From positions 310,001-374,000 of the forward strand of contig NZ_QEYO01000002.1 in the NCBI RefSeq assembly GCF_023718305.1: 64,000 nucleotides of DNA. The letters run 5' to 3'. Positions within the stretch are counted from its first letter, which is position 1. Each line of letters begins with the position of its first letter. The notes below the pieces were generated by a model. The model saw only the letters and a program-made list of their open reading frames with translations. It made no database searches and was not told where the DNA came from. The stretch comes from Gramella sp. AN32. GTDB lineage: Bacteria; Bacteroidota; Bacteroidia; Flavobacteriales; Flavobacteriaceae. The position numbers and the translations under genes are program-made. This document shows, piece by piece, positions 1-64,000 of the stretch.

Positions 1-168
1 TTCAATAGCTTTTATCGCCATTTCTTTCAATCGCGTATCGCTTTCGAAATTTGGAAAACCTTGTGATAGATCGATAGCATTATGTTTTTTAGCCAATTGG
101 CTCATTATCGAGAAAATACTTGGGGTTACGGAGGGTAGTTTAGAAGAAATTTTTATTAATTGTTGCAT
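1..168 (-). CDS. PLP-dependent aminotransferase, methionine/kynurenine type (partial, N-terminus only)
   Basis: The minus strand is open from an ATG at 166-168 to the window edge and gives 56 residues, so the rest of the gene lies before base 1. The N-terminus carries the fold-type I aminotransferase signature IDLSQGFPNF at residues 32-41, preceded by a helix with IFSIMSQLAKKH. This is typical of the YbdL/kynurenine-aminotransferase-like class, which transaminates methionine, aromatic amino acids or kynurenine with pyridoxal phosphate in the cytosol. The catalytic lysine lies outside the window, so the exact substrate cannot be judged. It is divergent from the helicase gene at 312. Confidence 0.8.
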   Translation of the reverse strand, partial: MQQLIKISSKLPSVTPSIFSIMSQLAKKHNAIDLSQGFPNFESDTRLKEMAIKAIE

Positions 169-311
169 ATATTCTTTTTGTTGATTTTTGAACTCAGAAC
201 ATCTATTTGATGTTAAAATGAACTATAAAAAAATACGAAAAAATTAATACTTTTAAGCGAATAAAAGTTTGGTGATTAATGAAATTAGCCGAATTTCAAT
301 AAAATCTTAGA

Positions 312-3300
312 ATGGGAATTGAAACAGGACTCTATGAACAACTAATAAATAAAATTGTAGCTAATAAAATAGCGTCCTTAGATTTAAATGAATTTTTTAT
401 AAGTAAAATTTCTTTAGATAAACAAGAAGCTTCACAATATTTAAGCTTATACCTTGCCAAAACAATTAGGTTTGCTTTAAATGAAATAAAAGAGGATGGT
501 GATAAACCAATCAGGCAAATTGAACTATCTAATAAAATTATTCGTTTACTTGTAAAGGAATTAAATAACCTCGAATTCTCTGAAAATATAATTGACAATG
601 AAGGAAAGATTCTACAAGCTATTTTTTCAAAATTAGATTTTCCATATTCCAATTTTGGGAAAAGATTAAAAGAGATAACACCCTATACGCGGCTTAGTCA
701 AAGTGAACTTTTCACAGGTAATCAGGTAGGGATTTCCTTGGAAAGCGAAATTAGAAAAGAGATACTTTCTGCTGATGAAATTTGCTGGTTAGTTTCTTTT
801 ATAAAATATTCAGGAATACGCATTTTTAAGGCGGAATTGGAAGAATTTACCAGTAGCGGAAGAAAACTAAAAATAATAACAACTTCCTATATGGGTGCTT
901 CAGACTTAAAAGCTATAGAATATCTAGCTTCCCTACCCAATACTGAAGTGAAGATTTCCTACAATACAGCACACGAACGTTTACACGCCAAAGCTTATTT
1001 ATTTTTAAGAAATACCGGATTTCATACCGGCTATATTGGTTCATCCAATATTTCACGCTCTGCGCTTACCAATGGGTTAGAATGGAATTTAAAAGTGACT
1101 ACTCAAGAAATAGGACATATTGTTGATAAATTTCAGAAAACCTTTGAAACGTATTGGGAAGATAAGGAATTTGAATTTTATAGACCAAAAGAAGATCGAG
1201 AGAGATTATCACAGTCACTTCAGAATCAGAAGAATCAAAATAAGAGAATTTCCACCTCTTTTTTTGATATTAATCCTTTTTCTTATCAAAAAGAAATCTT
1301 AGCTAAACTACATTCTGAACGTGAAATCCATAACCGTTTCAAAAACTTATTAGTTGCAGCAACTGGAACTGGAAAAACTGTGGTTTCAGGTTTTGATTTT
1401 AAACAATTTAGGAGTCAATTTCCCGCTGCCCGATTATTATTTATTGCCCATAGAAAAGAGATTTTAGAACAGGCACAAGAAACTTTTCAGCATATATTAC
1501 GCGATGGAAATTTTGGGGAACTCTGGGTTGATGGACAAGAACCAGAAAGTTTTGAACACGTTTTTGCTTCGGTTCAAACTTTGAATAATAGAATTCAGAA
1601 CTTAGCGCTAAAAAGGGATTTTTACGACTTTATTATAGTTGACGAAGTCCATCATATCGCGGCAAATTCTTATCGCCCTATTTTAAAGTATTTTTCACCC
1701 AAGATTTTACTTGGACTTACCGCTACCCCTGAAAGGATGGATGGCGAAGATATTTTAACGGACTTCTGTAATGTAATTGCTACTGAAATAAGATTGCCTG
1801 AAGCCCTTAATAGAAAATTATTATCTCCTTTTCAATATTTTGCTATTTCGGATACTATTGATATTTCCAACGTTTCCTGGAGGAATGGAAAATATGAAGT
1901 AGCAGAACTTACTAAACTATACACTGAAAATGACCGCCGAGTTGGAGATATCATTAAGAATTGTGATACTTATCTTACTGACATAAATGAAGTTAGAGCT
2001 TTAGGTTATTGCGTAAGTCAGAAGCACGCTCGTTACATGGCGGAAAAATTCACTCTTGCGGAATTAAAGGCAGACTATCTTACCAGTAATAATTCAAATT
2101 ATCGTAGAGAAATTAGGAAAAAATTAATGAGTAAGGAAATTAATTATCTTTTTGTTGTTGATATTTTCAATGAAGGTATTGATATTCCCGAAATTGATAC
2201 TGTTTTATTTCTTCGTCCTACAGAAAGTTTAACCGTTTTTCTTCAACAGTTAGGTCGAGGCCTCCGCTTAGCTGAAAAGAAAGATGTTTTAACAGTTTTA
2301 GATTTTGTTGGAAATGCAAGAGCAGAATATGATTTTGAGCATAAATTTAGAGCTTTAATTGGAAAAACACATACCTCAATTTCAAAAGAAATAGAAGATG
2401 AATTTCCCCATTTACCTCTTGGCTGTTCAGTTATATTAGAAAAAAAAGCAAAACAAATAATTCTTGAAAATATAAAAGCTGCTACAGATTTTAGAAGACC
2501 CCAGCTGCTCGTTAAAATCCAAAATTTCAAGCATCAATCTACGCTATCTCTTTCTATTCAAAATTTTCTTAAATTCAATCATTTAGAACTACCACAACTT
2601 TACAAAAAGGGGAGCTGGAAACGCTTATGTGCCGATGCAGGTGTTATTGCAGAGTTTACTGAACCAAATGAAAAGGAGCTTACACGATGTATTATAAAAA
2701 AACTTCTTAATTGTAATTCGTTAAGCTATTTGAACTTTGTTAAACGGCTAATTAATCAGGATTTTAGATTAGAGAATTTTTCTAAAGAAGAAGAAATTAT
2801 GTGTGTTATGTTTCACTATGATGTATGGCAGGAGAGTGGCACCAAGCTTGGATTTAATTCTCTTCAAGAGAGTATGAACGCCATTTTAGTAAATCCTACA
2901 ATGATAGATGAGTTAAAGGAAGTGGTTGGATATTTAATTTCAAAAATTGCTATTGTCGAGAAAGAAGTTGATCTGGGATATTCTTTTCCATTAAAAGTAC
3001 ACAGTCGGTATAATCGAGATCAAATTTTAGCAGCATTAAGGTTGCATAGATTTGAAAAGTCTTCTTCGAATAGAGAAGGAGTAGCTTATAAAAAATCATT
3101 AAACACAGAAGCGTTATTTATAACGCTTAAAAAATCTGAAAAAGAATATTCCCCAACAACAATGTATGATGATTATGCCTTAAATGAATTCTTATTTCAT
3201 TGGCAATCTCAAAATAGTACTTCACCCGAATCTCCTAAAGGAGTTTCATATATAAGACATAAAAGTATTAATAAAAAAATTCTTCTTTTTATTCGTGAAA

Positions 3301-3461
3301 AAAATACCGACGAATATGGTTTTACGATGTCGTACGTTTTTATTGGAGAAGCCCATTTTGTTAAATCGGCAGGTGCTAAACCAATGAATATTGAATGGAA
3401 ATTAGACGAGCCCATTCCAAGTTATCTATTAAAAGAAAGTATGAAGTTAGCAGTTGGTTAA
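312..3461 (+). CDS. PLD-nuclease / superfamily 2 helicase / DUF3427 protein
   Basis: A 1049-residue multidomain protein. Residues 1-125 match nothing I recognise. A phospholipase-D-like domain follows at about 135-290, with HAK at 225-227 and GSSN at 243-246 (an HxK half-site of the HKD nuclease type). The helicase core follows: Walker A ATGTGKT near 350-356, DEVH at 444-447, TATP at 470-473, NEGIDIP near 620-626 and QLGRGLR at 646-652. The C-terminal 350 residues look like the DUF3427 region. Related proteins are found in bacterial defence islands and are assumed to act on foreign DNA or RNA; that role here is inference. No methyltransferase or other partner adjoins it, and the gene is visibly more AT-rich than the sdh genes next door, which suggests transfer. 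The ATG at 312 is preceded by no clear ribosome site, as is usual in this phylum. Confidence 0.85.
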   Translation: MGIETGLYEQLINKIVANKIASLDLNEFFISKISLDKQEASQYLSLYLAKTIRFALNEIKEDGDKPIRQIELSNKIIRLLVKELNNLEFSENIIDNEGKILQAIFSKLDFPYSNFGKRLKEITPYTRLSQSELFTGNQVGISLESEIRKEILSADEICWLVSFIKYSGIRIFKAELEEFTSSGRKLKIITTSYMGASDLKAIEYLASLPNTEVKISYNTAHERLHAKAYLFLRNTGFHTGYIGSSNISRSALTNGLEWNLKVTTQEIGHIVDKFQKTFETYWEDKEFEFYRPKEDRERLSQSLQNQKNQNKRISTSFFDINPFSYQKEILAKLHSEREIHNRFKNLLVAATGTGKTVVSGFDFKQFRSQFPAARLLFIAHRKEILEQAQETFQHILRDGNFGELWVDGQEPESFEHVFASVQTLNNRIQNLALKRDFYDFIIVDEVHHIAANSYRPILKYFSPKILLGLTATPERMDGEDILTDFCNVIATEIRLPEALNRKLLSPFQYFAISDTIDISNVSWRNGKYEVAELTKLYTENDRRVGDIIKNCDTYLTDINEVRALGYCVSQKHARYMAEKFTLAELKADYLTSNNSNYRREIRKKLMSKEINYLFVVDIFNEGIDIPEIDTVLFLRPTESLTVFLQQLGRGLRLAEKKDVLTVLDFVGNARAEYDFEHKFRALIGKTHTSISKEIEDEFPHLPLGCSVILEKKAKQIILENIKAATDFRRPQLLVKIQNFKHQSTLSLSIQNFLKFNHLELPQLYKKGSWKRLCADAGVIAEFTEPNEKELTRCIIKKLLNCNSLSYLNFVKRLINQDFRLENFSKEEEIMCVMFHYDVWQESGTKLGFNSLQESMNAILVNPTMIDELKEVVGYLISKIAIVEKEVDLGYSFPLKVHSRYNRDQILAALRLHRFEKSSSNREGVAYKKSLNTEALFITLKKSEKEYSPTTMYDDYALNEFLFHWQSQNSTSPESPKGVSYIRHKSINKKILLFIREKNTDEYGFTMSYVFIGEAHFVKSAGAKPMNIEWKLDEPIPSYLLKESMKLAVG

Positions 3462-3491
3462 TAAAAAATCCCGGACTGCAAAGTTCGGGAT
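3462..3491 (-). terminator. Intrinsic terminator of the sdhCAB operon (possibly bidirectional)
   Basis: A ten-base-pair stem lies at 3468-3477/3482-3491 with one G-T wobble, closed by a GCAA tetraloop. On the minus strand it is followed by a run of six T, so it terminates sdhB transcription. It begins six bases after the helicase stop codon and may also stop that convergent transcript, although the plus-strand T run is poor. Confidence 0.8.
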
Positions 3492-3515
3492 CTTCAATAT
3501 TTTGTTGGTTTCAAT

Positions 3516-4259
3516 TTATTTTACTGAAGCCTTCATATATTCACGGTTCATACGTGCGATATTTTCTAAAGAAATCCCCTTAGGACATTCAATTTCGCAG
3601 GCTCCGGTATTGGTGCAGTTACCAAAACCTTCTTTATCCATTTGTTCTACCATGGCCAAAACACGCCTATCGGCTTCTACTTCCCCTTGTGGCAATAGTG
3701 AAAACTGGCTCACCTTTGCGGAAGTAAATAGCATGGCGCTGGCATTTTTACAGGCAGCAACACATGCTCCACAACCAATACAGGTTGCGGCATAAAAAGA
3801 CATATCTGCATTCTCTTTTTCTACAGGTATGGAATTCGCGTCCTGTGTATTTCCGGAAGTATTTACGGAAATATATCCCCCAGCCTGCTGAATCCTGTCA
3901 AAAGAACCACGGTCTACCACCAAATCCTTAATCACCGGAAATGCAGCAGCACGGAATGGTTCGATAGTAATCGTATCTCCATCTTTAAATCTACGCATAT
4001 GCAACTGGCAGGTTGTAACCCCGCGATCTGGACCGTGAGGTTCCCCATTAATCTGGAGACTACAGGAACCACAAATACCTTCACGGCAATCATGATCAAA
4101 AACCACTGGCTCTTCCCCTTTCATGATCAGCTGTTCGTTCAAAACATCCAGCATTTCAAGGAAAGACATATCCGGCTCAATATCAGCAACCGAATAGTTG
4201 ACTATTTTTCCTTTGGTTTCGGCGTTTTTCTGGCGCCATATTTTGAGTGTAAGGTTCAT
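3516..4259 (-). CDS. sdhB: Succinate dehydrogenase / fumarate reductase iron-sulfur subunit
   Basis: 247 residues, normal length for the Bacteroidota form. It carries electrons from the flavoprotein to the membrane quinone site in complex II. The N-terminal plant-type ferredoxin domain holds the [2Fe-2S] ligands C58, C63, C66 (CREGICGSC) and C84. The C-terminal domain holds two further clusters: [11 protein letters not shown] at 160-170 and [12 protein letters not shown] at 215-226. The Cys at 221 in the last group is consistent with a [3Fe-4S] centre, but this assignment is from family knowledge. It is the last gene of sdhCAB, 83 bases downstream of sdhA. An AT-rich palindromic stretch lies between the two genes. 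Confidence 0.97.
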
Positions 4260-4342
4260 ACTTTTTAGTATTGAGTATTCAGATATGAGATATTAGAATT
4301 GTAGAAATAAAGATCTCAATTCTTATTGCTCACATCTCACTT

Positions 4343-6346
4343 CTATTTATAACTTCTCGTTTTTACTTCTATATCCTCATATTCCAGTTCTTCTTTATGA
4401 AGGATAGCTTCTGAAGGATTTCCCGTATATTCCCATGCGGCTACATACATAAAGTTTTCATCATCCCTTAAGGCTTCACCTTCTTCGGTTTGATATTCTT
4501 CTCTAAAGTGGCCACCACAAGATTCTTTTCTATCTAAAGCATCCTTGGCAAATAATTCGCCCAGTTCAAGAAAATCGGCAACACGACCGGCTTTTTCAAG
4601 TTCCGGGTTCATCTCTTGCGCATTTCCGGGAACTTTTACATCTTTCCAGAATTCTTCCCGTAAAGCACTAATTTCAGAAATAGCCTCACGTAAACCTTCA
4701 GCATTCCTGGCCATCCCAACTTTGTTCCACATGATCTTTCCAAGAATTTTATGGAAATGATCTACAGATTTAGTTCCGTTGTTATTGACAAATTTCTCCA
4801 GTCTTTCTCTGACTTCTTTTTCAGCAGCATCAAATTCAGCAGTTTTAGTAGAAATAGCGCCGGTTCTAATATCCTGGGAAAGGTAATTACCAATAGTATA
4901 AGGCAATACAAAATAACCATCGGCCAGTCCCTGCATTAGCGCAGATGCTCCAAGCCTGTTGGCACCATGATCTGAGAAATTTGCCTCTCCAATGGCATAA
5001 CATCCAGGGATCGTTGTTTGTAAATTATAATCAACCCAAACCCCACCCATGGTATAATGTACCGCGGGATAGATCATCATGGGCGTTTCATACGGATTCT
5101 GATCTACGATTTTTTCATACATCTGGAAAAGGTTTCCATATTTTGCTTCCACCACTTCTTTTCCCAGTTTTATGATTTGATCCTCTGAAGGATTACTGAG
5201 ATGTTGTGTAGTAGCAGCCTCTTTTCCGTAGCGCATAATGGCTGCGCTAAAATCCAGATACACCGCTTCTCCGGTTTTATTCACTCCATACCCGGCATCA
5301 CAACGCTCTTTTGCCGCTCTGGAAGCGACATCACGGGGCACCAGGTTCCCAAAAGCCGGATACCTTCTTTCTAAATAATAATCCCTTTCATCTTCGGAAA
5401 GCTCTGTTGGCTTCTTTTTGCCTTCACGAATGGCTTTCGCGTCTTCAATATTTTTCGGGACCCAAATTCGGCCGTCATTCCGAAGGGATTCAGACATCAA
5501 AGTCAGCTTAGACTGATGATCCCCTGAAACCGGAATACAGGTTGGGTGAATTTGTGTAAAACAAGGATTGGCAAAATACGCCCCTTTTTTATGAATTTTC
5601 CAGCCGGCAGTCACATTGCTTCCCATGGCGTTGGTAGAAAGATAAAAAACGTTTCCGTAACCTCCTGAAGCAATTACGACGGCGTGGGCACTATGTCTTT
5701 CAAGTTCACCGGTAACAAGGTTCCTGGCGATTATTCCCCGGGCTTTACCATCAACTTTTACAATGTCCAGCATTTCATGACGATTGAAAGATTTGATTTT
5801 TCCACGGTTGATCTGGCGGTTCATTGCGGAATAAGCACCCAGCAATAACTGCTGTCCAGTTTGCCCCTTCGCATAGAAAGTACGGGAAACTAAAACCCCT
5901 CCAAAAGAACGGTTGTCAAGAAGTCCGCCGTATTCTCTGGCAAATGGTACTCCCTGTGCCACACATTGGTCGATAATATTTCCAGAAACTTCAGCTAAAC
6001 GATATACGTTGGATTCACGCGAGCGATAATCCCCCCCTTTAATCGTATCATAAAAAAGACGATAAACCGAGTCACCATCTCCCTGATAATTCTTTGCGGC
6101 ATTGATCCCTCCCTGAGCCGCGATGGAATGCGCCCTTCTTGGAGAATCCTGATAGCAGAATGTTTTTACGTTGTATCCCAATTCAGCAAGGGTTGCCGCC
6201 GCACTCCCGCCGGCTAAACCGGTTCCCACTACGATAATATCTATATTTCGTTTGTTCGCGGGATTTACAAGATCAATTTTGTTCTTATGATTCACCCATT
6301 TATCAGCCAATGGGCCTTTAGGTGAGTGTGATTCGAATATTCCCAT
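4343..6346 (-). CDS. sdhA: Succinate dehydrogenase / fumarate reductase flavoprotein subunit
   Basis: 667 residues. It oxidises succinate to fumarate using covalently bound FAD. The Rossmann FAD motif [15 protein letters not shown] spans about 39-53. The [14 protein letters not shown] segment contains H73, the expected site of covalent FAD attachment. Further on are the substrate-site segment with [10 protein letters not shown] and the conserved [10 protein letters not shown]-like region. The length, greater than the 590 residues of the proteobacterial enzyme, fits the Bacteroidota/epsilonproteobacterial group. Three bases separate it from sdhC, so the two are co-transcribed and probably translationally coupled. 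Confidence 0.97.
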
Positions 6347-6349
6347 AGC

Positions 6350-7066
6350 TTAAATTTTATCGAGTACGAAGTAAATATAGAAAGGTATAATGGCGAAACC
6401 AAGTGGAATAAGAACCGCAAAGGCGTAACCTATTTTTCTAATAAATCCATTGTACTTTGGATGATTAACCCCTAATGACTGAAAACCACTGGCAAAACCG
6501 TGGCTAAGGTGAAAGGCAATAGCGAGCATTGCAATTCCATATAATATTGCCCAGATAAGCCCCATTTGAGGATCCTGAAAAGTTTGGATCGTTAGGGTAT
6601 AAAGGTCGGCAACTTCCTGATCGTTCGCAGTGGTATAAAGATTGTCTTTTAATTCACCAAACTTCATTTGTCCCCAAAACATATACAGGTGAACTACAAT
6701 AAAAGCCAGGATAACAGTACCTAATACCCCCATATTTCTTGAAGCCCAAACAGTATTGGCGGAAGGTTTAAAATTTACGTATCCCTGAGGCCTCGCTTTT
6801 CGATTTCGAATGGTAAGCATTAGCCCATCTATAGCGTGAAAAATAATACTGAAATAAGTAAGGTATGAAAGAACTTTTATCAGGGGATTGGAGGTCATGA
6901 ATAAGGCATATTCATTAAACTGATCCCTTGCAGCATCACCCACCGGGAGTAATAATTGGAAATTTCCGAATAGATGTCCCACGAGGAAAAGGCACAGAAA
7001 AAGGCCAGAGAAAGCCATCCAGTACTTTTTTGCCAGTGATGACTTTAGGAGCGCAGATTTCGCCAT
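6350..7066 (-). CDS. sdhC: Succinate dehydrogenase cytochrome b subunit (five-helix, di-heme type)
   Basis: 238 residues and the membrane anchor of complex II. Five hydrophobic helices fall at about 15-40, 65-85, 110-132, 168-190 and 208-235. Histidines H31, H77, H126, H186 and H189 lie in or at the ends of helices and include the expected axial ligands of two b hemes. The single large anchor instead of separate SdhC and SdhD subunits is the class B arrangement of Bacteroidota, Bacillus and Wolinella. It is the first gene of the operon, and a good promoter sits 33-60 bases upstream. Confidence 0.95.
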   Translation of the reverse strand: MAKSALLKSSLAKKYWMAFSGLFLCLFLVGHLFGNFQLLLPVGDAARDQFNEYALFMTSNPLIKVLSYLTYFSIIFHAIDGLMLTIRNRKARPQGYVNFKPSANTVWASRNMGVLGTVILAFIVVHLYMFWGQMKFGELKDNLYTTANDQEVADLYTLTIQTFQDPQMGLIWAILYGIAMLAIAFHLSHGFASGFQSLGVNHPKYNGFIRKIGYAFAVLIPLGFAIIPFYIYFVLDKI

Positions 7067-7098
7067 AAAATTTTTGAATTATTTAGATATAAGAGTAG

Positions 7099-7126
7099 CA
7101 AAAATACGGCTCATTATCATTTTCAA
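7099..7126 (-). promoter_or_regulatory. sdhCAB promoter, Bacteroidota sigma-A type
   Basis: Read on the minus strand, TTG (7124-7126), a 17-base spacer and TATTTTTG (7099-7106) match the TTG/TAnnTTTG consensus. Transcription would start near 7094, about 27 bases before the sdhC ATG. Confidence 0.65.
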
Positions 7127-7321
7127 CAAACTTTGTGAACCTTTTTACAATCTATTTACACTCAATCTAAAGACTTTATGTTCTTTTAGATTAAGAAAAC
7201 CAAAGCCTTAGATTTTTTTATCTCAAAATTTCTATGCTTTCCTTTGAGGAAAGGATTTAGCAAAAGCTTAACGGCAGTTAAAATGGGATTTTTGTAATTT
7301 TCATGCACAGCAAGTTTTAAA

Positions 7322-7843
7322 ATGGAAAACAGAATAGAACATTTGATCGCTTCGCTTTCAGAAATTTTTGAGGGAGAGCCATGGTATGGAGATTCGGTTA
7401 TGAAAAAACTGGAAAACCTTCCCCATAGTATTGGTTATAAAACCTGTGCCCCACAATCCCATAGTGTTTCTGAAATTGTAGGTCATTTACTCGCCTGGAA
7501 AAAGTTCGCACTTGAGAAACTCAAGGGAAACGATGGATATGATATTGAGTTGAATTCTGAAACTGACTGGCCGGAAATTTCCATAAATACCCCCAAACAA
7601 TGGGAAGAATTAAAAAGAAAGCTGGTTTCCTGCCAGTGTGGTATATACGAGCAATTAAGGGAAAAAGGCGATGATTTTCTTGATAAAAAAGTACCCCGCA
7701 GGAAATATAATTTTGACTATCTTTTATATGGGCTTATTCAACATGATATTTACCATTTAGGCCAGATTGGCCTTATACAAAGCCAGATTAAAAGAAATGA
7801 TGAATACTCAAAAACACTTCAGATTACAAAGCGCTTAGATTAA
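7322..7843 (+). CDS. DinB-family protein
   Basis: 173 residues with the four-helix DinB/YfiT fold expected from its pattern. A first conserved His in [13 protein letters not shown] (H55) and the pair in HDIYHLGQ (H141, H145) would form the usual three-histidine metal site. Members include bacillithiol or mycothiol S-transferases and many proteins without an assigned reaction, so no substrate is claimed. The last base of its stop codon is the first base of the next gene's ATG (TAATG), indicating translational coupling with the DnaJ-like gene. Confidence 0.85.
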
Positions 7844-8760
7844 TGGAATTTATAGATTATTACAAATTGCTGGAATTGGATCAATCTGCCAGCCAAAGCG
7901 ATATTAAGAAAGCCTATCGAAAACTCGCTAGAAAATATCATCCAGATCTCAATCCTAACGATAAGAAAGCTGAGGTTAAATTTCAGCAGATCAATGAAGC
8001 CCATGAGGTTTTAAGTGATGCGGAAAAACGTAAAAAATACGATCAATACGGAAAAGACTGGAAACATGCCGATCAATTTGAGCAGGCGCGAAGCGGGCAG
8101 GGAAGTGCTGGAGGTTTTGGAGGTTTTGGCGGTGGCTCCGGTCAACAGGGCTATTCAGGAAATTTTGATGATGATACTTTTTCAGATTTTTTCGAGCAGA
8201 TGTTTGGTGGAGGAGCAAGAACAAGAGGAGCAGGGAGAAGGCCGCAGTTTAAAGGACAGGATTTTAATGCCGAATTGCAATTACGTTTAACCGATGTTTA
8301 TACGTCTCAAAAGCAAACCTTAACCGTAAATGGCAAAAATATAAGGCTTACGATCCCTGCGGGAGTGGAAGATGGACAAACGATCAAAATAACGGGTCAT
8401 GGCGGCGCTGGAGCGCAAGGCGGCCCTAAAGGCGATTTATATATTACCTTCAGGATTTTAAACAACAGCAATTTTAGGCGAGAAAAATCTAATTTATATG
8501 CAGAAAAGGAAATTGATCTCACCAAAGCAATTCTTGGAGGAGAGATTGAAGTTGAAACCTTTACGGGGAAAGTAAAACTGAACGTAAAACCCGGAACTCA
8601 GAATGGCACTAAAGTGAAATTAAAAGGAAAAGGTTTTCCGAAGTATAAAAAAGAAGGACAATTTGGAGATCTTTTTATTACTTATAAAGTGAAAATTCCT
8701 GAAAAGCTTACGGAAGCACAGAAAAAATTATTTGAAGAACTTCAAAAAACGGGAATATGA
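7843..8760 (+). CDS. cbpA: DnaJ-like co-chaperone without zinc finger (CbpA type)
   Basis: 305 residues. The N-terminal J domain has HPD at 33-35, which stimulates the DnaK ATPase. A Gly/Phe-rich linker covers about 85-115. Two beta-sandwich substrate-binding domains follow (DnaJ C-terminal domains), with no CxxCxGxG zinc repeats, so this is a class II/CbpA-like protein and not the main DnaJ. It overlaps the upstream DinB gene by one base and the downstream CbpM-like gene by four (ATGA). The symbol follows the architecture and the CbpM neighbour; orthology to E. coli CbpA was not tested. Confidence 0.9.
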
Positions 8761-9047
8761 AAACAGAAGATTTAATTCCTACAGATGAAATTTGCATAAA
8801 ATATAAGGTAGAAAGACAGTTTATTCACTCGCTTAGCGAAAATGGAATTATTAAACTGGTGGTTATGGAAAAAACTGAATATATTCCCTGCGATCACCTT
8901 GCCAATTTAGAAAAAATGATGCGATTATATCGCGATCTTGATATTAATATGGAGGGAATTAGCGCGATTTCTCATTTGCTTGATCAAATAAAACAACTCA
9001 AGAATGAGAATCGAAAACTGAGAAATCGATTAGGACTTTACGAATAG
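8757..9047 (+). CDS. cbpM: CbpM-like chaperone modulator (MerR-like helix-turn-helix)
   Basis: 96 residues: a short winged-helix-like N-terminus ([18 protein letters not shown]) and a C-terminal coiled coil rich in Leu and Lys ([13 protein letters not shown]). In E. coli, CbpM binds the J domain of CbpA and inhibits it. The conserved adjacency and four-base overlap with the J-protein gene support the same role here. A strong terminator follows directly, so this closes the three-gene operon. Confidence 0.8.
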
Positions 9048-9050
9048 AGA

Positions 9051-9090
9051 AAGCCTGCGAAATTGTTCATTTTCGCAGGCTTGTTTTTTT
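9051..9090 (+). terminator. Intrinsic terminator of the DinB-cbpA-cbpM operon
   Basis: A perfect 12-base-pair stem (9051-9062/9071-9082) with an eight-base loop, followed by G and seven T. It starts four bases after the cbpM stop codon. Confidence 0.92.
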
Positions 9091-9154
9091 ATTTCGAGTT
9101 AAGGGTTAAAACCCTGCAATTTTAGGCAGTCACTTTAGTTTCTAAAAACATCTT

Positions 9155-9233
9155 GTCATTTCGACAGAGCGAGGAACGAGTGACGAGAAATCTTATAATA
9201 ATGAGATTCCTCTTCTTACCTCATTCGGAAGGA
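9155..9233. repeat. Flavobacterial intergenic palindromic repeat, class with GTCATTTCGACAGAGCG
   Basis: The element starts GTCATTTCGACAGAGCG and ends TTCGGAAGGAC. In between it carries GAGAAATCT followed by AGATTCCTC, which can fold back on each other. Sequences of this style recur between genes in Flavobacteriaceae. It lies between two convergent genes and has no convincing coding content. Confidence 0.7.
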
Positions 9234-9298
9234 CTTGCTAACTTTAAAAAGAATTTCATTTTTTATTTTAAAACTGTGGACTTCCAGTCTATAGTGCT

Positions 9299-12148
9299 TT
9301 ATTTTACTTCGAAAGCAGTTTCCGCTTTTTTACCATTTAGATTGAGCTCGAGCATATACTTTCCTTTTGGGATGTAATATTTCTCATCTGCAGCTTTTTC
9401 AAGAGCCGTTTTTTCATCGGACTTATCCAGTTTTTCCGCAGCGCCTTCAGTGATACTGAGATCATAATTTCCTGTATTAAAACCCTTATCGGCTTCTATT
9501 TCCATTTGTTGAAGTTCAGCTCCACCTTCAGTCTTAATTTTAATCGTTGCATTTCCGGCTTTATCTGCATAGAACGTAAATGGCAATTCCGGCTGATAAG
9601 GATCCATCCATTTATTATAGGAATTTCCCCATCGGGATGAAAACCTAACCGATTCCGCTGAAGAAATACTTACCGCGCTTTTCATTTTCTCCATATCCAT
9701 ATTCGAAATAGCGGCAATATCTGCGATATAGAGAGAACGACCGTGAGTTCCCACAACCAGGTCTTCAGCTTCTTTTTGAATTCTAAGATCATGAACAGCC
9801 ACATTTGGAATATTGGTATTGAATGCCTGCCATTTTCCGCCTTTATCCAGAGAAACATACACGCCGTTATCGGTTCCCAAGTATAGAATATTTTCATTTT
9901 TCGCATCTTCCCTAATCACATTTACCGGAGACAATGGCAAATTGGAAGCAATAGATTTCCATGTTTTCCCCATGTCTTCAGAAACATAGACGTATGGTTT
10001 AAAATCATCCCAACGATACCCGTTTAAGGTTGCATATACTCGATTTTTAGCATGTTCTGAAGCGATCAACCGGGAAACCCAAAGGTCTTTAGGCATCGTC
10101 GTGCTGATATTTGTCCAGGTTCCGCCGCCATTTTCAGTAACATGAATCAATCCGTCGTCGCTACCAGTATAAATAAGGCCAAATTGGAACGGGGATTCAC
10201 TTATCGTAGTTAAAGTCCCATAGGCAACGTCACCTTTTTTGCCGCCCTGAGTTAAATCTTCTGAAATCATATCCCAGGTATCACCCTGATCCATACTACG
10301 CATCAATTTGTTCCCTCCCATATATAGAATATCCTGATTGTGGCTGGAAAGTAAAATTGGCGTTTGCCAGTTGAAGCGATACGGACTTTCGCCCAATTCA
10401 TGTTTTGGGGTAATAAATTCCTGCTCTTCGGTTTCTCTATTTATTCTGAAGTAATTTCCGAATTGAAATCCGGTATAGACAATATTGGAATTTCTGGAAT
10501 CGATCTCGACCTGCATCCCATCACCGCCCATAATCGATTCATAATTATATTGTCCTGAAGCAGCCCAACGTGAACTCTCTTCATTGGTGTGCGGTCCTAC
10601 CCAAACTCCGTTGTCCTGTAGCCCGCCATAAACATTATAGGGTTTTTCATTATCCACATTTACGGAATAAAACTGGCCTACGGAAGGAGAATTATTCTTG
10701 ATCCAGTTTTCCCCATCATCGTAGGAAATATTTATTCCACCATCGTTTCCATTGATTAGGTGACCGGATTGATTGGGATTGATCCAAAGCGCATGATGAT
10801 CGGCATGCACATTTGCAGCATCGATAGATTCAAAAGTTTTTCCTCCATCTTTAGATTTCAGGATGGGTACACCATAGATATATATGGCTTCCTTATCCTG
10901 AGGGTCTACGTGCACCATTCCAAAATAATAGCCATAGCTGTAATATACGTCGTCCAGGAATTCATCATGGGTTTTTTTCCAGGTTTTCCCAGCGTCATCG
11001 CTTCGATAAACTTCCGCGCCTATAACGGGTGTGTCAAAAAGCATGGAATTGGCATCTTCCAGGTAAATGGCAAGGTCGTTTGGAGTGATCTCATCATTTT
11101 TCACCATCGTTTTTACCTTTTCTGCCGTGTATTTATCCTGAAAATTGTTGGATCTCAAGTACTCTTCAAGTTCTTTATCATCAAGTTTCGCGAAGGCATT
11201 TTTATTCATTTTTTTGAATTCATCCTTCTGTAAACCTTTTGGTTCTTTTTTATCTTTTTCCCGCCTATTCTGATTGTCTACAATAGCATAAACGGTATTC
11301 GCATCGAAAACCACCATTCCAATTCTTCCTACCCCTTCACCCTGCGGAAAACCGGATTGTTTCGTAGAAATAAGTTTCCAGTTAGTACCGGCGTCTGTAC
11401 TTTTATAGATACCGCTGTTTTCGCCACTTTCCACAAAATTCCAGGCTTTCCGGTCTTTGTCCCATGCAGCAGCATACATTTCTGAAAAATTATCAGGGTT
11501 TACGGCTACATCGATAATTCCTGTAGATGCATTGATGAATAGGGTTTTCGTCCAGTTCTTACCCCCATCAGTGGTTTTAAAAATTCCTCTCTCAGCATTT
11601 TCAGAATATAAATGCCCCGTTACGCCCACTACAATTTCAGAAGGATTTTCAGGATTAATTAAAATTCGGCTAATGTGATGGGAATCGGGAAGCCCCATAA
11701 ATTCCCAGTTTTCGCCTTTATCTTCAGATTTTAATAATCCGATTCCTGCGTAGGAAGAGCGGGAAGCATTCACTTCACCTGTGCCCACCCAAATAGTTCC
11801 GGTATTCCAGTCTACCGCGATATCACCTATGTTTTGCGTAGGACTATTATCCATAACCGGAGAAAAACTGGTGCCGTTATTATTGGTATACCATAAACCA
11901 CCCGAAGCATAGGCTACATAGAATTCAATAGGATTTTGAGGATTTATATCAAAGTCGGTTACCCGGCCGCTCATCACGGTAGGACCAATATTTTGTAAAG
12001 GCAGATTTTTTACAATCGAACTATTGTTGAGATCCTGTTTTTTGGTAAAAGCTGATTTTAGATCGGCTCCACTGGTTGCAGGTTGCTGTGCGAAAACAGA
12101 AGAAATTCCAAGTAAAAAAATACTGAAAAGCGTGGTTGTTTGTTTCAT
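9299..12148 (-). CDS. Secreted sortilin/VPS10-like BNR-repeat protein
   Basis: 949 residues with a signal peptide ending near FAQQ (residue 22). About ten Asp-box motifs of the SxDxGxTW form are spread over the protein, for example SEDKGENW, TTDGGKNW, STDAGTNW, SDDAGKTW, SKDGGKTF, SYDDGENW, SMDQGDTW, SEDMGKTW and SLDKGGKW. These predict a large beta-propeller of the sialidase/sortilin class. Bacteroidota carry many such 'glycosyl hydrolase' annotated proteins, but no catalytic residues could be assigned, so binding or an unknown hydrolytic role are both possible. A charged insertion at about 300-360 interrupts the repeats. The C-terminus has no type IX secretion tail that I recognise. It is transcribed alone. 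Confidence 0.85.
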   Translation of the reverse strand: MKQTTTLFSIFLLGISSVFAQQPATSGADLKSAFTKKQDLNNSSIVKNLPLQNIGPTVMSGRVTDFDINPQNPIEFYVAYASGGLWYTNNNGTSFSPVMDNSPTQNIGDIAVDWNTGTIWVGTGEVNASRSSYAGIGLLKSEDKGENWEFMGLPDSHHISRILINPENPSEIVVGVTGHLYSENAERGIFKTTDGGKNWTKTLFINASTGIIDVAVNPDNFSEMYAAAWDKDRKAWNFVESGENSGIYKSTDAGTNWKLISTKQSGFPQGEGVGRIGMVVFDANTVYAIVDNQNRREKDKKEPKGLQKDEFKKMNKNAFAKLDDKELEEYLRSNNFQDKYTAEKVKTMVKNDEITPNDLAIYLEDANSMLFDTPVIGAEVYRSDDAGKTWKKTHDEFLDDVYYSYGYYFGMVHVDPQDKEAIYIYGVPILKSKDGGKTFESIDAANVHADHHALWINPNQSGHLINGNDGGINISYDDGENWIKNNSPSVGQFYSVNVDNEKPYNVYGGLQDNGVWVGPHTNEESSRWAASGQYNYESIMGGDGMQVEIDSRNSNIVYTGFQFGNYFRINRETEEQEFITPKHELGESPYRFNWQTPILLSSHNQDILYMGGNKLMRSMDQGDTWDMISEDLTQGGKKGDVAYGTLTTISESPFQFGLIYTGSDDGLIHVTENGGGTWTNISTTMPKDLWVSRLIASEHAKNRVYATLNGYRWDDFKPYVYVSEDMGKTWKSIASNLPLSPVNVIREDAKNENILYLGTDNGVYVSLDKGGKWQAFNTNIPNVAVHDLRIQKEAEDLVVGTHGRSLYIADIAAISNMDMEKMKSAVSISSAESVRFSSRWGNSYNKWMDPYQPELPFTFYADKAGNATIKIKTEGGAELQQMEIEADKGFNTGNYDLSITEGAAEKLDKSDEKTALEKAADEKYYIPKGKYMLELNLNGKKAETAFEVK

Positions 12149-12266
12149 AAATTTTTTTGTGAATGCTTAAAAATACTAAAACCCTTGGTTCCTGAAAATT
12201 TTAATTGCCAATAATAGGGATTGTTTACAATTCCCGTTAATTTTGAGAAAATTGAAAAATACACCC

Positions 12267-13556
12267 ATGAAGTACGATAGAATAGATGCTCAACTTTTTA
12301 TAAAAAACAGAAAGAATTTCATGAAAGAAATGAAGCCGAAGAGTCTTGCAGTTTTTAATTCTAATGATATTTACCCAATTGGGGCAGATAGTACCATGCC
12401 TTTTGAGCAAAACAGGGATTTATTTTATTTAAGCGGCGTAGACCAGGAAGAAAGTATTTTGGTTTTGTTCCCCGATGCGCCAGATCCTAAACACAGGGAA
12501 ATTCTCTTTTTGACTGAAACCAATGAACATATTGCTATTTGGGAAGGAGCAAAACTTACCAAAGATGATGCCATTGAAGTAAGCGGAATAAAAACTGTGT
12601 ATTGGAAAAAGGATTTTGAGCGGGTTTTTTATGAAGTGATGACCCAGGCAGAAATTGTTTATTTCAATACCAATGAGCATTATCGTGCCAATCATCAAAC
12701 TGAAACTAGGGAAGATCGATTTATTAAAACCTGTAAGGAAAAATATCCTGCCCATCAGGTAGCCAAGTCCAATCCTATTTTACAAAGATTGCGTTCGGTA
12801 AAAGATTCCATCGAACTGGATTTAATGCAAAAGGCTTGTGATATTACTGAAAAAGCCTTTCGCAGAACTTTGGGATTTGTAAAACCCGGAGTTTGGGAAT
12901 ATGAAATCGAAGCGGAATATTATCACGAAATGATCAGGAACCGCTCTCGGGGCTTTGCCTATACGCCCATCATCGCCAGCGGGAATAATGCCAATGTGCT
13001 GCATTATGTTCAAAATAATAACCAGTGTAAAGCCGGGGAACTTATTTTACTGGACACTGGTGCGGAATATGCCAATTACTCCAGTGATTTGAGCAGGACG
13101 ATTCCGGTTTCCGGAAAATATTCTGAAAGACAAAAAGAAGTGTATAATGCGGTTAATAAAGTTAAAAATGAAGCGACAAAGATGCTTGTTCCCGGTACAA
13201 TGTGGAAAGAATATCATGTGGAGGTGGGGAAACTGATGACTTCAGAATTGTTGAGGCTTAAATTAATCGATAAAGCCGATGTGCAAAAAGAGGATCCCGA
13301 ATGGCCAGCTTATAAAAAGTATTTTATGCATGGGACGTCACATCATATAGGTCTGGATACACATGATTATGGGATTCTTACAGAAAAAATGCAGGCTAAC
13401 CAGGTTTTTACAGTGGAGCCGGGAATTTATATTCCAGATGAAGGCTTCGGAATTCGTTTGGAAGACGATGTAGTGATTCAGGAAAGTGGAGAGCCTTTTA
13501 ATTTAATGCGGAATATTCCAATTGAAGCTGAAGAGATCGAAGATCTTATGAACTAA
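12267..13556 (+). CDS. pepP: Xaa-Pro aminopeptidase (aminopeptidase P, M24B)
   Basis: 429 residues from the ATG at 12267. A longer frame opens at a TTG at 12243, but a -7 box TAATTTTG at 12238-12245 overlaps that codon, so the ATG is preferred. It removes an N-terminal residue preceding proline. The N-terminal creatinase-like domain (SNDIYPIGADSTMPF) is followed by the pita-bread domain with the dinuclear metal ligands: Asp in LLDTGAEY and SSDLSRT, His in GTSHHIGLD, Glu in TVEPGIYIP and Glu in GIRLEDDVV. The protein is cytosolic, without a signal peptide. A hairpin terminator follows. Confidence 0.93.
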   Translation: MKYDRIDAQLFIKNRKNFMKEMKPKSLAVFNSNDIYPIGADSTMPFEQNRDLFYLSGVDQEESILVLFPDAPDPKHREILFLTETNEHIAIWEGAKLTKDDAIEVSGIKTVYWKKDFERVFYEVMTQAEIVYFNTNEHYRANHQTETREDRFIKTCKEKYPAHQVAKSNPILQRLRSVKDSIELDLMQKACDITEKAFRRTLGFVKPGVWEYEIEAEYYHEMIRNRSRGFAYTPIIASGNNANVLHYVQNNNQCKAGELILLDTGAEYANYSSDLSRTIPVSGKYSERQKEVYNAVNKVKNEATKMLVPGTMWKEYHVEVGKLMTSELLRLKLIDKADVQKEDPEWPAYKKYFMHGTSHHIGLDTHDYGILTEKMQANQVFTVEPGIYIPDEGFGIRLEDDVVIQESGEPFNLMRNIPIEAEEIEDLMN

Positions 13557-13576
13557 TTTTCATAAAAATAAAACAG

Positions 13577-13604
13577 AGCCATCATGAAAATGATGGTTTT
13601 TTTT
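13577..13604 (+). terminator. Intrinsic terminator after pepP
   Basis: Stem CCATCAT/ATGATGG with a GAAA loop (13579-13596), extended by wobble pairs, followed by eight T. Confidence 0.88.
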
Positions 13605-13624
13605 GATGCAAAAAATTAAAATTC

Positions 13625-13640
13625 TGGCAAAGGTTTTGCA
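13625..13640 (+). promoter_or_regulatory. Sigma-54-type -24/-12 promoter candidate
   Basis: TGGCAAAGGTTTTGCA has GG and GC exactly 12 bases apart and matches the consensus TGGCAC-N5-TTGCA at every core base except the last C of the first block. Transcription would start near 13652 and run through the gene-poor stretch towards the zinc-ribbon gene at 14145. No upstream activator site could be identified. Confidence 0.5.
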
Positions 13641-14073
13641 TTTTATAGTGTCGTGAAATTTATCAATGATACTAACCTGTATTTCTAAAGGTGTGTATTT
13701 AATTAAGGTTTATACAAATTTTTTAAAATCAGTCAATTAGGATTTTTTATTTAAAATTCAATCTAATGATTTTTGGAATCGCTCTAATTTTTTGTTAAGA
13801 TAGTTGGGGAAAGGTGTAGAAATATTCAACAAAATTGGCCAAGAAGAAAATTTTAAGTGCGTAACGGATTCATTTATGTAGGAAAAGTATTACGTATTAT
13901 ATTTTATAAAAAGCACTCTTGTTTTATTAAATTTTCAGATGATATGAAGTGCTCCAACGAATTGATTTTTAGAAAACTCTATAATATATAGTGCTTTGAG
14001 AGAAATAAAATTTTTAAACATATATGAGAAATCGACTCTCAAAATTGGGATAAACATGCATTTCATCGAATAA
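13641..14073 (+). other. Long gene-free stretch, possible leader or non-coding RNA
   Basis: No reading frame worth calling was seen on either strand. The stretch is AT-rich and contains a repeated AAGTGC/GCACTT word: AAAGCACT at 13910-13917, AAGTGCT at 13948-13954 and AGTGCTTT at 13990-13997. The first and the last of these are perfect complements and can close an 80-base structured loop. It lies between the sigma-54-like site and an independent sigma-A promoter. Confidence 0.4.
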
Positions 14074-14103
14074 TTGATACATTTTGTCTGTTAATTAACT
14101 TTA
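14074..14103 (+). promoter_or_regulatory. Sigma-A promoter of the small zinc-ribbon gene
   Basis: TTG (14074-14076), a 19-base spacer and TAACTTTA (14096-14103) match the Bacteroidota consensus with one deviation in the last base. The predicted start near 14108 leaves a leader of about 37 bases. Confidence 0.55.
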
Positions 14104-14144
14104 ATTTAATAATTTAGGAATAGAAAATCAAAAATCTAAGCAAT

Positions 14145-14402
14145 ATGAACCAATCTAGCCCCTCTTCATTTTCATTAGCGAAGGTACATTGTAACATGTT
14201 TGGCCATAAATTAAAAGTATCCAAAAATATCACGAATCATGTTCATGAATACAAGTGCGCAAAATGCGGTATGGAAATGACCGATACTGCCGACGGCTTA
14301 TTAGCCCGGTTAACTCCAAAATTTAAGGAGACCAACGCCTTCCTCGCTAAAATTCACCAAAAAAGAAAAAAAAGGCATCAGCTTTTCGCCGAAGCTTCTT
14401 AA
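14145..14402 (+). CDS. Small zinc-ribbon-like protein, DUF1660-like
   Basis: 85 residues. CNMFGHKLKV near residues 17-26 and CAKCGME near 38-44 make a CxxxGH ... CxxCG pattern, likely one zinc site. This resembles the short DUF1660 phage-type proteins (C..FGH..-CxxCG), but the assignment is by eye. The C-terminus is strongly basic (KIHQKRKKRHQ), compatible with nucleic-acid binding. The stop codon interlocks with that of the convergent lipoprotein gene through a shared TTAA. Function is unknown. Confidence 0.7.
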   Translation: MNQSSPSSFSLAKVHCNMFGHKLKVSKNITNHVHEYKCAKCGMEMTDTADGLLARLTPKFKETNAFLAKIHQKRKKRHQLFAEAS

Positions 14403-14863
14403 TTTCCTTCCGAAATATCTTCTTGAATCACTCTGGTATTTGTTTGAAAATCAAAACCAACATTAACAGATTTTTCTCCATCGGTGATATATTGAAATAT
14501 GGGATATCCAATATAGCCATCATAAGGCCCCACTTCAGATAATAAAAAGTATATTTTTCCTATATTTTCTTCAGGATAAAATTTGATACCATTTTGTCTA
14601 TACCCTTTCACTGAGTATAGCTCATTCTGATTTCTATTGTTCACCGATGTAGACATAGTACGGCTAATGATCTCATTATATCCGTTAGTTTGATAATGCA
14701 CGATTTTATAAGAAAATGGCTGTCCCTCATTCTTGGGATATATATAAACAGAATATATATAATCATCTTCCGCAGTAAGATCTTTAAACTCATAAAGATT
14801 TTCTCCACTACAGGAATACAGAAAGATTACGCAAATTAGAATAGCAATAATTCTTTTCATCAT
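14399..14863 (-). CDS. Putative lipoprotein, unknown function
   Basis: 154 residues (or 153 from the second Met). The N-terminus is a lipoprotein signal with Cys in FLYSCSG at residue 18. The mature part is rich in Tyr, Asn and Glu and has no motif I recognise; it is probably a small beta-rich periplasmic or outer-membrane-anchored protein. It is convergent with, and overlaps by four bases, the zinc-ribbon gene. Confidence 0.7.
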   Translation of the reverse strand: MMKRIIAILICVIFLYSCSGENLYEFKDLTAEDDYIYSVYIYPKNEGQPFSYKIVHYQTNGYNEIISRTMSTSVNNRNQNELYSVKGYRQNGIKFYPEENIGKIYFLLSEVGPYDGYIGYPIFQYITDGEKSVNVGFDFQTNTRVIQEDISEGN

Positions 14864-14905
14864 TCTTTATTATGTATATCCGTTTTCTGCCCTAAAAGTT
14901 CTTTC

Positions 14906-14985
14906 GTCACCCTGAATTTATTTCAGGGTCTCCATATTACATTGATTTACATTGAAATGAGATTCTGAAACAAGTTCAGAATGAC
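14906..14985. repeat. Double-hairpin intergenic repeat (copy A)
   Basis: Two hairpins face each other. The first is GTCACCCTGAA-TTTAT-TTCAGGGTCTC (14906-14932) and the second is GAGATTCTGAA-ACAAG-TTCAGAATGAC (14959-14985). The whole unit is also an inverted repeat. It sits between divergent genes at 14863 and 15077. Confidence 0.8.
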
Positions 14986-15076
14986 ATCATTTTTCAGTTT
15001 AGGATGCTTTACGGACAAACAAATTCTTTATTTTAAATCTGAATAATAAAGCATTTAATTGAATTTTCCTATTATT

Positions 15077-15976
15077 GTGAAAACTCGTACTATCAAAGCT
15101 TTTCCATTTTTTTTAAAATTTATCTTCGGTTTTTTTTTTCTCTTCAACCTAACAGAAAAAACTGTTGCACAAAACAATGATTTCGAGGCCGGATTTATGA
15201 ATGTGGGTATAGGATCTATTTTAGGGGGTGTAGGTGCGCTTATCAATAAGAGACCTGAAGAAAAATTCGGAAAGATATTATTTAAAGGAATGGGGCAGGG
15301 AGCCCTGGGTGGATATTTGGTTTTTGAGAGTAAACGATTGGTTCGAGAATTTGCCAAAAGTGGAAATTATACCTACATCTGGCCGTCTAAAATTGTAAAT
15401 TCCGTGGGAACCTCTATTATTGAAAATGCCGCTGCCAAACGTGATTTGTGGGCGCGTTGGCATTTAAACATAGGCTTTAATAGATTGGAAATTAATACAA
15501 AGGAAAATTTTAAATTGAGTTACAGGATAATGCCTATGGATTTGTTGGCTACAGCCTATCAGGCTGTGGATGCAAAACCCGATTGGAAAATGAGTGTTCG
15601 AGTTGGGACTTTTGTCTTTAGAACTAGCGAAATAGGTCAAGAAATTGGATATTATGGCCGGGCGTTTGGGAACAGTATTCAACTCTTAGATAATATCTAC
15701 GGTGATTTAGCGCTTCCACATGAAATCATTCACACCTATCAATATGAAAGTTTTTCTGGTTTCAATAATTATTTCGATACAACCGAAGCACGTTTCTCTA
15801 AAAATCATCAAATCCTAAAAATCTATAGAAGCATATTTTATACCGATTATAATCTTCTTCTGGGAGGTTTAATAAGTATTATTGACAATCCTAAAAGATT
15901 GAATGAAGGAATAATAGAATCTGAAGCGCGCTATTTCGGAAATTCCGACCTGATTAATAAAATTCGCTATAACTAA
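15077..15976 (+). CDS. Exported protein with an HExxH motif, unknown family
   Basis: 299 residues from a GTG at 15077; an in-frame TTG at 15059 would add six. Neither start is certain. A signal peptide with a Phe-rich core ends near VAQNN. A Gly-rich hydrophobic segment follows (GIGSILGGVGALI). HEIIH lies near residue 215-219, and a later acidic ESEARYFG could supply a third metal ligand, a pattern seen in several metallopeptidase families. Family membership is not recognised, so peptidase activity is only a possibility. Its stop codon interlocks with that of thiL on the other strand. Confidence 0.6.
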   Translation: MKTRTIKAFPFFLKFIFGFFFLFNLTEKTVAQNNDFEAGFMNVGIGSILGGVGALINKRPEEKFGKILFKGMGQGALGGYLVFESKRLVREFAKSGNYTYIWPSKIVNSVGTSIIENAAAKRDLWARWHLNIGFNRLEINTKENFKLSYRIMPMDLLATAYQAVDAKPDWKMSVRVGTFVFRTSEIGQEIGYYGRAFGNSIQLLDNIYGDLALPHEIIHTYQYESFSGFNNYFDTTEARFSKNHQILKIYRSIFYTDYNLLLGGLISIIDNPKRLNEGIIESEARYFGNSDLINKIRYN

Positions 15977-17025
15977 TCCTCTTCTTTCAGAGAATTCCAT
16001 CCACGCGCGATAATGGGTAATTTTTGATTGGCCCGGGTGATCAGATGGATTCCTTCGCTTTCTTCAGTCATATGCCCGATAATACTCATATTTGGATTCC
16101 CTTTGATCTTGTCAAAATCACTTTGGGGAATGGTAAAAAGTAATTCATAATCTTCTCCACCGCTTAAGGCAATGGTGGTGCTGTCAATATCAAATTCTTC
16201 ACACACAGAAATCACTGCAGGATCTAATGGAATTTTCTCCTCGAAAAGGTTCATTCCTGTTTTTGAACTTTTACACAAATGGATAATTTCTGAACTTAAT
16301 CCATCACTAATATCGATCATACTGGTAGGTTGAATGTCTAATTGCCTTAGCATTTCAGAAATATCTTTTCTGGCTTCAGGCTTTAATTGCCTTTCAATTA
16401 AATAAGTATATTGATCAAGATCTGGCTGCGCATTGGGATTGGCCTTAAAAACTTCTTTTTCCCTTTCTAAAACCTGAAGTCCCATATAGGCTGCGCCAAG
16501 ATCGCCCGTAACCACCAAAAGATCATTGGGTTTCCCCCCGCTCCGGTAAGCTATTTTTTCTTTTTCAGCAATACCAAGTGCGGTCACACTAATAATAAAT
16601 CCTGAAGTAGAAGAAGTGGTATCGCCACCTACAACATCCACATTATAAATTTTAGCGGCAAGCTGGACTCCGGCATAAAATTCTTCCAAAGCTTCAACCG
16701 GAAATCGATTGGATACTGCGATAGAGATAATCACCTGGGTAGCGGTTCCATTCATGGCGTAAATATCAGAAAGGTTTACGATCACCGCTTTATAGCCCAA
16801 ATGTTTTAGCGGCATATAAGCCAGGTCAAAATGAACACCCTCAATAAGAAAATCTGTACTTACCAGGGTTTCTTTGCCTTCATAATTCATTACTGCCGCA
16901 TCATCACCCACACCTTTTATGGTTGATGGGAGTTTGATTTTGATATCTTTAGTAAGATGATCTATCAACCCAAATTCACCAAGTTCTGAAAGGTTTGTCC
17001 TGCTTTCCTGACTATTCTCAAACAT
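15973..17025 (-). CDS. thiL: Thiamine-monophosphate kinase
   Basis: 350 residues. It phosphorylates thiamine monophosphate to the diphosphate cofactor, which the 2-oxoglutarate dehydrogenase at the window end needs. AIR-synthase-like fold with GVGDDAAV, STDFLIEGVHF, VVGGDTTSS and MIDISDGLSSE as Mg/ATP and substrate segments, in the usual order and spacing. A -7 box TATTTTTG (17044-17051, minus strand) lies just upstream, but no matching -33 element was found. Confidence 0.94.
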   Translation of the reverse strand: MFENSQESRTNLSELGEFGLIDHLTKDIKIKLPSTIKGVGDDAAVMNYEGKETLVSTDFLIEGVHFDLAYMPLKHLGYKAVIVNLSDIYAMNGTATQVIISIAVSNRFPVEALEEFYAGVQLAAKIYNVDVVGGDTTSSTSGFIISVTALGIAEKEKIAYRSGGKPNDLLVVTGDLGAAYMGLQVLEREKEVFKANPNAQPDLDQYTYLIERQLKPEARKDISEMLRQLDIQPTSMIDISDGLSSEIIHLCKSSKTGMNLFEEKIPLDPAVISVCEEFDIDSTTIALSGGEDYELLFTIPQSDFDKIKGNPNMSIIGHMTEESEGIHLITRANQKLPIIARGWNSLKEED

Positions 17026-17155
17026 GTACTAAAATTTAGAGTGCAAAAATAAACATATATAATAGAATATAGGAATTAGGCTGAAGGATTCGGAATTATT
17101 TCAGAAGAGGAAAAAGATATTTATTTTGATTGAAAACCTCTATGGGCAGATTCCT

Positions 17156-17204
17156 AAAACATATGTTTTCGCTATGGTTAAACGTATGCTTTGTAGTATA
17201 TTTG
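17156..17204 (+). promoter_or_regulatory. suf operon promoter with tandem operator-like palindromes
   Basis: TATATTTG at 17197-17204 is a perfect -7 box; the expected -33 position has TGG and not TTG. Upstream is the perfect palindrome AAAACATATGTTTT (17156-17169). A degenerate copy AAACGTATGCTTT lies at 17180-17192, 23 bases further on, inside the promoter. Two sites about two helical turns apart suggest a dimeric repressor, but the regulator is unknown. Confidence 0.5.
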
Positions 17205-17234
17205 TGCCTAATTTAGAATTAATCTTTGTAGACT

Positions 17235-17564
17235 ATGATTAAAGTTAGCGAAGAGGCTAAAAAGAAAATTTCAGCCTTGATGAGTGAAGAAGGTTTCAGT
17301 GTGCAGCAGGATTTTGTGCGCGTGGGCGTGAAGAGTGGAGGATGCTCCGGGCTATCTTATGAATTAAAGTTTGATGGTTCGAAGGCTGAAGACGATAAAT
17401 TGTTCGAAGACAACGATGTAAAAATCATTGTGGATAAGCGTAGTGTGCTTTATCTGGCAGGAACGATTTTAGAATTTTCCGGAGGTTTAAATGGGAAAGG
17501 ATTCGTTTTTAACAATCCCAATGCTCAAAGAACCTGTGGATGTGGGGAGAGTTTTTCTCTTTAA
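17235..17564 (+). CDS. sufA: Fe-S cluster assembly A-type carrier (HesB/IscA/SufA)
   Basis: 109 residues with the three conserved cysteines C37 (SGGCSGL), C101 and C103 (TCGCGES) that bind a transferred cluster. It receives Fe-S clusters from the SufBCD scaffold and passes them to apoproteins. First gene of the suf cluster, about 26 bases after the predicted transcription start. The name follows position in the cluster; IscA-type members are similar in sequence. Confidence 0.92.
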   Translation: MIKVSEEAKKKISALMSEEGFSVQQDFVRVGVKSGGCSGLSYELKFDGSKAEDDKLFEDNDVKIIVDKRSVLYLAGTILEFSGGLNGKGFVFNNPNAQRTCGCGESFSL

Positions 17565-17610
17565 AGAATTCCAAATTCCGGGTTTAAGATTTAAGATTAT
17601 CAATTTATAA

Positions 17611-18000
17611 GTGAGTAAGATTGTAAATTTTAAAGATCTTGAAATTTGGCAGAAAGCCAGGGATATTTGTATCGAAGTTTATAAAATTCGTGAGAAAAGC
17701 CAGCTAAAGACCGATTATAGGCTCTATGACCAAATTAATGCAGCTTCAGGTTCGATAATGGATAATATAGCTGAAGGTTTTGAAAGAAACGGAAATAAAG
17801 AATTTGTTCAATTTCTTTCCATAGCAAAAGCCTCGTGTGGCGAGACACGTTCGCAATTATATAGGGTATTGGATCGGAAATATATAAATGAAGAAGAATT
17901 TAATACGTTGTTGAATAAGTTAAAAAATCTAAGTATGCAGATAGGTGGTTTTATGAATTATCTGCAGAAAAGCGATTTTAAAGGAAGCAAGTTCAAATAA
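17611..18000 (+). CDS. Four-helix-bundle protein (S23 / 23S rRNA intervening-sequence protein family)
   Basis: 129 residues from a GTG start. The opening FKDLEIWQKARDI and the segment GSIMDNIAEGFERNGNKEF are hallmarks of the TIGR02436 four-helix-bundle family. Members were first found inside 23S rRNA intervening sequences, are common as lone genes in Bacteroidota, and are structurally related to the Avd accessory proteins of diversity-generating retroelements. No rRNA or reverse transcriptase is nearby. It interrupts sufA-sufB, flanked by AT-rich imperfect repeats of the TTTTGAATT type, which suggests an insertion. Function is unknown. Confidence 0.88.
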   Translation: MSKIVNFKDLEIWQKARDICIEVYKIREKSQLKTDYRLYDQINAASGSIMDNIAEGFERNGNKEFVQFLSIAKASCGETRSQLYRVLDRKYINEEEFNTLLNKLKNLSMQIGGFMNYLQKSDFKGSKFK

Positions 18001-18036
18001 TTTTGAATTTGGAACCAGGAATTTTGAATTGAGATT

Positions 18037-19482
18037 ATGGCATATACTGAAGACGATTTAAAGAAAGAGCTCGAGACCAAAGAGTATGAGTATGGATTTT
18101 ATACCGATATAGAGTATGATACTTTTCCTGTTGGTTTAAATGAAGACATCGTTAGGGCGATTTCTAAAAAGAAAAATGAGCCGCAATGGATGACAGATTG
18201 GAGGCTTGAAGCTTACCGGGCATGGGAAAAAATGGAAGAGCCGGAATGGGCGAATGTGAAATATAAAAAACCTGATTTTCAGAGTATTTCTTATTATTCT
18301 GCACCCAATAAAAAACCGAAATTGGATAGTTTGGATGAAGTAGATCCGGAATTGCTGGATACCTTCAAAAAGCTTGGAATTTCTCTGGACGAGCAAAAAA
18401 TGCTTGCCGGGGTTGCGGTAGACGTGGTAATGGATTCCGTTTCAGTAACTACCACGTTCAAAAAAACCCTTGCGGAAAAAGGGATTATCTTCTGTTCCAT
18501 TTCTGAAGCGATTCAGGAACATCCGGAGCTGGTAAAAAAATATTTAGGAACTGTGGTTCCACAAAGGGATAATTTCTACGCCTCTTTGAATTCGGCTGTT
18601 TTTAGCGATGGATCTTTCTGTTATATCCCGAAAGGTGTACGTTGTCCTATGGAACTTTCAACCTATTTCAGGATCAACCAGGCAGGAACCGGCCAGTTTG
18701 AAAGAACCTTGGTGATTGCAGATGCCGGGAGTTATGTGAGCTACCTTGAAGGTTGTACGGCTCCTTCCCGTGATGAAAATCAGTTACACGCCGCGGTGGT
18801 CGAATTGATCGCTTTAGACGATTCTGAAATTAAATACAGCACCGTTCAAAACTGGTATCCGGGAAATAAAGAAGGAAAAGGTGGTGTTTACAATTTCGTT
18901 ACTAAGAGAGGTATTTGCGAGAAAAACGCAAAAATTTCCTGGACGCAGGTGGAAACCGGTTCTGCGGTAACCTGGAAATATCCAAGTTGTATTTTAAAAG
19001 GGGATAATTCAGTTGGTGAATTCTATTCTATTGCGGTCACCAATAATTACCAGCAGGCAGATACGGGCACGAAAATGATCCATTTAGGAAAGAACACGAA
19101 AAGCACGATTATCTCCAAAGGTATTTCCGCAGGAAAATCCCAAAATTCCTATCGAGGGTTGGTTCAGATAAATAAAAGAGCCGAAAATGCGCGGAATTTT
19201 TCCCAGTGTGATTCCCTCTTAATGGGAAATAAATGCGGTGCGCATACTTTCCCCTATATCGAGGTTAAGAATAAATCGGCTCAGGTAGAGCATGAGGCTA
19301 CGACCAGCAAGATTGGGGAAGACCAGATCTTTTATTGCAACCAGCGGGGGATCGATACGGAAAAAGCAATTGCGTTGATCGTAAATGGATTCAGTAAAGA
19401 AGTATTGAATAAACTGCCTATGGAATTTGCCGTAGAAGCTCAAAAATTACTGGAAATTTCATTAGAAGGTTCCGTAGGATAA
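18037..19482 (+). CDS. sufB: Fe-S cluster assembly scaffold SufB
   Basis: 481 residues, normal length. It forms the SufBC2D scaffold on which clusters are built from SufS/SufE sulfur. Recognised by the [21 protein letters not shown] segment region, the core beta-helix with [18 protein letters not shown], and [19 protein letters not shown]. The last holds the conserved Cys thought to accept sulfur or bind the cluster. It starts 36 bases after the four-helix-bundle gene, so co-transcription from the sufA promoter is likely. Confidence 0.97.
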
Positions 19483-19497
19483 TTGAGAATTAAAGTG

Positions 19498-19890
19498 ATG
19501 AAAAATTTCCTTTACATTTTACTGCTTGCCTTTTCAGTTATATCCTGTCAAGATGATGATCGCAAAGAATTAATGGCTCAACCAGAGGCTGAAGAGGTGG
19601 TAGATAGTATTCAGATACTTGAAGGTGGCTTTGTATATGTTGCCGATGCTGCGGTTTTACGCGGAAAGGATTTTGTTTACGGGGTTAAACTCGATTCTAT
19701 TTCAAAAATTTTGGCTGAGGATATTGAAAAATTTAAAGAAGATGATTTTGATATGGTTCCGGTAAAAGTCAAAGCTGAAATCATGAAAAACAAAGGATTG
19801 GAAGGCTGGAATGAAATTATTAAAATACTGGAAATTATAGAAATCCCAAAAGGTGCGGGATTTTCAGAAAATATTGAAAACGAAGAATAA
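19498..19890 (+). CDS. Small lipoprotein between sufB and sufC, unknown function
   Basis: 130 residues from the ATG at 19498; an in-frame TTG at 19483 directly after sufB is less likely because the signal peptide starts at the ATG. Lipobox SVISC with Cys17, then an acidic linker and a compact domain (GGFVYVADAAVLRGKDFVYGVKL). No family recognised. It begins 15 bases after sufB and is followed 41 bases later by sufC, so it is embedded in the operon although predicted to be membrane-anchored outside the cytosol. Confidence 0.75.
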   Translation: MKNFLYILLLAFSVISCQDDDRKELMAQPEAEEVVDSIQILEGGFVYVADAAVLRGKDFVYGVKLDSISKILAEDIEKFKEDDFDMVPVKVKAEIMKNKGLEGWNEIIKILEIIEIPKGAGFSENIENEE

Positions 19891-19931
19891 ATAATTTGAT
19901 CTGTATTTCGACAGATTTAGAATTTTGATAC

Positions 19932-20684
19932 ATGCTTAAAATAAAAAATTTACACGCTCAAATTGAAGATAAAGAAATCTTAAAGGGAATTGATCTGGAG
20001 ATTAACGCCGGAGAAGTTCATGCGATCATGGGACCTAATGGTTCCGGGAAAAGCACCTTGTCCTCTGTAATTGCAGGAAAAGAAGAATTTGAAGTTACCC
20101 AGGGTGAGATCCTTTTTGAAGGTGAAGAGCTTAACGATATAGATCCTGAGGTAAGAGCGCATAAAGGAGTGTTTTTATCCTTTCAGTATCCGGTAGAAAT
20201 TCCCGGAGTTTCTGTAACCAATTTTATTAAGACGGCGATCAATGCGAAGCGAAAAGCTCATGGAGAGAACGACATGCCGGCAAGTGAGATGTTAAAGCTC
20301 ATTCGGGAAAAATCTGAAATGCTGGAGATAGATCGCAAGTTTTTATCAAGATCTTTAAATACCGGGTTTTCCGGAGGGGAGAAAAAGAGAAATGAAATTT
20401 TCCAAATGGCCATGCTGGAACCAAAACTGGCTATTCTCGATGAAACCGATTCCGGTCTGGATATAGATGCCTTGCAGGTGGTGGCCAAAGGGGTGAATAA
20501 ATTACGTCGTAAAGACAACGCGGTACTTTTAATTACGCATTACCAGCGACTGCTGAATTATATCGTTCCAGATTATGTTCACGTAATGATAGATGGAAAG
20601 ATTGTAAAATCTGGCGGAAAAGAGCTTGCGCACGAACTTGAAGAAAGAGGTTACGACTGGATAAAAGCGGAGAAAACAGTTTAA
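19932..20684 (+). CDS. sufC: Fe-S cluster assembly ATPase SufC
   Basis: 250 residues of an ABC-type ATPase that works in the cytosol with SufB and SufD. Walker A GPNGSGKST begins at residue 34. The modified signature FSGGEKKRNEI, the Walker B/D-loop LAILDETDSGLD with its typical extra residues, and the switch His in LITHYQR are all present. ATP hydrolysis drives conformational change in the scaffold. Confidence 0.97.
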   Translation: MLKIKNLHAQIEDKEILKGIDLEINAGEVHAIMGPNGSGKSTLSSVIAGKEEFEVTQGEILFEGEELNDIDPEVRAHKGVFLSFQYPVEIPGVSVTNFIKTAINAKRKAHGENDMPASEMLKLIREKSEMLEIDRKFLSRSLNTGFSGGEKKRNEIFQMAMLEPKLAILDETDSGLDIDALQVVAKGVNKLRRKDNAVLLITHYQRLLNYIVPDYVHVMIDGKIVKSGGKELAHELEERGYDWIKAEKTV

Positions 20685-20895
20685 TCAATTTGAGAATTTG
20701 AAAATTCATCAATTTGAAATTTTACTAATTGAAAAGCTAACCGGGCTCTATTTTAGAAGGCGGAAAATAAAAGTAGGAGTAATTAGATGAAATGTAGAAA
20801 GGTAAAATGTTAGGGACAAGCCCCGAATAAGGCACTTTGAATCATTTCTTCCCCACTTTAAACTTGCAAACCTTCAACTTTAAACTTAAAAAATA

Positions 20896-22209
20896 ATGGA
20901 ATTAAAGGATAAACTCATAACATCATTTCTTGCTTTTGAAGAAGATCTCGATCCGGATAACGGTATTTATGATCTTAGGAATGAAGCGATAAAGAATTTT
21001 GAAAATATCGGTTTTCCAAACCGAAAGAATGAAGACTGGAAATACACATCTTTAAATTCAATTTTAAAGCACGATTATAGTGTTTTTCCGAAGAAAGAGG
21101 ATGTACTGGAATATCGTGATATCAAGAAATATCTTATCCACGATATCGATACCTATGATCTGGTTTTTATCGACGGAATTTTTTCTTCGCATCTTTCCCA
21201 AACCACACACGATAAGATCGATGTTTGTTTGATGTCTTCCGCTTTGACCAAACCAAAATACAAGCCGGTTATTGAAAATTATTTCAATAAGATCGCACCA
21301 AAGTCTGGTTTAAATTCTTTGAATACTGCTTTCGCCCGTGAAGGTGCGTTCATCCATATTCATAAAAATTTACAGGTAGATAAGCCCATTCAAATCATCA
21401 ATTTTGCTACTGGAAACGAAACCTCATTATTGCTACAACCAAGAAATTTAGTGGTAGTAGACGAGAATAGTCATGTTCAGATCATCGAAAGGAACCAGAG
21501 TTTGACAGATCATCCTGTACTTACCAATTCGGTTACTGAAATTTTCGCTGATCGCCGGGCGATTGTGGATTATTATAAGATCCAAAATGATAAACTTTCA
21601 GCTTCCTTAATCGATAATACTTATATTGAACAGAAGTCGGAAAGCAATGTGTCTGTACATACTTTTTCTTTCGGTGGAAATCTTACCCGAAATAATCTTC
21701 ATTTTTACCAGAGGGGAGAGCGGATCGATTCTACGCTTAAAGGGGTCACGATTATTGAAGGAAAACAGCACGTAGACCATAATACCCTTGTTCATCATAT
21801 TGAACCAAACTGCGAAAGCCACCAGGATTATAAAGGAATTTTCGACGATAAGTCCACTGGAGTTTTCAATGGAAAAGTGGTAGTGGAGAAAGAGGCACAA
21901 AAAACAAATGCCTACCAGGCCAATAATAATATTCTGGCAGATGATAATGCAACTATTAATTCAAAACCTCAATTAGAGATTTTTGCAGATGATGTGCGTT
22001 GCAGCCATGGATGTACGATTGGGCAGTTAGATAAAGAAGCACTTTTCTATCTTCAGTCAAGAGGAATTCCGCTTAAAGAAGCCCGCGGATTATTGATGTA
22101 TGCTTTTGCCAACAACGTTCTGGAAAGTGTAAAAATTCCGGAAGTTAAAAAACGCATCAATAAACTGATCGCTACCAAACTTGAGGTAGAACTGGGATTT
22201 AATCTTTAA
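20896..22209 (+). CDS. sufD: Fe-S cluster assembly protein SufD
   Basis: 437 residues, paralogue and partner of SufB in the scaffold. The N-terminal NRKNEDWKYTSL motif and the C-terminal DDVRCSHGCTIGQLDKEALFYL region define the family; the His in this region is thought to help cluster formation. The gap of 211 bases after sufC is unusually long for the operon. It contains AT-rich repeats (TCAATTTGA at 20685 and 20709, ACTTTAAACTT at 20855 and 20877) but no gene. Confidence 0.95.
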   Translation: MELKDKLITSFLAFEEDLDPDNGIYDLRNEAIKNFENIGFPNRKNEDWKYTSLNSILKHDYSVFPKKEDVLEYRDIKKYLIHDIDTYDLVFIDGIFSSHLSQTTHDKIDVCLMSSALTKPKYKPVIENYFNKIAPKSGLNSLNTAFAREGAFIHIHKNLQVDKPIQIINFATGNETSLLLQPRNLVVVDENSHVQIIERNQSLTDHPVLTNSVTEIFADRRAIVDYYKIQNDKLSASLIDNTYIEQKSESNVSVHTFSFGGNLTRNNLHFYQRGERIDSTLKGVTIIEGKQHVDHNTLVHHIEPNCESHQDYKGIFDDKSTGVFNGKVVVEKEAQKTNAYQANNNILADDNATINSKPQLEIFADDVRCSHGCTIGQLDKEALFYLQSRGIPLKEARGLLMYAFANNVLESVKIPEVKKRINKLIATKLEVELGFNL

Positions 22210-22224
22210 TTAAAAATTTTAAGG

Positions 22225-23463
22225 ATGAGCCAGCAAATTCAAAATATAACTTTCGACGTAGAGAAAATTCGAAAAGATTTTCCAATCCTGAAAAGGAAAG
22301 TGAACGGCTATCCCTTAGCATATTTCGATAATGCTGCTACCTCGCAAACACCTATCCCGGTGATGGATGCGATTGTAGATTATTATTCCAATTACAACGC
22401 GAATATCCATCGCGGTGTGCACGCGCTTTCACAGGAAGCTACAGATAAATATGAGGGAGCCCGAATAAAGATCCAAAAGCATTTTAATGCGGAAAAGGCT
22501 CATGAGATCATTTTTACTTCAGGAACTACCCATGGAATAAATCTCGTGGCAAATGGTTTTGGAAAATTTCTGAAAAAAGGTGATGAAATTATAGTTTCAG
22601 CCCTGGAACATCATTCCAACATTGTTCCCTGGCAAATGCTTTGCGAAAGGACAGGCGCTGTGCTGAAAGTGATTCCCATGGATTTAAATGGGGAATTGGT
22701 CTATTCAGAATTTGAAAAACTGGTGAATGAAAAAACCAAAGTAGTTTTCTGTAATCATGTTTCCAATGCGCTGGGAACAGTAAATCCTATTGAGAAGATC
22801 ATTAAAAAAGCACATAGTGTTGGTGCTGCTGTTTTAATAGATGGAGCTCAGGCCGCACCTCATATAAAAGCAGATGTTCAGGCCCTGGATGCGGACTTTT
22901 ATGTGGTTTCTGCGCATAAAATGTGTGGGCCAACCGGTGTAGGTATTTTATACGGAAAAGAGCAGTGGTTGCAAAAATTACCACCCTATCAGGGTGGAGG
23001 TGAAATGATCGCAACCGTAAATTTTGAAAAAACCACTTATGCGGGCCTTCCCCATAAATTTGAAGCCGGAACGCCAAATATTTGTGGCGGGATCGCCTTT
23101 GGTGCGGCCTTAGATTATATGAACCAAATTGGTTTCGATCAAATAGCAGAATTTGAGCACGAGCTTTTGTTGTATGCCACCAAAAAATTAAAGGAAATCG
23201 AGGGAATGAAAATTTACGGCGAAGCTGCGGAAAAAACAGCGGTGATTTCCTTCAATATTGAAGGATTACATCCTTACGACATTGGAACCTTGCTGGATAA
23301 AATGGGCATCGCCGTTAGAACTGGACATCATTGTGCCCAGCCTGTTATGGATTTCTTTAAAATTCCCGGTACTGTTAGGGCTTCTTTTGCTTTTTATAAT
23401 ACGTTCGAGGAAATCGATCGATTGGTTGAAGGAGTGAAAAAGGCTAAAATGATGCTGCAATAA
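22225..23463 (+). CDS. sufS: Cysteine desulfurase SufS
   Basis: 412 residues, class II NifS-like PLP enzyme. It takes sulfur from L-cysteine and hands it to SufE. The PLP lysine is K232 in SAHKMCGPTG, the PLP-stacking His lies in ALEHHSN, and the persulfide Cys is C370 in RTGHHCAQP. The short active-site loop is typical of SufS. It starts 15 bases after sufD. Confidence 0.97.
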   Translation: MSQQIQNITFDVEKIRKDFPILKRKVNGYPLAYFDNAATSQTPIPVMDAIVDYYSNYNANIHRGVHALSQEATDKYEGARIKIQKHFNAEKAHEIIFTSGTTHGINLVANGFGKFLKKGDEIIVSALEHHSNIVPWQMLCERTGAVLKVIPMDLNGELVYSEFEKLVNEKTKVVFCNHVSNALGTVNPIEKIIKKAHSVGAAVLIDGAQAAPHIKADVQALDADFYVVSAHKMCGPTGVGILYGKEQWLQKLPPYQGGGEMIATVNFEKTTYAGLPHKFEAGTPNICGGIAFGAALDYMNQIGFDQIAEFEHELLLYATKKLKEIEGMKIYGEAAEKTAVISFNIEGLHPYDIGTLLDKMGIAVRTGHHCAQPVMDFFKIPGTVRASFAFYNTFEEIDRLVEGVKKAKMMLQ

Positions 23464-23522
23464 TTTTAGATCATTCTTTTTTGCATTTGTTTATCTTTAC
23501 TAGGCTTATAAAACGTATAGTA

Positions 23523-23732
23523 ATGCATGATCTCTCCGCAGGTTTAATTATATGGCAACTCATGACCCTCTTTTTAGTTGGATTATGGATTTACACATTG
23601 GTTGATGTTGCCAGATATGAATTCAAAGATAATCTAAAACTATTGTGGGTTGTAGTTGTACTTTTCATTCCTTTTTTTGGAATGCTTCTCTACTGGACTA
23701 TTGGAAAGAACCATAAAATAATTCAAAACTAA
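23523..23732 (+). CDS. Small two-helix membrane protein with PLDc_N domain
   Basis: 69 residues from the ATG at 23523; an upstream in-frame TTG at 23481 is disfavoured because a promoter-like TATCTTTA lies between the two. Two hydrophobic helices (LIIWQLMTLFLVGLWIYTLV and LLWVVVVLFIPFFGMLLYW) with YEFKDN between them and a C-terminal IGK match the PLDc_N type seen before cardiolipin synthases. Here it occurs alone. Role unknown. Confidence 0.75.
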   Translation: MHDLSAGLIIWQLMTLFLVGLWIYTLVDVARYEFKDNLKLLWVVVVLFIPFFGMLLYWTIGKNHKIIQN

Positions 23733-23735
23733 CTC

Positions 23736-24167
23736 ATGAAGTATTTTTTCATTTCATACCTGTTTATATTGATGACTATTAATTGCGGAACGTTCCAGGA
23801 TAAGGAGACTATTGAATTTGTGAAATACGAAACCTTTACCCGGGGTTCCACCACTAATATTTCAGTACATCCAAATTCCATACAGGTAAAAAAAGCCGGG
23901 ATGCAAACTTCAGAATATACCGAAGAAATTTCCGTAAAACAATGGAAAGAGGTTTTAGCTGCTATGGAAGATATTGAAATCTCAAGTATCGGCAGGTTAG
24001 AAACTTCTACAGAAGACAGTTCCCGTGATGCGGCGGCACAGGCGGTATTAAGTATCAAAAAAAATGATTCGGTTTATATAACCAGTCAGTTTGATGATGG
24101 GAATGCGCCGAAAGCCGTAAAACCATTGGTGGAAGCTATCTTAAGATTGGCAGAAAATGTTGAATAG
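23736..24167 (+). CDS. Putative lipoprotein, unknown function
   Basis: 143 residues with a hydrophobic leader and Cys17 in LMTINCGTF. The residue before Cys is Asn, which is unusual for a lipobox, so lipidation is uncertain. The mature part is short and polar, with KQWKEVLAAMEDIEISSIGRL and a C-terminal helix. No family recognised. Only three bases after the preceding gene, so probably co-transcribed with it. It ends just where the sufE promoter begins. Confidence 0.7.
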   Translation: MKYFFISYLFILMTINCGTFQDKETIEFVKYETFTRGSTTNISVHPNSIQVKKAGMQTSEYTEEISVKQWKEVLAAMEDIEISSIGRLETSTEDSSRDAAAQAVLSIKKNDSVYITSQFDDGNAPKAVKPLVEAILRLAENVE

Positions 24168-24190
24168 TGCAGGTTGTTATTGTACTTTTG
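24160..24190 (+). promoter_or_regulatory. Internal promoter before sufE
   Basis: TTG (24160-24162), 20-base spacer, and perfect -7 box TACTTTTG (24183-24190). The start near 24195 is about 10 bases before the sufE ATG. It would allow sufE and the following genes to be transcribed apart from sufA-sufS. Confidence 0.65.
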
Positions 24191-24204
24191 CATAAAATTG
24201 AAGT

Positions 24205-24627
24205 ATGACGATCAAGGAAAAACAGCAGGAAGTTATTGAGGAATTCGAGATGTTCGAAGACTGGATGCAGCGATATGAATATATGATCGAATTGGGAAAA
24301 TCCCTGCCTCTGATTGATGAAAAATATAAAACCGATGATAACCTGATAAAAGGCTGCCAGAGTAGGGTTTGGGTACATGCTGAATTGGAGGGTGATCAAC
24401 TCGCCTTTACGGCAGATAGTGATGCGATTATTACCAAAGGGATCGTTGCTATTTTAATTCGGGTTTTTTCCAATCAGCATCCTTCAGAAATTATTGAAGC
24501 TGACACCTCTTTTATTGATGAAATCGGACTGAAGGAGCACTTGTCTCCAACCAGGGCAAATGGCTTAGTGAGCATGATTAAACAGCTTAAAATGTATGCA
24601 ATCGCATACCAAACGCAATTAAATTAA
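24205..24627 (+). CDS. sufE: Sulfur acceptor SufE
   Basis: 140 residues. It accepts persulfide sulfur from SufS on C51 (LIKGCQSRVWV) and delivers it to SufB. Family length and the conserved LPTRANGL-like region (SPTRANGLVSMI) agree. It lies four genes downstream of sufS behind its own promoter, one base before the MIP18-type gene. Confidence 0.95.
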   Translation: MTIKEKQQEVIEEFEMFEDWMQRYEYMIELGKSLPLIDEKYKTDDNLIKGCQSRVWVHAELEGDQLAFTADSDAIITKGIVAILIRVFSNQHPSEIIEADTSFIDEIGLKEHLSPTRANGLVSMIKQLKMYAIAYQTQLN

Positions 24628-24628
24628 G

Positions 24629-24952
24629 ATGGAAGAAGAAATAAATACTCAGGAACTTGGTGAAAAGATCGTTAAGGTTTTAAAAACCATTTATGATCCA
24701 GAAATTCCTGTAGACATATACGAACTGGGATTAATTTATGATGTGATGGTAAGTACAGATCATGATGTAAAAATCTTAATGACCTTAACCACGCCTAACT
24801 GTCCCGTAGCTGAAACCTTACCTCTTGAAGTCGAAGAAAAAGTAAAATCTGTGGATATGGTAAAGGATGCTGAAGTAGAGATTACTTTTGATCCCCCATG
24901 GAGCCAGGATCTTATGAGTGAAGAAGCTAAACTTGAACTGGGACTACTCTAA
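24629..24952 (+). CDS. MIP18/DUF59 Fe-S assembly factor (SufT-like)
   Basis: 107 residues. DPEIPVDIYELGLIYDV and LTTPNCPVAE (C58) are the hallmarks of the DUF59 family, which helps cluster maturation or targeting. In Bacteroidota this gene is usually called 'SUF system Fe-S cluster assembly protein'. It starts one base after sufE, so the pair is surely co-expressed. The symbol sufT is often used for related proteins but was not assigned. Confidence 0.92.
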   Translation: MEEEINTQELGEKIVKVLKTIYDPEIPVDIYELGLIYDVMVSTDHDVKILMTLTTPNCPVAETLPLEVEEKVKSVDMVKDAEVEITFDPPWSQDLMSEEAKLELGLL

Positions 24953-24963
24953 AATCACATTAG

Positions 24964-25479
24964 ATGGCTGAGGAAATTGTAAACAGAATAGCCAATAGTA
25001 AACTGGTTACCTTTAATCTTGAAGATTACTATCCCCCGGGACAAAGAATTGCATTTGATGTAAGCGACTGGTTACTGGAAGGATTTGTGTTGAGGGAAAA
25101 AGATTTCAGGGAAAGGGCATTAGAACATGACTGGAGCCAGTATGCCAATTCATTTGTTGCCTTGTATTGCTCTACTGATGCTATTGTGCCCGCCTGGGCA
25201 TATATGCTATTAACGTCCTATTTACAGCCATACAGCAAAAAGACGATCGTAGGCAATCTGGAAGATCTTGAAAGTCATTTATATCAGGAAATTATTGATA
25301 AAATGGATGTTTCGGGACTGCAGGGAAAACCGGTAATCGTAAAAGGCTGTGCTAATAAACCAATTCCGAAAAATGCCTATTTATTTCTAATCAATAAACT
25401 GCAACCGGTTGTGGCCAGTCTCATGTATGGTGAAGCATGTTCATCGGTTCCCCTATACAAAAAATCAAAAAACAGATAA
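24964..25479 (+). CDS. DUF2480 family protein
   Basis: 171 residues, a Bacteroidota-restricted family of unknown role regularly found next to the suf genes. Recognisable by VSDWLLEGFVLREKDFR, YCSTDAIVPAWAYMLL and the C-terminal GKPVIVKGCANKPIPKNAYL. Conserved Cys residues (YCSTD, KGCANK) might bind metal or a cluster, but this is inference. Twelve bases separate it from the MIP18-type gene. Confidence 0.85.
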   Translation: MAEEIVNRIANSKLVTFNLEDYYPPGQRIAFDVSDWLLEGFVLREKDFRERALEHDWSQYANSFVALYCSTDAIVPAWAYMLLTSYLQPYSKKTIVGNLEDLESHLYQEIIDKMDVSGLQGKPVIVKGCANKPIPKNAYLFLINKLQPVVASLMYGEACSSVPLYKKSKNR

Positions 25480-25488
25480 TCAATAAAT

Positions 25489-26391
25489 ATGAGAAAAGCT
25501 TTACTCTTAATGTGTGCAATTTTAGTTGGAAATTTTGCCTTTGCACAGGAAGAAACATCCAAGGATTCGATACCTCCAAACGGATGGCATAAAGAAGGAA
25601 CTTTGCAGTTATTGTTAAACCAGTCTGCCTTTAACAAAGAATGGATCGGTGGTGGAACTTCAAGTATCGCCGGAAACCTTACTTTCAATTATGATTTTAA
25701 TTATCGCAAAGACGACTTTACCTGGGACAACAGGGTTTTGGCAAATTATGGTTTAACCAAGCTGAAGGAGAATGATTACGCTAGAAAAACAAGTGATAGG
25801 TTTGAATTGAATTCTATTGCAGGAAAGCAAATTCAGGAAACGAATTTCTATTATTCCTGGTTTTTAAATTTTAGAACCCAGTTCGCCAAAGGCTATGAAT
25901 TTTCTGAAGACCCCGATACCGGGGAAACTATTAGAACCGAAACCACGCACATCTTTTCCCCGGCCTATTTGCAAACAGGTCCCGGGATCATGTGGAAAAA
26001 GAATGACGATTTCATGGTGAATCTTGCGCCTGCAACAGCCAGGTTGATTATCGTAGATAAAGATTTCACCTCGGGCGCTGATTATAATGACGGGGATTAT
26101 TTTGGTGTGGACTCAGGTGAATCTACCAGATTTGAATTTGGGGCTTCCTTAACCGCACAGGCAGGTTTCGATCTTTGGGAAAATGTGAAAATGGAAAACT
26201 CCTTAAACCTGTATTCCAATTACCTGGAAAATCCGGGAAATGTAGATATTGATTATCTAATGAACCTGAATATGGGAATCAATAAATACCTTTCCGCAAA
26301 TCTGCTTTTTCAGGCGATCTATGATGATAATGCCGTAGCTGCATTTCAGATTCGGGAAGTTTTTGGATTAGGAATTAATGTAGAATTATAA
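25489..26391 (+). CDS. DUF3078 family outer-membrane-type protein
   Basis: 300 residues with a signal peptide ending at AFAQE. The rest is a chain of alternating amphipathic beta strands with aromatic ends (GGTSSIAGNLTFNYDFNY, WDNRVLANYGL, TNFYYSWFLNFRTQF). This suggests a beta barrel similar to other DUF3078 proteins of Bacteroidota. It is the last gene of the suf-linked block, followed by a clear terminator. Function unknown. Confidence 0.85.
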   Translation: MRKALLLMCAILVGNFAFAQEETSKDSIPPNGWHKEGTLQLLLNQSAFNKEWIGGGTSSIAGNLTFNYDFNYRKDDFTWDNRVLANYGLTKLKENDYARKTSDRFELNSIAGKQIQETNFYYSWFLNFRTQFAKGYEFSEDPDTGETIRTETTHIFSPAYLQTGPGIMWKKNDDFMVNLAPATARLIIVDKDFTSGADYNDGDYFGVDSGESTRFEFGASLTAQAGFDLWENVKMENSLNLYSNYLENPGNVDIDYLMNLNMGINKYLSANLLFQAIYDDNAVAAFQIREVFGLGINVEL

Positions 26392-26409
26392 ATTTCTGAA
26401 AAAATTTTA

Positions 26410-26442
26410 AAAATCCCGAATTAAAAAGATTCGGGATTTTTT
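26410..26442 (+). terminator. Intrinsic terminator ending the suf-linked gene block
   Basis: Stem AAAATCCCGAAT/ATTCGGGATTTT (26410-26421/26429-26440), seven-base loop, continued T run. Confidence 0.9.
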
Positions 26443-26475
26443 ATAGGTTAATTAAATGTTGAAATTAAAGCCTTT

Positions 26476-26507
26476 TTGAAGTGATAACGGTTGATTTCTT
26501 ACCTTTA
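26476..26507 (+). promoter_or_regulatory. hflX promoter
   Basis: TTG (26476-26478), 21-base spacer, TACCTTTA (26500-26507), one base off consensus. The start would fall at 26511-26513, on or next to the ATG, so the transcript may be leaderless. Confidence 0.5.
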
Positions 26508-26512
26508 CTTTT

Positions 26513-27733
26513 ATGATTGAAAAAACCGATTTAACTTATGAAAAAACGGTCCTTGTGGGTTTAATTACAAAAGACCAGAACGAGGATAAGTTGGACGAGT
26601 ACCTTGATGAACTTGAGTTTTTGACTTACACCGCGGGAGGTGAAGTTATCAAAAGATTTACTCAAAAAGTGGATATGCCAAATCCCAAGACTTTTATTGG
26701 GACAGGAAAAATGGAGCAGGTGCGTGAATTTGTGCATGAAAATGATATTGGGGTGGTAATTTTTGATGATGAGCTTTCCCCTGCACAGCAAAAGAATATT
26801 GAAAAGATCCTGAATTGCAAAATTCTGGATAGGACCAACCTTATTTTGGACATTTTTGCACAGCGTGCGAAAACAAGCTACGCCCGTACACAGGTAGAGC
26901 TTGCCCAATACGAATATTTACTGCCCAGACTTGCCGGAATGTGGACCCACCTGGAAAGACAGCGTGGAGGTATTGGGATGCGAGGACCCGGTGAAACAGA
27001 AATTGAAACTGACCGGAGGATTGTTAGGGATAAAATCTCCCTGCTGAAGAAAAAACTGGAAACCATCGATAAACAAATGGAAGTACAGCGCGGGAACCGT
27101 GGCCAGTTAGTCCGCGTGGCGTTGGTAGGATACACCAACGTGGGAAAATCTACGCTTATGAACGTGATAAGTAAAAGTGATGTTTTTGCTGAAAATAAAT
27201 TATTCGCGACGCTGGATACCACGGTTAGAAAAGTAGTGATTAGAAATTTGCCATTTTTACTTACCGATACGGTTGGGTTTATTAGAAAGCTTCCTACCCA
27301 GCTGGTAGAATCTTTTAAATCTACATTGGATGAGGTTCGTGAAGCTGATCTTTTGTTGCATGTGGTGGATATTTCCCATCCCAATTTTGAAGATCATATA
27401 GAATCTGTAAACCAGACCCTTGCTGAAATTAAGGTTTTAAATAAACCCACCTTAATGGTTTTCAATAAGATCGATAATTATAAAGCTGAACCCCTGGAAA
27501 AAGACGATCTGGAAACGGAACGCACCCCGGCGCATTATTCTTTAGCTGAATGGGAAAGAACCTGGATGAACAGAATGGGCGAGCGGGTGCTCTTTATTTC
27601 GGCGTTGAAGAAGGAGAACATGAAAGACTTCAGAAAAAAGGTGTACGAAACGGTGAGGGAAATTCACATCACCCGTTTTCCTTATAATAATTTTCTATAT
27701 CCGGAATACGACGCTTATGGAGAAGAGGAATAA
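26513..27733 (+). CDS. hflX: Ribosome-associated GTPase HflX
   Basis: 406 residues. The N-terminal HflX domain contains FIGTGKMEQV and the glycine-rich RGGIGMRGPGETEIETDRR, which contacts the ribosomal peptidyl-transferase region. The GTPase domain has G1 GYTNVGKST from 206, DTVGFIRKLP as G3 and FNKID as G4. HflX splits stalled 70S ribosomes under stress in other bacteria. It has its own promoter and stands apart from the suf genes. Confidence 0.96.
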   Translation: MIEKTDLTYEKTVLVGLITKDQNEDKLDEYLDELEFLTYTAGGEVIKRFTQKVDMPNPKTFIGTGKMEQVREFVHENDIGVVIFDDELSPAQQKNIEKILNCKILDRTNLILDIFAQRAKTSYARTQVELAQYEYLLPRLAGMWTHLERQRGGIGMRGPGETEIETDRRIVRDKISLLKKKLETIDKQMEVQRGNRGQLVRVALVGYTNVGKSTLMNVISKSDVFAENKLFATLDTTVRKVVIRNLPFLLTDTVGFIRKLPTQLVESFKSTLDEVREADLLLHVVDISHPNFEDHIESVNQTLAEIKVLNKPTLMVFNKIDNYKAEPLEKDDLETERTPAHYSLAEWERTWMNRMGERVLFISALKKENMKDFRKKVYETVREIHITRFPYNNFLYPEYDAYGEEE

Positions 27734-27787
27734 TATTTTTAATTTTGCCATAACTTTCTTAAATTCAATTTATTAAAGAATATTAAA

Positions 27788-28516
27788 ATGAAATACTCCT
27801 GCCTTTTTGTTTGTTTGATACTCAGCTTTTTTATGGGAGCTCAGGAATTTGAAGGTTCCTGGAAATTGGTAGAAGAAAATGGAGAACCGGTACAAAACCG
27901 TGAAATTGTACGTATTTACGTGGATAATTATTTTTCTGAAGCAGCTAAGAAGTCTGAAAACAATGAATTTCTCTATACTTTGGGTGGAGAATTTAGTGAT
28001 GCCACGTATTCTGAAAAGATTGATTTTAATTCTAAAAATCCAGAATTGATAGGTGAAACCTATAAGCCCGATGTTGAATTTTCTTCTTCCGAAAATACTT
28101 TAACCTTGAAATATGCGGAGAAGGAACAGGTTTGGGAGAAAATTTCTTCAGAAAGAAATGCGCTAACCGGAAACTGGGTAATAACAGGAAGAAAACGCGA
28201 CGGAAAGATTAATAAAATGACTCCCGGAGACCGAAGGACTGTAAAGATCCTGGCGGGAGATCGATTTCAATGGATCGCTTTTAATTCTGCCACGAGAGAA
28301 TTTTTTGGTACGGGCGGTGGTGATTATACCGCGGAAAATGGCAAATATGTGGAGCACATAGATTTATTCTCCCGGGATAATAATCGGGTAGGGGCGCAAC
28401 TGGAATTTAATTTTGAAGTAAAAGACGGGAAATGGCACCACAGCGGGAAAAGCTCGAAAGGAGATCCAATCTACGAAATTTGGTCAGCCTATGCTGAAGC
28501 CTATCAACAAAATTAG
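27788..28516 (+). CDS. Secreted protein with two lipocalin-like domains
   Basis: 242 residues with a signal peptide ending near MGAQEF. Two halves begin with the same GxW signature, FEGSWKLVEENGE and LTGNWVITGRKRDG, each followed by polar beta strands. This suggests a tandem of lipocalin-like or META-like domains. No ligand can be named. The stop interlocks by four bases with the epimerase gene on the other strand. Confidence 0.65.
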   Translation: MKYSCLFVCLILSFFMGAQEFEGSWKLVEENGEPVQNREIVRIYVDNYFSEAAKKSENNEFLYTLGGEFSDATYSEKIDFNSKNPELIGETYKPDVEFSSSENTLTLKYAEKEQVWEKISSERNALTGNWVITGRKRDGKINKMTPGDRRTVKILAGDRFQWIAFNSATREFFGTGGGDYTAENGKYVEHIDLFSRDNNRVGAQLEFNFEVKDGKWHHSGKSSKGDPIYEIWSAYAEAYQQN

Positions 28517-29325
28517 GCGTTCCAAACCCCCTTTTTAAATTGAAATTTCAATTCTTTCTGAATCTTTTCAGAACTGATTTTCTTTCCAAGGGAGTCTGAA
28601 TTTTCTGCAAAATTCGGCGGTTCCAAATTTCTAAGTTTCGCGATTTTGGTATAATAGTTTTTCTTGGAAGGATACTCCGGGGTAACGAGGTTCCAAACCT
28701 GATTGTCCTTTTGGAGATTAATGAGTTTCAAAATGGCCTGGATGCAATCATCCCGGTGCACTAAATTTACGGGAGCATCAGCATTTTTAAGATTTTCCCT
28801 GCCGGAGAGGAAGTTCACCGGATGCCTTTCCGGGCCGTATAATCCTCCAAACCTTAGAATGGAAGCATCGATCTTAGGGTGATCCAGAAAAACTTTTTCT
28901 GCTTCAGCTAACTGGCTTGCAGGATTATCATTTTCGTTGGTATTATCTTTTTCAGAATAAGTTCGGAAATCGGCAGTATCAGCATACACTGAAGTTGAAC
29001 TTACAAAAAGCACGCGTATAATATTGGCTCTTTCAATATGAGGCACCAGGTTTTTAACCTTTTGCACAAAATCGAGATCGGGATTTTTGCGTAGCCCCGG
29101 AGGGATATCGATAATCAAAAACTGGGAACCTGAAAGAAAATTCCGAATGTCCCCCTGAATCCCACTTTCAAAAGTTTTAATGGAATAAGGAACGATCCCG
29201 GCAGCCTGAAGTTCATTTAACTTCTCGTGTTTGGTTACAGATCCTTTTACATCATGCCGCAAATTTACCAGGTTTTTACCCAGTTCAAGTCCCAGCCAGC
29301 CACATCCTAAAATTGAAATTTTCAT
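28513..29325 (-). CDS. NAD(P)-dependent epimerase/dehydratase family protein (YeeZ-like)
   Basis: 270 residues. The N-terminal Rossmann motif ILGCGWLGLELG (residues 4-15) and VLFVSSTSVYADTADFRTYSE define an extended SDR of the SDR_a/YeeZ type. The usual YxxxK catalytic pair is not obvious, which is common in this subgroup, so the reaction is open. One base separates it from the upstream M28 peptidase gene. Confidence 0.85.
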   Translation of the reverse strand: MKISILGCGWLGLELGKNLVNLRHDVKGSVTKHEKLNELQAAGIVPYSIKTFESGIQGDIRNFLSGSQFLIIDIPPGLRKNPDLDFVQKVKNLVPHIERANIIRVLFVSSTSVYADTADFRTYSEKDNTNENDNPASQLAEAEKVFLDHPKIDASILRFGGLYGPERHPVNFLSGRENLKNADAPVNLVHRDDCIQAILKLINLQKDNQVWNLVTPEYPSKKNYYTKIAKLRNLEPPNFAENSDSLGKKISSEKIQKELKFQFKKGVWNA

Positions 29326-29326
29326 A

Positions 29327-31648
29327 TTATTCCCCCAAGGTAAAAGTTTTCTTCAAAATTGTCGCATCGTTTAGTTTAAAAGGCTTGGGGATTATTCCTT
29401 TTGGCCTTTCCGGAACCTTTAAATTTTTATTCCCAATAAGATCATAGGCAGATTCATAAAGCATAAATTTTGGACTATTGTTTCCCTCAAAACTGAATTC
29501 TATATTTATGGTATCGCGGTTGGAGGCGTAATAAGTCAATAAACGTTCCTGCCAGCGATTTTGATGCATATGAAGATCATTGCCCCTAAAATCTATATTT
29601 TTAGATCTCATGCCATTCACTGTAAAATCTTTAAAATTCGTGTCATTGATCTCATAAAGATCCAACCGATTGATATCACGATTTGGGACAATTTTTACGG
29701 AATATTTTCTGAACCCTGATGAATCTGAAGGTAATTCTTGCATTTTAATTGAAGGCACTTGCAAAGCGATCATGGGAGCCGGAGCTTTCAGCGTAAATTT
29801 GCCATTATATTTACTATCTATATTCAATTCTGAATTTGAATCCACTTCTGATTCTTCGTTAAAATACTTTTCAGTAAAAACATCGGGTTTTGCATCATAA
29901 GAATACCAGTTTGCCGTATTTGCGTCTAGGTCCTGTATATATAATAAACTATCAGGCCTGGGTCTTTCCTCATTAAAACCGCCTTTAAAATGAGCGATGA
30001 CCATAAATACGATGAAGGCAACCAGGCTAAGGCTTGTAAATGCACTTTTTCTTTTGAAATAGGCAAAAACAGGGGTTAATAGTCCGAATAATAAAGCGGA
30101 TAGGATTCCGGTTACAAACAGCATTTTTAGTCCCAAGGCCACGGGCAATCCCCAAATAAATGGCATTAATAATAGAAACGCTGGAAAACATAAAATTGCC
30201 ATTAAAATTCTTCCGGGCTTTTTTTGCTGAATCATCACAAAGAATTGTATTAAAGCAAAATAAACAGGAATGATAAAATATGAAGCACCTTTAAGATGAA
30301 TGGCGACAAGCGTACAAATGAGGATCCATAGTGATAACGGGCCAATAAGTAAAGCTGCGGGCGCTATTTTTTTTCTGAATTTTTGATATACAAAAAAGCA
30401 AATGGCCAGGGATAAAAAAACCGATGCCGCCATATAAGTATAGCCATTATAGGTAAAGCCATTGATCATTTCAGAATATCTCTGGTAGACCAGGAGACAA
30501 AGATTCCAAAGCAGCCACACGGCAAGTCCGGAACCGGCGATGCTCAATAGTGCAGGCAAAAAACTTTTGAAAACATCTGAAAACCTGAAGCTTTTTCTCC
30601 TTAAGCCATAGATGATCAAGATTAGAAAGATTATAATAGCAATGATCAGCATAGGGAAAATCCAGCTGAAAGGATAAGTGATAAATTCACCAAATATCAG
30701 GTTAAAATAAATAGAATCCTTTTCACTGGAAAGCTCATTAAGGTTGGCATCCTTAAAATAAGAAAGCATGGGCATAAAATAACTTCCCTGATGCGCTAAG
30801 GTCTCTTTATTCAGATTTTTTGGAGTATCGTTCGCACTATGATAATCGAAATGGTCATCGATAAAGGCAAAATTAAATCCATTGATATTTGCCTGTTTTC
30901 TTAGAACAGTAAGATCTGTATCATTAGGGAGCATTTTATAAATGCTGTAAGCGAGTGAGTTAGAAACCGGGAATGGAACCTTTGCCTCCTTAAATGCCTG
31001 CACAAGGTTTTTATTTTTTTTGTTTGTTTCCAGAAGCATATAAGGTGCGCCACCACTGCCACGCGCTTCAAAATTAATTGCCAGTTTTGCATCTTTTGCC
31101 CAGGGATGGTCTTTTACAAAAAGTTCAGCGCCCAGAAGGCCAATTTCTTCAGCATCTGTAAAAAGTAAAATAATATCGTTTTGATAGGCTTCCTTCTTTT
31201 GCAAAGAAGCCCGAATTCCTTCCAGGATCGTTGCTACACCGCTTCCCGCATCGCTGGCACCGTAGGATGAATGTGGGGCACTGTCATAATGGGACATAAG
31301 GACCAGGGCATCCCCGGTTCCCGAACCATCGATCCTTGCCAGGATATTTTCAGGTTTGGCGATGTTCCCATAGGCATTCATGATGTAAGCTTCCTGGGTT
31401 TGTACTTCGAGACCCAGATCCTGCAACTCATTCACGATATAATTTCTCACCTCGCTGTGGGCTTTAGTGCCCAGATAATGAGGTTTTTCAGCAAGAGCTT
31501 CTACGTGTTTAAAAGCGCGATCTGTAGAGAATGCAGTAAGTGGTGATTTCTCATTATTCTTATAATTTGGTTGGTCGAATTGAAAAGATAACCAAACGGC
31601 AAAAACTAAAAGTAGGAAAGCAGCAAGGCCGGTTAATCGGTTACTCAT
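29327..31648 (-). CDS. Membrane-bound M28 family metallopeptidase
   Basis: 773 residues. An N-terminal signal anchor is followed by a zinc aminopeptidase domain with ligands H120 and D133 (SHYDSAPHSSYGASDAGSG), catalytic/ligand pair E167-E168 (DAEEIGLLG), E194 (NFEARG) and His in YHSANDTP. From about residue 320 there are about nine hydrophobic helices, then an extracytoplasmic C-terminal domain. This is the common Bacteroidota layout of a periplasmic aminopeptidase fused to a membrane domain. It is the first gene of a two-gene unit with the epimerase. Confidence 0.9.
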   Translation of the reverse strand: MSNRLTGLAAFLLLVFAVWLSFQFDQPNYKNNEKSPLTAFSTDRAFKHVEALAEKPHYLGTKAHSEVRNYIVNELQDLGLEVQTQEAYIMNAYGNIAKPENILARIDGSGTGDALVLMSHYDSAPHSSYGASDAGSGVATILEGIRASLQKKEAYQNDIILLFTDAEEIGLLGAELFVKDHPWAKDAKLAINFEARGSGGAPYMLLETNKKNKNLVQAFKEAKVPFPVSNSLAYSIYKMLPNDTDLTVLRKQANINGFNFAFIDDHFDYHSANDTPKNLNKETLAHQGSYFMPMLSYFKDANLNELSSEKDSIYFNLIFGEFITYPFSWIFPMLIIAIIIFLILIIYGLRRKSFRFSDVFKSFLPALLSIAGSGLAVWLLWNLCLLVYQRYSEMINGFTYNGYTYMAASVFLSLAICFFVYQKFRKKIAPAALLIGPLSLWILICTLVAIHLKGASYFIIPVYFALIQFFVMIQQKKPGRILMAILCFPAFLLLMPFIWGLPVALGLKMLFVTGILSALLFGLLTPVFAYFKRKSAFTSLSLVAFIVFMVIAHFKGGFNEERPRPDSLLYIQDLDANTANWYSYDAKPDVFTEKYFNEESEVDSNSELNIDSKYNGKFTLKAPAPMIALQVPSIKMQELPSDSSGFRKYSVKIVPNRDINRLDLYEINDTNFKDFTVNGMRSKNIDFRGNDLHMHQNRWQERLLTYYASNRDTINIEFSFEGNNSPKFMLYESAYDLIGNKNLKVPERPKGIIPKPFKLNDATILKKTFTLGE

Positions 31649-31714
31649 ATATAGGGATCATAAAGTCTTAAAGTTATAGAAACTTTTTTTAAACCTAAGC
31701 GATTCGCTAAACGA

Positions 31715-31744
31715 TTGAAATTAAAACAAAAATCCTTATATTTA
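31715..31744 (+). promoter_or_regulatory. Promoter of the CBS-domain gene
   Basis: TTG (31715-31717), 19-base spacer, TATATTTA (31737-31744), one base off consensus. Predicted start near 31750, 24 bases before the ATG. Confidence 0.55.
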
Positions 31745-31773
31745 AAAGCTTAGCAATCAAAATATTATAAGTT

Positions 31774-32241
31774 ATGGGTATCAAGAGTTTTATGGGAAAG
31801 CGGGCAGCATCAAAAAAGTCATTTCAAGAACCCATTTTGGTGAAAGATTATATGACTTCTAAACTTGTGACCTTCAGGGAGAAAGATCATATTATGGATG
31901 TGATGGAAAAACTGGTGAAGAACGGGATTTCCGGTGGATGTGTGGTGAATGACAAACATGAACTTGTCGGAATTATTTCTGAAGGTGATTGTATGAAGCA
32001 GGTTTCAGATAGCCGTTATTACAACATGCCCATGAGTGATTCTTTTGTGGAAAACCGAATGAACCGCAATGTAGAAACCATCGATGGGAATATGAATGTC
32101 TTGGATGCAGCGAAGATCTTTATTGAAAAAAAGTTCCGAAGGTTTCCGATTGTTGAGAATGGGCGGTTAATTGGGCAAATCAGTCAGCGTGATGTGTTAA
32201 GGGCCGCACTAAAATTAAAGGGTCAAAACTGGCAATATTAG
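31774..32241 (+). CDS. CBS-domain pair protein
   Basis: 155 residues with two CBS motifs (VKDYMTSKLVTFREKDHIMDVMEK and MNRNVETIDGNMNVLDAAKIF region), forming one Bateman module. Such modules bind adenine nucleotides and regulate partner proteins. The partner here is unknown. The following ATP-grasp gene starts five bases later and is probably co-transcribed. Confidence 0.85.
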   Translation: MGIKSFMGKRAASKKSFQEPILVKDYMTSKLVTFREKDHIMDVMEKLVKNGISGGCVVNDKHELVGIISEGDCMKQVSDSRYYNMPMSDSFVENRMNRNVETIDGNMNVLDAAKIFIEKKFRRFPIVENGRLIGQISQRDVLRAALKLKGQNWQY

Positions 32242-32246
32242 GAGTT

Positions 32247-33374
32247 GTGCTTAAGCGGAGCAAAACGAAAAAATTGCCAGGAAAGAAAAATATTGCAATT
32301 TTATTTCAAGCACAGAAACCCCCGATCCAAGATGGAATTCAAAAACCAATGAAACCAGGTGGATATTCTGATAGCGGAGCGGATATTGCTTTTTCTTTGA
32401 AAAATATCAACCTATCCATAATCACTCCGGTTAAAAATCCTAATGTAAAAAATGACTATGATTGGGTTTTTCCAGATACGGAAAATGGTATCCAATCGGC
32501 ATTAGATAAAGGGGCAACTATATTTTGGTTAAATACCGTTTTATATAAAAATCATCCAATAGAAACCTTTTTTGATGGAAAAATAGAAATAGTTGGTCAA
32601 CGTCCAAAAGATGTAGATTTATTCGATGATAAATGGAGGACAAATCAATTATTAAAAGAACAAAATTTACCCATTCCCAGAGCAAAGGTTTTTTCAAAAA
32701 AGAACTTAAAGAATAATAAATTTGATTTTCCTTTTCCAATAGTAACAAAACCTATTAGAGGTCGAGGCAGTCAAGGTGTATATGTTGCCCAAAATCAAAA
32801 AGAATTATGTCAACTCATAAACGACTTAATCGATTCAAATAAATATGGCAAGGAAGTCTATATAGAAGAATATTTGTCCGGTCAGGAAATTACAATAACC
32901 GTGATGCCTCCGGGAAAATATATTTTTACAAACAAGGAAAAAAGAATTCATTCTTATTGGAGTTTGCCGGCTATAAAAAGATTTAATCACCATAATGGAA
33001 TTGCTCCATATAATGGAACTGTTGCAGTAATTGAGAATAGTTCGATTTTAAATGATGATGAATTACAACAAGATGAAATCAAAATAGTATCAAAACATTG
33101 TGAAAATGCAGCAAAAATCATAAAAGCAAAAGCACCGATTAGGATAGATTGCAGGGCAAATGACAAAGGGGACTACTTTATTTTTGATTTAAATATGAAA
33201 CCTAATATGACGGGATCTTCAAGACCACATCGAAAAGATCAAGATAGTTTAACTTCCTTAGCCGCAAGAAAAATTGGTTGGAATTACGAACACTTATTGA
33301 TAAATATATTAGAACAAAAATGGATTACGCCAGCTGCCAACAAAGATGGTTTTCAGCAAATAGCAGGTATTTGA
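32247..33374 (+). CDS. ATP-grasp family ligase, D-Ala-D-Ala-ligase-like
   Basis: 375 residues from a GTG. AGGAG at 32240-32244 is an unusually clear purine stretch for this genome but is very close to the start. The glycine-rich lid KPIRGRGSQGVYVA, EVYIEEYLSGQEITITV and the Mg-binding RIDCRANDKGDYFIFDLNMKPN show an ATP-grasp fold. The last has D-N in place of the E-x-N of true Ddl, so it is unlikely to be the peptidoglycan enzyme. It may join a carboxylate to an amine in a small-molecule or peptide pathway; substrate unknown. AT-rich codon use and the 3' repeat element suggest transfer. Confidence 0.75.
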   Translation: MLKRSKTKKLPGKKNIAILFQAQKPPIQDGIQKPMKPGGYSDSGADIAFSLKNINLSIITPVKNPNVKNDYDWVFPDTENGIQSALDKGATIFWLNTVLYKNHPIETFFDGKIEIVGQRPKDVDLFDDKWRTNQLLKEQNLPIPRAKVFSKKNLKNNKFDFPFPIVTKPIRGRGSQGVYVAQNQKELCQLINDLIDSNKYGKEVYIEEYLSGQEITITVMPPGKYIFTNKEKRIHSYWSLPAIKRFNHHNGIAPYNGTVAVIENSSILNDDELQQDEIKIVSKHCENAAKIIKAKAPIRIDCRANDKGDYFIFDLNMKPNMTGSSRPHRKDQDSLTSLAARKIGWNYEHLLINILEQKWITPAANKDGFQQIAGI

Positions 33375-33390
33375 ACAAAAAGTAATATTT

Positions 33391-33475
33391 TAAGACACCA
33401 AGTAACAAAACAACTTGGCCGACACAATCCCGATAGCTTTCGGGAGTGTTCTTACACGCCTTGCGATAACCAAGA
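33391..33475 (+). repeat. 3' cassette-like element, copy 1
   Basis: It begins TAAGACACCAAGTAACAAAA, then GGCCGACA, then the hairpin TCCCGA-TAGCTT-TCGGGA extended by ACAC/GTGT, and ends near TTGCGATAACC. CCAAGT/ACTTGG also forms a small hairpin. It is the downstream neighbour of the ATP-grasp gene. The first 37 bases match copy 2 (35636-35715, minus strand). Confidence 0.45.
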
Positions 33476-33480
33476 CAGAA

Positions 33481-33798
33481 TCAATCCACTATAAAGACTT
33501 TGGCTTTTGTACCACATTCCAAGGTGGCTTCGACCAAATTATAATCATCCCCCTCATAATCAGTAGCTATTTCCATTTCGTCATCGCTTATGTCGTAAAC
33601 ATAACCGAAAACCTTGTCAGTGTCATTTTCAGAAATACGAATTGCCGGATAAATACTTCCCGTCTCGTTTCTGGGTATGGTAATTTTCCCTAAATGATAT
33701 CCTTTAAGAATGGCCGGTTTGCCCTTGAGAATTTTTCCGAAGAGTTTCTGTTGAAGTTTTTCGTCCTGCAGGGTCCCGTATGCAAATAACTTTGGCAT
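33481..33798 (-). CDS. Gamma-glutamylcyclotransferase-like (AIG2/GGACT) protein
   Basis: 105 residues with the N-terminal FAYGTLQDEKLQQKLFG signature of the BtrG/GGCT fold, a central GYHLGKI and VFGYVYDISDDEME. The last segment holds the acidic residues usual for the family. Members act on gamma-glutamyl peptides by cyclisation to oxoproline. The specific substrate is unknown. It lies directly after the cassette-like element on the opposite strand. Confidence 0.85.
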   Translation of the reverse strand: MPKLFAYGTLQDEKLQQKLFGKILKGKPAILKGYHLGKITIPRNETGSIYPAIRISENDTDKVFGYVYDISDDEMEIATDYEGDDYNLVEATLECGTKAKVFIVD

Positions 33799-33818
33799 TT
33801 CTTAATTTATAGTTATTA

Positions 33819-34235
33819 TTATTGGCTTTTCATTTCGGCCTGTCTCATAGACATTGAATCAATAGTTCCAAACAGTTCTTTAAGATTGAGGATTTGATTT
33901 TTCTTCAATTTCACTTCACCATCCAGGCCAATCAGCAACACCTGAAAATCCTGTCTTTCATTTAATTCAGAATAAATTGTAGAACTTTGGATTTCACCTT
34001 TTTCTGGTAAAATTTCCTGTTGAAATCCTGGAGTCGCCAGGATGATCTTTAAGTTACGATCTTTTAAACCTTTTATATCTTTTGCTAAAATCGATCTTTG
34101 ATCTTTTACATTTGAATTAGCTGCATTTTCTGCTATGATAATTAACAGCCTGTTTTCCCATCTCTCCTTGGAAATATTTTGCGCATCCATCATTTGAAAG
34201 CTAAATAGCGTTAAAAGTAAGATACCTAATTTCAT
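33819..34235 (-). CDS. DUF4174 domain protein, secreted
   Basis: 138 residues with a signal peptide (LLTLFSFQMMDAQN). WENRLLIIIAENAANSNVKDQ, FQVLLIGLDGEVKLKK and the C-terminal IDSMSMRQAEMKSQ are the hallmarks of DUF4174, a thioredoxin-like fold without active-site cysteines. Function unknown. 20 bases separate it from the cyclotransferase gene. Confidence 0.85.
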   Translation of the reverse strand: MKLGILLLTLFSFQMMDAQNISKERWENRLLIIIAENAANSNVKDQRSILAKDIKGLKDRNLKIILATPGFQQEILPEKGEIQSSTIYSELNERQDFQVLLIGLDGEVKLKKNQILNLKELFGTIDSMSMRQAEMKSQ

Positions 34236-34281
34236 ATTGGGAATTTAAACAAGTTTTCCCATTAGGCCTCTCAAAAAAACG

Positions 34282-34629
34282 CTAATTTCTTCTAACTAAA
34301 GCATAAATATCATTTTCGAGTTTCAAGTATCCCTGATCGTAGACAAAGAAATACTGTTTGCCATTTTTGGTGATGTAAATACTTGTAACAAACTCAAAAT
34401 TCAGGCCTTTGGAAAGCAGTTTAGATTTAGGAACGGTCGTCTTGTCGCCGGGATTTAGCTCCTGAAGAATTCTGTAATTGCGGCGCAGCGCGTTATTTGT
34501 ATTCCTGATAAGATTTGTAGCATCTTTATTTGCCTTATTATGGAAGGAATTCCGGCAGTAATCGCTACAGAACTTTTTATCTGTCCTGCCTTTTATTTTT
34601 TCGCCACATTCAGAACACAATTTTTCCAT
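34282..34629 (-). CDS. Zinc-ribbon protein, DUF2116-like N-terminus
   Basis: 115 residues. CSECGEKIKGRTDKKFCSDYC near 4-24 gives CxxCG...CxxxC, a treble-clef/zinc-ribbon resembling DUF2116 and MYM-type motifs. RRNYRILQELNPGDKTTV and the Gly/Tyr-rich C-terminus follow. Conserved, uncharacterised protein of Bacteroidota by my recollection; nucleic-acid or protein binding is only inferred. Confidence 0.7.
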   Translation of the reverse strand: MEKLCSECGEKIKGRTDKKFCSDYCRNSFHNKANKDATNLIRNTNNALRRNYRILQELNPGDKTTVPKSKLLSKGLNFEFVTSIYITKNGKQYFFVYDQGYLKLENDIYALVRRN

Positions 34630-34733
34630 GATTAAATATAATCAAAAATGGATTTATCCCTGTTTCAGCTTTATAAGTTTAGATGAATTTGTTGTGAAAA
34701 ATTATAGTCCCATTAAATATGCTGAACAACAAT

Positions 34734-35450
34734 TTAATGCGGTTCTACTTTATAAAATTTAGTATATATTTCTTTCTTCTGGGAATCGAGTTCGCACCGC
34801 GAATTATAAAAGAAGATTTTACTTACCGGGATGATATTTTTCAACTTAAAAATTTCCCTTTCTATAGGTTCATCCAGATATTCTTTGAACCTTAAATCTG
34901 AAATTCCGTTACCCATATTCTTTTCTTTTTTCCATTCTGCATAGGCTGTAGGATGAGTAAGTAAGGGCATATGATTTTCAGTTCCTTTTTTCTGTCTATA
35001 CCAGCTGCGAACCAGGTTTAAATTCTTCTCGATCCCGGGTGATTTATGTTTAAAAACATAAAATTCTCCAGGATATGATTTTAGAAGTGTATCCTTAAAA
35101 TGATGATAGGCATATTCCTTAGTCCTGAATTTAAAATAATTCTTTGCGCTACTCAGATTTTTGCAGAACATTTCAAAACGATCTTTTTCATAAATATCTT
35201 TAGCCTGAATTTTATAAAAACCCATAATTTTATCGTGGTGTAAAAATCTTATTTCGATAGAATCATGGTTTACAATACGTAAATCGGCAAAATAGCTGTT
35301 ATCTTTAGAATTGGTTAGGAAAAACCTTTCCTCCATTTCTTTTCCTTCAGCATATTGATATTCATAATGTAGTAAATGGTCAAAAGTATAGCTTACATTT
35401 TTTGTACTGGTATTGAAACTTAGCAAGAAAGCTATTAAAAAATATGGCAA
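34734..35450 (-). CDS. Hypothetical protein, possibly exported
   Basis: 238 residues. The N-terminus (YFLIAFLLSFNTSTKNVSY) is a short hydrophobic leader that might be a signal peptide. The rest is rich in Lys, Tyr and Phe, with a Cys (SRCELD) near the end and no recognised motif. It is followed downstream by the zinc-ribbon gene after about 105 bases. AT-rich like the flanking accessory genes. Confidence 0.6.
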   Translation of the reverse strand: MPYFLIAFLLSFNTSTKNVSYTFDHLLHYEYQYAEGKEMEERFFLTNSKDNSYFADLRIVNHDSIEIRFLHHDKIMGFYKIQAKDIYEKDRFEMFCKNLSSAKNYFKFRTKEYAYHHFKDTLLKSYPGEFYVFKHKSPGIEKNLNLVRSWYRQKKGTENHMPLLTHPTAYAEWKKEKNMGNGISDLRFKEYLDEPIEREIFKLKNIIPVSKIFFYNSRCELDSQKKEIYTKFYKVEPH

Positions 35451-35635
35451 AGACTTCGGTTTTGTCCAAATTTACAAATTTCCTGCCTTTCATTTTATGT
35501 TAGGATGAAACAATATGGTTAGCAATTAAAGACACATCATTTGCTTTTTTTTTATAGGCGGCTCCTTATTAATTACCACCAGATTTTGATTGAAGTCTTA
35601 AATCCCATTTAGGATAGAAATCTTTATAGAGTGCA

Positions 35636-35715
35636 CTTTCGATCTATAACGACAAGTGGCGCGGGGTATGGACGAGAACTTGTCGGCTTTGTTGGTTTTT
35701 ACTTGGTTTCTAAAA
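35636..35715 (-). repeat. 3' cassette-like element, copy 2
   Basis: Read on the minus strand it begins TTTTAGAAACCAAGTAAAAA, continues CAACAAAGCCGACA and folds as CGACAAGT, 20-base loop, ACTTGTCG. The start aligns with copy 1 (33391) as ACCAAGTAA..AA..AAC..GCCGACA. It lies about 60 bases past the stop of the Mrr gene, the same relative position and orientation as copy 1 has to the ATP-grasp gene. The remainder of the 323-base gap 35451-35773 holds no gene that I can see. Confidence 0.45.
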
Positions 35716-35773
35716 TAGCACTTTTCACCAGATTGCCCGTTATTTGCGATGAACTTTGTTACCTTGCGTTTTC

Positions 35774-36643
35774 TTAGATACTCTTGAAAAAATCTGGTTT
35801 TATTTTTACATCTTCAACCATTTCTATTGAAACGCCTAAGCCCAATTCTTTAAGTTTTTCTGCAAAGTCATTTCCATCTATTAGGTCAATTGGTATTGCA
35901 CCATCTCTAGTTGCTTCTTTCTTCGCTTCTCTTGTAAAACTTCCTGTGGTTAGAATTAGTCCTTTATCAGCTCTTCCACTCATTGCACCTCTAAAATCAC
36001 GTATTACGGAAGGAGACACAGAACCTTTATATCTTTTTGCCTGGAAAACAACGTGAAATGATAATACGCTTCCAATTTTGTAAATACCTTTTCCATCGAT
36101 TCCGCCATCATTAGTGCGTCCTGTTACTTCAACATTTACAAATCCTAACTCCCTTAAAAGTCTTTGACATAATCTTTCAAATTGATCAGGACTTATTTTT
36201 CTTATAGTTTGAATTAATTTATCCTGCCAACTAAATTCCTCAATTTCGTTAGTTGTATTTTCTAATTCAGGTTCATTATTTTCTTTATTTTTTGTTGTTT
36301 TCTGGCTGCGTTCTTCTCTATCAATTTTTACAACTGCTTTTTTTACTTTTTCTTGGTCAACTTTGTCTATTTTTTGTCCTTTGTCCGTTAATGCCCAAAC
36401 TCCTCTTGAAGAGTTTTCCACTAAACCATATCTTTTTAAATAATTTCTGGCCCAAGCTAATCTATAAGCGAGTTTTGTAGTGCTTTCTCTATGAATTTCG
36501 TTGATAGCATCCTCATTTAAATTCAAAATTTGAATAACTTCTTCCTCAATTTCACTTATAGAACCAGAACCTCCTAATTCTTTCAAGGCTTTTAATACAG
36601 GATTAAATAAGTCGTCGTATTTATATTTAAAGTTATGATCCAT
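35774..36643 (-). CDS. Mrr-type restriction endonuclease
   Basis: 289 residues. An N-terminal winged-helix Mrr_N domain covers about 10-92, a charged linker 100-135, and the Mrr catalytic PD-(D/E)xK domain 145-270. Catalytic elements: E156 (QFERLCQ), D183 in NDGGIDGKG and QAK at 201-203 (VVFQAKRYKG). Mrr enzymes cut modified DNA (type IV restriction) without a partner methyltransferase, and none is nearby. The target modification is unknown. Adjacent cassette-like repeat and AT bias suggest it was acquired. Confidence 0.92.
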   Translation of the reverse strand: MDHNFKYKYDDLFNPVLKALKELGGSGSISEIEEEVIQILNLNEDAINEIHRESTTKLAYRLAWARNYLKRYGLVENSSRGVWALTDKGQKIDKVDQEKVKKAVVKIDREERSQKTTKNKENNEPELENTTNEIEEFSWQDKLIQTIRKISPDQFERLCQRLLRELGFVNVEVTGRTNDGGIDGKGIYKIGSVLSFHVVFQAKRYKGSVSPSVIRDFRGAMSGRADKGLILTTGSFTREAKKEATRDGAIPIDLIDGNDFAEKLKELGLGVSIEMVEDVKIKPDFFKSI

Positions 36644-36739
36644 AAATTTTGTTTAAAAATGCAAGATAACTCCTAATATACTAACAAATATTTTATTGCT
36701 GCTCCTTGATATAGTTCCCCAAAATAAAGCGATCAGTCA

Positions 36740-36777
36740 TTTGCAAACGTTTACAAACGCAAGTAAACGTAAGCAAA
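36740..36777 (+). promoter_or_regulatory. Inverted repeat upstream of ssb
   Basis: TTTGCAAACGTTTAC (36740-36754) and GTAAACGTAAGCAAA (36763-36777) are inverted copies that differ at two positions and are eight bases apart. It lies about 90 bases before the ssb ATG, midway between divergent mrr and ssb. This could be an operator for either gene. Confidence 0.5.
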
Positions 36778-36868
36778 TATTTTGGATACGAATAACTTAA
36801 AAAACTTAGCGCAGATTTGTCCTGTTGAAATGAACGAATGATTTTCAACTGCAATAAAATCTTTAGTT

Positions 36869-37201
36869 ATGAGCACTTTAAGAAACACAGTTCAATTAAT
36901 TGGTCACGTAGGTAACGATCCTGAAATCCTCAATTTAGATTCCGGTAAAAAGCTGGCCAAATTTTCTGTAGCCACCAATGAGAGTTATAAGAACGCGAAA
37001 GGGGAAAAAATTACCGATACACAATGGCATAATATTATTGCCTGGGGAAAAACAGCCGAGCTGATTGAAAATTATGTCCCTAAAGGAAAAGAAGTGGGTA
37101 TTGAAGGGAAACTAACCAGCAGAAGTTATGAAGATAAAGATGGGATTAAACGTTATGTGACTGAAGTGGTTTGTAATGAAATTCTTTTATTAGGAAAATA
37201 A
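36869..37201 (+). CDS. ssb: Single-stranded DNA-binding protein, short form without acidic tail
   Basis: 110 residues, essentially only the OB fold: LRNTVQLIGHVGNDPEI at the start, then KFSVATNESYKNAKGE, WHNIIAWGKTAELIENY and KGKEVGIEGKLTSRSYEDKDG. It ends VVCNEILLLGK, without the disordered linker and acidic DDDIPF-like tip that recruits replication and repair proteins. This suggests a secondary SSB or a mobile-element relative. A strong hairpin terminator follows. Confidence 0.92.
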   Translation: MSTLRNTVQLIGHVGNDPEILNLDSGKKLAKFSVATNESYKNAKGEKITDTQWHNIIAWGKTAELIENYVPKGKEVGIEGKLTSRSYEDKDGIKRYVTEVVCNEILLLGK

Positions 37202-37238
37202 TAAGTCAGTTGGATCAAAAAAACCTGAGAATTAATTA

Positions 37239-37274
37239 ACGATCCCGCCAATATGGATTGGCGGGATCGTTTTT
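37239..37274 (+). terminator. Intrinsic terminator after ssb
   Basis: Perfect 14-base-pair stem (37239-37252/37257-37270) with an ATGG loop, followed by TTTT. It abuts the stop of the convergent symporter gene. Confidence 0.92.
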
Positions 37275-39045
37275 AGTGACTTTGGGCTTCTTTCACACCA
37301 CTGGGAATGCGAATATCTTCCACGATTTCCTGGACGTGTTGAGGTGGGGGAGTAGTAAATCTTGAAACTACCATGGCCAGCACAAAATTGATCAGCATAG
37401 CAACCACGCCAAAACCTTCAGGAGATGTTCCCAACCACCATTCACTTTCGGGTAAGGGTTCCAGAATACCAATAAGACCGGTTTTAAAGCGAATCATATA
37501 AAAGAGCATCAGGCTTATGCCCACCACCATTCCGGTGATGGCACCCTGTTTGTTCATTCGTTTATCAAAAATCCCCAGCACGATTGCGGGAAAAAACGAA
37601 GCTGCGGCGAGACCAAAAGCCAATGCAACCACTGCAGCTACAAATCCCGGCGGATATATACCGAAAATTCCGGCAATGATAATGGCTACAAAAATACTAA
37701 TCCGGGCCACCATCAATTCCCCTTTGTCTGAAATATCTGGTTTAAGTTGTTTTTTGATAAGGTCATGGGAAACCGAGGTCGAAATTACCAATAGCAATCC
37801 TGCGGCAGTAGAAAGCGCTGCGGCCAGCCCCCCTGCAGCTACCAGCGCAATTACCCAATCTGGTAAACTGGCAATTTCAGGATTGGCTAAAACCATAATA
37901 TCACGGTCTACATATAATTCATTTCTTTCTGAAGTGGCATTGGAAACCAGGCGTTCCCCATTTTCCCCCCGATCACCCGTGTAGAGTGGTTTACCATCGA
38001 TAGCTTCAGAGTTTACATACTGAATCCTTCCATCTTCATTTTTATCTGTCCAGGAAATAAGTCCTGTATTTTCCCAGTTTTTAAACCATTCCGGCAAATC
38101 TGAATAGCGTTTTTCGCTTACCGTATTGATCAAATTTGTTCGGGCAAAAACTGAAACCGCCGGAGCAGTGGTATATAAAATTGCAATAAAAAGTAAGGCA
38201 TATCCGGCAGATTTTCGTGCATCTTTTACTTTGGGAACCGTAAAAAACCGAACGATCACATGGGGGAGCCCTGCAGTTCCAGCCATTAAAGCTAGGGTGA
38301 TGGCAAAGACATCCCAGGTAGATTTTGATCCATCTGTATATTCCTTAAAACCAAGCTGAGTATGTAAAGAATCTAATTTATCCAGCAAATAAGTTCCATC
38401 TTCTAATGTGCCACCCATCCCGATCTGCGGAATAGGATTTCCCGTCATTTGTATAGAAATAAAAATTGCCGGAACCATAAAGGCAAAGATCAACACACAA
38501 TATTGTGCCACCTGGGTATAGGTAATTCCTTTCATTCCGCCCAAAAGGGCAAAAACCAACACAACGGCCATACCTATTAATACACCATAAGTAATATCTA
38601 CCTGAAGAAATTGTGAAAAGACGATTCCTACCCCGCGCATCTGCCCCGCAACATAGGTAAAGGAAACAATGAGCGCGCAAATAACGGCGATGGTTCGGGC
38701 GGTATTAGAATAATAACGGTCGCCAATAAAATCGGGAACGGTGAATTTTCCAAATTTCCGAAGGTAGGGCGCTAAAAGTAAAGCCAGTAAAACATAGCCG
38801 CCGGTCCAACCCATCAAATACACAGAACCGTCATAACCGCTAAAGGAAATAATTCCCGCCATAGAAATAAAGGAAGCCGCGCTCATCCAGTCAGCTGCGG
38901 TGGCCATTCCGTTGGCAAGTGGCGAGACTCCCCCACCGGCCACGTAAAATTCTTTAGTAGAACCTGCCCTGGCCCAAATGGCAATCCCGAAGTAAAGCGC
39001 AAAGCTTACGCCAACAAGGATCCAGGTCCAAATTTGTACATTCAT
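37273..39045 (-). CDS. Sodium:solute symporter, acetate permease-like (VC_2705 subfamily)
   Basis: 590 residues, about 13 hydrophobic helices. The N-terminal FYVAGGGVSPLANGMATAADWMSAASFISMAG and GYDGSVYLMGWTGGY are typical of the SSS/ActP type. A hydrophilic insert near 320-385 separates two helix groups. Its downstream partner gene on the same strand encodes a DUF4212 protein, which usually accompanies this transporter subfamily. The likely substrate is acetate or another small carboxylate, driven by sodium or proton; substrate is inferred. Confidence 0.92.
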   Translation of the reverse strand: MNVQIWTWILVGVSFALYFGIAIWARAGSTKEFYVAGGGVSPLANGMATAADWMSAASFISMAGIISFSGYDGSVYLMGWTGGYVLLALLLAPYLRKFGKFTVPDFIGDRYYSNTARTIAVICALIVSFTYVAGQMRGVGIVFSQFLQVDITYGVLIGMAVVLVFALLGGMKGITYTQVAQYCVLIFAFMVPAIFISIQMTGNPIPQIGMGGTLEDGTYLLDKLDSLHTQLGFKEYTDGSKSTWDVFAITLALMAGTAGLPHVIVRFFTVPKVKDARKSAGYALLFIAILYTTAPAVSVFARTNLINTVSEKRYSDLPEWFKNWENTGLISWTDKNEDGRIQYVNSEAIDGKPLYTGDRGENGERLVSNATSERNELYVDRDIMVLANPEIASLPDWVIALVAAGGLAAALSTAAGLLLVISTSVSHDLIKKQLKPDISDKGELMVARISIFVAIIIAGIFGIYPPGFVAAVVALAFGLAAASFFPAIVLGIFDKRMNKQGAITGMVVGISLMLFYMIRFKTGLIGILEPLPESEWWLGTSPEGFGVVAMLINFVLAMVVSRFTTPPPQHVQEIVEDIRIPSGVKEAQSH

Positions 39046-39072
39046 AAATTGTGATTTTTAAATAGGAGGGTT

Positions 39073-39330
39073 CTACTCAAGATAACCGTGTTTCTTATCC
39101 AACTTATTCATAAGCCTGATATAAATAAAAATGAGGATCACAAAAACATAAATCGAGCCCTGTTGGGCGAACCAAAAACCGAGTTTAAAACCACCAAGTT
39201 TAAATTGATTCAGATAATCTTTAAAAAGAATCCCGGCAGCAAAGGAAACGAGAAACCAAATACTTAACAAAATTGCCAGGTATTTCAAGTTGGTTTTCCA
39301 GTAAGACTGGCTATTAGATTTTTCGCTCAT
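39073..39330 (-). CDS. DUF4212 small subunit of a sodium/solute symporter
   Basis: 85 residues from the ATG at 39330 (MSEKSNSQSYW). An ATG one codon upstream and a TTG at 39345 are less likely. Two hydrophobic helices (YLAILLSIWFLVSFAAGIL and GSIYVFVILIFIYIRLM) with FKLGFWFAQQG between them define the DUF4212 family, which forms a complex with the SSS transporter. First gene of the pair, 27 bases before the permease. Confidence 0.9.
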   Translation of the reverse strand: MSEKSNSQSYWKTNLKYLAILLSIWFLVSFAAGILFKDYLNQFKLGGFKLGFWFAQQGSIYVFVILIFIYIRLMNKLDKKHGYLE

Positions 39331-39430
39331 CATTCTAAGATACAATTTTCAATTAATTATGATGAAAATAGGGAGAAAATATAAAATTTTGTTTTTCATA
39401 AAAATGAAGCTTCCTTATTAAAGCAATACT

Positions 39431-40333
39431 CTAAAAATAAATTTCCTGAGCCAGGCGATAGGTATTTGCATGTGCTTCTATGATCACCTTAATATCTTCG
39501 GAATAACCGCCGCCCATACTACATTGTACAGGAATTTGAAGGTCGTGGCAGGTTTGCAAAACGAAGCGATCCCTTTCCTTACAACCGTTAGTGGTACAAC
39601 CTAGTTTTCCCAGTTTATCTGATTCCAGAATATCTACCCCACTCAGGTAAAAGATAAAATCTGGTTTTTGTTGATCGATTAACTTCGGAAGGGTGGATTT
39701 CAGGATCTTTAAATATTCTTCATCCTGAGTTTTATTTGCCAGGGCAATATCCAAATCTGAAATTTCCTTTTTAAAAGGATAATTTCCCTTCCCATGCATG
39801 GAAAAAGTAAATACCGAAGCATCCTTCTGGAAAATTTCTGCCGTACCATTTCCCTGATGTACATCAAGATCTACAATTAAAATTTTCTTCGCCAGTTTTT
39901 TATGCTGGAGATATCTCGCAGCCACGGCCTGGTCATTGAGTAAACAAAATGCTTCCGCGCTATTGGAATAGGCATGATGCGTGCCGCCGGCAATGTTCAT
40001 GGCGATGCCATTTTCAAGGGCAAGACCACAGGCTTGAATGGTGCCGTCTACAATAATTTGTTCGCGATCTACCAATTCCCGGGAAAGGGGGAAACCTGCT
40101 TTGCGCATTTCTTTAGAGGAAAGTTCGAGATTGCGCAGTCTATTAAAATATTCCTGGGTATGAACCCTAAGGATATGCTCCGGATCTGGAAATTCTGGCT
40201 TAAAAAAATTATCATCTTTACAGGTGCCTTCATATAAAAGTTGCCTGGGCAGCAACTCATATTTTTCCATGGGAAACCGATGCCCTTCCGGTAACGGATG
40301 TTTGTAAATAGGATGAAAAGCGATTTTAAGCAT
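39431..40333 (-). CDS. Histone deacetylase-like amidohydrolase
   Basis: 300 residues of the arginase/deacetylase fold. The active-site His pair is H119-H120 in GGTHHAY. Zinc ligands are D157 and H159 in DLDVHQGNG and a later Asp in SGVDILESDKLG. The GGGYS segment near the end is also conserved. Bacterial members (AcuC-like) deacetylate small acylated amines or acetyl-lysine. The acetate-type transporter next door is suggestive, but the genes are about 100 bases apart and no link is shown. Confidence 0.92.
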   Translation of the reverse strand: MLKIAFHPIYKHPLPEGHRFPMEKYELLPRQLLYEGTCKDDNFFKPEFPDPEHILRVHTQEYFNRLRNLELSSKEMRKAGFPLSRELVDREQIIVDGTIQACGLALENGIAMNIAGGTHHAYSNSAEAFCLLNDQAVAARYLQHKKLAKKILIVDLDVHQGNGTAEIFQKDASVFTFSMHGKGNYPFKKEISDLDIALANKTQDEEYLKILKSTLPKLIDQQKPDFIFYLSGVDILESDKLGKLGCTTNGCKERDRFVLQTCHDLQIPVQCSMGGGYSEDIKVIIEAHANTYRLAQEIYF

Positions 40334-40439
40334 TCTTAATTAAACCTGTTATTAGAAGGTAAGCAGTATGCTTCTTGCCACGAATGCACGAATATTTTTT
40401 TTCTCTCCCATTCCTATTTCAGGTTTCCTTACTATTTTA

Positions 40440-40477
40440 CCAGCCTCCAGCCTCCAGCCTCCAGCCTCCAGTCTCCA
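40440..40477. repeat. Five-copy 7-base tandem repeat
   Basis: Five tandem units of CCAGCCT (the last CCAGTCT), then CCA. They lie three bases after the metG stop on the minus-strand 3' side, a simple repeat that may vary in copy number by slippage. Confidence 0.9.
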
Positions 40478-40480
40478 TAA

Positions 40481-42547
40481 TCAGTTTATAGTAGTCCCAT
40501 CATTCACGTTGGCTTCATCAGGATTTACAAATACCAGTTTGCCTTCCGCATTTTCGGTCATCAGGATCATGCCCTCGCTTTCCACGCCACGTAATTTTCT
40601 CGGGGCCAGATTTGCCAAAACGGTTACTTTCTTTCCAATGATTTCTTCCGCTTTAAAATGTTCGGCGATCCCGGAAACAATAGTTCGCTGGTCGATTCCC
40701 GTATCCACTTTTAGCACCATCAGCTTTTTGGTTTTCGCCATTTTTTCAGCTTTCAGGATAGTTCCCACGCGCAGGTCCATTTTAGTAAAATCTTCAAAAG
40801 TGGCGATATCCTTTTGTGGTTCAGCTTTTTGGTTTTCCATCTCGTTCGCGGTTTTGGTCGCTTTTAGTTTTTCCAGTTGCTTTTCGATTTCTTCATCTTC
40901 GATTTTGCTGAAAAGCAATTCGGCTTGCCCAATCTTGTGTCCGGCTTTAATTAATTCAGTAGTCAAAGAAACATCGCCCCATTTGCCATTTTCAACATTT
41001 GCATTGTTCAACATTTTTTTCAATTTCGCTGAAGTAAAGGGTAAGAAAGGTTCGCTAAGAATAGCCAGGGCAGAAGCGATCTGTAAGGCGACAAACATGA
41101 CCGTTTTCACGCGTTCGGGATCGGTTTTGATCACTTTCCACGGCTCTTCATCAGCCAGGTATTTATTTCCCAAGCGGGCTAAATTCATCAATTCCCCCTG
41201 GGCTTCCCGAAAGCGATATTTCTCAATAGAACTTGCGATCACCGCAGGATAGGCTTTTAATTCTGTAAGTGTTTTTTCATCAATTTCGCTAAATTCATTG
41301 GGCTTGGGAATTTCCCCATCATAATACTTACTGGTAAGCACCACCACCCGGTTGATGAAATTCCCAAAGATAGCGACCAGTTCATTGTTATTCCTGGCCT
41401 GGAAATCTTTCCAGGTAAAATCATTATCCTTGGTTTCCGGCGCATTCGCAGTTAAAGCATAACGTAACACATCCTGCTGCCCGGGGAAATCTTCCAGATA
41501 TTCATGTAGCCAGACCGCCCAGTTTTTAGAAGTGGAAAGTTTCTTTCCTTCCAGGTTGAGAAACTCATTAGCGGGCACATTTTCAGGTAGAATATACTCT
41601 CCATGCGCTTTAAGCATCACCGGAAAAATGATACAATGAAAAACGATATTGTCTTTCCCGATAAAATGGATCAATTTCGTATCCTCATTTTTCCAGTAAG
41701 TTTCCCAGTTTTTTCCGGTTTCCTTCGCCCACTCTTTAGTAGAAGAAATATAACCAATAGGAGCATCGAACCAAACATATAAAACCTTTCCTTCAGCACC
41801 TTCAACCGGCACAGGAATTCCCCAGTCTAAATCACGGGTTACCGCTCTGGCGCGCAATCCATCATCAATCCAGGATTTTACCTGTCCGTAAACATTCGTT
41901 TTCCAGTCGGCTTTGTGGCCTTTAAGGATCCATTCTTTTAGCCAGTTTTCATATTGGTCTAAGGGTAGGAACCAGTGTTTGGTTTTCTTTAATGTGGGAA
42001 CGGCTCCGCTAATTGCCGATTTTGGGTTAATGAGGTCTGTTGCATTAAGGGAAGTTCCGCAGTTTTCACACTGGTCGCCATAGGCTTCTTCGTGCCCACA
42101 TTTAGGGCAGGTTCCGGTTACAAAACGATCAGCCAGAAATTGCCCGGCTTCCTCATCATACAATTGCATGGTAGTTTCTTCAACAAATTTCCCATCTTCA
42201 TATAATTTTTTAAAAAATGCTGAAGCTGTTTCATGATGCGTTGATCCTGAAGTCCTGGAATAATTGTCGAAGCTTATTCCGAAGTCTTCAAAAGATTTTT
42301 TAATAATTCCGTTGTATTTATCTACCACATCCTGCGGAGTAATACCTTCTTTTTTCGCTTTAATGGTTATGGGCACGCCATGCTCATCACTACCACAAAC
42401 AAAAGCCACATCGTTTCCCTGCATACGCTGAAAACGGGAAAAAATATCGGCTGGCACATAAACACCGGCTAAATGCCCAATATGAATAGGGCCGTTAGTA
42501 TAAGGTAAGGCCGCGGTAATGGTATATCTCTGAGTTTTTTGGCTCAT
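40481..42547 (-). CDS. metG: Methionyl-tRNA synthetase with C-terminal tRNA-binding domain
   Basis: 688 residues, class I synthetase. HIGH at 22-25 ([10 protein letters not shown]), a zinc knuckle with C147, C150, C160 and C163 (CPKCG...CENCG) and KLSTSKNW as the KMSKS loop. The anticodon-binding helices follow, then from about 580 the EMAP-II-like domain ([17 protein letters not shown]). A perfect -7 box TAACTTTG lies upstream on the minus strand. Confidence 0.97.
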
Positions 42548-42669
42548 TATGGATCAACTTTTTTAGAATCAGCAAAGTTAAGCAAAGGCTCGTGAATACG
42601 CGTTAAATTCTTGTAAAAGGCTCTGTTCAGGTTAGGGAAGTAGTTACTTTTACTGTCAAAATTGAGGTT

Positions 42670-43254
42670 ATGAATAAATTTATGATGTTTTTGAGTCTTA
42701 TTATTCTCGCAGGTTGTAGTGGAACGAAAACTACTTCAAAATCGAATGCAAAATCATATAGCATTGAGAACCTGGAGAATTTAAATTCAGAAGAGATAAA
42801 AAGTATCTATGCTGATGCCAATATTCAGGAAGCTTCGGAAATGTTTGAGGAAGGAACTACGCAAAGACCTTATTCCATTTTATACCCGGATACGGAAAAT
42901 GAGTTGATGCTTATTTGGAAGAATAAAGAAAAAGATCAAATCTATGAGATTCGTACCAAAGGAAACGGTAAATGGGCCTCTAATACGGGCATTAAAGTAG
43001 GTGATTCTTACCAAACTTTAGTGGAGAAGAACGGAAAGGATATTTCCTTTTATGGATTTGGCTGGGATTACGGAGGAGCAGTGCTTTGGAATGGAGGAAA
43101 ATTAGAAAACAGCGGACTACGAGTATTTTTACAGCCGGAAGCGACCCCACCATCGAAATTTTATAGTGATAAAATAGCAAAAGCGACCGCGCAGGAAATT
43201 CAGGATATGAATTTAAAAGTTGCTTCCATTGTCATAAATTATGCTTCAGAATAG
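42670..43254 (+). CDS. Putative lipoprotein, unknown function
   Basis: 194 residues. Lipobox LAGC with Cys16. The mature region has SYSIENLENLNSEEIKSIYADANIQEASEMFEEG and a beta-rich second half with GFGWDYGGAVLWNGGKL. A stretch of similar proteins occurs in Flavobacteriaceae, but I cannot name a family. A -7-like TACTTTTA precedes it. Its end overlaps an upstream in-frame ATG of yraN, but the true yraN start is probably later. Confidence 0.72.
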   Translation: MNKFMMFLSLIILAGCSGTKTTSKSNAKSYSIENLENLNSEEIKSIYADANIQEASEMFEEGTTQRPYSILYPDTENELMLIWKNKEKDQIYEIRTKGNGKWASNTGIKVGDSYQTLVEKNGKDISFYGFGWDYGGAVLWNGGKLENSGLRVFLQPEATPPSKFYSDKIAKATAQEIQDMNLKVASIVINYASE

Positions 43255-43261
43255 CATAAAA

Positions 43262-43621
43262 ATGGCAGAACATAATCGATTAGGCAAAAAAGGGGAGAAG
43301 CTGGCCGCAGAATATTTACAGTTGAAGGAATACGAGATTCTGGAAAAGAATTTTCGCTACCAGAGAGCTGAAATTGATCTTATCGCCAGGCGGGGAAATA
43401 TTTTAGTTGCTGTTGAAGTAAAGACCCGAAGCACTTCTGAATTTGGAAACCCCCAGGATTTTGTGAAACCAAAACAAATCCAGCAACAGGTAAAAGCAAT
43501 GAATTTTTATGTGGAAAATAATAATTTAGAGGTTGAGGTCCGTTTTGATATTCTGGCGATTGTTCAGAATAAAGCAGGTACTAAAATAGAGCATATCCAG
43601 GATGCTTATTTTTATTTTTAA
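43262..43621 (+). CDS. yraN: YraN family (UPF0102) endonuclease-like protein
   Basis: 119 residues from the ATG at 43262 (MAEHNRLGKKGEKLA); an ATG at 43241 would add seven residues that overlap the lipoprotein gene. LGKKGEKLAAEYLQ, EIDLIARRGNILVAVEVKTR and FGNPQDFVKPKQI follow the RecB/PD-(D/E)xK-like nuclease pattern (E..D..E-x-K). YraN in other bacteria is linked to DNA uptake or repair; its exact role is unsettled. Confidence 0.9.
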   Translation: MAEHNRLGKKGEKLAAEYLQLKEYEILEKNFRYQRAEIDLIARRGNILVAVEVKTRSTSEFGNPQDFVKPKQIQQQVKAMNFYVENNNLEVEVRFDILAIVQNKAGTKIEHIQDAYFYF

Positions 43622-43634
43622 GCCCTTATAAAAG

Positions 43635-43765
43635 AAGCTGTCTCAAAAAGATAGTAGGCCGTCATTCTGAATTTATTTCAGAATCTCATTTAGTAAAATT
43701 TACTTTTTGATTCAGACCCTGAAACTAGTTCAGGGTGACGTTTTAAAATATTTGTGAGACAGCTT
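43635..43765. repeat. Nested double-hairpin intergenic repeat (copy B) within 11-base terminal inverted repeats
   Basis: Outer arms AAGCTGTCTCA (43635-43645) and TGAGACAGCTT (43755-43765) are perfect complements. Inside are GTCATTCTGAA-TTTAT-TTCAGAATCTC (43661-43687) and CAGACCCTGAA-ACTAG-TTCAGGGTGAC (43713-43739). The unit lies between the convergent yraN and M13 peptidase genes. No target-site duplication was evident. Confidence 0.8.
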
Positions 43766-43785
43766 TCATTTTAAAATCTGTAAGA

Positions 43786-45855
43786 TTACCAGATTCTTAC
43801 TCTTTTATCTGGCTCGATATACATGGCATCTCCTTCCTGAATATCAAATGCTTCGTACCAGGCATCAATGTTTTGAAGCGGTACATAAGCCCTGTACATT
43901 CCGGGAGAATGAGGATCGGTTTTTATTTGATTTTTCATTGCTTCATCCCTCATTTTGGTTCTCCACACAGTTGCCCAGGAAAGGAAGAAACGTTGCTCCG
44001 GGGTATAACCATCAATTTTGCCGGGATCTCCATGTTCAGCAAGGTGAAGCTGAAGTCCGTCATAAGCGGCGTTTACTCCTCCAAGGTCGCCAATGTTCTC
44101 CCCTAAAGTATACTTCCCATTGATATAAACACTATCTAAAACTTCAATATTGCTGTATTGATCGGCCAAACTACCGCCAAGTCCTTCAAACTGCTCCAAA
44201 TCTTTATCTGTCCACCAGTTGTTCAGGTTGCCTTCGGCATCAAATCGTGATCCGCTGTCATCAAAACCATGAGATATTTCATGGCCAATCACTGCACCTA
44301 TTCCACCATAATTAACGGCAGCATCAGCCTTATAATCGTAGAAAGGTGGTTGTAGGATCGCGGCGGGGAAAACGATCTCATTATAACTTGAATTGTAATA
44401 GGCATTCACTGTTTGTGGGGACATAAACCATTCAGATTTATCTACCGGTTCGCCAAGATCTACCATATTTTCTGCGGTGCTCCATTTTAGAGTGTTCATC
44501 ATGTTTTGAAAATAAGATCCGCCTTCTTCCGGTGCAACGATCTCAAGCTCAGAATAATCTTTCCATTTATCAGGATAACCAACTTTTACATTGAAGGTGC
44601 CCAGTTTTTCCAGGGCCTTTTTCTTGGTATCATCACTCATCCAGGATAAATTATTGATGCGTGTTTCGTAGGATTTTACGATATTATCGATCATTTCCTG
44701 AGCCTTTTCTTTCGCTTCGGCGGGGAAATGTTCTTTCACATATAATTTACCCAGTGCTTCGCCCACAACGCCATTTACTGAAGCTAAAGCTCTTTCCTTT
44801 CTTGGTCTTTGCTCTTTTGCCCCACGAAGCGTTTTATCGTAAAATTCCCAATTTTTAGTTTCTAATTCTGTAGTTAAAGCAGGAGCAGCATTATTGAACA
44901 TCGTCCATTTTAAATAAGCTTTCCAGTCCTCAACATCATTCTTCGCCAGGATTTGCTGAAAGGCTTTCATGTATTTTGGTTCAGAAACAATAATACTATC
45001 CAGCTCTGTAGCCCCAATTTCATTGAAATAGGCTTTCCAGTCTATTGCCGGAACCATTTTTTGAACATCGGCCACGCTCATGGGATTATAGGTTACCCGG
45101 GCATCCCTTCTTTCAACTTTATCCAGCATGGGCTGAGCCAGGCTGGTTTCAAAATCGAGGATAGTTTTTGCTTTTTCATCAGCTTCTTCGTCAGAATATC
45201 CAATATAAGGAAGCATTTCCGAGATATATTCCTTGTATTTTTCGCGCTTGTCTTTAGAGTCTGAATCATCTGCGACATAATAATCCCTATCAGGAAGGCC
45301 TAAGCCGGAAGGAAAAAGATACGCAACATTCATGTTGCTGTCTTTTCTATCTGCCCTAACCCCAAAGGAGAAAAATCCCATGCTGCCATATTCGCTCATT
45401 TCCATAATGAACTTCTGCAGGTCTTTTTTATTCTGAATAGAATCGATTTTTGCCAAATATGGCTCAAGGGGTTTCACTCCCAACTTATTTCGGGTCACCG
45501 TATCCATGATACTTTTGTAGAGGTAAACAGCTTTTGCTTCATCGCTTGCAGCATCGAGGCTATCACTTTCCGCAGATTTTTCCAGAATAGCCAGAGCGTC
45601 ATTATCGGTTTGCTTTCTCAATTCATTAAAACCGCCCCAACTGGTACGATCAGCAGGAATTTCCGTGCTATCCAGCCAGGTCCCGTTTACATATCTAAAA
45701 AAGTCCTCTTTTGGTGATACCGTGGTATCCATATAGGCAAGGTTAATCCCATGGATCTCTTCTTTTTGATCTTCTTTTTTATCATCGTCATTACAGGAAA
45801 CCAAAACCGCTCCCATGGTGAAAACGCTAAAAAACAGCGTACTTATTTTTTTCAT
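43786..45855 (-). CDS. M13 family metallopeptidase (neprilysin/PepO-like), lipoprotein
   Basis: 689 residues. Lipoprotein signal with Cys21 (LVSCNDDD). The neprilysin-like domain has zinc ligands H525 and H529 with E526 in VIGHEISHGFDD and the third ligand in ENIGDLGGV. NAYYNSSYNEIVFPAAILQPPF is the substrate-binding signature. It would hydrolyse peptides in the periplasm or at the outer membrane. A -7 box TATATTTG (45902-45909, minus strand) lies upstream. Confidence 0.94.
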   Translation of the reverse strand: MKKISTLFFSVFTMGAVLVSCNDDDKKEDQKEEIHGINLAYMDTTVSPKEDFFRYVNGTWLDSTEIPADRTSWGGFNELRKQTDNDALAILEKSAESDSLDAASDEAKAVYLYKSIMDTVTRNKLGVKPLEPYLAKIDSIQNKKDLQKFIMEMSEYGSMGFFSFGVRADRKDSNMNVAYLFPSGLGLPDRDYYVADDSDSKDKREKYKEYISEMLPYIGYSDEEADEKAKTILDFETSLAQPMLDKVERRDARVTYNPMSVADVQKMVPAIDWKAYFNEIGATELDSIIVSEPKYMKAFQQILAKNDVEDWKAYLKWTMFNNAAPALTTELETKNWEFYDKTLRGAKEQRPRKERALASVNGVVGEALGKLYVKEHFPAEAKEKAQEMIDNIVKSYETRINNLSWMSDDTKKKALEKLGTFNVKVGYPDKWKDYSELEIVAPEEGGSYFQNMMNTLKWSTAENMVDLGEPVDKSEWFMSPQTVNAYYNSSYNEIVFPAAILQPPFYDYKADAAVNYGGIGAVIGHEISHGFDDSGSRFDAEGNLNNWWTDKDLEQFEGLGGSLADQYSNIEVLDSVYINGKYTLGENIGDLGGVNAAYDGLQLHLAEHGDPGKIDGYTPEQRFFLSWATVWRTKMRDEAMKNQIKTDPHSPGMYRAYVPLQNIDAWYEAFDIQEGDAMYIEPDKRVRIW

Positions 45856-45998
45856 GTTTGTTTGTTTGTTTTTAATTACTACAAATTCCTTTTCAGGCGA
45901 CCAAATATAATAGGTTTAAACCAAGTTTGATATAACTGTTAATAATTTGATTATCTATCTGTAAAGATTTCAAAATACATAAAGTCTAGGTTTAATAA

Positions 45999-46152
45999 GT
46001 CACATCGAGCGCAGTTGAGATGCTTTTTAGCCCTTCGACTGCGCTAACATTGACGTATTTTAATTTATTTGCGTATTAGAGACCCTGAACCCAGTTCAGG
46101 GTGACGATACTGATCTTAGAATTGCCGTCATGCTGACTTGTTTCAGCATCTC
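45999..46152. repeat. Array of palindromic intergenic repeats (copies C and D)
   Basis: The first unit (45999-46054) is GTCACATCGAGCGCAGTTGAG followed by CCTTCGACTGCGC. The second holds GAGACCCTGAA-CCCAG-TTCAGGGTGAC (46079-46105) and GTCATGCTGAC-TTG-TTTCAGCATCTC (46127-46152). The order of the two hairpins is the reverse of the other copies. The whole gap 45856-46286 holds no convincing gene. Confidence 0.75.
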
Positions 46153-46286
46153 ATTAGATAATCTAAAAATATGTCAATTTCCTGCGCTATATAATTTTTT
46201 TATCACTGGTCTCAGGGGGACAAACTTTTCGTTCAAACAAGCTGCAATTAATCTGATGGGCAGAAAATGGAAAAGAAATGAAAAAC

Positions 46287-46823
46287 TTATTGTTCTGACT
46301 TCTGAAGGGCCGAAATAAGATTTTCGTCGAATTCTTTTTTCATTTTGGTAATCTCATCCACATTCTCATTAGGAATGGCGATAGAAAGTACATAATGCTG
46401 GATTTTCCAGGAATCACCATCCATTTTCATCACTCCGGAACCACGACAAATTCCCATTTGGGTACTTAATAATTCATCGAACCAGGCGATACCCCGGTTC
46501 AGGGAAACATAGATATTTCGTTCCAGTGGCGTAAAACTCCAGGCTTTTCCCTCATCAAAATAAGGTTTGGAAAATTTTTTAAAAGATTTCAAATCCCAGT
46601 TTTCCGTAGCATCGGTACCAATAAAGACGGCGTCTTTGGTCATGTAACCAAAATATTTTTTAAAATCTGCATCTGCTGCGGCTTTATGCCAGCCGTTTAG
46701 ATTTTTAGTGATCTGGTTTTTTGAGGCCGCAATGAGTTTTTCAGTTTCTTTTACCTGAGCCTCAGCATTAAGGGTGAAGAAAAAACATCCTATAAGGGAA
46801 AATATAAACAAGAATTTTTTCAT
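46287..46823 (-). CDS. SnoaL/NTF2-like secreted protein
   Basis: 178 residues with a signal peptide ending near NAEAQV. LNGWHKAAADADFKKYFGYMTKDAVFIGTDATENWD matches the opening of the SnoaL_3/DUF4440 NTF2-like fold, a cone-shaped ligand-binding domain with no fixed activity. It shares strand and orientation with the lipoprotein gene upstream but is separated by 30 bases. Confidence 0.85.
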   Translation of the reverse strand: MKKFLFIFSLIGCFFFTLNAEAQVKETEKLIAASKNQITKNLNGWHKAAADADFKKYFGYMTKDAVFIGTDATENWDLKSFKKFSKPYFDEGKAWSFTPLERNIYVSLNRGIAWFDELLSTQMGICRGSGVMKMDGDSWKIQHYVLSIAIPNENVDEITKMKKEFDENLISALQKSEQ

Positions 46824-46853
46824 GTCCTGAAAATTTAAGGAAAAGATACGTAA

Positions 46854-47420
46854 TTATTGTGTGATGGTATCTCCTATAGAATCACGCTCCATAAGTACAC
46901 GCTCATTCTCTTCAAATTCATCCAGCTCTTTTTCAAATTCTTCAAGCGACTTAAGAAAGAGTTCATTCATCTGGATCTTTAAATTGTCGAATTCATCAAT
47001 TAGGGAAGTGGCAGTTTTGCCAATTAATTCGGCATTCGGTTTTTGCTTGTTCGAATATTGCTTTAGTAACTGCGCTTTGGTATTTAGAACATTGAGCCTC
47101 GAGACTACCGGAACTGCCCTTAAACTATCGGGAACCGAATTCTTCAGTGAGGAAATGATCTGGGCGATAGCTTCGGAATTATTTACCACATTGCCTACGG
47201 TAGATTTTTTGATTCGGCTAATCTCATTTTCTGCAGTGATATATTCTACCCATCTAGCGGCAATCTTTTTTGAATCTGGAGATAATTGGATGCTATTCTC
47301 ATGGACCTCTATCTCTTTCTGAAAACCTTCATTTACATCAGTCTCCTGATCTGTCTTGTCCACATCCTTTTTGCATGCCGAAAGGCATAAAACAATAAGT
47401 ATCCAGATATAATTTTTCAT
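46854..47420 (-). CDS. Putative lipoprotein with coiled-coil region
   Basis: 188 residues. Lipobox LSAC with Cys16, followed by acidic and helical sequence with repeated Glu/Lys heptads (KSLEEFEKELDEFEENERVLM region) that predicts a coiled coil. No family recognised. A perfect -7 box TACCTTTG (47440-47447, minus strand) precedes it. Confidence 0.72.
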   Translation of the reverse strand: MKNYIWILIVLCLSACKKDVDKTDQETDVNEGFQKEIEVHENSIQLSPDSKKIAARWVEYITAENEISRIKKSTVGNVVNNSEAIAQIISSLKNSVPDSLRAVPVVSRLNVLNTKAQLLKQYSNKQKPNAELIGKTATSLIDEFDNLKIQMNELFLKSLEEFEKELDEFEENERVLMERDSIGDTITQ

Positions 47421-47570
47421 AGTCGTGTACTAAGAGAAACAAAGGTATTGAAATATCCCAGATTGATTAAGTTTCGGCGCTTTGAATAATATTCAAAAAT
47501 ATCCGGCAGAGGGCTAAAACGATTAGGAATTCGTATTTTTAATTAAATATATTTGCACAAAATTTAAAAG

Positions 47571-48530
47571 ATGACGGGAAGGATTTTGATCATTGGTGCA
47601 TGCGGGCAAATTGGAACAGAGCTTACTTTAAAATTACGATCTATTTATGGTAATGCCAATGTGGTTGGCAGTGATATTCGTGAAGGTAACGATGAACTTA
47701 TGCAAAGCGGGCCTTTTGAAATTCTTGATGCTACGAATGATGATGGTTTAAGAAGACTTGTTAAGAAATATGAGGTAGAGGAAATTTATTTAATGGCGGC
47801 CATGCTTAGCGCAACGGCAGAAAAATTTCCTATGAAAGCGTGGAATCTCAATATGAATTCTTTATTCAATGTTTTGAATCTGGGAAAAGAAGGGACTTTA
47901 AAAAAGATATTCTGGCCAAGCAGTATCGCGGTTTTTGGTTTAACCACGCCTAAAGAAAATACTCCTCAAACCACCATAATGGAACCAACCACGGTGTATG
48001 GAATTAGTAAACAAACCGGGGAACGATGGTGTGAATACTATCATTCCAAATTTGGTGTAGACGTTCGAAGTATACGTTTTCCCGGTATTATAAGCTACAC
48101 GACCTTGCCCGGTGGAGGCACCACAGATTATGCGATTGAGATTTTTTACAAAGCCCTGGAAGAAGGGAAATACACTAGTTTTTTAAAAGAAAACGCAGCC
48201 TTACCTATGATGTATATGGAAGATGCCATAAAAGCTACCGTAGAGATCATGAAGGCTCCTTCAGAAAACATAAAGATCAGGTCTTCTTATAATCTTGGTG
48301 CGATCAGTTTTACTCCTGAAGTGCTTGCAAATGAGATTAAAAAGCATTTACCTGAATTTAAAATTGCTTATAAGCCAGACTTTAGGCAACATATTGCTGA
48401 TAGCTGGCCTGCAATCATCGATGATTCTAAAGCACGTGAAGATTGGGGCTGGGAGCATGATTTTGATCTTCCCAAGATGACTGAAACAATGCTTGAAGGG
48501 ATTTCCGAAAAGATGAAAACCCAAGCATAA
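47571..48530 (+). CDS. L-threonine 3-dehydrogenase, GalE-like SDR type
   Basis: 319 residues. NAD-binding motif GACGQIGTEL (residues 9-18), catalytic YGISK with Y143 and K147, SSIAVFG preceding them. The sequence follows the extended-SDR threonine dehydrogenase of psychrophilic flavobacteria, which oxidises threonine to 2-amino-3-ketobutyrate. The alternative is a sugar epimerase, but the short C-terminus and the PGIISYTTLPGGGTTDYA segment favour threonine dehydrogenase. A -7 box TATATTTG (47548-47555) precedes it. Confidence 0.85.
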   Translation: MTGRILIIGACGQIGTELTLKLRSIYGNANVVGSDIREGNDELMQSGPFEILDATNDDGLRRLVKKYEVEEIYLMAAMLSATAEKFPMKAWNLNMNSLFNVLNLGKEGTLKKIFWPSSIAVFGLTTPKENTPQTTIMEPTTVYGISKQTGERWCEYYHSKFGVDVRSIRFPGIISYTTLPGGGTTDYAIEIFYKALEEGKYTSFLKENAALPMMYMEDAIKATVEIMKAPSENIKIRSSYNLGAISFTPEVLANEIKKHLPEFKIAYKPDFRQHIADSWPAIIDDSKAREDWGWEHDFDLPKMTETMLEGISEKMKTQA

Positions 48531-48542
48531 CTATTAGAAATG

Positions 48543-48570
48543 AAAAAAGCCGCAAGATGCAGCTTTTCTT
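48543..48570. terminator. Bidirectional terminator between threonine dehydrogenase and cold-shock gene
   Basis: Interrupted stem AAAAGC-c-GCA/TGC-a-GCTTTT (48545-48567) with an AGA loop and T runs on both strands. Confidence 0.65.
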
Positions 48571-48589
48571 ACTTTTCAGAAAAAATATA

Positions 48590-48784
48590 TTATTCGATCA
48601 CGCGTACTTCAGTAGCGTTCACTCCTTTTCTTCCTTCTGTTTCTTCGTATTCCACTCTATCCCCTTCCTGGATAGTTTCACCGTTTAAACCGGTAATGTG
48701 TACGAAAATGTCTCTTTTGGTGTCGTCGTTGGTAATGAACCCAAAACCTTTAGATTCATTGAAAAATTTTACTGTGCCTTGCAT
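48590..48784 (-). CDS. Cold-shock domain protein
   Basis: 64 residues, a single cold-shock OB fold. RNP1 is GFGFITND and RNP2 is DIFVHIT, both aromatic-rich and intact. It acts as an RNA chaperone in the cytosol. The -7 box TATGTTTG (48807-48814, minus strand) is a perfect match. The 5' leader is not long, so a large thermosensor leader of the E. coli cspA kind is unlikely. Confidence 0.95.
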   Translation of the reverse strand: MQGTVKFFNESKGFGFITNDDTKRDIFVHITGLNGETIQEGDRVEYEETEGRKGVNATEVRVIE

Positions 48785-48871
48785 AAAAAATAATAATTAA
48801 TAATCACAAACATAATAGATAAAATTTAAGAAATAACTGAAAAACAAATTTTTTTATGGATAATTTTGGTT

Positions 48872-49111
48872 TTAGTCGATCTTTTTTTCTTTCATTTTTT
48901 TGAGATTTTCTTCGGATAAGGTGTAATCCTTCAGGCTTTTACCTTTCCACCTCACGTATAAAAAAATTGGCATCAGGATAAAAGCGCTGGCCAGAACAGC
49001 AATTCCAATAATGCGGTCCCCGGTTGCTTCATCATCGTTTATCCGGTAATAAAAACCAATAACAATGGCGATTAAGATGGAAATTCCCAGGATCTTCATG
49101 AAGGTTTTCAT
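48872..49111 (-). CDS. Small membrane protein, unknown function
   Basis: 79 residues (75 if the second Met at 49099 is used). Two hydrophobic helices (ILGISILIAIVIGFYY and IIGIAVLASAFILMPIFLYV) with the acidic loop RINDDEATGDR between them, and a basic C-terminus (EENLKKMKEKK). No family recognised. It starts 9 bases after the clcA-like gene on the same strand and is probably co-transcribed with it. Confidence 0.68.
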   Translation of the reverse strand: MKTFMKILGISILIAIVIGFYYRINDDEATGDRIIGIAVLASAFILMPIFLYVRWKGKSLKDYTLSEENLKKMKEKKID

Positions 49112-49120
49112 AATTCGAAT

Positions 49121-50911
49121 TTATACAGTTACCTCGATTAATTTTTGTCGATATGCCGTTAGAAGTTTAGATTTCGAAATAAAGCCAACATATTTATCCT
49201 GTTTTACCACAGGTAAATTCCAGGCATTGCTATCCTGAAACTTGGCCATGATCTCTTGCATTTTATCTTTTTCAATATCGATAATTTCTGGCGCCTGATG
49301 CATAAGTTCGCGCACACTTAATTTTTCATACATTTTTTGATCGAACATAATGGGCCTGATATCATCCAGCAATATGATTCCCATAAAATTACGATTTCCA
49401 TCAATAACAGGGAAGAGATTTCGGGATGATTTCATCACACCTTTATGGATCACATCACCTAGATTCATGTCGATATTCAACGTGATAAAATTCTTTTCGA
49501 TCACTCTGGAAATATTCATAAGTGTGAGGACAGTTTGATCCTTATTATGAGTAAGCAAATCCCCCCTTTGGGCAAGTTCCATGGTATAAACCGAATGTGG
49601 CTGGAACCTGTTCGTGATCATAAAGGAGATCGTTGCGGTAATCATTAAGGGAATAAATAACTCGTACCCATGAGTTAATTCGGCTATAAGGAATATCGCG
49701 GTAAGCGGTGCATGAAGCACTCCGGCCATCAAACCAGCCATTCCCACCAGCGTAAAATTACTAACCGATAACGGATTTTTTAAAATACCCAGATTATTCA
49801 AAATTAGGGCGAAACAGTGTCCCATAGCGCTTCCCATAAAAAGTACCGGTGCAAAAATACCTCCAATACCTCCCGCGCTAAAGGTAAGTGAGGAAGCAAT
49901 AATTTTAAAGAAAACGAGTCCGGCGAGTAATAGAATGACCACCCAGATATTTTCCAGGTACGCATTGAAAAAATTAGTCCCTAAAGCCTGCAAATAGTTC
50001 TCCTGAAGTAAATTATTGATCACATTATAACCTTCACCATAAAGTGGCGGAATGAAATAAATCAATGCCCCTAAACCCAAACCGGCCGTGGTTAGGCGCA
50101 GGAGCGGGGAATTGATCTTTGCCATAAGGCTCATAATACTAAAATAAACTTTCGAAAAATAAAGGGAACATGCCGCAGCCAGCACTCCCAGTAGAATATA
50201 AAAAGGCACTTCAGAAAGGCTAAAAGCATCTTCCAGCCGAAAGGGGAGGATGATATCATTTCCGAAAAAGAAATAAGAGGTGAGTATAGCTGAAACCGAT
50301 GCGATTAAAAGTGGTAAAAGTGAAGCCAGGGTTAGGTCCAGACTAAAAACTTCAATGGCAAAAATGATGGCGGCGATAGGTGCTTTAAAGATCGATGACA
50401 TGGCGCCGGCGGCGGCACAACCTATTAATAAGGTACGTGAAGCCTGGTTCATTAGGAATAATCTGGAAATATTAGATCCTAACGAAGCTCCTGTTGCCAC
50501 TGTAGGCCCTTCCAATCCAACAGATCCACCAAAACCAACTGTAATTGGTGCGGTTATTAGGGAAGCATACATTTGATAGGTGCGCATAATCCCTTTTTTC
50601 CGCGATATGGCGTAAAGGGTAGATGGAATGCCGTGACCAACTTTTTTTTGAAGGATGAAATTGATAATAATATAGACCAGGAACAAGCCTATCAAAGGAA
50701 AAATGAAATAAAAGCCTTCCCGATAATTCTCAATGAATTTAGTTTCCAACAAAAACTGAATAAAATGGGTAAGGTTCTTAATGAGTACCGCTCCCAATCC
50801 TGCACCTAAACCTATGATCGCACTCAAAAACATGAGGAACTGGTTGTGCGAAAGATTTTTTGATTTCCATCTTAAAAATCTGTGCAGAAGGGATTTACTA
50901 ATATTGGGCAT
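49121..50911 (-). CDS. ClC-type chloride channel or transporter with two CBS domains
   Basis: 596 residues, about 10-12 membrane helices. The selectivity signatures are GHGIP at 92-96, GSVGLEGPT with gating E134, and a GGIGGIFAPVLFMG segment. The conserved glutamate marks either a channel gate or a H+/Cl- antiporter. The C-terminus holds two CBS domains (from about 465) that can sense nucleotides. The group of ClC with CBS domains is common in Flavobacteriaceae. Confidence 0.93.
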   Translation of the reverse strand: MPNISKSLLHRFLRWKSKNLSHNQFLMFLSAIIGLGAGLGAVLIKNLTHFIQFLLETKFIENYREGFYFIFPLIGLFLVYIIINFILQKKVGHGIPSTLYAISRKKGIMRTYQMYASLITAPITVGFGGSVGLEGPTVATGASLGSNISRLFLMNQASRTLLIGCAAAGAMSSIFKAPIAAIIFAIEVFSLDLTLASLLPLLIASVSAILTSYFFFGNDIILPFRLEDAFSLSEVPFYILLGVLAAACSLYFSKVYFSIMSLMAKINSPLLRLTTAGLGLGALIYFIPPLYGEGYNVINNLLQENYLQALGTNFFNAYLENIWVVILLLAGLVFFKIIASSLTFSAGGIGGIFAPVLFMGSAMGHCFALILNNLGILKNPLSVSNFTLVGMAGLMAGVLHAPLTAIFLIAELTHGYELFIPLMITATISFMITNRFQPHSVYTMELAQRGDLLTHNKDQTVLTLMNISRVIEKNFITLNIDMNLGDVIHKGVMKSSRNLFPVIDGNRNFMGIILLDDIRPIMFDQKMYEKLSVRELMHQAPEIIDIEKDKMQEIMAKFQDSNAWNLPVVKQDKYVGFISKSKLLTAYRQKLIEVTV

Positions 50912-50940
50912 TCCTGTTTTTTATGCCGTGAAGATAAAGA

Positions 50941-50959
50941 ATCCCGCTACGTGCGGGAT
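50941..50959 (-). terminator. Hairpin after aspS
   Basis: ATCCCGC-TACGT-GCGGGAT, just past the aspS stop on the minus strand; the T tract is broken, so termination may be partial and allow read-through into the ClC gene. Confidence 0.55.
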
Positions 50960-50966
50960 GTTTATT

Positions 50967-52715
50967 TTATAATTTCGTTTGCAAATGCAATTCGTTCAAT
51001 TGTTCCTGATCTAATCGTGAAGGTGCATCGATCATCACGTCCCTTCCGGCGTTGTTTTTAGGAAAAGCAATATAATCCCGGATACTTTCCTGGCCGCCTA
51101 AAATAGCTACAAGTCTATCGAAACCAAAAGCGATCCCGCCATGTGGAGGCGCGCCATACTCGAAAGCATTCATTAAAAATCCAAATTGTTCCTTTGCTTC
51201 TTCTTCAGTAAAACCAAGATATTTAAACATCATCGCCTGGGTTTTCTTATCATGAATCCTAATAGATCCACCACCTATCTCATTTCCGTTTAGAACAAGA
51301 TCATAAGCGTTTGCCCTAACTTTTCCGGGTTCCGATTCTAACAATGAAATATCTTCCTTTTTAGGTGAAGTAAAAGGATGGTGCATGGCATGGAAACGTT
51401 CGGTCTCTTCATCCCATTCCAACAAGGGGAAATCTACCACCCAAAGTGGTGCGAATTCGTCAGGTTTTCTTAAGCCCAACTCATTTCCAAGGTGCATTCT
51501 TAACGCACTTAATTGAGTTCGGGTCTTATTGGCATCTCCGGCCATGACCACAATTAAATCACCCGGATTCGCCCCGGTCACTTCAGCCCAACTCTTAAGG
51601 TCTTCTTCTGAATAAAATTTATCTACGGAAGACTTTATCGTTCCATCCTCATTGTATTTTGCCCACACTATTCCGTTGGCACCAATTTGAGGACGTTTTA
51701 CCCAGTCTATTAATTTATCGATCTCTTTTCGGGTAAAATTGGCCGCATTTGGAACGGCAATCCCAACAATCAATTCCTGCTGGTCGAATACATTGAAGCC
51801 TTTATTTTTGGCTACTTCATTAAGTTCACCGAATTCCATTCCAAATCGAATATCAGGTTTATCATTTCCATATCTCTTCATGGCCTCATCATAGGTCATT
51901 CTTGGAAACTCCTTAATATCCACATTTTTGATTTCTTTCAGCAAATGTGTGGTTAGGCCTTCAAAAATATTGAGGATATCCTCCTGCTCCACAAAAGACA
52001 TCTCACAATCTATCTGGGTGAATTCCGGTTGCCTGTCTGCTCTAAGATCTTCATCCCGAAAGCACTTTACGATCTGGAAATATTTATCCAGGCCGCCAAC
52101 CATGAGCAATTGTTTAAAAGTTTGCGGTGATTGTGGCAGCGCATAAAACTGGCCTTCATTCATCCTGCTGGGAACTACAAAATCCCTGGCACCTTCCGGA
52201 GTAGATTTAATAAGATAGGGGGTTTCCACTTCCACAAATCCTGCTTCAGAGAGATAATTTCTCACCTGCATGGCCACTTTATGCCTAAAAACAAGTTTAT
52301 TCTTCACCGGATTTCTACGAATATCCAGGTAACGGTATTTCATTCTAAGATCTTCGCCGCCATCGGTTTCATCTTCAATGGTGAAGGGAGGCGTAAGCGA
52401 TGCGTTTAATATCTTGAAATTTTCCACCAGAACTTCGATCTCTCCAGTGGGGATATTAGGGTTTTTGGATTCTCTCTCAATTACCTCACCTTCAACCTGA
52501 ATCACGAATTCCCTTCCAAGCTCGGCTGCATTTTTCATTAATTCTGAAGAAGATCTTTCTTCATCAAAGATCAATTGCGTAATACCATATCGATCCCGAA
52601 GATCTACCCAGATCATAAAACCTTTGTTTCTACTTTTTTGAACCCATCCGGAAAGAGTGACTTTTTGACCTATATGTGTAGCGTTTAACTCGCCACAGGT
52701 ATTACTTCTATACAT
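50967..52715 (-). CDS. aspS: Aspartyl-tRNA synthetase
   Basis: 582 residues, class II synthetase. The N-terminal OB anticodon domain ([32 protein letters not shown]) is followed by motif 2 ([19 protein letters not shown]), the bacterial GAD insertion at about 280-410 and motif 3 near [13 protein letters not shown]. Length is typical of the bacterial form, so a discriminating or non-discriminating role cannot be told by eye. Upstream is a good promoter. Confidence 0.97.
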
Positions 52716-52741
52716 TATTCTTATTCATTTGAGAATGGGCA

Positions 52742-52770
52742 CAAAAGTAATAAGTATTAATGTTTTGCAA
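52742..52770 (-). promoter_or_regulatory. aspS promoter
   Basis: On the minus strand TTG (52768-52770), 18-base spacer and perfect -7 box TACTTTTG (52742-52749). The start near 52737 gives a leader of about 22 bases. Confidence 0.65.
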
Positions 52771-52886
52771 TAGGAATAATGTGTAAATGTTATCAAAAGC
52801 AGCTAAATGTAATAAAATGCATAAATTATAAAATACTAATAATCAGTATAATATAGCTTTAATGTAAACTTAATGTTACCAAAATA

Positions 52887-52916
52887 TTGATTATATGTAA
52901 AATTTTGGTAGATTTG
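52887..52916 (+). promoter_or_regulatory. Promoter of the MORN-repeat gene
   Basis: TTG (52887-52889), 19-base spacer, TAGATTTG (52909-52916): a perfect match to the Bacteroidota consensus. Start near 52921, leader about 19 bases. Confidence 0.7.
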
Positions 52917-52939
52917 TAAGATAATTGTTAATTAAACGA

Positions 52940-53305
52940 ATGAAAACCTTCAAAAATATAGCATTAGCAGCGTTGTTTGTAGTTGGAGGGACTGCTTTTG
53001 CACAGGAAAAAAGCCCTAAACCTGAATTCGAAAAACAGGGCGATCTAATTAAAGGAACGTATTATTATGACGACGGAAGTGTTAAGCAGGAAGGTACGTA
53101 CAAGGACGGTAAACTCCACGGGGAGTGGGTTTCTTTTGACGAAAACGGTGAAAAGGTTGCCCTCGGTCAGTACAATCAAGGAGAAAAGGATGGCAAATGG
53201 TTTTTTTGGTCAGGTGATAAACTTACTGAAGTAGACTATAAAGAAAACAAGGTGGCCAGTGTAAATAACTATAAAAGTGAAAGTTCTGTCGTAATCAACG
53301 AATAA
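52940..53305 (+). CDS. Secreted MORN-repeat protein (MORN_2 type)
   Basis: 121 residues from the ATG at 52940; the TTG at 52925 is disfavoured by the promoter position. Signal peptide ends near AFAQEK. At least three MORN-like units follow: IKGTYYYDDGSVKQEGTY, DGKLHGEWVSFDENGEK and GEKDGKWFFWSGDKL. Such units form a beta-hairpin solenoid used for binding. They resemble the repeats of YwqK-type antitoxins, but a toxin is not seen nearby. A strong terminator follows. Confidence 0.85.
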   Translation: MKTFKNIALAALFVVGGTAFAQEKSPKPEFEKQGDLIKGTYYYDDGSVKQEGTYKDGKLHGEWVSFDENGEKVALGQYNQGEKDGKWFFWSGDKLTEVDYKENKVASVNNYKSESSVVINE

Positions 53306-53324
53306 ATGAATTTTTCTTTTATGG

Positions 53325-53358
53325 AAAACCCCGAAGTGAAAAACTTCGGGGTTTTTTT
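53325..53358. terminator. Bidirectional terminator
   Basis: Stem AAAACCCCGAAGT/ACTTCGGGGTTTT with a five-base loop (53325-53355), T run on the plus strand and T residues on the minus side. It lies between the MORN gene and the RND permease gene. Confidence 0.92.
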
Positions 53359-53379
53359 ATTTTCTAATGAGTATTCAAC

Positions 53380-56300
53380 CTATTCCCCGGGAACGGGTTC
53401 AAGAGAAGGAACATTTTCTTCTTTTCTAAATTTTTCAGAAGCCCACATTTTAATTCTCATAGCTATATAGAATAATACCGGTACAATAATTAGGGTAAGG
53501 AAAGTTGCCACCATCAAACCATATATGACGGTCCAGGCTAAAGGTCCCCAAAAGATCACATTATCACCACCCATATAAATATGCGGATTGAATTCACTAA
53601 ATAATCCAAAGAAATCGATATTGAGACCAATTGCTAAGGGTATTAGCCCCAAAATTGTGGTAATCGCGGTCAATAATACAGGTCTTAACCTGGCCTTCCC
53701 TGCCAGTATGATTACAGCTAACAATTCATCCTTCGGTAAAAATTCGCTCTCATCAAGATCTAGTATATTTTTTCTTCTATCTATCAAAAGTTGGGCATAA
53801 TCGAGGAGCACCACTCCGTTATTCACCACAATTCCCGCGAGCGAAATAATTCCCATCATGGTCATCATAATTACGAATGCTGAACCGGTGATTACAATCC
53901 CACCAAACACACCAATTAAACTTAGGAAAATTGCGATCATAATGATCAAGGGTTTGGAAATGGAGTTAAACTGGAAAATTAAGATCAGGAAGATCAAACC
54001 AAGTCCGCTGAAAAACGCTCCCATTAAAAACGCCTGTTGTTTGTTCTGCTCTTCGATTTGCCCGGTATAATCAACAGAAATATTCTCGGGCAGGCCTTCA
54101 AAAGCCTGCATTTCATGCTGAATTTGAGCTACCGCCGCGCCGGCATCTGTATAACCCGGCGATAATGCTGAATAAACAGTTACCACCCGTCGGGTATCCC
54201 GATGTTTAATGGTACTAAATCCGGAATTATTGGATTTGCTTGTCACTGCTGAAAGCGGGATTTCGCGCAACTCCCCGGTATTGGTTCTAAAGGTTAAACT
54301 TTGGTTGAAAAGAGCGCTGGAATTATATCTACTGTTTTCATTAAAACGCACATAAATATCATAATCTTCCCCGGCTTCTTTATAAATCCCTGCTTTGGTT
54401 CCAAAAATTGAATTTCTAAGTTGCTGTCCTACCTGTCCTGCACTTACTCCCAATTCACCGGCTTTTGCACGATCAATTTCAACTTGCATGGAAGGCTTGT
54501 CTTTATTCACATCAATCTTCAATTCATCAATTGCAGCAATGTTTTTGCTGTTGATGAATTCCCGCATTCTCTCTGCGGTATTGATCAATTCATTGTAATC
54601 TTCCCCTTCCAGTTCAATATTAATAGGAGCACCTGTAGGGGGACCATTTTGATCTTTTTCCACGGAAATTAGCACTCCGGGGTAAATTCCAACCAATGCT
54701 TCCTGTACTTTTTGTCTTAAAAGCTCACTGTCCTTTCCTTCTCTATATTTATATTCCCGCATAGTCGCGGTAATCTTACCCTTATGGGGCATTTCTGCGG
54801 CAGAGCCACCATCGGTTTGGGGATTTCCGGCACCTTCACCCACCTGGGAAACAGCACTCTCAACCATAAAATTATAACCGTCATCCATGTATTCCTCCGA
54901 GTTTAAAACAGAATAAACCTTCGTTTCTATTTCTTTGGTGATGGCATTGGTTTTTTCAATATCTGTCCCTTCAGGATATTCAATATAAACGATGATCTGG
55001 TTGGGCTTGTTATCAGGAAAAAATTCAACTTTAGTCCTTTGCGAAGCAAGTGACGCTCCAAAAGCAACAAATGCACCAATCAGTAATAAAAACGTAGCTC
55101 CAACCAGCCAGTAGGGTCTTTTTCTTTTAAAAGATGAGGTCAATTTTCGTTCATACCAGTTTTCAAGTTTAGCCAGCGAATTGTCCTGAAAATTATTTGC
55201 AGCTTTCCTTAGCCATAATCGGTAAACCCAAAGCATGATAGCGGTGAAGATCATGAGACTTCCGAGCCCACGATATTCTCCTCCAAATAATAAGATTAAC
55301 AGCCCGATCCCGGCAACAATTGCTGAAATTTTTATGATTCTTGAAATAGGCATATCCCGGTCTTCCGTGGTCATAAATTGGGACACTAAAACCGAGTTAA
55401 AGAATATGGCCACAAATAAGGACGAACCCAAAACTATAGAGAGGGTGATTGGGAAGTAAATCATAAATTCCCCCATGATTCCCGGCCAGAGCCCCAAAGG
55501 GATAAAGGCTGCCACAGTAGTTGCGGTAGAAATTATAATGGGAAAAGCAATTTCTCCAATTCCTTCTTTTGCGGCATCAAGCCTGGACATTCCTTCTTCA
55601 TCCATCAAACGATACACGTTCTCTACAACCACAATCCCATTATCTACGAGCATTCCCAGCCCCATAATCAATCCGAAAAGGATCATGGTGTTCATGGTGT
55701 AACCTAATTGGTTAAGGATCATAAGCGACATGAACATGGACATGGGAATGGCAAATCCCACAAAAAGCGCATTTTTGAATCCCAGGAAGAACATTAAAAC
55801 CGTCACCACCAGAATGATCCCGAAAATAATATTATTTACCAGGTCGTCTACCTGACCAATGGTTTGTGAAGACTGGTCGTTTGTAATTGTCACCTGAAGA
55901 TTTGAAGGAAAAACATTTGCCCTGGCATCTTTAACAATTTCTTCAATTTGTTCTGCGGCCTGCACCATATTTTTTCCCGCACGTTTTTTAACATCCAGCA
56001 TCACCACGCGATCGCCAAATTCACGCGCATAGGTAGTCCTGTCTTTATCCTGAAAAGTAACATCAGCGATATCCCTTAAATAAACCGTGTTACCGTTTTC
56101 AGATTTTACTACGAAATTCTCCAGTTCTGAAGGTTTATCGATCTCTCCAATAATTCGAATCGTTCTACGCTGACCACTGGTTACATAATTTCCCGCACTC
56201 ATGGTCATATTTCCATTTGAAATTGCACTGGAAACATCCTGAAAACTTACGGAAGAAGCCATCATTTTATAAATATCAACGGCAACTTCAACTTCCATAT

Positions 56301-56886
56301 CCTGCGCACCACGAATATCTACCTGCTTGATCTGCTGAATATTCTCAATTTCATCCTGAAGATATTCTCCATATTCTTTTAATTTCTGAACAGGATAATC
56401 TCCTGAAATATTAATATTCAGAATAGGCATTTCTTCGGAAAGGCTTAATTCAAAGACATTCGGTTCAACTTTGGCGCCGTTGAAGGTTGGCCAGTCTTCA
56501 CTACTCGTTTCAGAATCTACCTCATCCTTAATTTTCTGTTTAGCAAGCTCTACGGAAATTCCTTCGTCAAATTCCACAATAATCATGGAATAATCTTCTT
56601 GTGAAGAAGAGGTGATCTCCACAACATTACTCACCGTTTTTAATTGATCTTCCAAAGGATTGGTGATCAGTTTTTCGATGTCTTCCGCAGTATTCCCGGG
56701 ATAGATGGAACTTATATAGACTTTAGTTTCCTTTACTTCGGGAAAACTTTCCCGGGGCATAGAGAAATAAGCGGTGATCCCAAAGAACAGAATCAGGATC
56801 ATCGCAATGTAGATCGTGGTTTTATTCTTTATTGCCCATGAAGAAAGGCCAAATTCTTTCTCGGTTACTTTTTTATTTTTTGCCAT
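53380..56886 (-). CDS. RND efflux permease (HAE1-type)
   Basis: 1168 residues, longer than the 1,040-1,050 of AcrB because of extra residues near 540-590 and a C-terminal tail. It is the inner-membrane pump of a tripartite system. The helical core has two copies of the 6-helix unit. The proton-relay helix reads GMLVDNGIVVVENVYR, with D-N in place of the AcrB D-D pair, as in SwrC-like relatives. Substrate is not predictable. Last gene of the efflux operon, 9 bases after the adaptor gene. Confidence 0.93.
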   Translation of the reverse strand: MAKNKKVTEKEFGLSSWAIKNKTTIYIAMILILFFGITAYFSMPRESFPEVKETKVYISSIYPGNTAEDIEKLITNPLEDQLKTVSNVVEITSSSQEDYSMIIVEFDEGISVELAKQKIKDEVDSETSSEDWPTFNGAKVEPNVFELSLSEEMPILNINISGDYPVQKLKEYGEYLQDEIENIQQIKQVDIRGAQDMEVEVAVDIYKMMASSVSFQDVSSAISNGNMTMSAGNYVTSGQRRTIRIIGEIDKPSELENFVVKSENGNTVYLRDIADVTFQDKDRTTYAREFGDRVVMLDVKKRAGKNMVQAAEQIEEIVKDARANVFPSNLQVTITNDQSSQTIGQVDDLVNNIIFGIILVVTVLMFFLGFKNALFVGFAIPMSMFMSLMILNQLGYTMNTMILFGLIMGLGMLVDNGIVVVENVYRLMDEEGMSRLDAAKEGIGEIAFPIIISTATTVAAFIPLGLWPGIMGEFMIYFPITLSIVLGSSLFVAIFFNSVLVSQFMTTEDRDMPISRIIKISAIVAGIGLLILLFGGEYRGLGSLMIFTAIMLWVYRLWLRKAANNFQDNSLAKLENWYERKLTSSFKRKRPYWLVGATFLLLIGAFVAFGASLASQRTKVEFFPDNKPNQIIVYIEYPEGTDIEKTNAITKEIETKVYSVLNSEEYMDDGYNFMVESAVSQVGEGAGNPQTDGGSAAEMPHKGKITATMREYKYREGKDSELLRQKVQEALVGIYPGVLISVEKDQNGPPTGAPINIELEGEDYNELINTAERMREFINSKNIAAIDELKIDVNKDKPSMQVEIDRAKAGELGVSAGQVGQQLRNSIFGTKAGIYKEAGEDYDIYVRFNENSRYNSSALFNQSLTFRTNTGELREIPLSAVTSKSNNSGFSTIKHRDTRRVVTVYSALSPGYTDAGAAVAQIQHEMQAFEGLPENISVDYTGQIEEQNKQQAFLMGAFFSGLGLIFLILIFQFNSISKPLIIMIAIFLSLIGVFGGIVITGSAFVIMMTMMGIISLAGIVVNNGVVLLDYAQLLIDRRKNILDLDESEFLPKDELLAVIILAGKARLRPVLLTAITTILGLIPLAIGLNIDFFGLFSEFNPHIYMGGDNVIFWGPLAWTVIYGLMVATFLTLIIVPVLFYIAMRIKMWASEKFRKEENVPSLEPVPGE

Positions 56887-56895
56887 TTTGTTCGT

Positions 56896-58059
56896 TTAAT
56901 AGGTGATGATTTTTACCTTCTGGCCTTCTTTTACGCTACGCGCACCTTCTTCAATGATCATATCGCCATCTTCAAGTCCGTTAAGGATTTCGATCTTATC
57001 GCCTTGGGTTTTTCCTGTTTGTACGATCAGCTGTTTTGCTTCGGCATAATCGCCTTCAACATTTTGCAGGACATATAAATATTGCTGACCATTGGCATTT
57101 TCAGAAATAATACTTTGAGGTACTAAAATCGCATTATCACTGGTGTAATCATTGATCTTTACTCGTGCGGTAAGGTTGGGTTTAATGTTCCGGTTTTTAT
57201 TGGGAACATCTATTTCCGCATTAAAAGTTCTGTTGTTGGGATTGATATAACTTCCCGTTTGTTTCACTTTTGAATCAATGGTATCTCCAAGCACCGGGAA
57301 ATAGACCTGCACTGATTTACCTTCGGTAACATCGGCGATATAGGTTTCAGGAACATCGGTTTGAATGTACATATCATCCAAGTTCACGATGCGCATTACC
57401 GGAGTCTGGCCCGGGCTAACTACACTTCCCTGTTCCGTAATAATCTCATCAATATTTCCTGAAAAAGGAGCAGTTATGGTGGATTTCGCTAACTGACTTT
57501 TCATTTGATTTACCGCGCTTAGCTGTGCTTCATAGCTGGATTTGGCCTGTAAATACTGAATTTCACTTCCAATTTGCTGGTCCCATAATCTTTTCTGGCG
57601 CTCAAAGGTAGTTTTGGCAAGTTCCATTTGGATCTCCTGCTGCGCGACCTGTTGGCTCATCCCGCCATCATCGATTTTTGCCAGTAACTGGCCTTTGGAA
57701 ACTTTTTGTCCTTCCTGTACATAGAGACGTTGAAGAATTCCGCCGATTTCAGCATTAAGAACCACATTTTTCCGGGTTTCTACACTTCCCTGAAGTTCAA
57801 GAAAGTGATTGAAATTCTCAGATTTTACTTCATAAGCCGTAATTAATGGGACATTTTTCTCTGGATTGATTTCCTTTAAACGCGCATCCAGTTTTTTAAT
57901 TTCGGTGTCCATTTCCTTCATTTCGGCGGTAAGGGCATCACGTTTTTGCTGGATTTTCTCTGCATCATTGCTTTCCAGTAAAGCCTGGGTAGATTTTTCT
58001 TCTTTATTTCCGCAGGCGGCAAGAATAAAAATAAAGCTGATATATATTAATTTTTTCAT
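56896..58059 (-). CDS. RND periplasmic adaptor (membrane fusion) lipoprotein
   Basis: 387 residues. Lipobox LAAC with Cys16, then a coiled-coil at about 25-70, a lipoyl-like and beta-barrel core (GGILQRLYVQEGQKVSKGQLL, ITAPFSGNIDEIITEQGSVVSPGQ) and a membrane-proximal domain. It joins pump and outer-membrane channel. The gene lies between the channel and the pump in the typical order and starts 10 bases after the tolC-like gene. Confidence 0.94.
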   Translation of the reverse strand: MKKLIYISFIFILAACGNKEEKSTQALLESNDAEKIQQKRDALTAEMKEMDTEIKKLDARLKEINPEKNVPLITAYEVKSENFNHFLELQGSVETRKNVVLNAEIGGILQRLYVQEGQKVSKGQLLAKIDDGGMSQQVAQQEIQMELAKTTFERQKRLWDQQIGSEIQYLQAKSSYEAQLSAVNQMKSQLAKSTITAPFSGNIDEIITEQGSVVSPGQTPVMRIVNLDDMYIQTDVPETYIADVTEGKSVQVYFPVLGDTIDSKVKQTGSYINPNNRTFNAEIDVPNKNRNIKPNLTARVKINDYTSDNAILVPQSIISENANGQQYLYVLQNVEGDYAEAKQLIVQTGKTQGDKIEILNGLEDGDMIIEEGARSVKEGQKVKIITY

Positions 58060-58069
58060 TGTATAGAAA

Positions 58070-59446
58070 TTAGTCGTTTTTGGTATAGGTTCTTGTATCT
58101 AATAAATTTTCCAGAGTGACTTTAGCGGTGATCACGTCCAGCATAGATTGCAGATAATCCTGTTGCGCGGAATATAACTGCCGCTGCGCTTCGCTTAATT
58201 CGAAACTGCTCGCAATCCCTTCAAAAAATTTGATCTGGTTTTTATTTTCAATTCTTTCAGCCAGTTCCAGGTTCCTCTGGGCATTTTTATAATTTTCCAG
58301 GCTAAATTCATATTCACTTTTGGCGGTATTGATTTGCCTTTTTACTTCATTTTCAGTTCTTTCCAAATCGATCAACGCCTGCTCGTATTCAATTTCACGT
58401 TGCTGTGTCCTGGAGCTGCGCATGCCACTACTAAAAATTGGAATATTTAAGCTTAGACCTAAAATGGATTGGTCAAAATATTCCTGGTTTCCATTTAAGA
58501 AAGTAAAGCGTTCGCTAAATCCCTGGTATCCATAATTTACAAATCCGGTAAGCGTGGGCAAAGCCTTGGCTTTTTGTAAGCGAACCTGAATTTGGGCATT
58601 ATCTGCTGTATTTTGTGCGATCCTGTAATCTATATTTTCTTCAATAGGAATTGTTTGATTGAGTAGGGAGAGGTCATAATACTTCATGGAAAGCTGCTCG
58701 AGATCATCGGTTAAATAAACCCTGTCTTCCACGGGAATTCCCAGCGTCATATTCAACATTTCATAGGCAATATCCCTCATTCTCTGGCTTCGGCTAAGAT
58801 TAATTTCGAGGCCCAGTGAGGTGATCTCCAACTGCTCCACATCTTCCTGCTCGGTTAATCCATTTTCATAGATCTGCTGGGTTTCCCTGTAATTCTTATT
58901 GATTGTCTCCAGGTTTTTCTCGAAAATAGTCACACTTTCTTCAGCAAGGAGCACATTTCCATAGGCATTAATAATCGCTTCTTTTATCTGTAGATTGGTT
59001 TTGGTTTTGGCATTTTTAGAAATCTGCAATAAGGTTTGCACAGATTGTACACCAACAATATAAGAACCATCAAAAATCAACTGGTTCCATGTTGCTGTAG
59101 CGTTGAGGTTTTGTTTGGTTCCAAAAGTCACGGGAACAAAAGTTCCGGGTTCACCGCCGGTAATCTCTGCAGGAAGTAAAGTTACTGGTTGCTTCAGAAA
59201 ATTCTGGTAATCTACATTTCCGCTAATTTGAGGTAATCCCTGGGAGATGATCTCCCACTTTTGCTTCAATGCTTTATCTACTTCCTTTTGGGCAATCCTG
59301 GTCTGGTAACTATTCTTAATTCCAAATTCGATGGCTTCACTTAGACTAAATGAGTACGTTTTGGTCGTGTCTTCCTGGGCGAAAACTCCCACGGAAAGCA
59401 TGACGAAAAGATGAATGAAGAGAATCTTTTTATTTTTCATGTTCAC
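58070..59446 (-). CDS. TolC-type outer-membrane efflux channel
   Basis: 458 residues with a signal peptide ending at VFAQED. Two OEP repeats of helical hairpins and strands (KEVDKALKQKWEI, SQGLPQISGNVDYQN, LLAEESVTIFEKNLETINKNY) follow the TolC plan. The frame opens with ATG at 59446, overlapping the TetR gene by 17 bases; ATG at 59440 (MKNKK) is an equally good start. It is the second gene of the operon. Confidence 0.93.
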   Translation of the reverse strand: MNMKNKKILFIHLFVMLSVGVFAQEDTTKTYSFSLSEAIEFGIKNSYQTRIAQKEVDKALKQKWEIISQGLPQISGNVDYQNFLKQPVTLLPAEITGGEPGTFVPVTFGTKQNLNATATWNQLIFDGSYIVGVQSVQTLLQISKNAKTKTNLQIKEAIINAYGNVLLAEESVTIFEKNLETINKNYRETQQIYENGLTEQEDVEQLEITSLGLEINLSRSQRMRDIAYEMLNMTLGIPVEDRVYLTDDLEQLSMKYYDLSLLNQTIPIEENIDYRIAQNTADNAQIQVRLQKAKALPTLTGFVNYGYQGFSERFTFLNGNQEYFDQSILGLSLNIPIFSSGMRSSRTQQREIEYEQALIDLERTENEVKRQINTAKSEYEFSLENYKNAQRNLELAERIENKNQIKFFEGIASSFELSEAQRQLYSAQQDYLQSMLDVITAKVTLENLLDTRTYTKND

Positions 59447-60035
59447 TTATAAATTCTTCAAGTTTTTTAATTCCTTTAGGCGTACAAATCGCTCTTAAAT
59501 GATATTCCAAAAAATTTTCCATTAAATATTCTTCGGTATATTCGTCTGCTGAAAAAAGATTTTTATCTTTTATTCCCATCATTCCCAGGAAATGCAACCG
59601 GGTTATAAATTGAACCGGAACAGTTTCACGGTAATACCCTTCTTTAATGCCGCGTTGCAAATTTTCAACCACGCACTTTTCTAAAATGTAGAATTGTTTT
59701 TCCTTAATAGATTCGAGAATCTTGGGGTAGTATTTTTGCAACTGGTAATGAGGGGAGGTTTTCTCACCTTTTAGATTGTGCAATACAAAACGTTTGATCG
59801 AATAATTTTCAATAATTGGATTTTCCTGTCGGTTCCTAATATCTTCAATGCCCGTATTAATTTTTTCTAAAAGATGAGTTGTTGTTGCCTGTACGAGTTT
59901 AGTCTTCGTGGAAAAATGGGCATAAATAGTTTTTTTAGAGATCCCCATTTTCTCCGCAATATCATCCATGGTCACGCTCTTGAACCCGAAGGTTAAAAAA
60001 AGCTCTGCCGCCGTTTCTAAAATCTTTTCTCTCAA
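59430..60035 (-). CDS. TetR-family repressor of the efflux operon
   Basis: 201 residues from a TTG start. No ATG would keep the HTH intact, and the predicted transcription start is only 11 bases upstream. The N-terminal HTH is REKILETAAELFLTFGFKSVTMDDIAEKMGISKKTIYAHF in composition, with the recognition helix near ISKKTIYAHF. The rest is a ligand-binding helix bundle. It is the first gene of the operon, so it most likely represses its own promoter and the pump. An inducer cannot be named. Confidence 0.92.
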   Translation of the reverse strand: MREKILETAAELFLTFGFKSVTMDDIAEKMGISKKTIYAHFSTKTKLVQATTTHLLEKINTGIEDIRNRQENPIIENYSIKRFVLHNLKGEKTSPHYQLQKYYPKILESIKEKQFYILEKCVVENLQRGIKEGYYRETVPVQFITRLHFLGMMGIKDKNLFSADEYTEEYLMENFLEYHLRAICTPKGIKKLEEFISEHEK

Positions 60036-60050
60036 TTGCTAAATTTTCGG

Positions 60051-60091
60051 CAAATATAACACAGGAAACTTTAAAAACAATAAAAGTTTCC
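60051..60091 (-). promoter_or_regulatory. Efflux operon promoter with overlapping palindromic operator
   Basis: On the minus strand TTG (60078-60080), 19-base spacer and perfect -7 box TATATTTG (60051-60058). The inverted repeat GGAAACTTT (60064-60072) and AAAGTTTCC (60083-60091), ten bases apart, flanks and covers the -33 element, exactly where a TetR-type dimer would block polymerase. Confidence 0.65.
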
Positions 60092-60125
60092 AAAGTTTTA
60101 CTAAGATTTAATAGAAACATACAAT

Positions 60126-60154
60126 TTGAATTATTTCCAATAATGGTATTTTAG
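60126..60154 (+). promoter_or_regulatory. Promoter of the polyprenyl synthase gene
   Basis: TTG (60126-60128), 18-base spacer and TATTTTAG (60147-60154), one base off consensus. Start near 60159, about 14 bases before the ATG. Confidence 0.45.
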
Positions 60155-60172
60155 CGGAAAATTTTCAGAAAC

Positions 60173-61147
60173 ATGCTTTCTATTTCCCAGTATCGAGAGG
60201 CTATTACCAATTATCTTAGTGAAAAAGTGGTCGTAAAAAAACCTGAAAATTTATATGAACCGATGGTTTATATTTTAAAACAGGGAGGAAAGCGTTTACG
60301 GCCGGTTTTGGTTTTAATGGCGACTGAAATTTTTGATGGTGATCATCGTAAAGCTTTGGATGCCGCTCTGGCCATTGAAATCTTTCACAATTTCTCCCTT
60401 GTTCATGATGATATTATGGACGATGCTCCTTTAAGAAGGGGAATGAAGACGGTACACGAGAAATGGGATTTGAATACGGGAATTCTTTCCGGAGACGCGA
60501 TGCTCATCAATGCCTACCAGCTTTTTGAAAATTATGAAGGGGATATTTTTAAGCAACTCGCAAAATTATTCACCAAAACAGCAATTGAGGTTTGTGAAGG
60601 GCAGCAGTATGATATAGACTTTGAAACCCGCGATTACGTGAGTATTGAAGATTATTTACTGATGATCGAATATAAAACTGCGGTATTAGTGGGAGCTTCT
60701 TTACAAATGGGCGCTATCATTGCTGAAACTTCTGAAGATTGCAAAAATGCTATCTATCAATACGGAAGGCTTTTGGGCATTGCTTTTCAGCTTCAGGATG
60801 ATTATTTAGATGCTTTTGGCGATCCTAAAACCTTCGGAAAGCAATCTGGCGGGGATATTATCGAAAACAAAAAAACTTTCCTTTATCTAAAAACTTTAGA
60901 AGCCGCCAACGATAGTGAAGCACAACAACTTCAGCATTTATACAGCATAAGTCCCGGGGATAATTCAGCAAAAATTGAAGCGGTAAAAAGTTTATTTGAA
61001 TCCAGTGGCGCGGCAGAAATGACGCGAAACGAGATTAAAAAATATACGGAAAAAGCTTTTTCAGTTTTAGAAAAAATCAACATCCCTGCTGAAAAAAAAG
61101 AACCACTTAACAAATTTGGGATGATGCTTATGGAAAGGGAAGTCTAA
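60173..61147 (+). CDS. Polyprenyl synthetase (isoprenyl diphosphate synthase)
   Basis: 324 residues. First Asp-rich motif DDIMD at 79-83 and second DDYLD near 210 chelate Mg for condensation of IPP onto allylic primers. The residues just before the first motif (FSLVHDD) are small, consistent with medium or longer chains than farnesyl. It resembles the IspA/geranylgeranyl class used in quinone or carotenoid synthesis; chain length cannot be set without homology. It is divergent from the efflux operon. Confidence 0.9.
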   Translation: MLSISQYREAITNYLSEKVVVKKPENLYEPMVYILKQGGKRLRPVLVLMATEIFDGDHRKALDAALAIEIFHNFSLVHDDIMDDAPLRRGMKTVHEKWDLNTGILSGDAMLINAYQLFENYEGDIFKQLAKLFTKTAIEVCEGQQYDIDFETRDYVSIEDYLLMIEYKTAVLVGASLQMGAIIAETSEDCKNAIYQYGRLLGIAFQLQDDYLDAFGDPKTFGKQSGGDIIENKKTFLYLKTLEAANDSEAQQLQHLYSISPGDNSAKIEAVKSLFESSGAAEMTRNEIKKYTEKAFSVLEKINIPAEKKEPLNKFGMMLMEREV

Positions 61148-61281
61148 TCTTCACCGAGTTCTTCATTGTTAAATTTCCTATAATCCCATAGAGAATTATC
61201 ATAAAGCCTAGGAGCTGTTTTTGCTAAAAATTGTATTTTTGTTCTGTTTTTATAACAAAAGAAACATAGGTTTCAAACTTT

Positions 61282-64000
61282 ATGGATAGATTTTCATTTC
61301 TAAATGCTGCTCATACTGCATATTTCGCAGAACTTTACGATCAATACTTACAATATCCCGATAGTGTAGAGCCAAGCTGGAGGGCTTTTTTTCAGGGATT
61401 AGATTTTGGAATGCAACAAAATGGCATTTCCAATGAAGTATTATCGGAAGCCCCGGTGAATTTTGCCGAAGGGGAAATACCCAAACATGTTGTTAAGGAA
61501 TTTCAGGTAATTCGTCTTATCGATGGGTATCGCACACGCGGACACTTATTTACTAAAACAAACCCGGTTAGGGATCGCCGGCAATACAGACCAACTTTAG
61601 ATATTGAAAATTTTGGTTTGGAAACTGCAGATCTGGAAACCATCTTTAATGCGGGTGATATTCTTGGAATAGGGCCAACATCCCTTAAAGAAATTATCCA
61701 GCATCTGGAAAAAGTATATTGTGAATCCATCGGGATTGAATACATGTATATCCGAAAACCAGAGGAAATTGAATGGATCCAGAATAAGCTTAACGTAAAT
61801 GATAATCAGCCAAATTTTGATGAGGCGCGTAAAAAACAAATTCTTAAAAAGCTGAACGATGCCGTTTCTTTTGAAAGCTTTTTACACACTAAATATGTGG
61901 GGCAAAAAAGGTTCTCTTTAGAAGGGAACGAAAGTTTTATCCCGGCAGTAGATGCTTTAATTGAGAAAGCAGCAGAGTTTGGAGTGAAGGAATTTGTTAT
62001 GGGAATGGCACATCGTGGCCGTTTAAATACCCTTATCAATATCTTCGGAAAAAGTGCAAAAGATCTTTTCAGTGAATTTGACGGGAAAGATTACGAGCAG
62101 GATATTTTTGACGGGGATGTAAAATATCACCTGGGTTGGACTTCCTGTAGAAGCACTAATTCCGGTCATGAGATCAATATCAATATTGCTCCTAACCCTT
62201 CACATTTAGAAACAGTGGGTGCGGTTGTAGAAGGAATTACAAGGGCTAAGCAGGATCGTCGTTATGATGGCGATAATTCTAAAGTTTTACCTATCGTTGT
62301 TCATGGGGATGCTGCAATTGCAGGACAGGGGATTGTTTATGAAATAGTGCAAATGGCCCAGCTGGAAGGTTATGAAACCGGCGGTACCATACATATGGTC
62401 ATCAATAACCAGATTGGTTTTACGACTAATTACCTGGATGCAAGAAGTTCCACGTATTGTACAGATGTGGGGAAAGTAACGCTTTCACCCATTCTCCACG
62501 TAAATGCTGATGATGCCGAAGCCGTGGTACACGCAATACTTTTCGCATTGGATTTCAGGATGAAATTTAAAAGGGATGTATTTATAGATCTTCTTGGCTA
62601 TAGAAAATATGGCCATAACGAAGGTGATGAACCACGATTTACCCAACCAAAATTGTATAAAGCAATCGCAAAACATGAAAATGCACGCGATATTTATGCT
62701 GATAAATTGAAAAAAGAAGGTTTGATAGATGATAAATATCTTGAAAAACTTGAAGAAGAATATAAAGCCTCTTTAGAGGAAAAACTGGAAGATTCCCGAA
62801 AAGAAAAGACAACCCATATTACTCCTTTTATGGAAGATGAGTGGCAGGGGTATCATAACGTCCAGGAAGACGAAATGATGAAGAAAGTAGATACTACCTT
62901 TCCCATGGAAAAACTGGACAAGGTAGCGGAAGCGATTTCTCATTTACCTGAGGGTAAAAAATTCATGAGAAAGATCCAGAAGATTATAAATGGCCGCAAG
63001 CAGATGTATTTTGATGATGATAAGCTGGACTGGTCTATGGCCGAGCATTTAGCTTATGGATCTTTACTTACTGAAGGTTATAATGTGAGAATGAGTGGTC
63101 AGGATTGTGAACGGGGAACTTTCTCTCACCGGCATGCCATTGTAAAAGTGGAAGATAGCGAAGAAGAGATCATTCTTCATAATAATATTGAAGGTAGGGA
63201 AGGGGATATTTTTATTTATAACTCCCCTCTTTCAGAATATGGTGTAGTGGGATTTGATTATGGTTATGCCATGACGAGCCCAACAACCTTGACCATTTGG
63301 GAAGCACAATTTGGAGATTTTGTGAATGGTGCCCAAATTTTGATCGATCAATATATTTCTGCCGCAGAAGATAAATGGAAACTTCAGAATGGATTGGTAA
63401 TGTTGTTGCCCCACGGGTATGAAGGGCAGGGAGCAGAGCATTCCTCCGGAAGAATGGAGCGTTTTCTTCAGCTTTGTGCAAAAGATAATATGTATGTAGC
63501 TGATATTTCTACTCCGGCGAACATGTTCCACATTTTGAGAAGGCAAATGAAGGCAGACTTCAGAAAACCTTTGATCATTTTTACCCCGAAAAGTTTACTG
63601 CGACATCCAAAAGTAATTTCAACGAAAGAAGAATTTGCCAACGGGAGTTTTCAGGCGGTAATAGACGATAAAGAAGCTAAAGTAGAAAAAGTAAAAAGCC
63701 TGGTATTTTGTACCGGAAAATTTTATTATGATCTATTGAAGCATCAGGAAGAAACTGAACGAGATGACATCGCGTTAGTTAGAGTAGAGCAATTGTTCCC
63801 CATACCAACTTCAGAAATTTTAGAGATCATCAAAAAATACGATCAGGCAGATGATGTGGTTTGGGCTCAGGAAGAACCAAGAAATATGGGGGCTTACTCA
63901 CATTTACTGCTTCATTTTGAAGAAACAAGAAAATGGCGTGTATGTAGCCGGAAATTCTACGGCTCACCTGCGGCAGGAAGTGCAGTAAGATTTAAAAAAC
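61282..64000 (+). CDS. sucA: 2-oxoglutarate dehydrogenase E1 component (partial, C-terminus beyond window)
   Basis: 906 codons are visible, open to the window end, likely missing only a short tail. It starts MDRFSFLNAAHTAYFAELYDQYL, typical of the N-terminal E2-interaction arm. VMGMAHRGRLNTLINIFGK, HGDAAIAGQGIVYE and YGHNEGDEPRFTQP carry the thiamine-diphosphate and substrate pocket. Together with an E2 it decarboxylates 2-oxoglutarate in the TCA cycle. A -7 box TATTTTTG (61234-61241) lies about 40 bases upstream. The gap 61148-61281 holds only this leader. Confidence 0.95.
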   Translation, partial: MDRFSFLNAAHTAYFAELYDQYLQYPDSVEPSWRAFFQGLDFGMQQNGISNEVLSEAPVNFAEGEIPKHVVKEFQVIRLIDGYRTRGHLFTKTNPVRDRRQYRPTLDIENFGLETADLETIFNAGDILGIGPTSLKEIIQHLEKVYCESIGIEYMYIRKPEEIEWIQNKLNVNDNQPNFDEARKKQILKKLNDAVSFESFLHTKYVGQKRFSLEGNESFIPAVDALIEKAAEFGVKEFVMGMAHRGRLNTLINIFGKSAKDLFSEFDGKDYEQDIFDGDVKYHLGWTSCRSTNSGHEININIAPNPSHLETVGAVVEGITRAKQDRRYDGDNSKVLPIVVHGDAAIAGQGIVYEIVQMAQLEGYETGGTIHMVINNQIGFTTNYLDARSSTYCTDVGKVTLSPILHVNADDAEAVVHAILFALDFRMKFKRDVFIDLLGYRKYGHNEGDEPRFTQPKLYKAIAKHENARDIYADKLKKEGLIDDKYLEKLEEEYKASLEEKLEDSRKEKTTHITPFMEDEWQGYHNVQEDEMMKKVDTTFPMEKLDKVAEAISHLPEGKKFMRKIQKIINGRKQMYFDDDKLDWSMAEHLAYGSLLTEGYNVRMSGQDCERGTFSHRHAIVKVEDSEEEIILHNNIEGREGDIFIYNSPLSEYGVVGFDYGYAMTSPTTLTIWEAQFGDFVNGAQILIDQYISAAEDKWKLQNGLVMLLPHGYEGQGAEHSSGRMERFLQLCAKDNMYVADISTPANMFHILRRQMKADFRKPLIIFTPKSLLRHPKVISTKEEFANGSFQAVIDDKEAKVEKVKSLVFCTGKFYYDLLKHQEETERDDIALVRVEQLFPIPTSEILEIIKKYDQADDVVWAQEEPRNMGAYSHLLLHFEETRKWRVCSRKFYGSPAAGSAVRFKK

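What the first reader, a model, noticed from the sequence alone, without database searches (positions are those of the whole stretch)
33391..35715. Two related 3' elements bracket an accessory segment, each behind a foreign-looking gene
The element after the ATP-grasp gene (33391-33475, plus) and the one after the Mrr gene (35636-35715, minus) share ACCAAGTAA...AAC...GCCGACA and then each fold into a hairpin of unrelated sequence (TCCCGA..TCGGGA versus CGACAAGT..ACTTGTCG). Both have the same orientation relative to the gene they follow and lie 17-60 bases past its stop. Shared 5' block, variable folded 3' part and gene-trailing position are what one expects of attC-like cassette ends or of a recombination or insertion signal. 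I know of no named family for this sequence.
Basis: partly seen in the sequence, partly recalled or inferred. Interest (0 to 1): 0.6.

Follow-up and report, generated by a model that had tools for sequence, protein, structure and literature searches.

The report
Integron-like cassettes with unusual integrase
Two small accessory genes in this bacterium each carry the tail of a mobile gene cassette, and they belong to a gene-capture system that looks and behaves like an integron, builds very large arrays in its relatives, and has an integrase lacking the part thought to be essential for integrons.

Summary
The two elements are real and are cassette ends: each is the visible part of a ~140-nt attC-like site. 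The genome has at least 55 such sites; congeners carry arrays of up to 172 sites in 187 kb. The ATP-grasp and Mrr genes are single cassettes (32245-33478 plus; 36669-35640 minus), each behind the same attI-like target ATATTAGGA|GTT. At the same loci the first is absent in 23 of 23 congeners and the second in 22 of 22.

A cassette's head pairs with its own tail, not with the next head (341 vs 33 of 414). Of 49 cassette pairs shared between species, none share a neighbour.

In all ten genomes read, an array starts at a conserved attI just 3' of a tyrosine recombinase that lacks the ~43-residue IntI-specific domain; no IntI passes the cut-off in 23 genomes. Control IntI loci have their repeats on the 5' side and lack this signature.

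So it works like an integron but fails the IntI test: a new variant, apparently missed by integron finders. Activity is not shown.

The parts
32235..32244 (+). attI-like target site ATATTAGGAG; the cassette joins after the G
   Evidence: ATATWASGAG occurs only twice in both strands of the window, each time at a cassette head; same motif at attI and other insertion points
32245..33478 (+). solitary cassette carrying the ATP-grasp gene, from TT of the head to G of the R' end
   Evidence: coordinates; absent at this place in 23 of 23 congeners
32247..33374 (+). ATP-grasp (D-Ala-D-Ala-ligase-like) ORF of the cassette, GTG start
   Evidence: a homologue in another genus (L329) lies inside a cassette
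33326..33341 (+). tail (R'') arm of the ATP-grasp cassette; agrees with its head at positions 1-4, 12-14 and 16 (5 of the 12 scored), with the A/G mismatch at position 11
33333..33488 (+). attC-like site E1 (covariance-model match)
   Evidence: 84.5 bits, E 3.8e-16; this copy is in the model's training set
36670..36679 (-). attI-like target site ATATTAGGAG of the second cassette
35640..36669 (-). solitary cassette carrying the Mrr gene
   Evidence: Mrr absent beside ssb in 22 of 22 congeners that have the locus
35774..36643 (-). Mrr restriction endonuclease-like ORF
   Evidence: Mrr_cat 106 bits, Mrr_N 78.5 bits
35630..35770 (-). attC-like site E2 (covariance-model match)
   Evidence: 106.1 bits, E 7.9e-21; this copy is in the model's training set
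35758..35773 (-). tail (R'') arm of the Mrr cassette: its complement GTTACCTTGCGTTTTC agrees with head GTTATCTTGCATTTTT at 10 of the 12 scored positions, with A/G at position 11

Best explanation
The two elements are the recombination sites (attC-like) of single gene cassettes. A genus-wide integron-like system inserted them into attI-like spots in the chromosome. Shown by sequence: a cassette is usually one short gene plus one site. Its head (G|TTRnnnnnAA..) and its own tail are complementary over about 16 bp with one nearly invariant mismatch (head A against tail C at position 11). Arrays of such cassettes, all in one orientation, begin at a conserved attI (GATATAAC[GA or AC]|GTT) 30-39 bp past the 3' end of a single-copy tyrosine recombinase gene. 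Most solitary cassettes read sit behind copies of a like motif. Inferred: the recombinase cuts between G and TT, excises cassettes as circles whose closed site restores the full stem, and inserts them at attI, at another cassette's site or at attI-like places. The substrate is probably the folded bottom strand, because the mismatch is a G.T wobble there and an A.C clash on the top strand. Unlike IntI, the recombinase would do this without the IntI-specific additional domain.
For: Copies and arrays: (495 of 495 sites in the fetched array regions of ten congeners on the integrase's strand). Head-own-tail pairing: 341 of 414 cassettes at >=5/6 positions against 33 of 414 for the next head; positions 5-10 match 0.80 own, 0.36 next, 0.34 shuffled. 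Movement: 49 between-genome cassette pairs, 0 with a related neighbour, and 88 pairs within genomes, 4 of them identical. Integrase single-copy in own genome and 22 of 23 congeners; attI just 3' of it in the own genome and all nine congeners read. Outside the genus: the signature occurs 94 times on the 3' side of 27 of 34 relatives of the integrase, once on the 5' side, once in shuffled sequence. Bottom strand folds more stably in 402 of 414. Window cassettes; ATP-grasp homologue in a cassette in another genus.
Against: No recombination was observed; that this enzyme acts on these sites rests on adjacency and co-occurrence. The ATP-grasp cassette's head and tail agree at only 5 of 12 scored positions, so its pairing has decayed or is composite. 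RNAalifold on the plain MAFFT alignment predicted no structure; the structure used was set by hand, so pair counts lean towards it (slid controls <=44.1% paired against 88.5%). In 7 of 34 relatives outside the genus no signature was found on the 3' side, and repeats were found there in only 8 of 23 testable loci and 10 of 14. One own dispersed cassette (C8) lacks the attI-like motif, and one further copy of the motif (in L009) is not at a cassette head. In G005 and G008 the first site after attI was not detected by the model. In the own draft genome, arrays on contigs C6, C25, C27 and C30 are not linked to the integrase in the assembly; the C6 array starts behind GATATAACGA without it.
Confidence: 0.9

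Rival explanations
1. An ordinary chromosomal integron with a canonical IntI that was overlooked.
For: attC-like sites, attI, G|TT exchange point and cassette arrays are those of integrons. Bacteroidota are listed among phyla with integrons in reviews (PMC8618304, PMC9668308, passages).
Against: No protein over the IntI cut-off (265 bits) in own genome or in 22 of 22 relatives. The array-adjacent enzymes and most relatives have 32-35 residues where four IntI have 75-76, and the own one aligns to VchIntIA with ~43 residues missing. Arrays lie 3' of the gene; IntI loci of the same phylum have repeats 5'. The five IntI rows form a separate clade, 100/100.
Confidence: 0.04
2. The sites are moved in trans by the housekeeping XerC/XerD pair, or by another of the genome's many tyrosine recombinases, and the adjacent integrase is incidental.
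For: The genome has 21 PF00589 matches. The array-adjacent enzyme is nearest to XerA-type recombinases. In the own draft genome several arrays lie on other contigs.
Against: Adjacency of integrase, attI and array in the own genome and all nine congeners read, and of the signature with homologues down to about 35% identity across orders, including plasmids.
Confidence: 0.05
3. Dispersed non-mobile repeats or 3'-end RNA elements (terminator or REP-like) that merely trail genes.
For: Gene-trailing position and a hairpin; no Rfam family matches at its gathering score, so no known RNA element speaks for it either.
Against: Head-own-tail pairing across a whole gene, between-species exchange of single cassettes, target motif, loci without the cassettes.
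Confidence: 0.01

Closest known systems
Sedentary chromosomal integrons (superintegrons, IntI / attI / attC)
   Same: Tandem cassettes in one orientation, attI beside the integrase, folded sites with inverted arms and a bulged base on the tail side, exchange at G|TT, head pairs with own tail, bottom-strand bias, arrays of up to 187 kb.
   Different: Integrase lacks the IntI-specific domain; attI and array lie at the 3' end of the integrase gene, co-directional, instead of at the 5' end; arms pair over about 16 bp with a nearly invariant mismatch at position 11, whereas in 16 canonical cassettes they mostly pair to position 11-12 (match at 11: 0.75 and 0.88) and not beyond.
XerA-type / archaeal Xer recombinases (NCBIfam NF040815; PDB 5HXY, 4A8E)
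   Same: Best NCBIfam match, 220.8 bits against cut-off 220; best Foldseek matches.
   Different: Carries an extra ~90-residue N-terminal domain without a Pfam match; tied to cassette arrays rather than to one dif site (the dif role is recalled).
CALIN and solitary attC sites (clusters of attC lacking integrases, PMC9024848, passages read)
   Same: The window's two cassettes are outside any array.
   Different: A linked candidate integrase is in the same genome; most insertion points read share an attI-like motif.
Integrons with intI in the same direction as the array, as in Treponema (recalled, no call)
   Same: Co-directional layout.
   Different: Those are recalled to have a true IntI; not tested here.

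Membership tests
Integron | Integrase with the IntI-specific additional domain around patch III (called defining in PMC9668308, passages read) | tested here: not met
   Over the TIGR02249 cut-off in 0 of 22 relatives and not in the own genome; ~43 residues missing against 2A3V; 32-35 residues in 65 of 84 aligned recombinases, this family among them, against 75-76 in four IntI
Integron | attI site next to the integrase gene at which the array starts | tested here: met
   GATATAAC(GA/AC)|GTT 30-39 bp past the integrase match in the own genome and nine congeners; in eight of the ten the first detected cassette's head is there
Integron | attI/array at the 5' side of intI, divergent from it | tested here: not met
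   Arrays 3' and co-directional; of five control IntI loci three have 5 or more repeats on the 5' side, one has 2, one none
Integron | Tandem cassettes, usually one ORF each, same orientation | tested here: met
   495 of 495 sites on one strand; 376 of 414 cassettes with a forward ORF >=60 aa, forward longer than reverse in 366
Integron | attC: conserved fold, variable sequence, R''-L''-spacer-L'-R', extrahelical base | tested here: met
   Covariation on 150 sites of G019 (structure set by hand; RNAalifold found none on the MAFFT alignment); bulged base in the left arm
Integron | Exchange between G and TT so that the cassette's head completes its own attC | tested here: met
   341 of 414 own versus 33 of 414 next
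Integron | Recombination of the single bottom strand by the integrase | not testable with these tools
   Only indirect: bottom strand more stable in 402 of 414
Xer dif modules (pdif) | Short dif-like XerC/XerD sites as module ends | not tested
   The sites found are ~140 nt and of another form, but no dif search was made

The most novel reading that the evidence does not exclude
Integron recombination exists in two enzyme lineages. Across Bacteroidota a XerA-like integrase without the IntI domain runs chromosomal and plasmid-borne integrons of its own. These have mirror-image layout and a wobble/mismatch mark in the outer arm that may do part of the work assigned to IntI's extra domain (choosing the strand and holding the folded site). 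The lineage is either the ancestral form or an independent origin of integrons.
Probability: 0.6. Interest if true: 0.92.

Novelty: new variant of a known kind. Interest (0 to 1): 0.87.

Why it matters
The standard finder asks for a tyrosine recombinase plus an IntI-specific profile (PMC9668308, methods passage). [quoted passage not shown] Arrays with up to 172 sites in Flavobacteriaceae would then not have been seen as integrons, though some sites may have been counted as CALIN (not checked). If confirmed, a domain held to be necessary for integron recombination is not necessary. The reservoir of mobile cassettes would extend across a large phylum. There would also be a natural comparison for asking how a double-strand recombinase came to use folded single strands. 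The prediction is directly testable in E. coli.

Tried and rejected
Rfam scan of the window: 0 matches. RNAalifold on the MAFFT alignment of 17 sites: no pairs; the arms carry a bulge at two alternative positions and seem misaligned, so I set the structure by hand from the arms, which biases pair counts (controls). Canonical IntI: rejected. Tree to decide whether the new integrases are ancestral to IntI: backbone unresolved, 25 of 76 inner branches open, the 16 array-linked rows one side of a branch with only 52/90 support; five family members and rows under 255 residues were left out of that tree. A first regex attempt at head/tail pairs outside the genus was off by one or two bases for Rufibacter, Algibacter and Seonamhaeicola and was replaced by the sequence-independent scans; only its canonical rows are used. 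In one search the model placed the tails of the two window cassettes 1-3 bases off; the scores given here are those. Repeats do not appear downstream of every homologue: 8 of 23 loci with a testable 3' side had two or more repeated stretches there; one of these, Oceanirhabdus L258, had repeats on both sides and no signature; on the 5' side seven other loci had two repeated stretches. In one search, 10 of 14 had two or more; L313 has 18 repeats and no signature pair. In phages no record matched 80% of the integrase in one place; no array was sought there.

Rows dropped before counts: one search uses 439 of 447 sites aligned to the model (G001's 51 sites were not aligned; G019 capped at 150 of 174 matches) and skips neighbours more than 3500 bp apart, leaving 414 cassettes. 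One search counts only the fetched array regions; sites elsewhere in those genomes (for example G002 near 3.74 and 4.19 Mb) are not in the 495. The 34 loci are 20 of the 80 (chosen for a long 3' side; L229, L231, L254 and L256, tested, were not included, nor were L263-L297) and 14 of 15 non-IntI regions.
Full report
What was claimed and what is there. The block is real and beyond chance (alignment score 45; best of 2000 shuffles 32). A pattern with up to three mismatches finds it again on several contigs, and reading those contigs shows that it is the middle of a ~140-nt element whose two ends are inverted arms. A covariance model built from 17 copies, the window's two included, finds 55 sites in the genome at E<=0.01, and at least 17 in each of 19 congeners (150 candidates scored per genome).

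Arrays and integrase. In ten congeners whose arrays I fetched, the sites number 172, 63, 53, 51, 43, 32, 27, 22, 19 and 13, and all 495 lie on the strand of one gene at the array's start. That gene encodes a ~385-residue tyrosine recombinase. It is single-copy in the own genome (contig C20) and in 22 of 23 congeners; the exception is a 67% complete assembly. Reading the 3' flank of the gene in nine congeners and the own genome gives like sequence each time..GATATAAC(GA or AC)|GTT.., ending 30-39 bp past the matched coding region. In eight of the ten the first detected cassette's head is exactly there; in G005 and G008 the same flank is followed by a head-like GTT but the model missed the first site. 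This is an attI at the 3' end of the integrase. In the own draft genome other arrays lie on contigs without the integrase, and one of them (C6) starts behind GATATAACGA too.

Cassette anatomy. In an integron the site at a cassette's tail is completed by the head of the same cassette once it is a circle. I tested this on 414 cassettes from nine congeners and the own genome. The tail pairs with its own head at >=5 of 6 positions in 341 and with the next head in 33; over positions 5-10 the match is 0.80 own, 0.36 next, 0.34 (maximum 0.37 of 500) for shuffled heads. Pairing runs to about position 16 except position 11, where the head has A in 407 and the complement of the tail has G in 392 of 414. 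On the bottom strand this is a G.T wobble, on the top strand an A.C mismatch. With DNA parameters the bottom strand of the circular form is the more stable in 402 of 414, median difference 4.0 kcal/mol. The arms covary: 88.5% of cells paired, nine pairs with changes on both sides, against at most 44.1% paired when one side is slid (alignment fitted to the structure). Cassettes have a median length of 900 bp; 376 of 414 hold a forward ORF of >=60 codons; the 376 proteins fall into 291 families at my threshold, 239 of them single.

Movement. Of 137 cassette pairs sharing DNA over most of the shorter one, 49 are between genomes (33 of them at 90% identity or more, the best 99.6%), and none of those 49 has a related neighbour on either side; of the 88 pairs within genomes four are identical, lying 14-42 kb apart. 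This is what cassette-by-cassette exchange leaves behind.

The window's two cassettes. The ATP-grasp cassette runs from 32245 to 33478 and the Mrr cassette from 36669 to 35640. Both follow ATATTAGGA|GTT; the ten-base motif ATATWASGAG occurs only at these two places in both strands of the window. In the other own loci looked at it occurs at five more cassette heads, the attI itself included, and once (L009) away from a head; the head on contig C8 lacks it. In all 23 congeners the CBS gene is found and the ATP-grasp gene and its site are not within the 1.5 kb beyond it; in three of these (L167, L172, L175) a homologue (39-41% identical) of the gene that lies beyond the cassette here follows, the two matches ending 9-17 bases apart. 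Mrr is missing within 1.5 kb of ssb in all 22 with that locus. The Mrr head and tail agree at 10 of 12 scored positions, the ATP-grasp pair at 5 of 12; both have the position-11 mismatch. The ATP-grasp cassette is thus old, composite or degraded. An ATP-grasp relative in another genus, 61% identical, lies between a head and tail of its own, with sites around it; four other relatives showed no such pair. Among 149 genomes of the family only the own and five others hold a relative at E<=1e-50.

The enzyme is not IntI. It scores 205.6 bits, in two pieces, against the IntI model whose cut-off is 265, and 220.8 against XerA (cut-off 220). In own genome and 22 relatives nothing passes the IntI cut-off, and the two pieces of the array-linked enzyme leave the model from about position 180-190 to 238 unmatched every time. 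Against VchIntIA (2A3V) about 43 residues are missing. In an alignment of 84 recombinases the region holds 32-35 residues in 65 rows (this family and most relatives), 38-41 in 14 (the Xer proteins and one Aquiflexum row), 75-76 in four IntI; one Pseudoalteromonas row has 56. That domain is described as a defining characteristic, necessary for integron recombination (PMC9668308, passages read, citing Messier and Roy 2001, not read). A model of the Zunongwangia homologue (mean pLDDT 83, pTM 0.58) is nearest to XerA and then to IntI in the PDB. In the tree the five IntI are one clade (100/100); the 16 array-linked rows are one side of a branch with weak support.

Beyond the genus. Homologues occur in Zunongwangia, Mesonia, Lutibacter, Algibacter, Flavobacterium, Winogradskyella, Seonamhaeicola, Algoriphagus, Rufibacter and others. 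A scan that knows nothing of the site's sequence (six of seven head positions matched, A/G at 11, next three matched) finds 94 pairs on the 3' side in 27 of 34 loci, 1 on the 5' side and 1 in shuffled sequence; five canonical IntI loci of the same phylum give none on either side. For 14 of the 34 loci the 5' flank held was only 1.3-2.4 kb. Those IntI loci have 10, 2, 5, 9 and 0 repeats on the 5' side and 0, 0, 0, 2 and 0 on the 3' side, and the cassette arms of two of them mostly pair to position 11-12 without the mark (16 cassettes). Relatives with the signature also sit on plasmids of Rufibacter tibetensis (4 pairs), Chryseobacterium sp. SNU WT5 (3) and Pontibacter kalidii (1); a Chryseobacterium oryzae plasmid copy showed none. 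In a sample of 395 Bacteroidota genomes, 116 have the integrase at E<=1e-60, 54 of them in the own class (own genome included; the number of own-class genomes in the sample was not given); 105 have an IntI over the cut-off, one of them in the own class. I did not check arrays for all of these.

Literature. Nine searches of the held library showed no description of such a system in their listings, nor did the passages I read of seven papers. Bacteroidota are named among phyla with integrons (PMC8618304, PMC9668308, PMC2426708, passages). The IntegronFinder 2.0 paper (PMC9024848, passages) names Salinibacter ruber for a complete integron in Bacteroidetes; PMC2426708 chose intI genes by the additional domain or patch; PMC8138268 notes that the insertion is not fully conserved in its integron-like subgroup but is essential, which is the nearest hint in print that I saw. 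Preprints and most subscription papers are not held, and Cury et al. 2016 could not be read, so prior description cannot be excluded.

Verdict. The finding is two integron-type cassettes of a system that meets the integron's structural criteria and fails its enzymatic one. Shown: anatomy, linkage, distribution, exchange between species. Inferred: that the linked enzyme does it, and on the bottom strand.

Noticed in passing
L044:1501-2655 (own integrase), residues 1-90; L221 model: The integrase has an extra N-terminal domain (beta-beta-alpha-beta-beta-alpha in the model) with no Pfam match; many of the wider family's matches start only after it.
   Followed up: partly
window 33397-33424 and genus sites; L010:1203-1343: The spacer block (ACCAAGTAAC..GCCGACAAGTCCGCGTCC) is conserved in sequence even where the arms are unrelated; other genera have other conserved spacers (for example CGGCCGACGGCC in Rufibacter). 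A role beyond a passive loop is possible.
   Followed up: partly
L009, L010, L011 contig ends: Three own array contigs end in the same sequence (..TTCACCATATGAAGAACTCC.., about 50 bp seen) right after a site, 132-134 bp from the contig end, so a repeated cassette or insertion breaks the assembly there; C8 and C53 share another end sequence.
   Followed up: no
L324 (Rufibacter tibetensis plasmid 1), L325 (Pontibacter kalidii plasmid), L322 (Chryseobacterium plasmid): Plasmid-borne versions of the system; the first two plasmids are predicted mobilizable.
   Followed up: partly
395 Bacteroidota genomes: Canonical IntI over the cut-off in 105 genomes but only one of the own class; several genomes of other classes carry both enzyme types at separate places.
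   Followed up: no
L313 (G304:C1:2119001-2139000): 18 repeated stretches, most of ~180-300 bp, downstream of a homologue without the head/tail signature: possibly another site type.
   Followed up: no
G002:C1 near 3742798 and 4188739; G012:C5:222185: Sites far from the main arrays also in congeners; their target motifs were not read.
   Followed up: no
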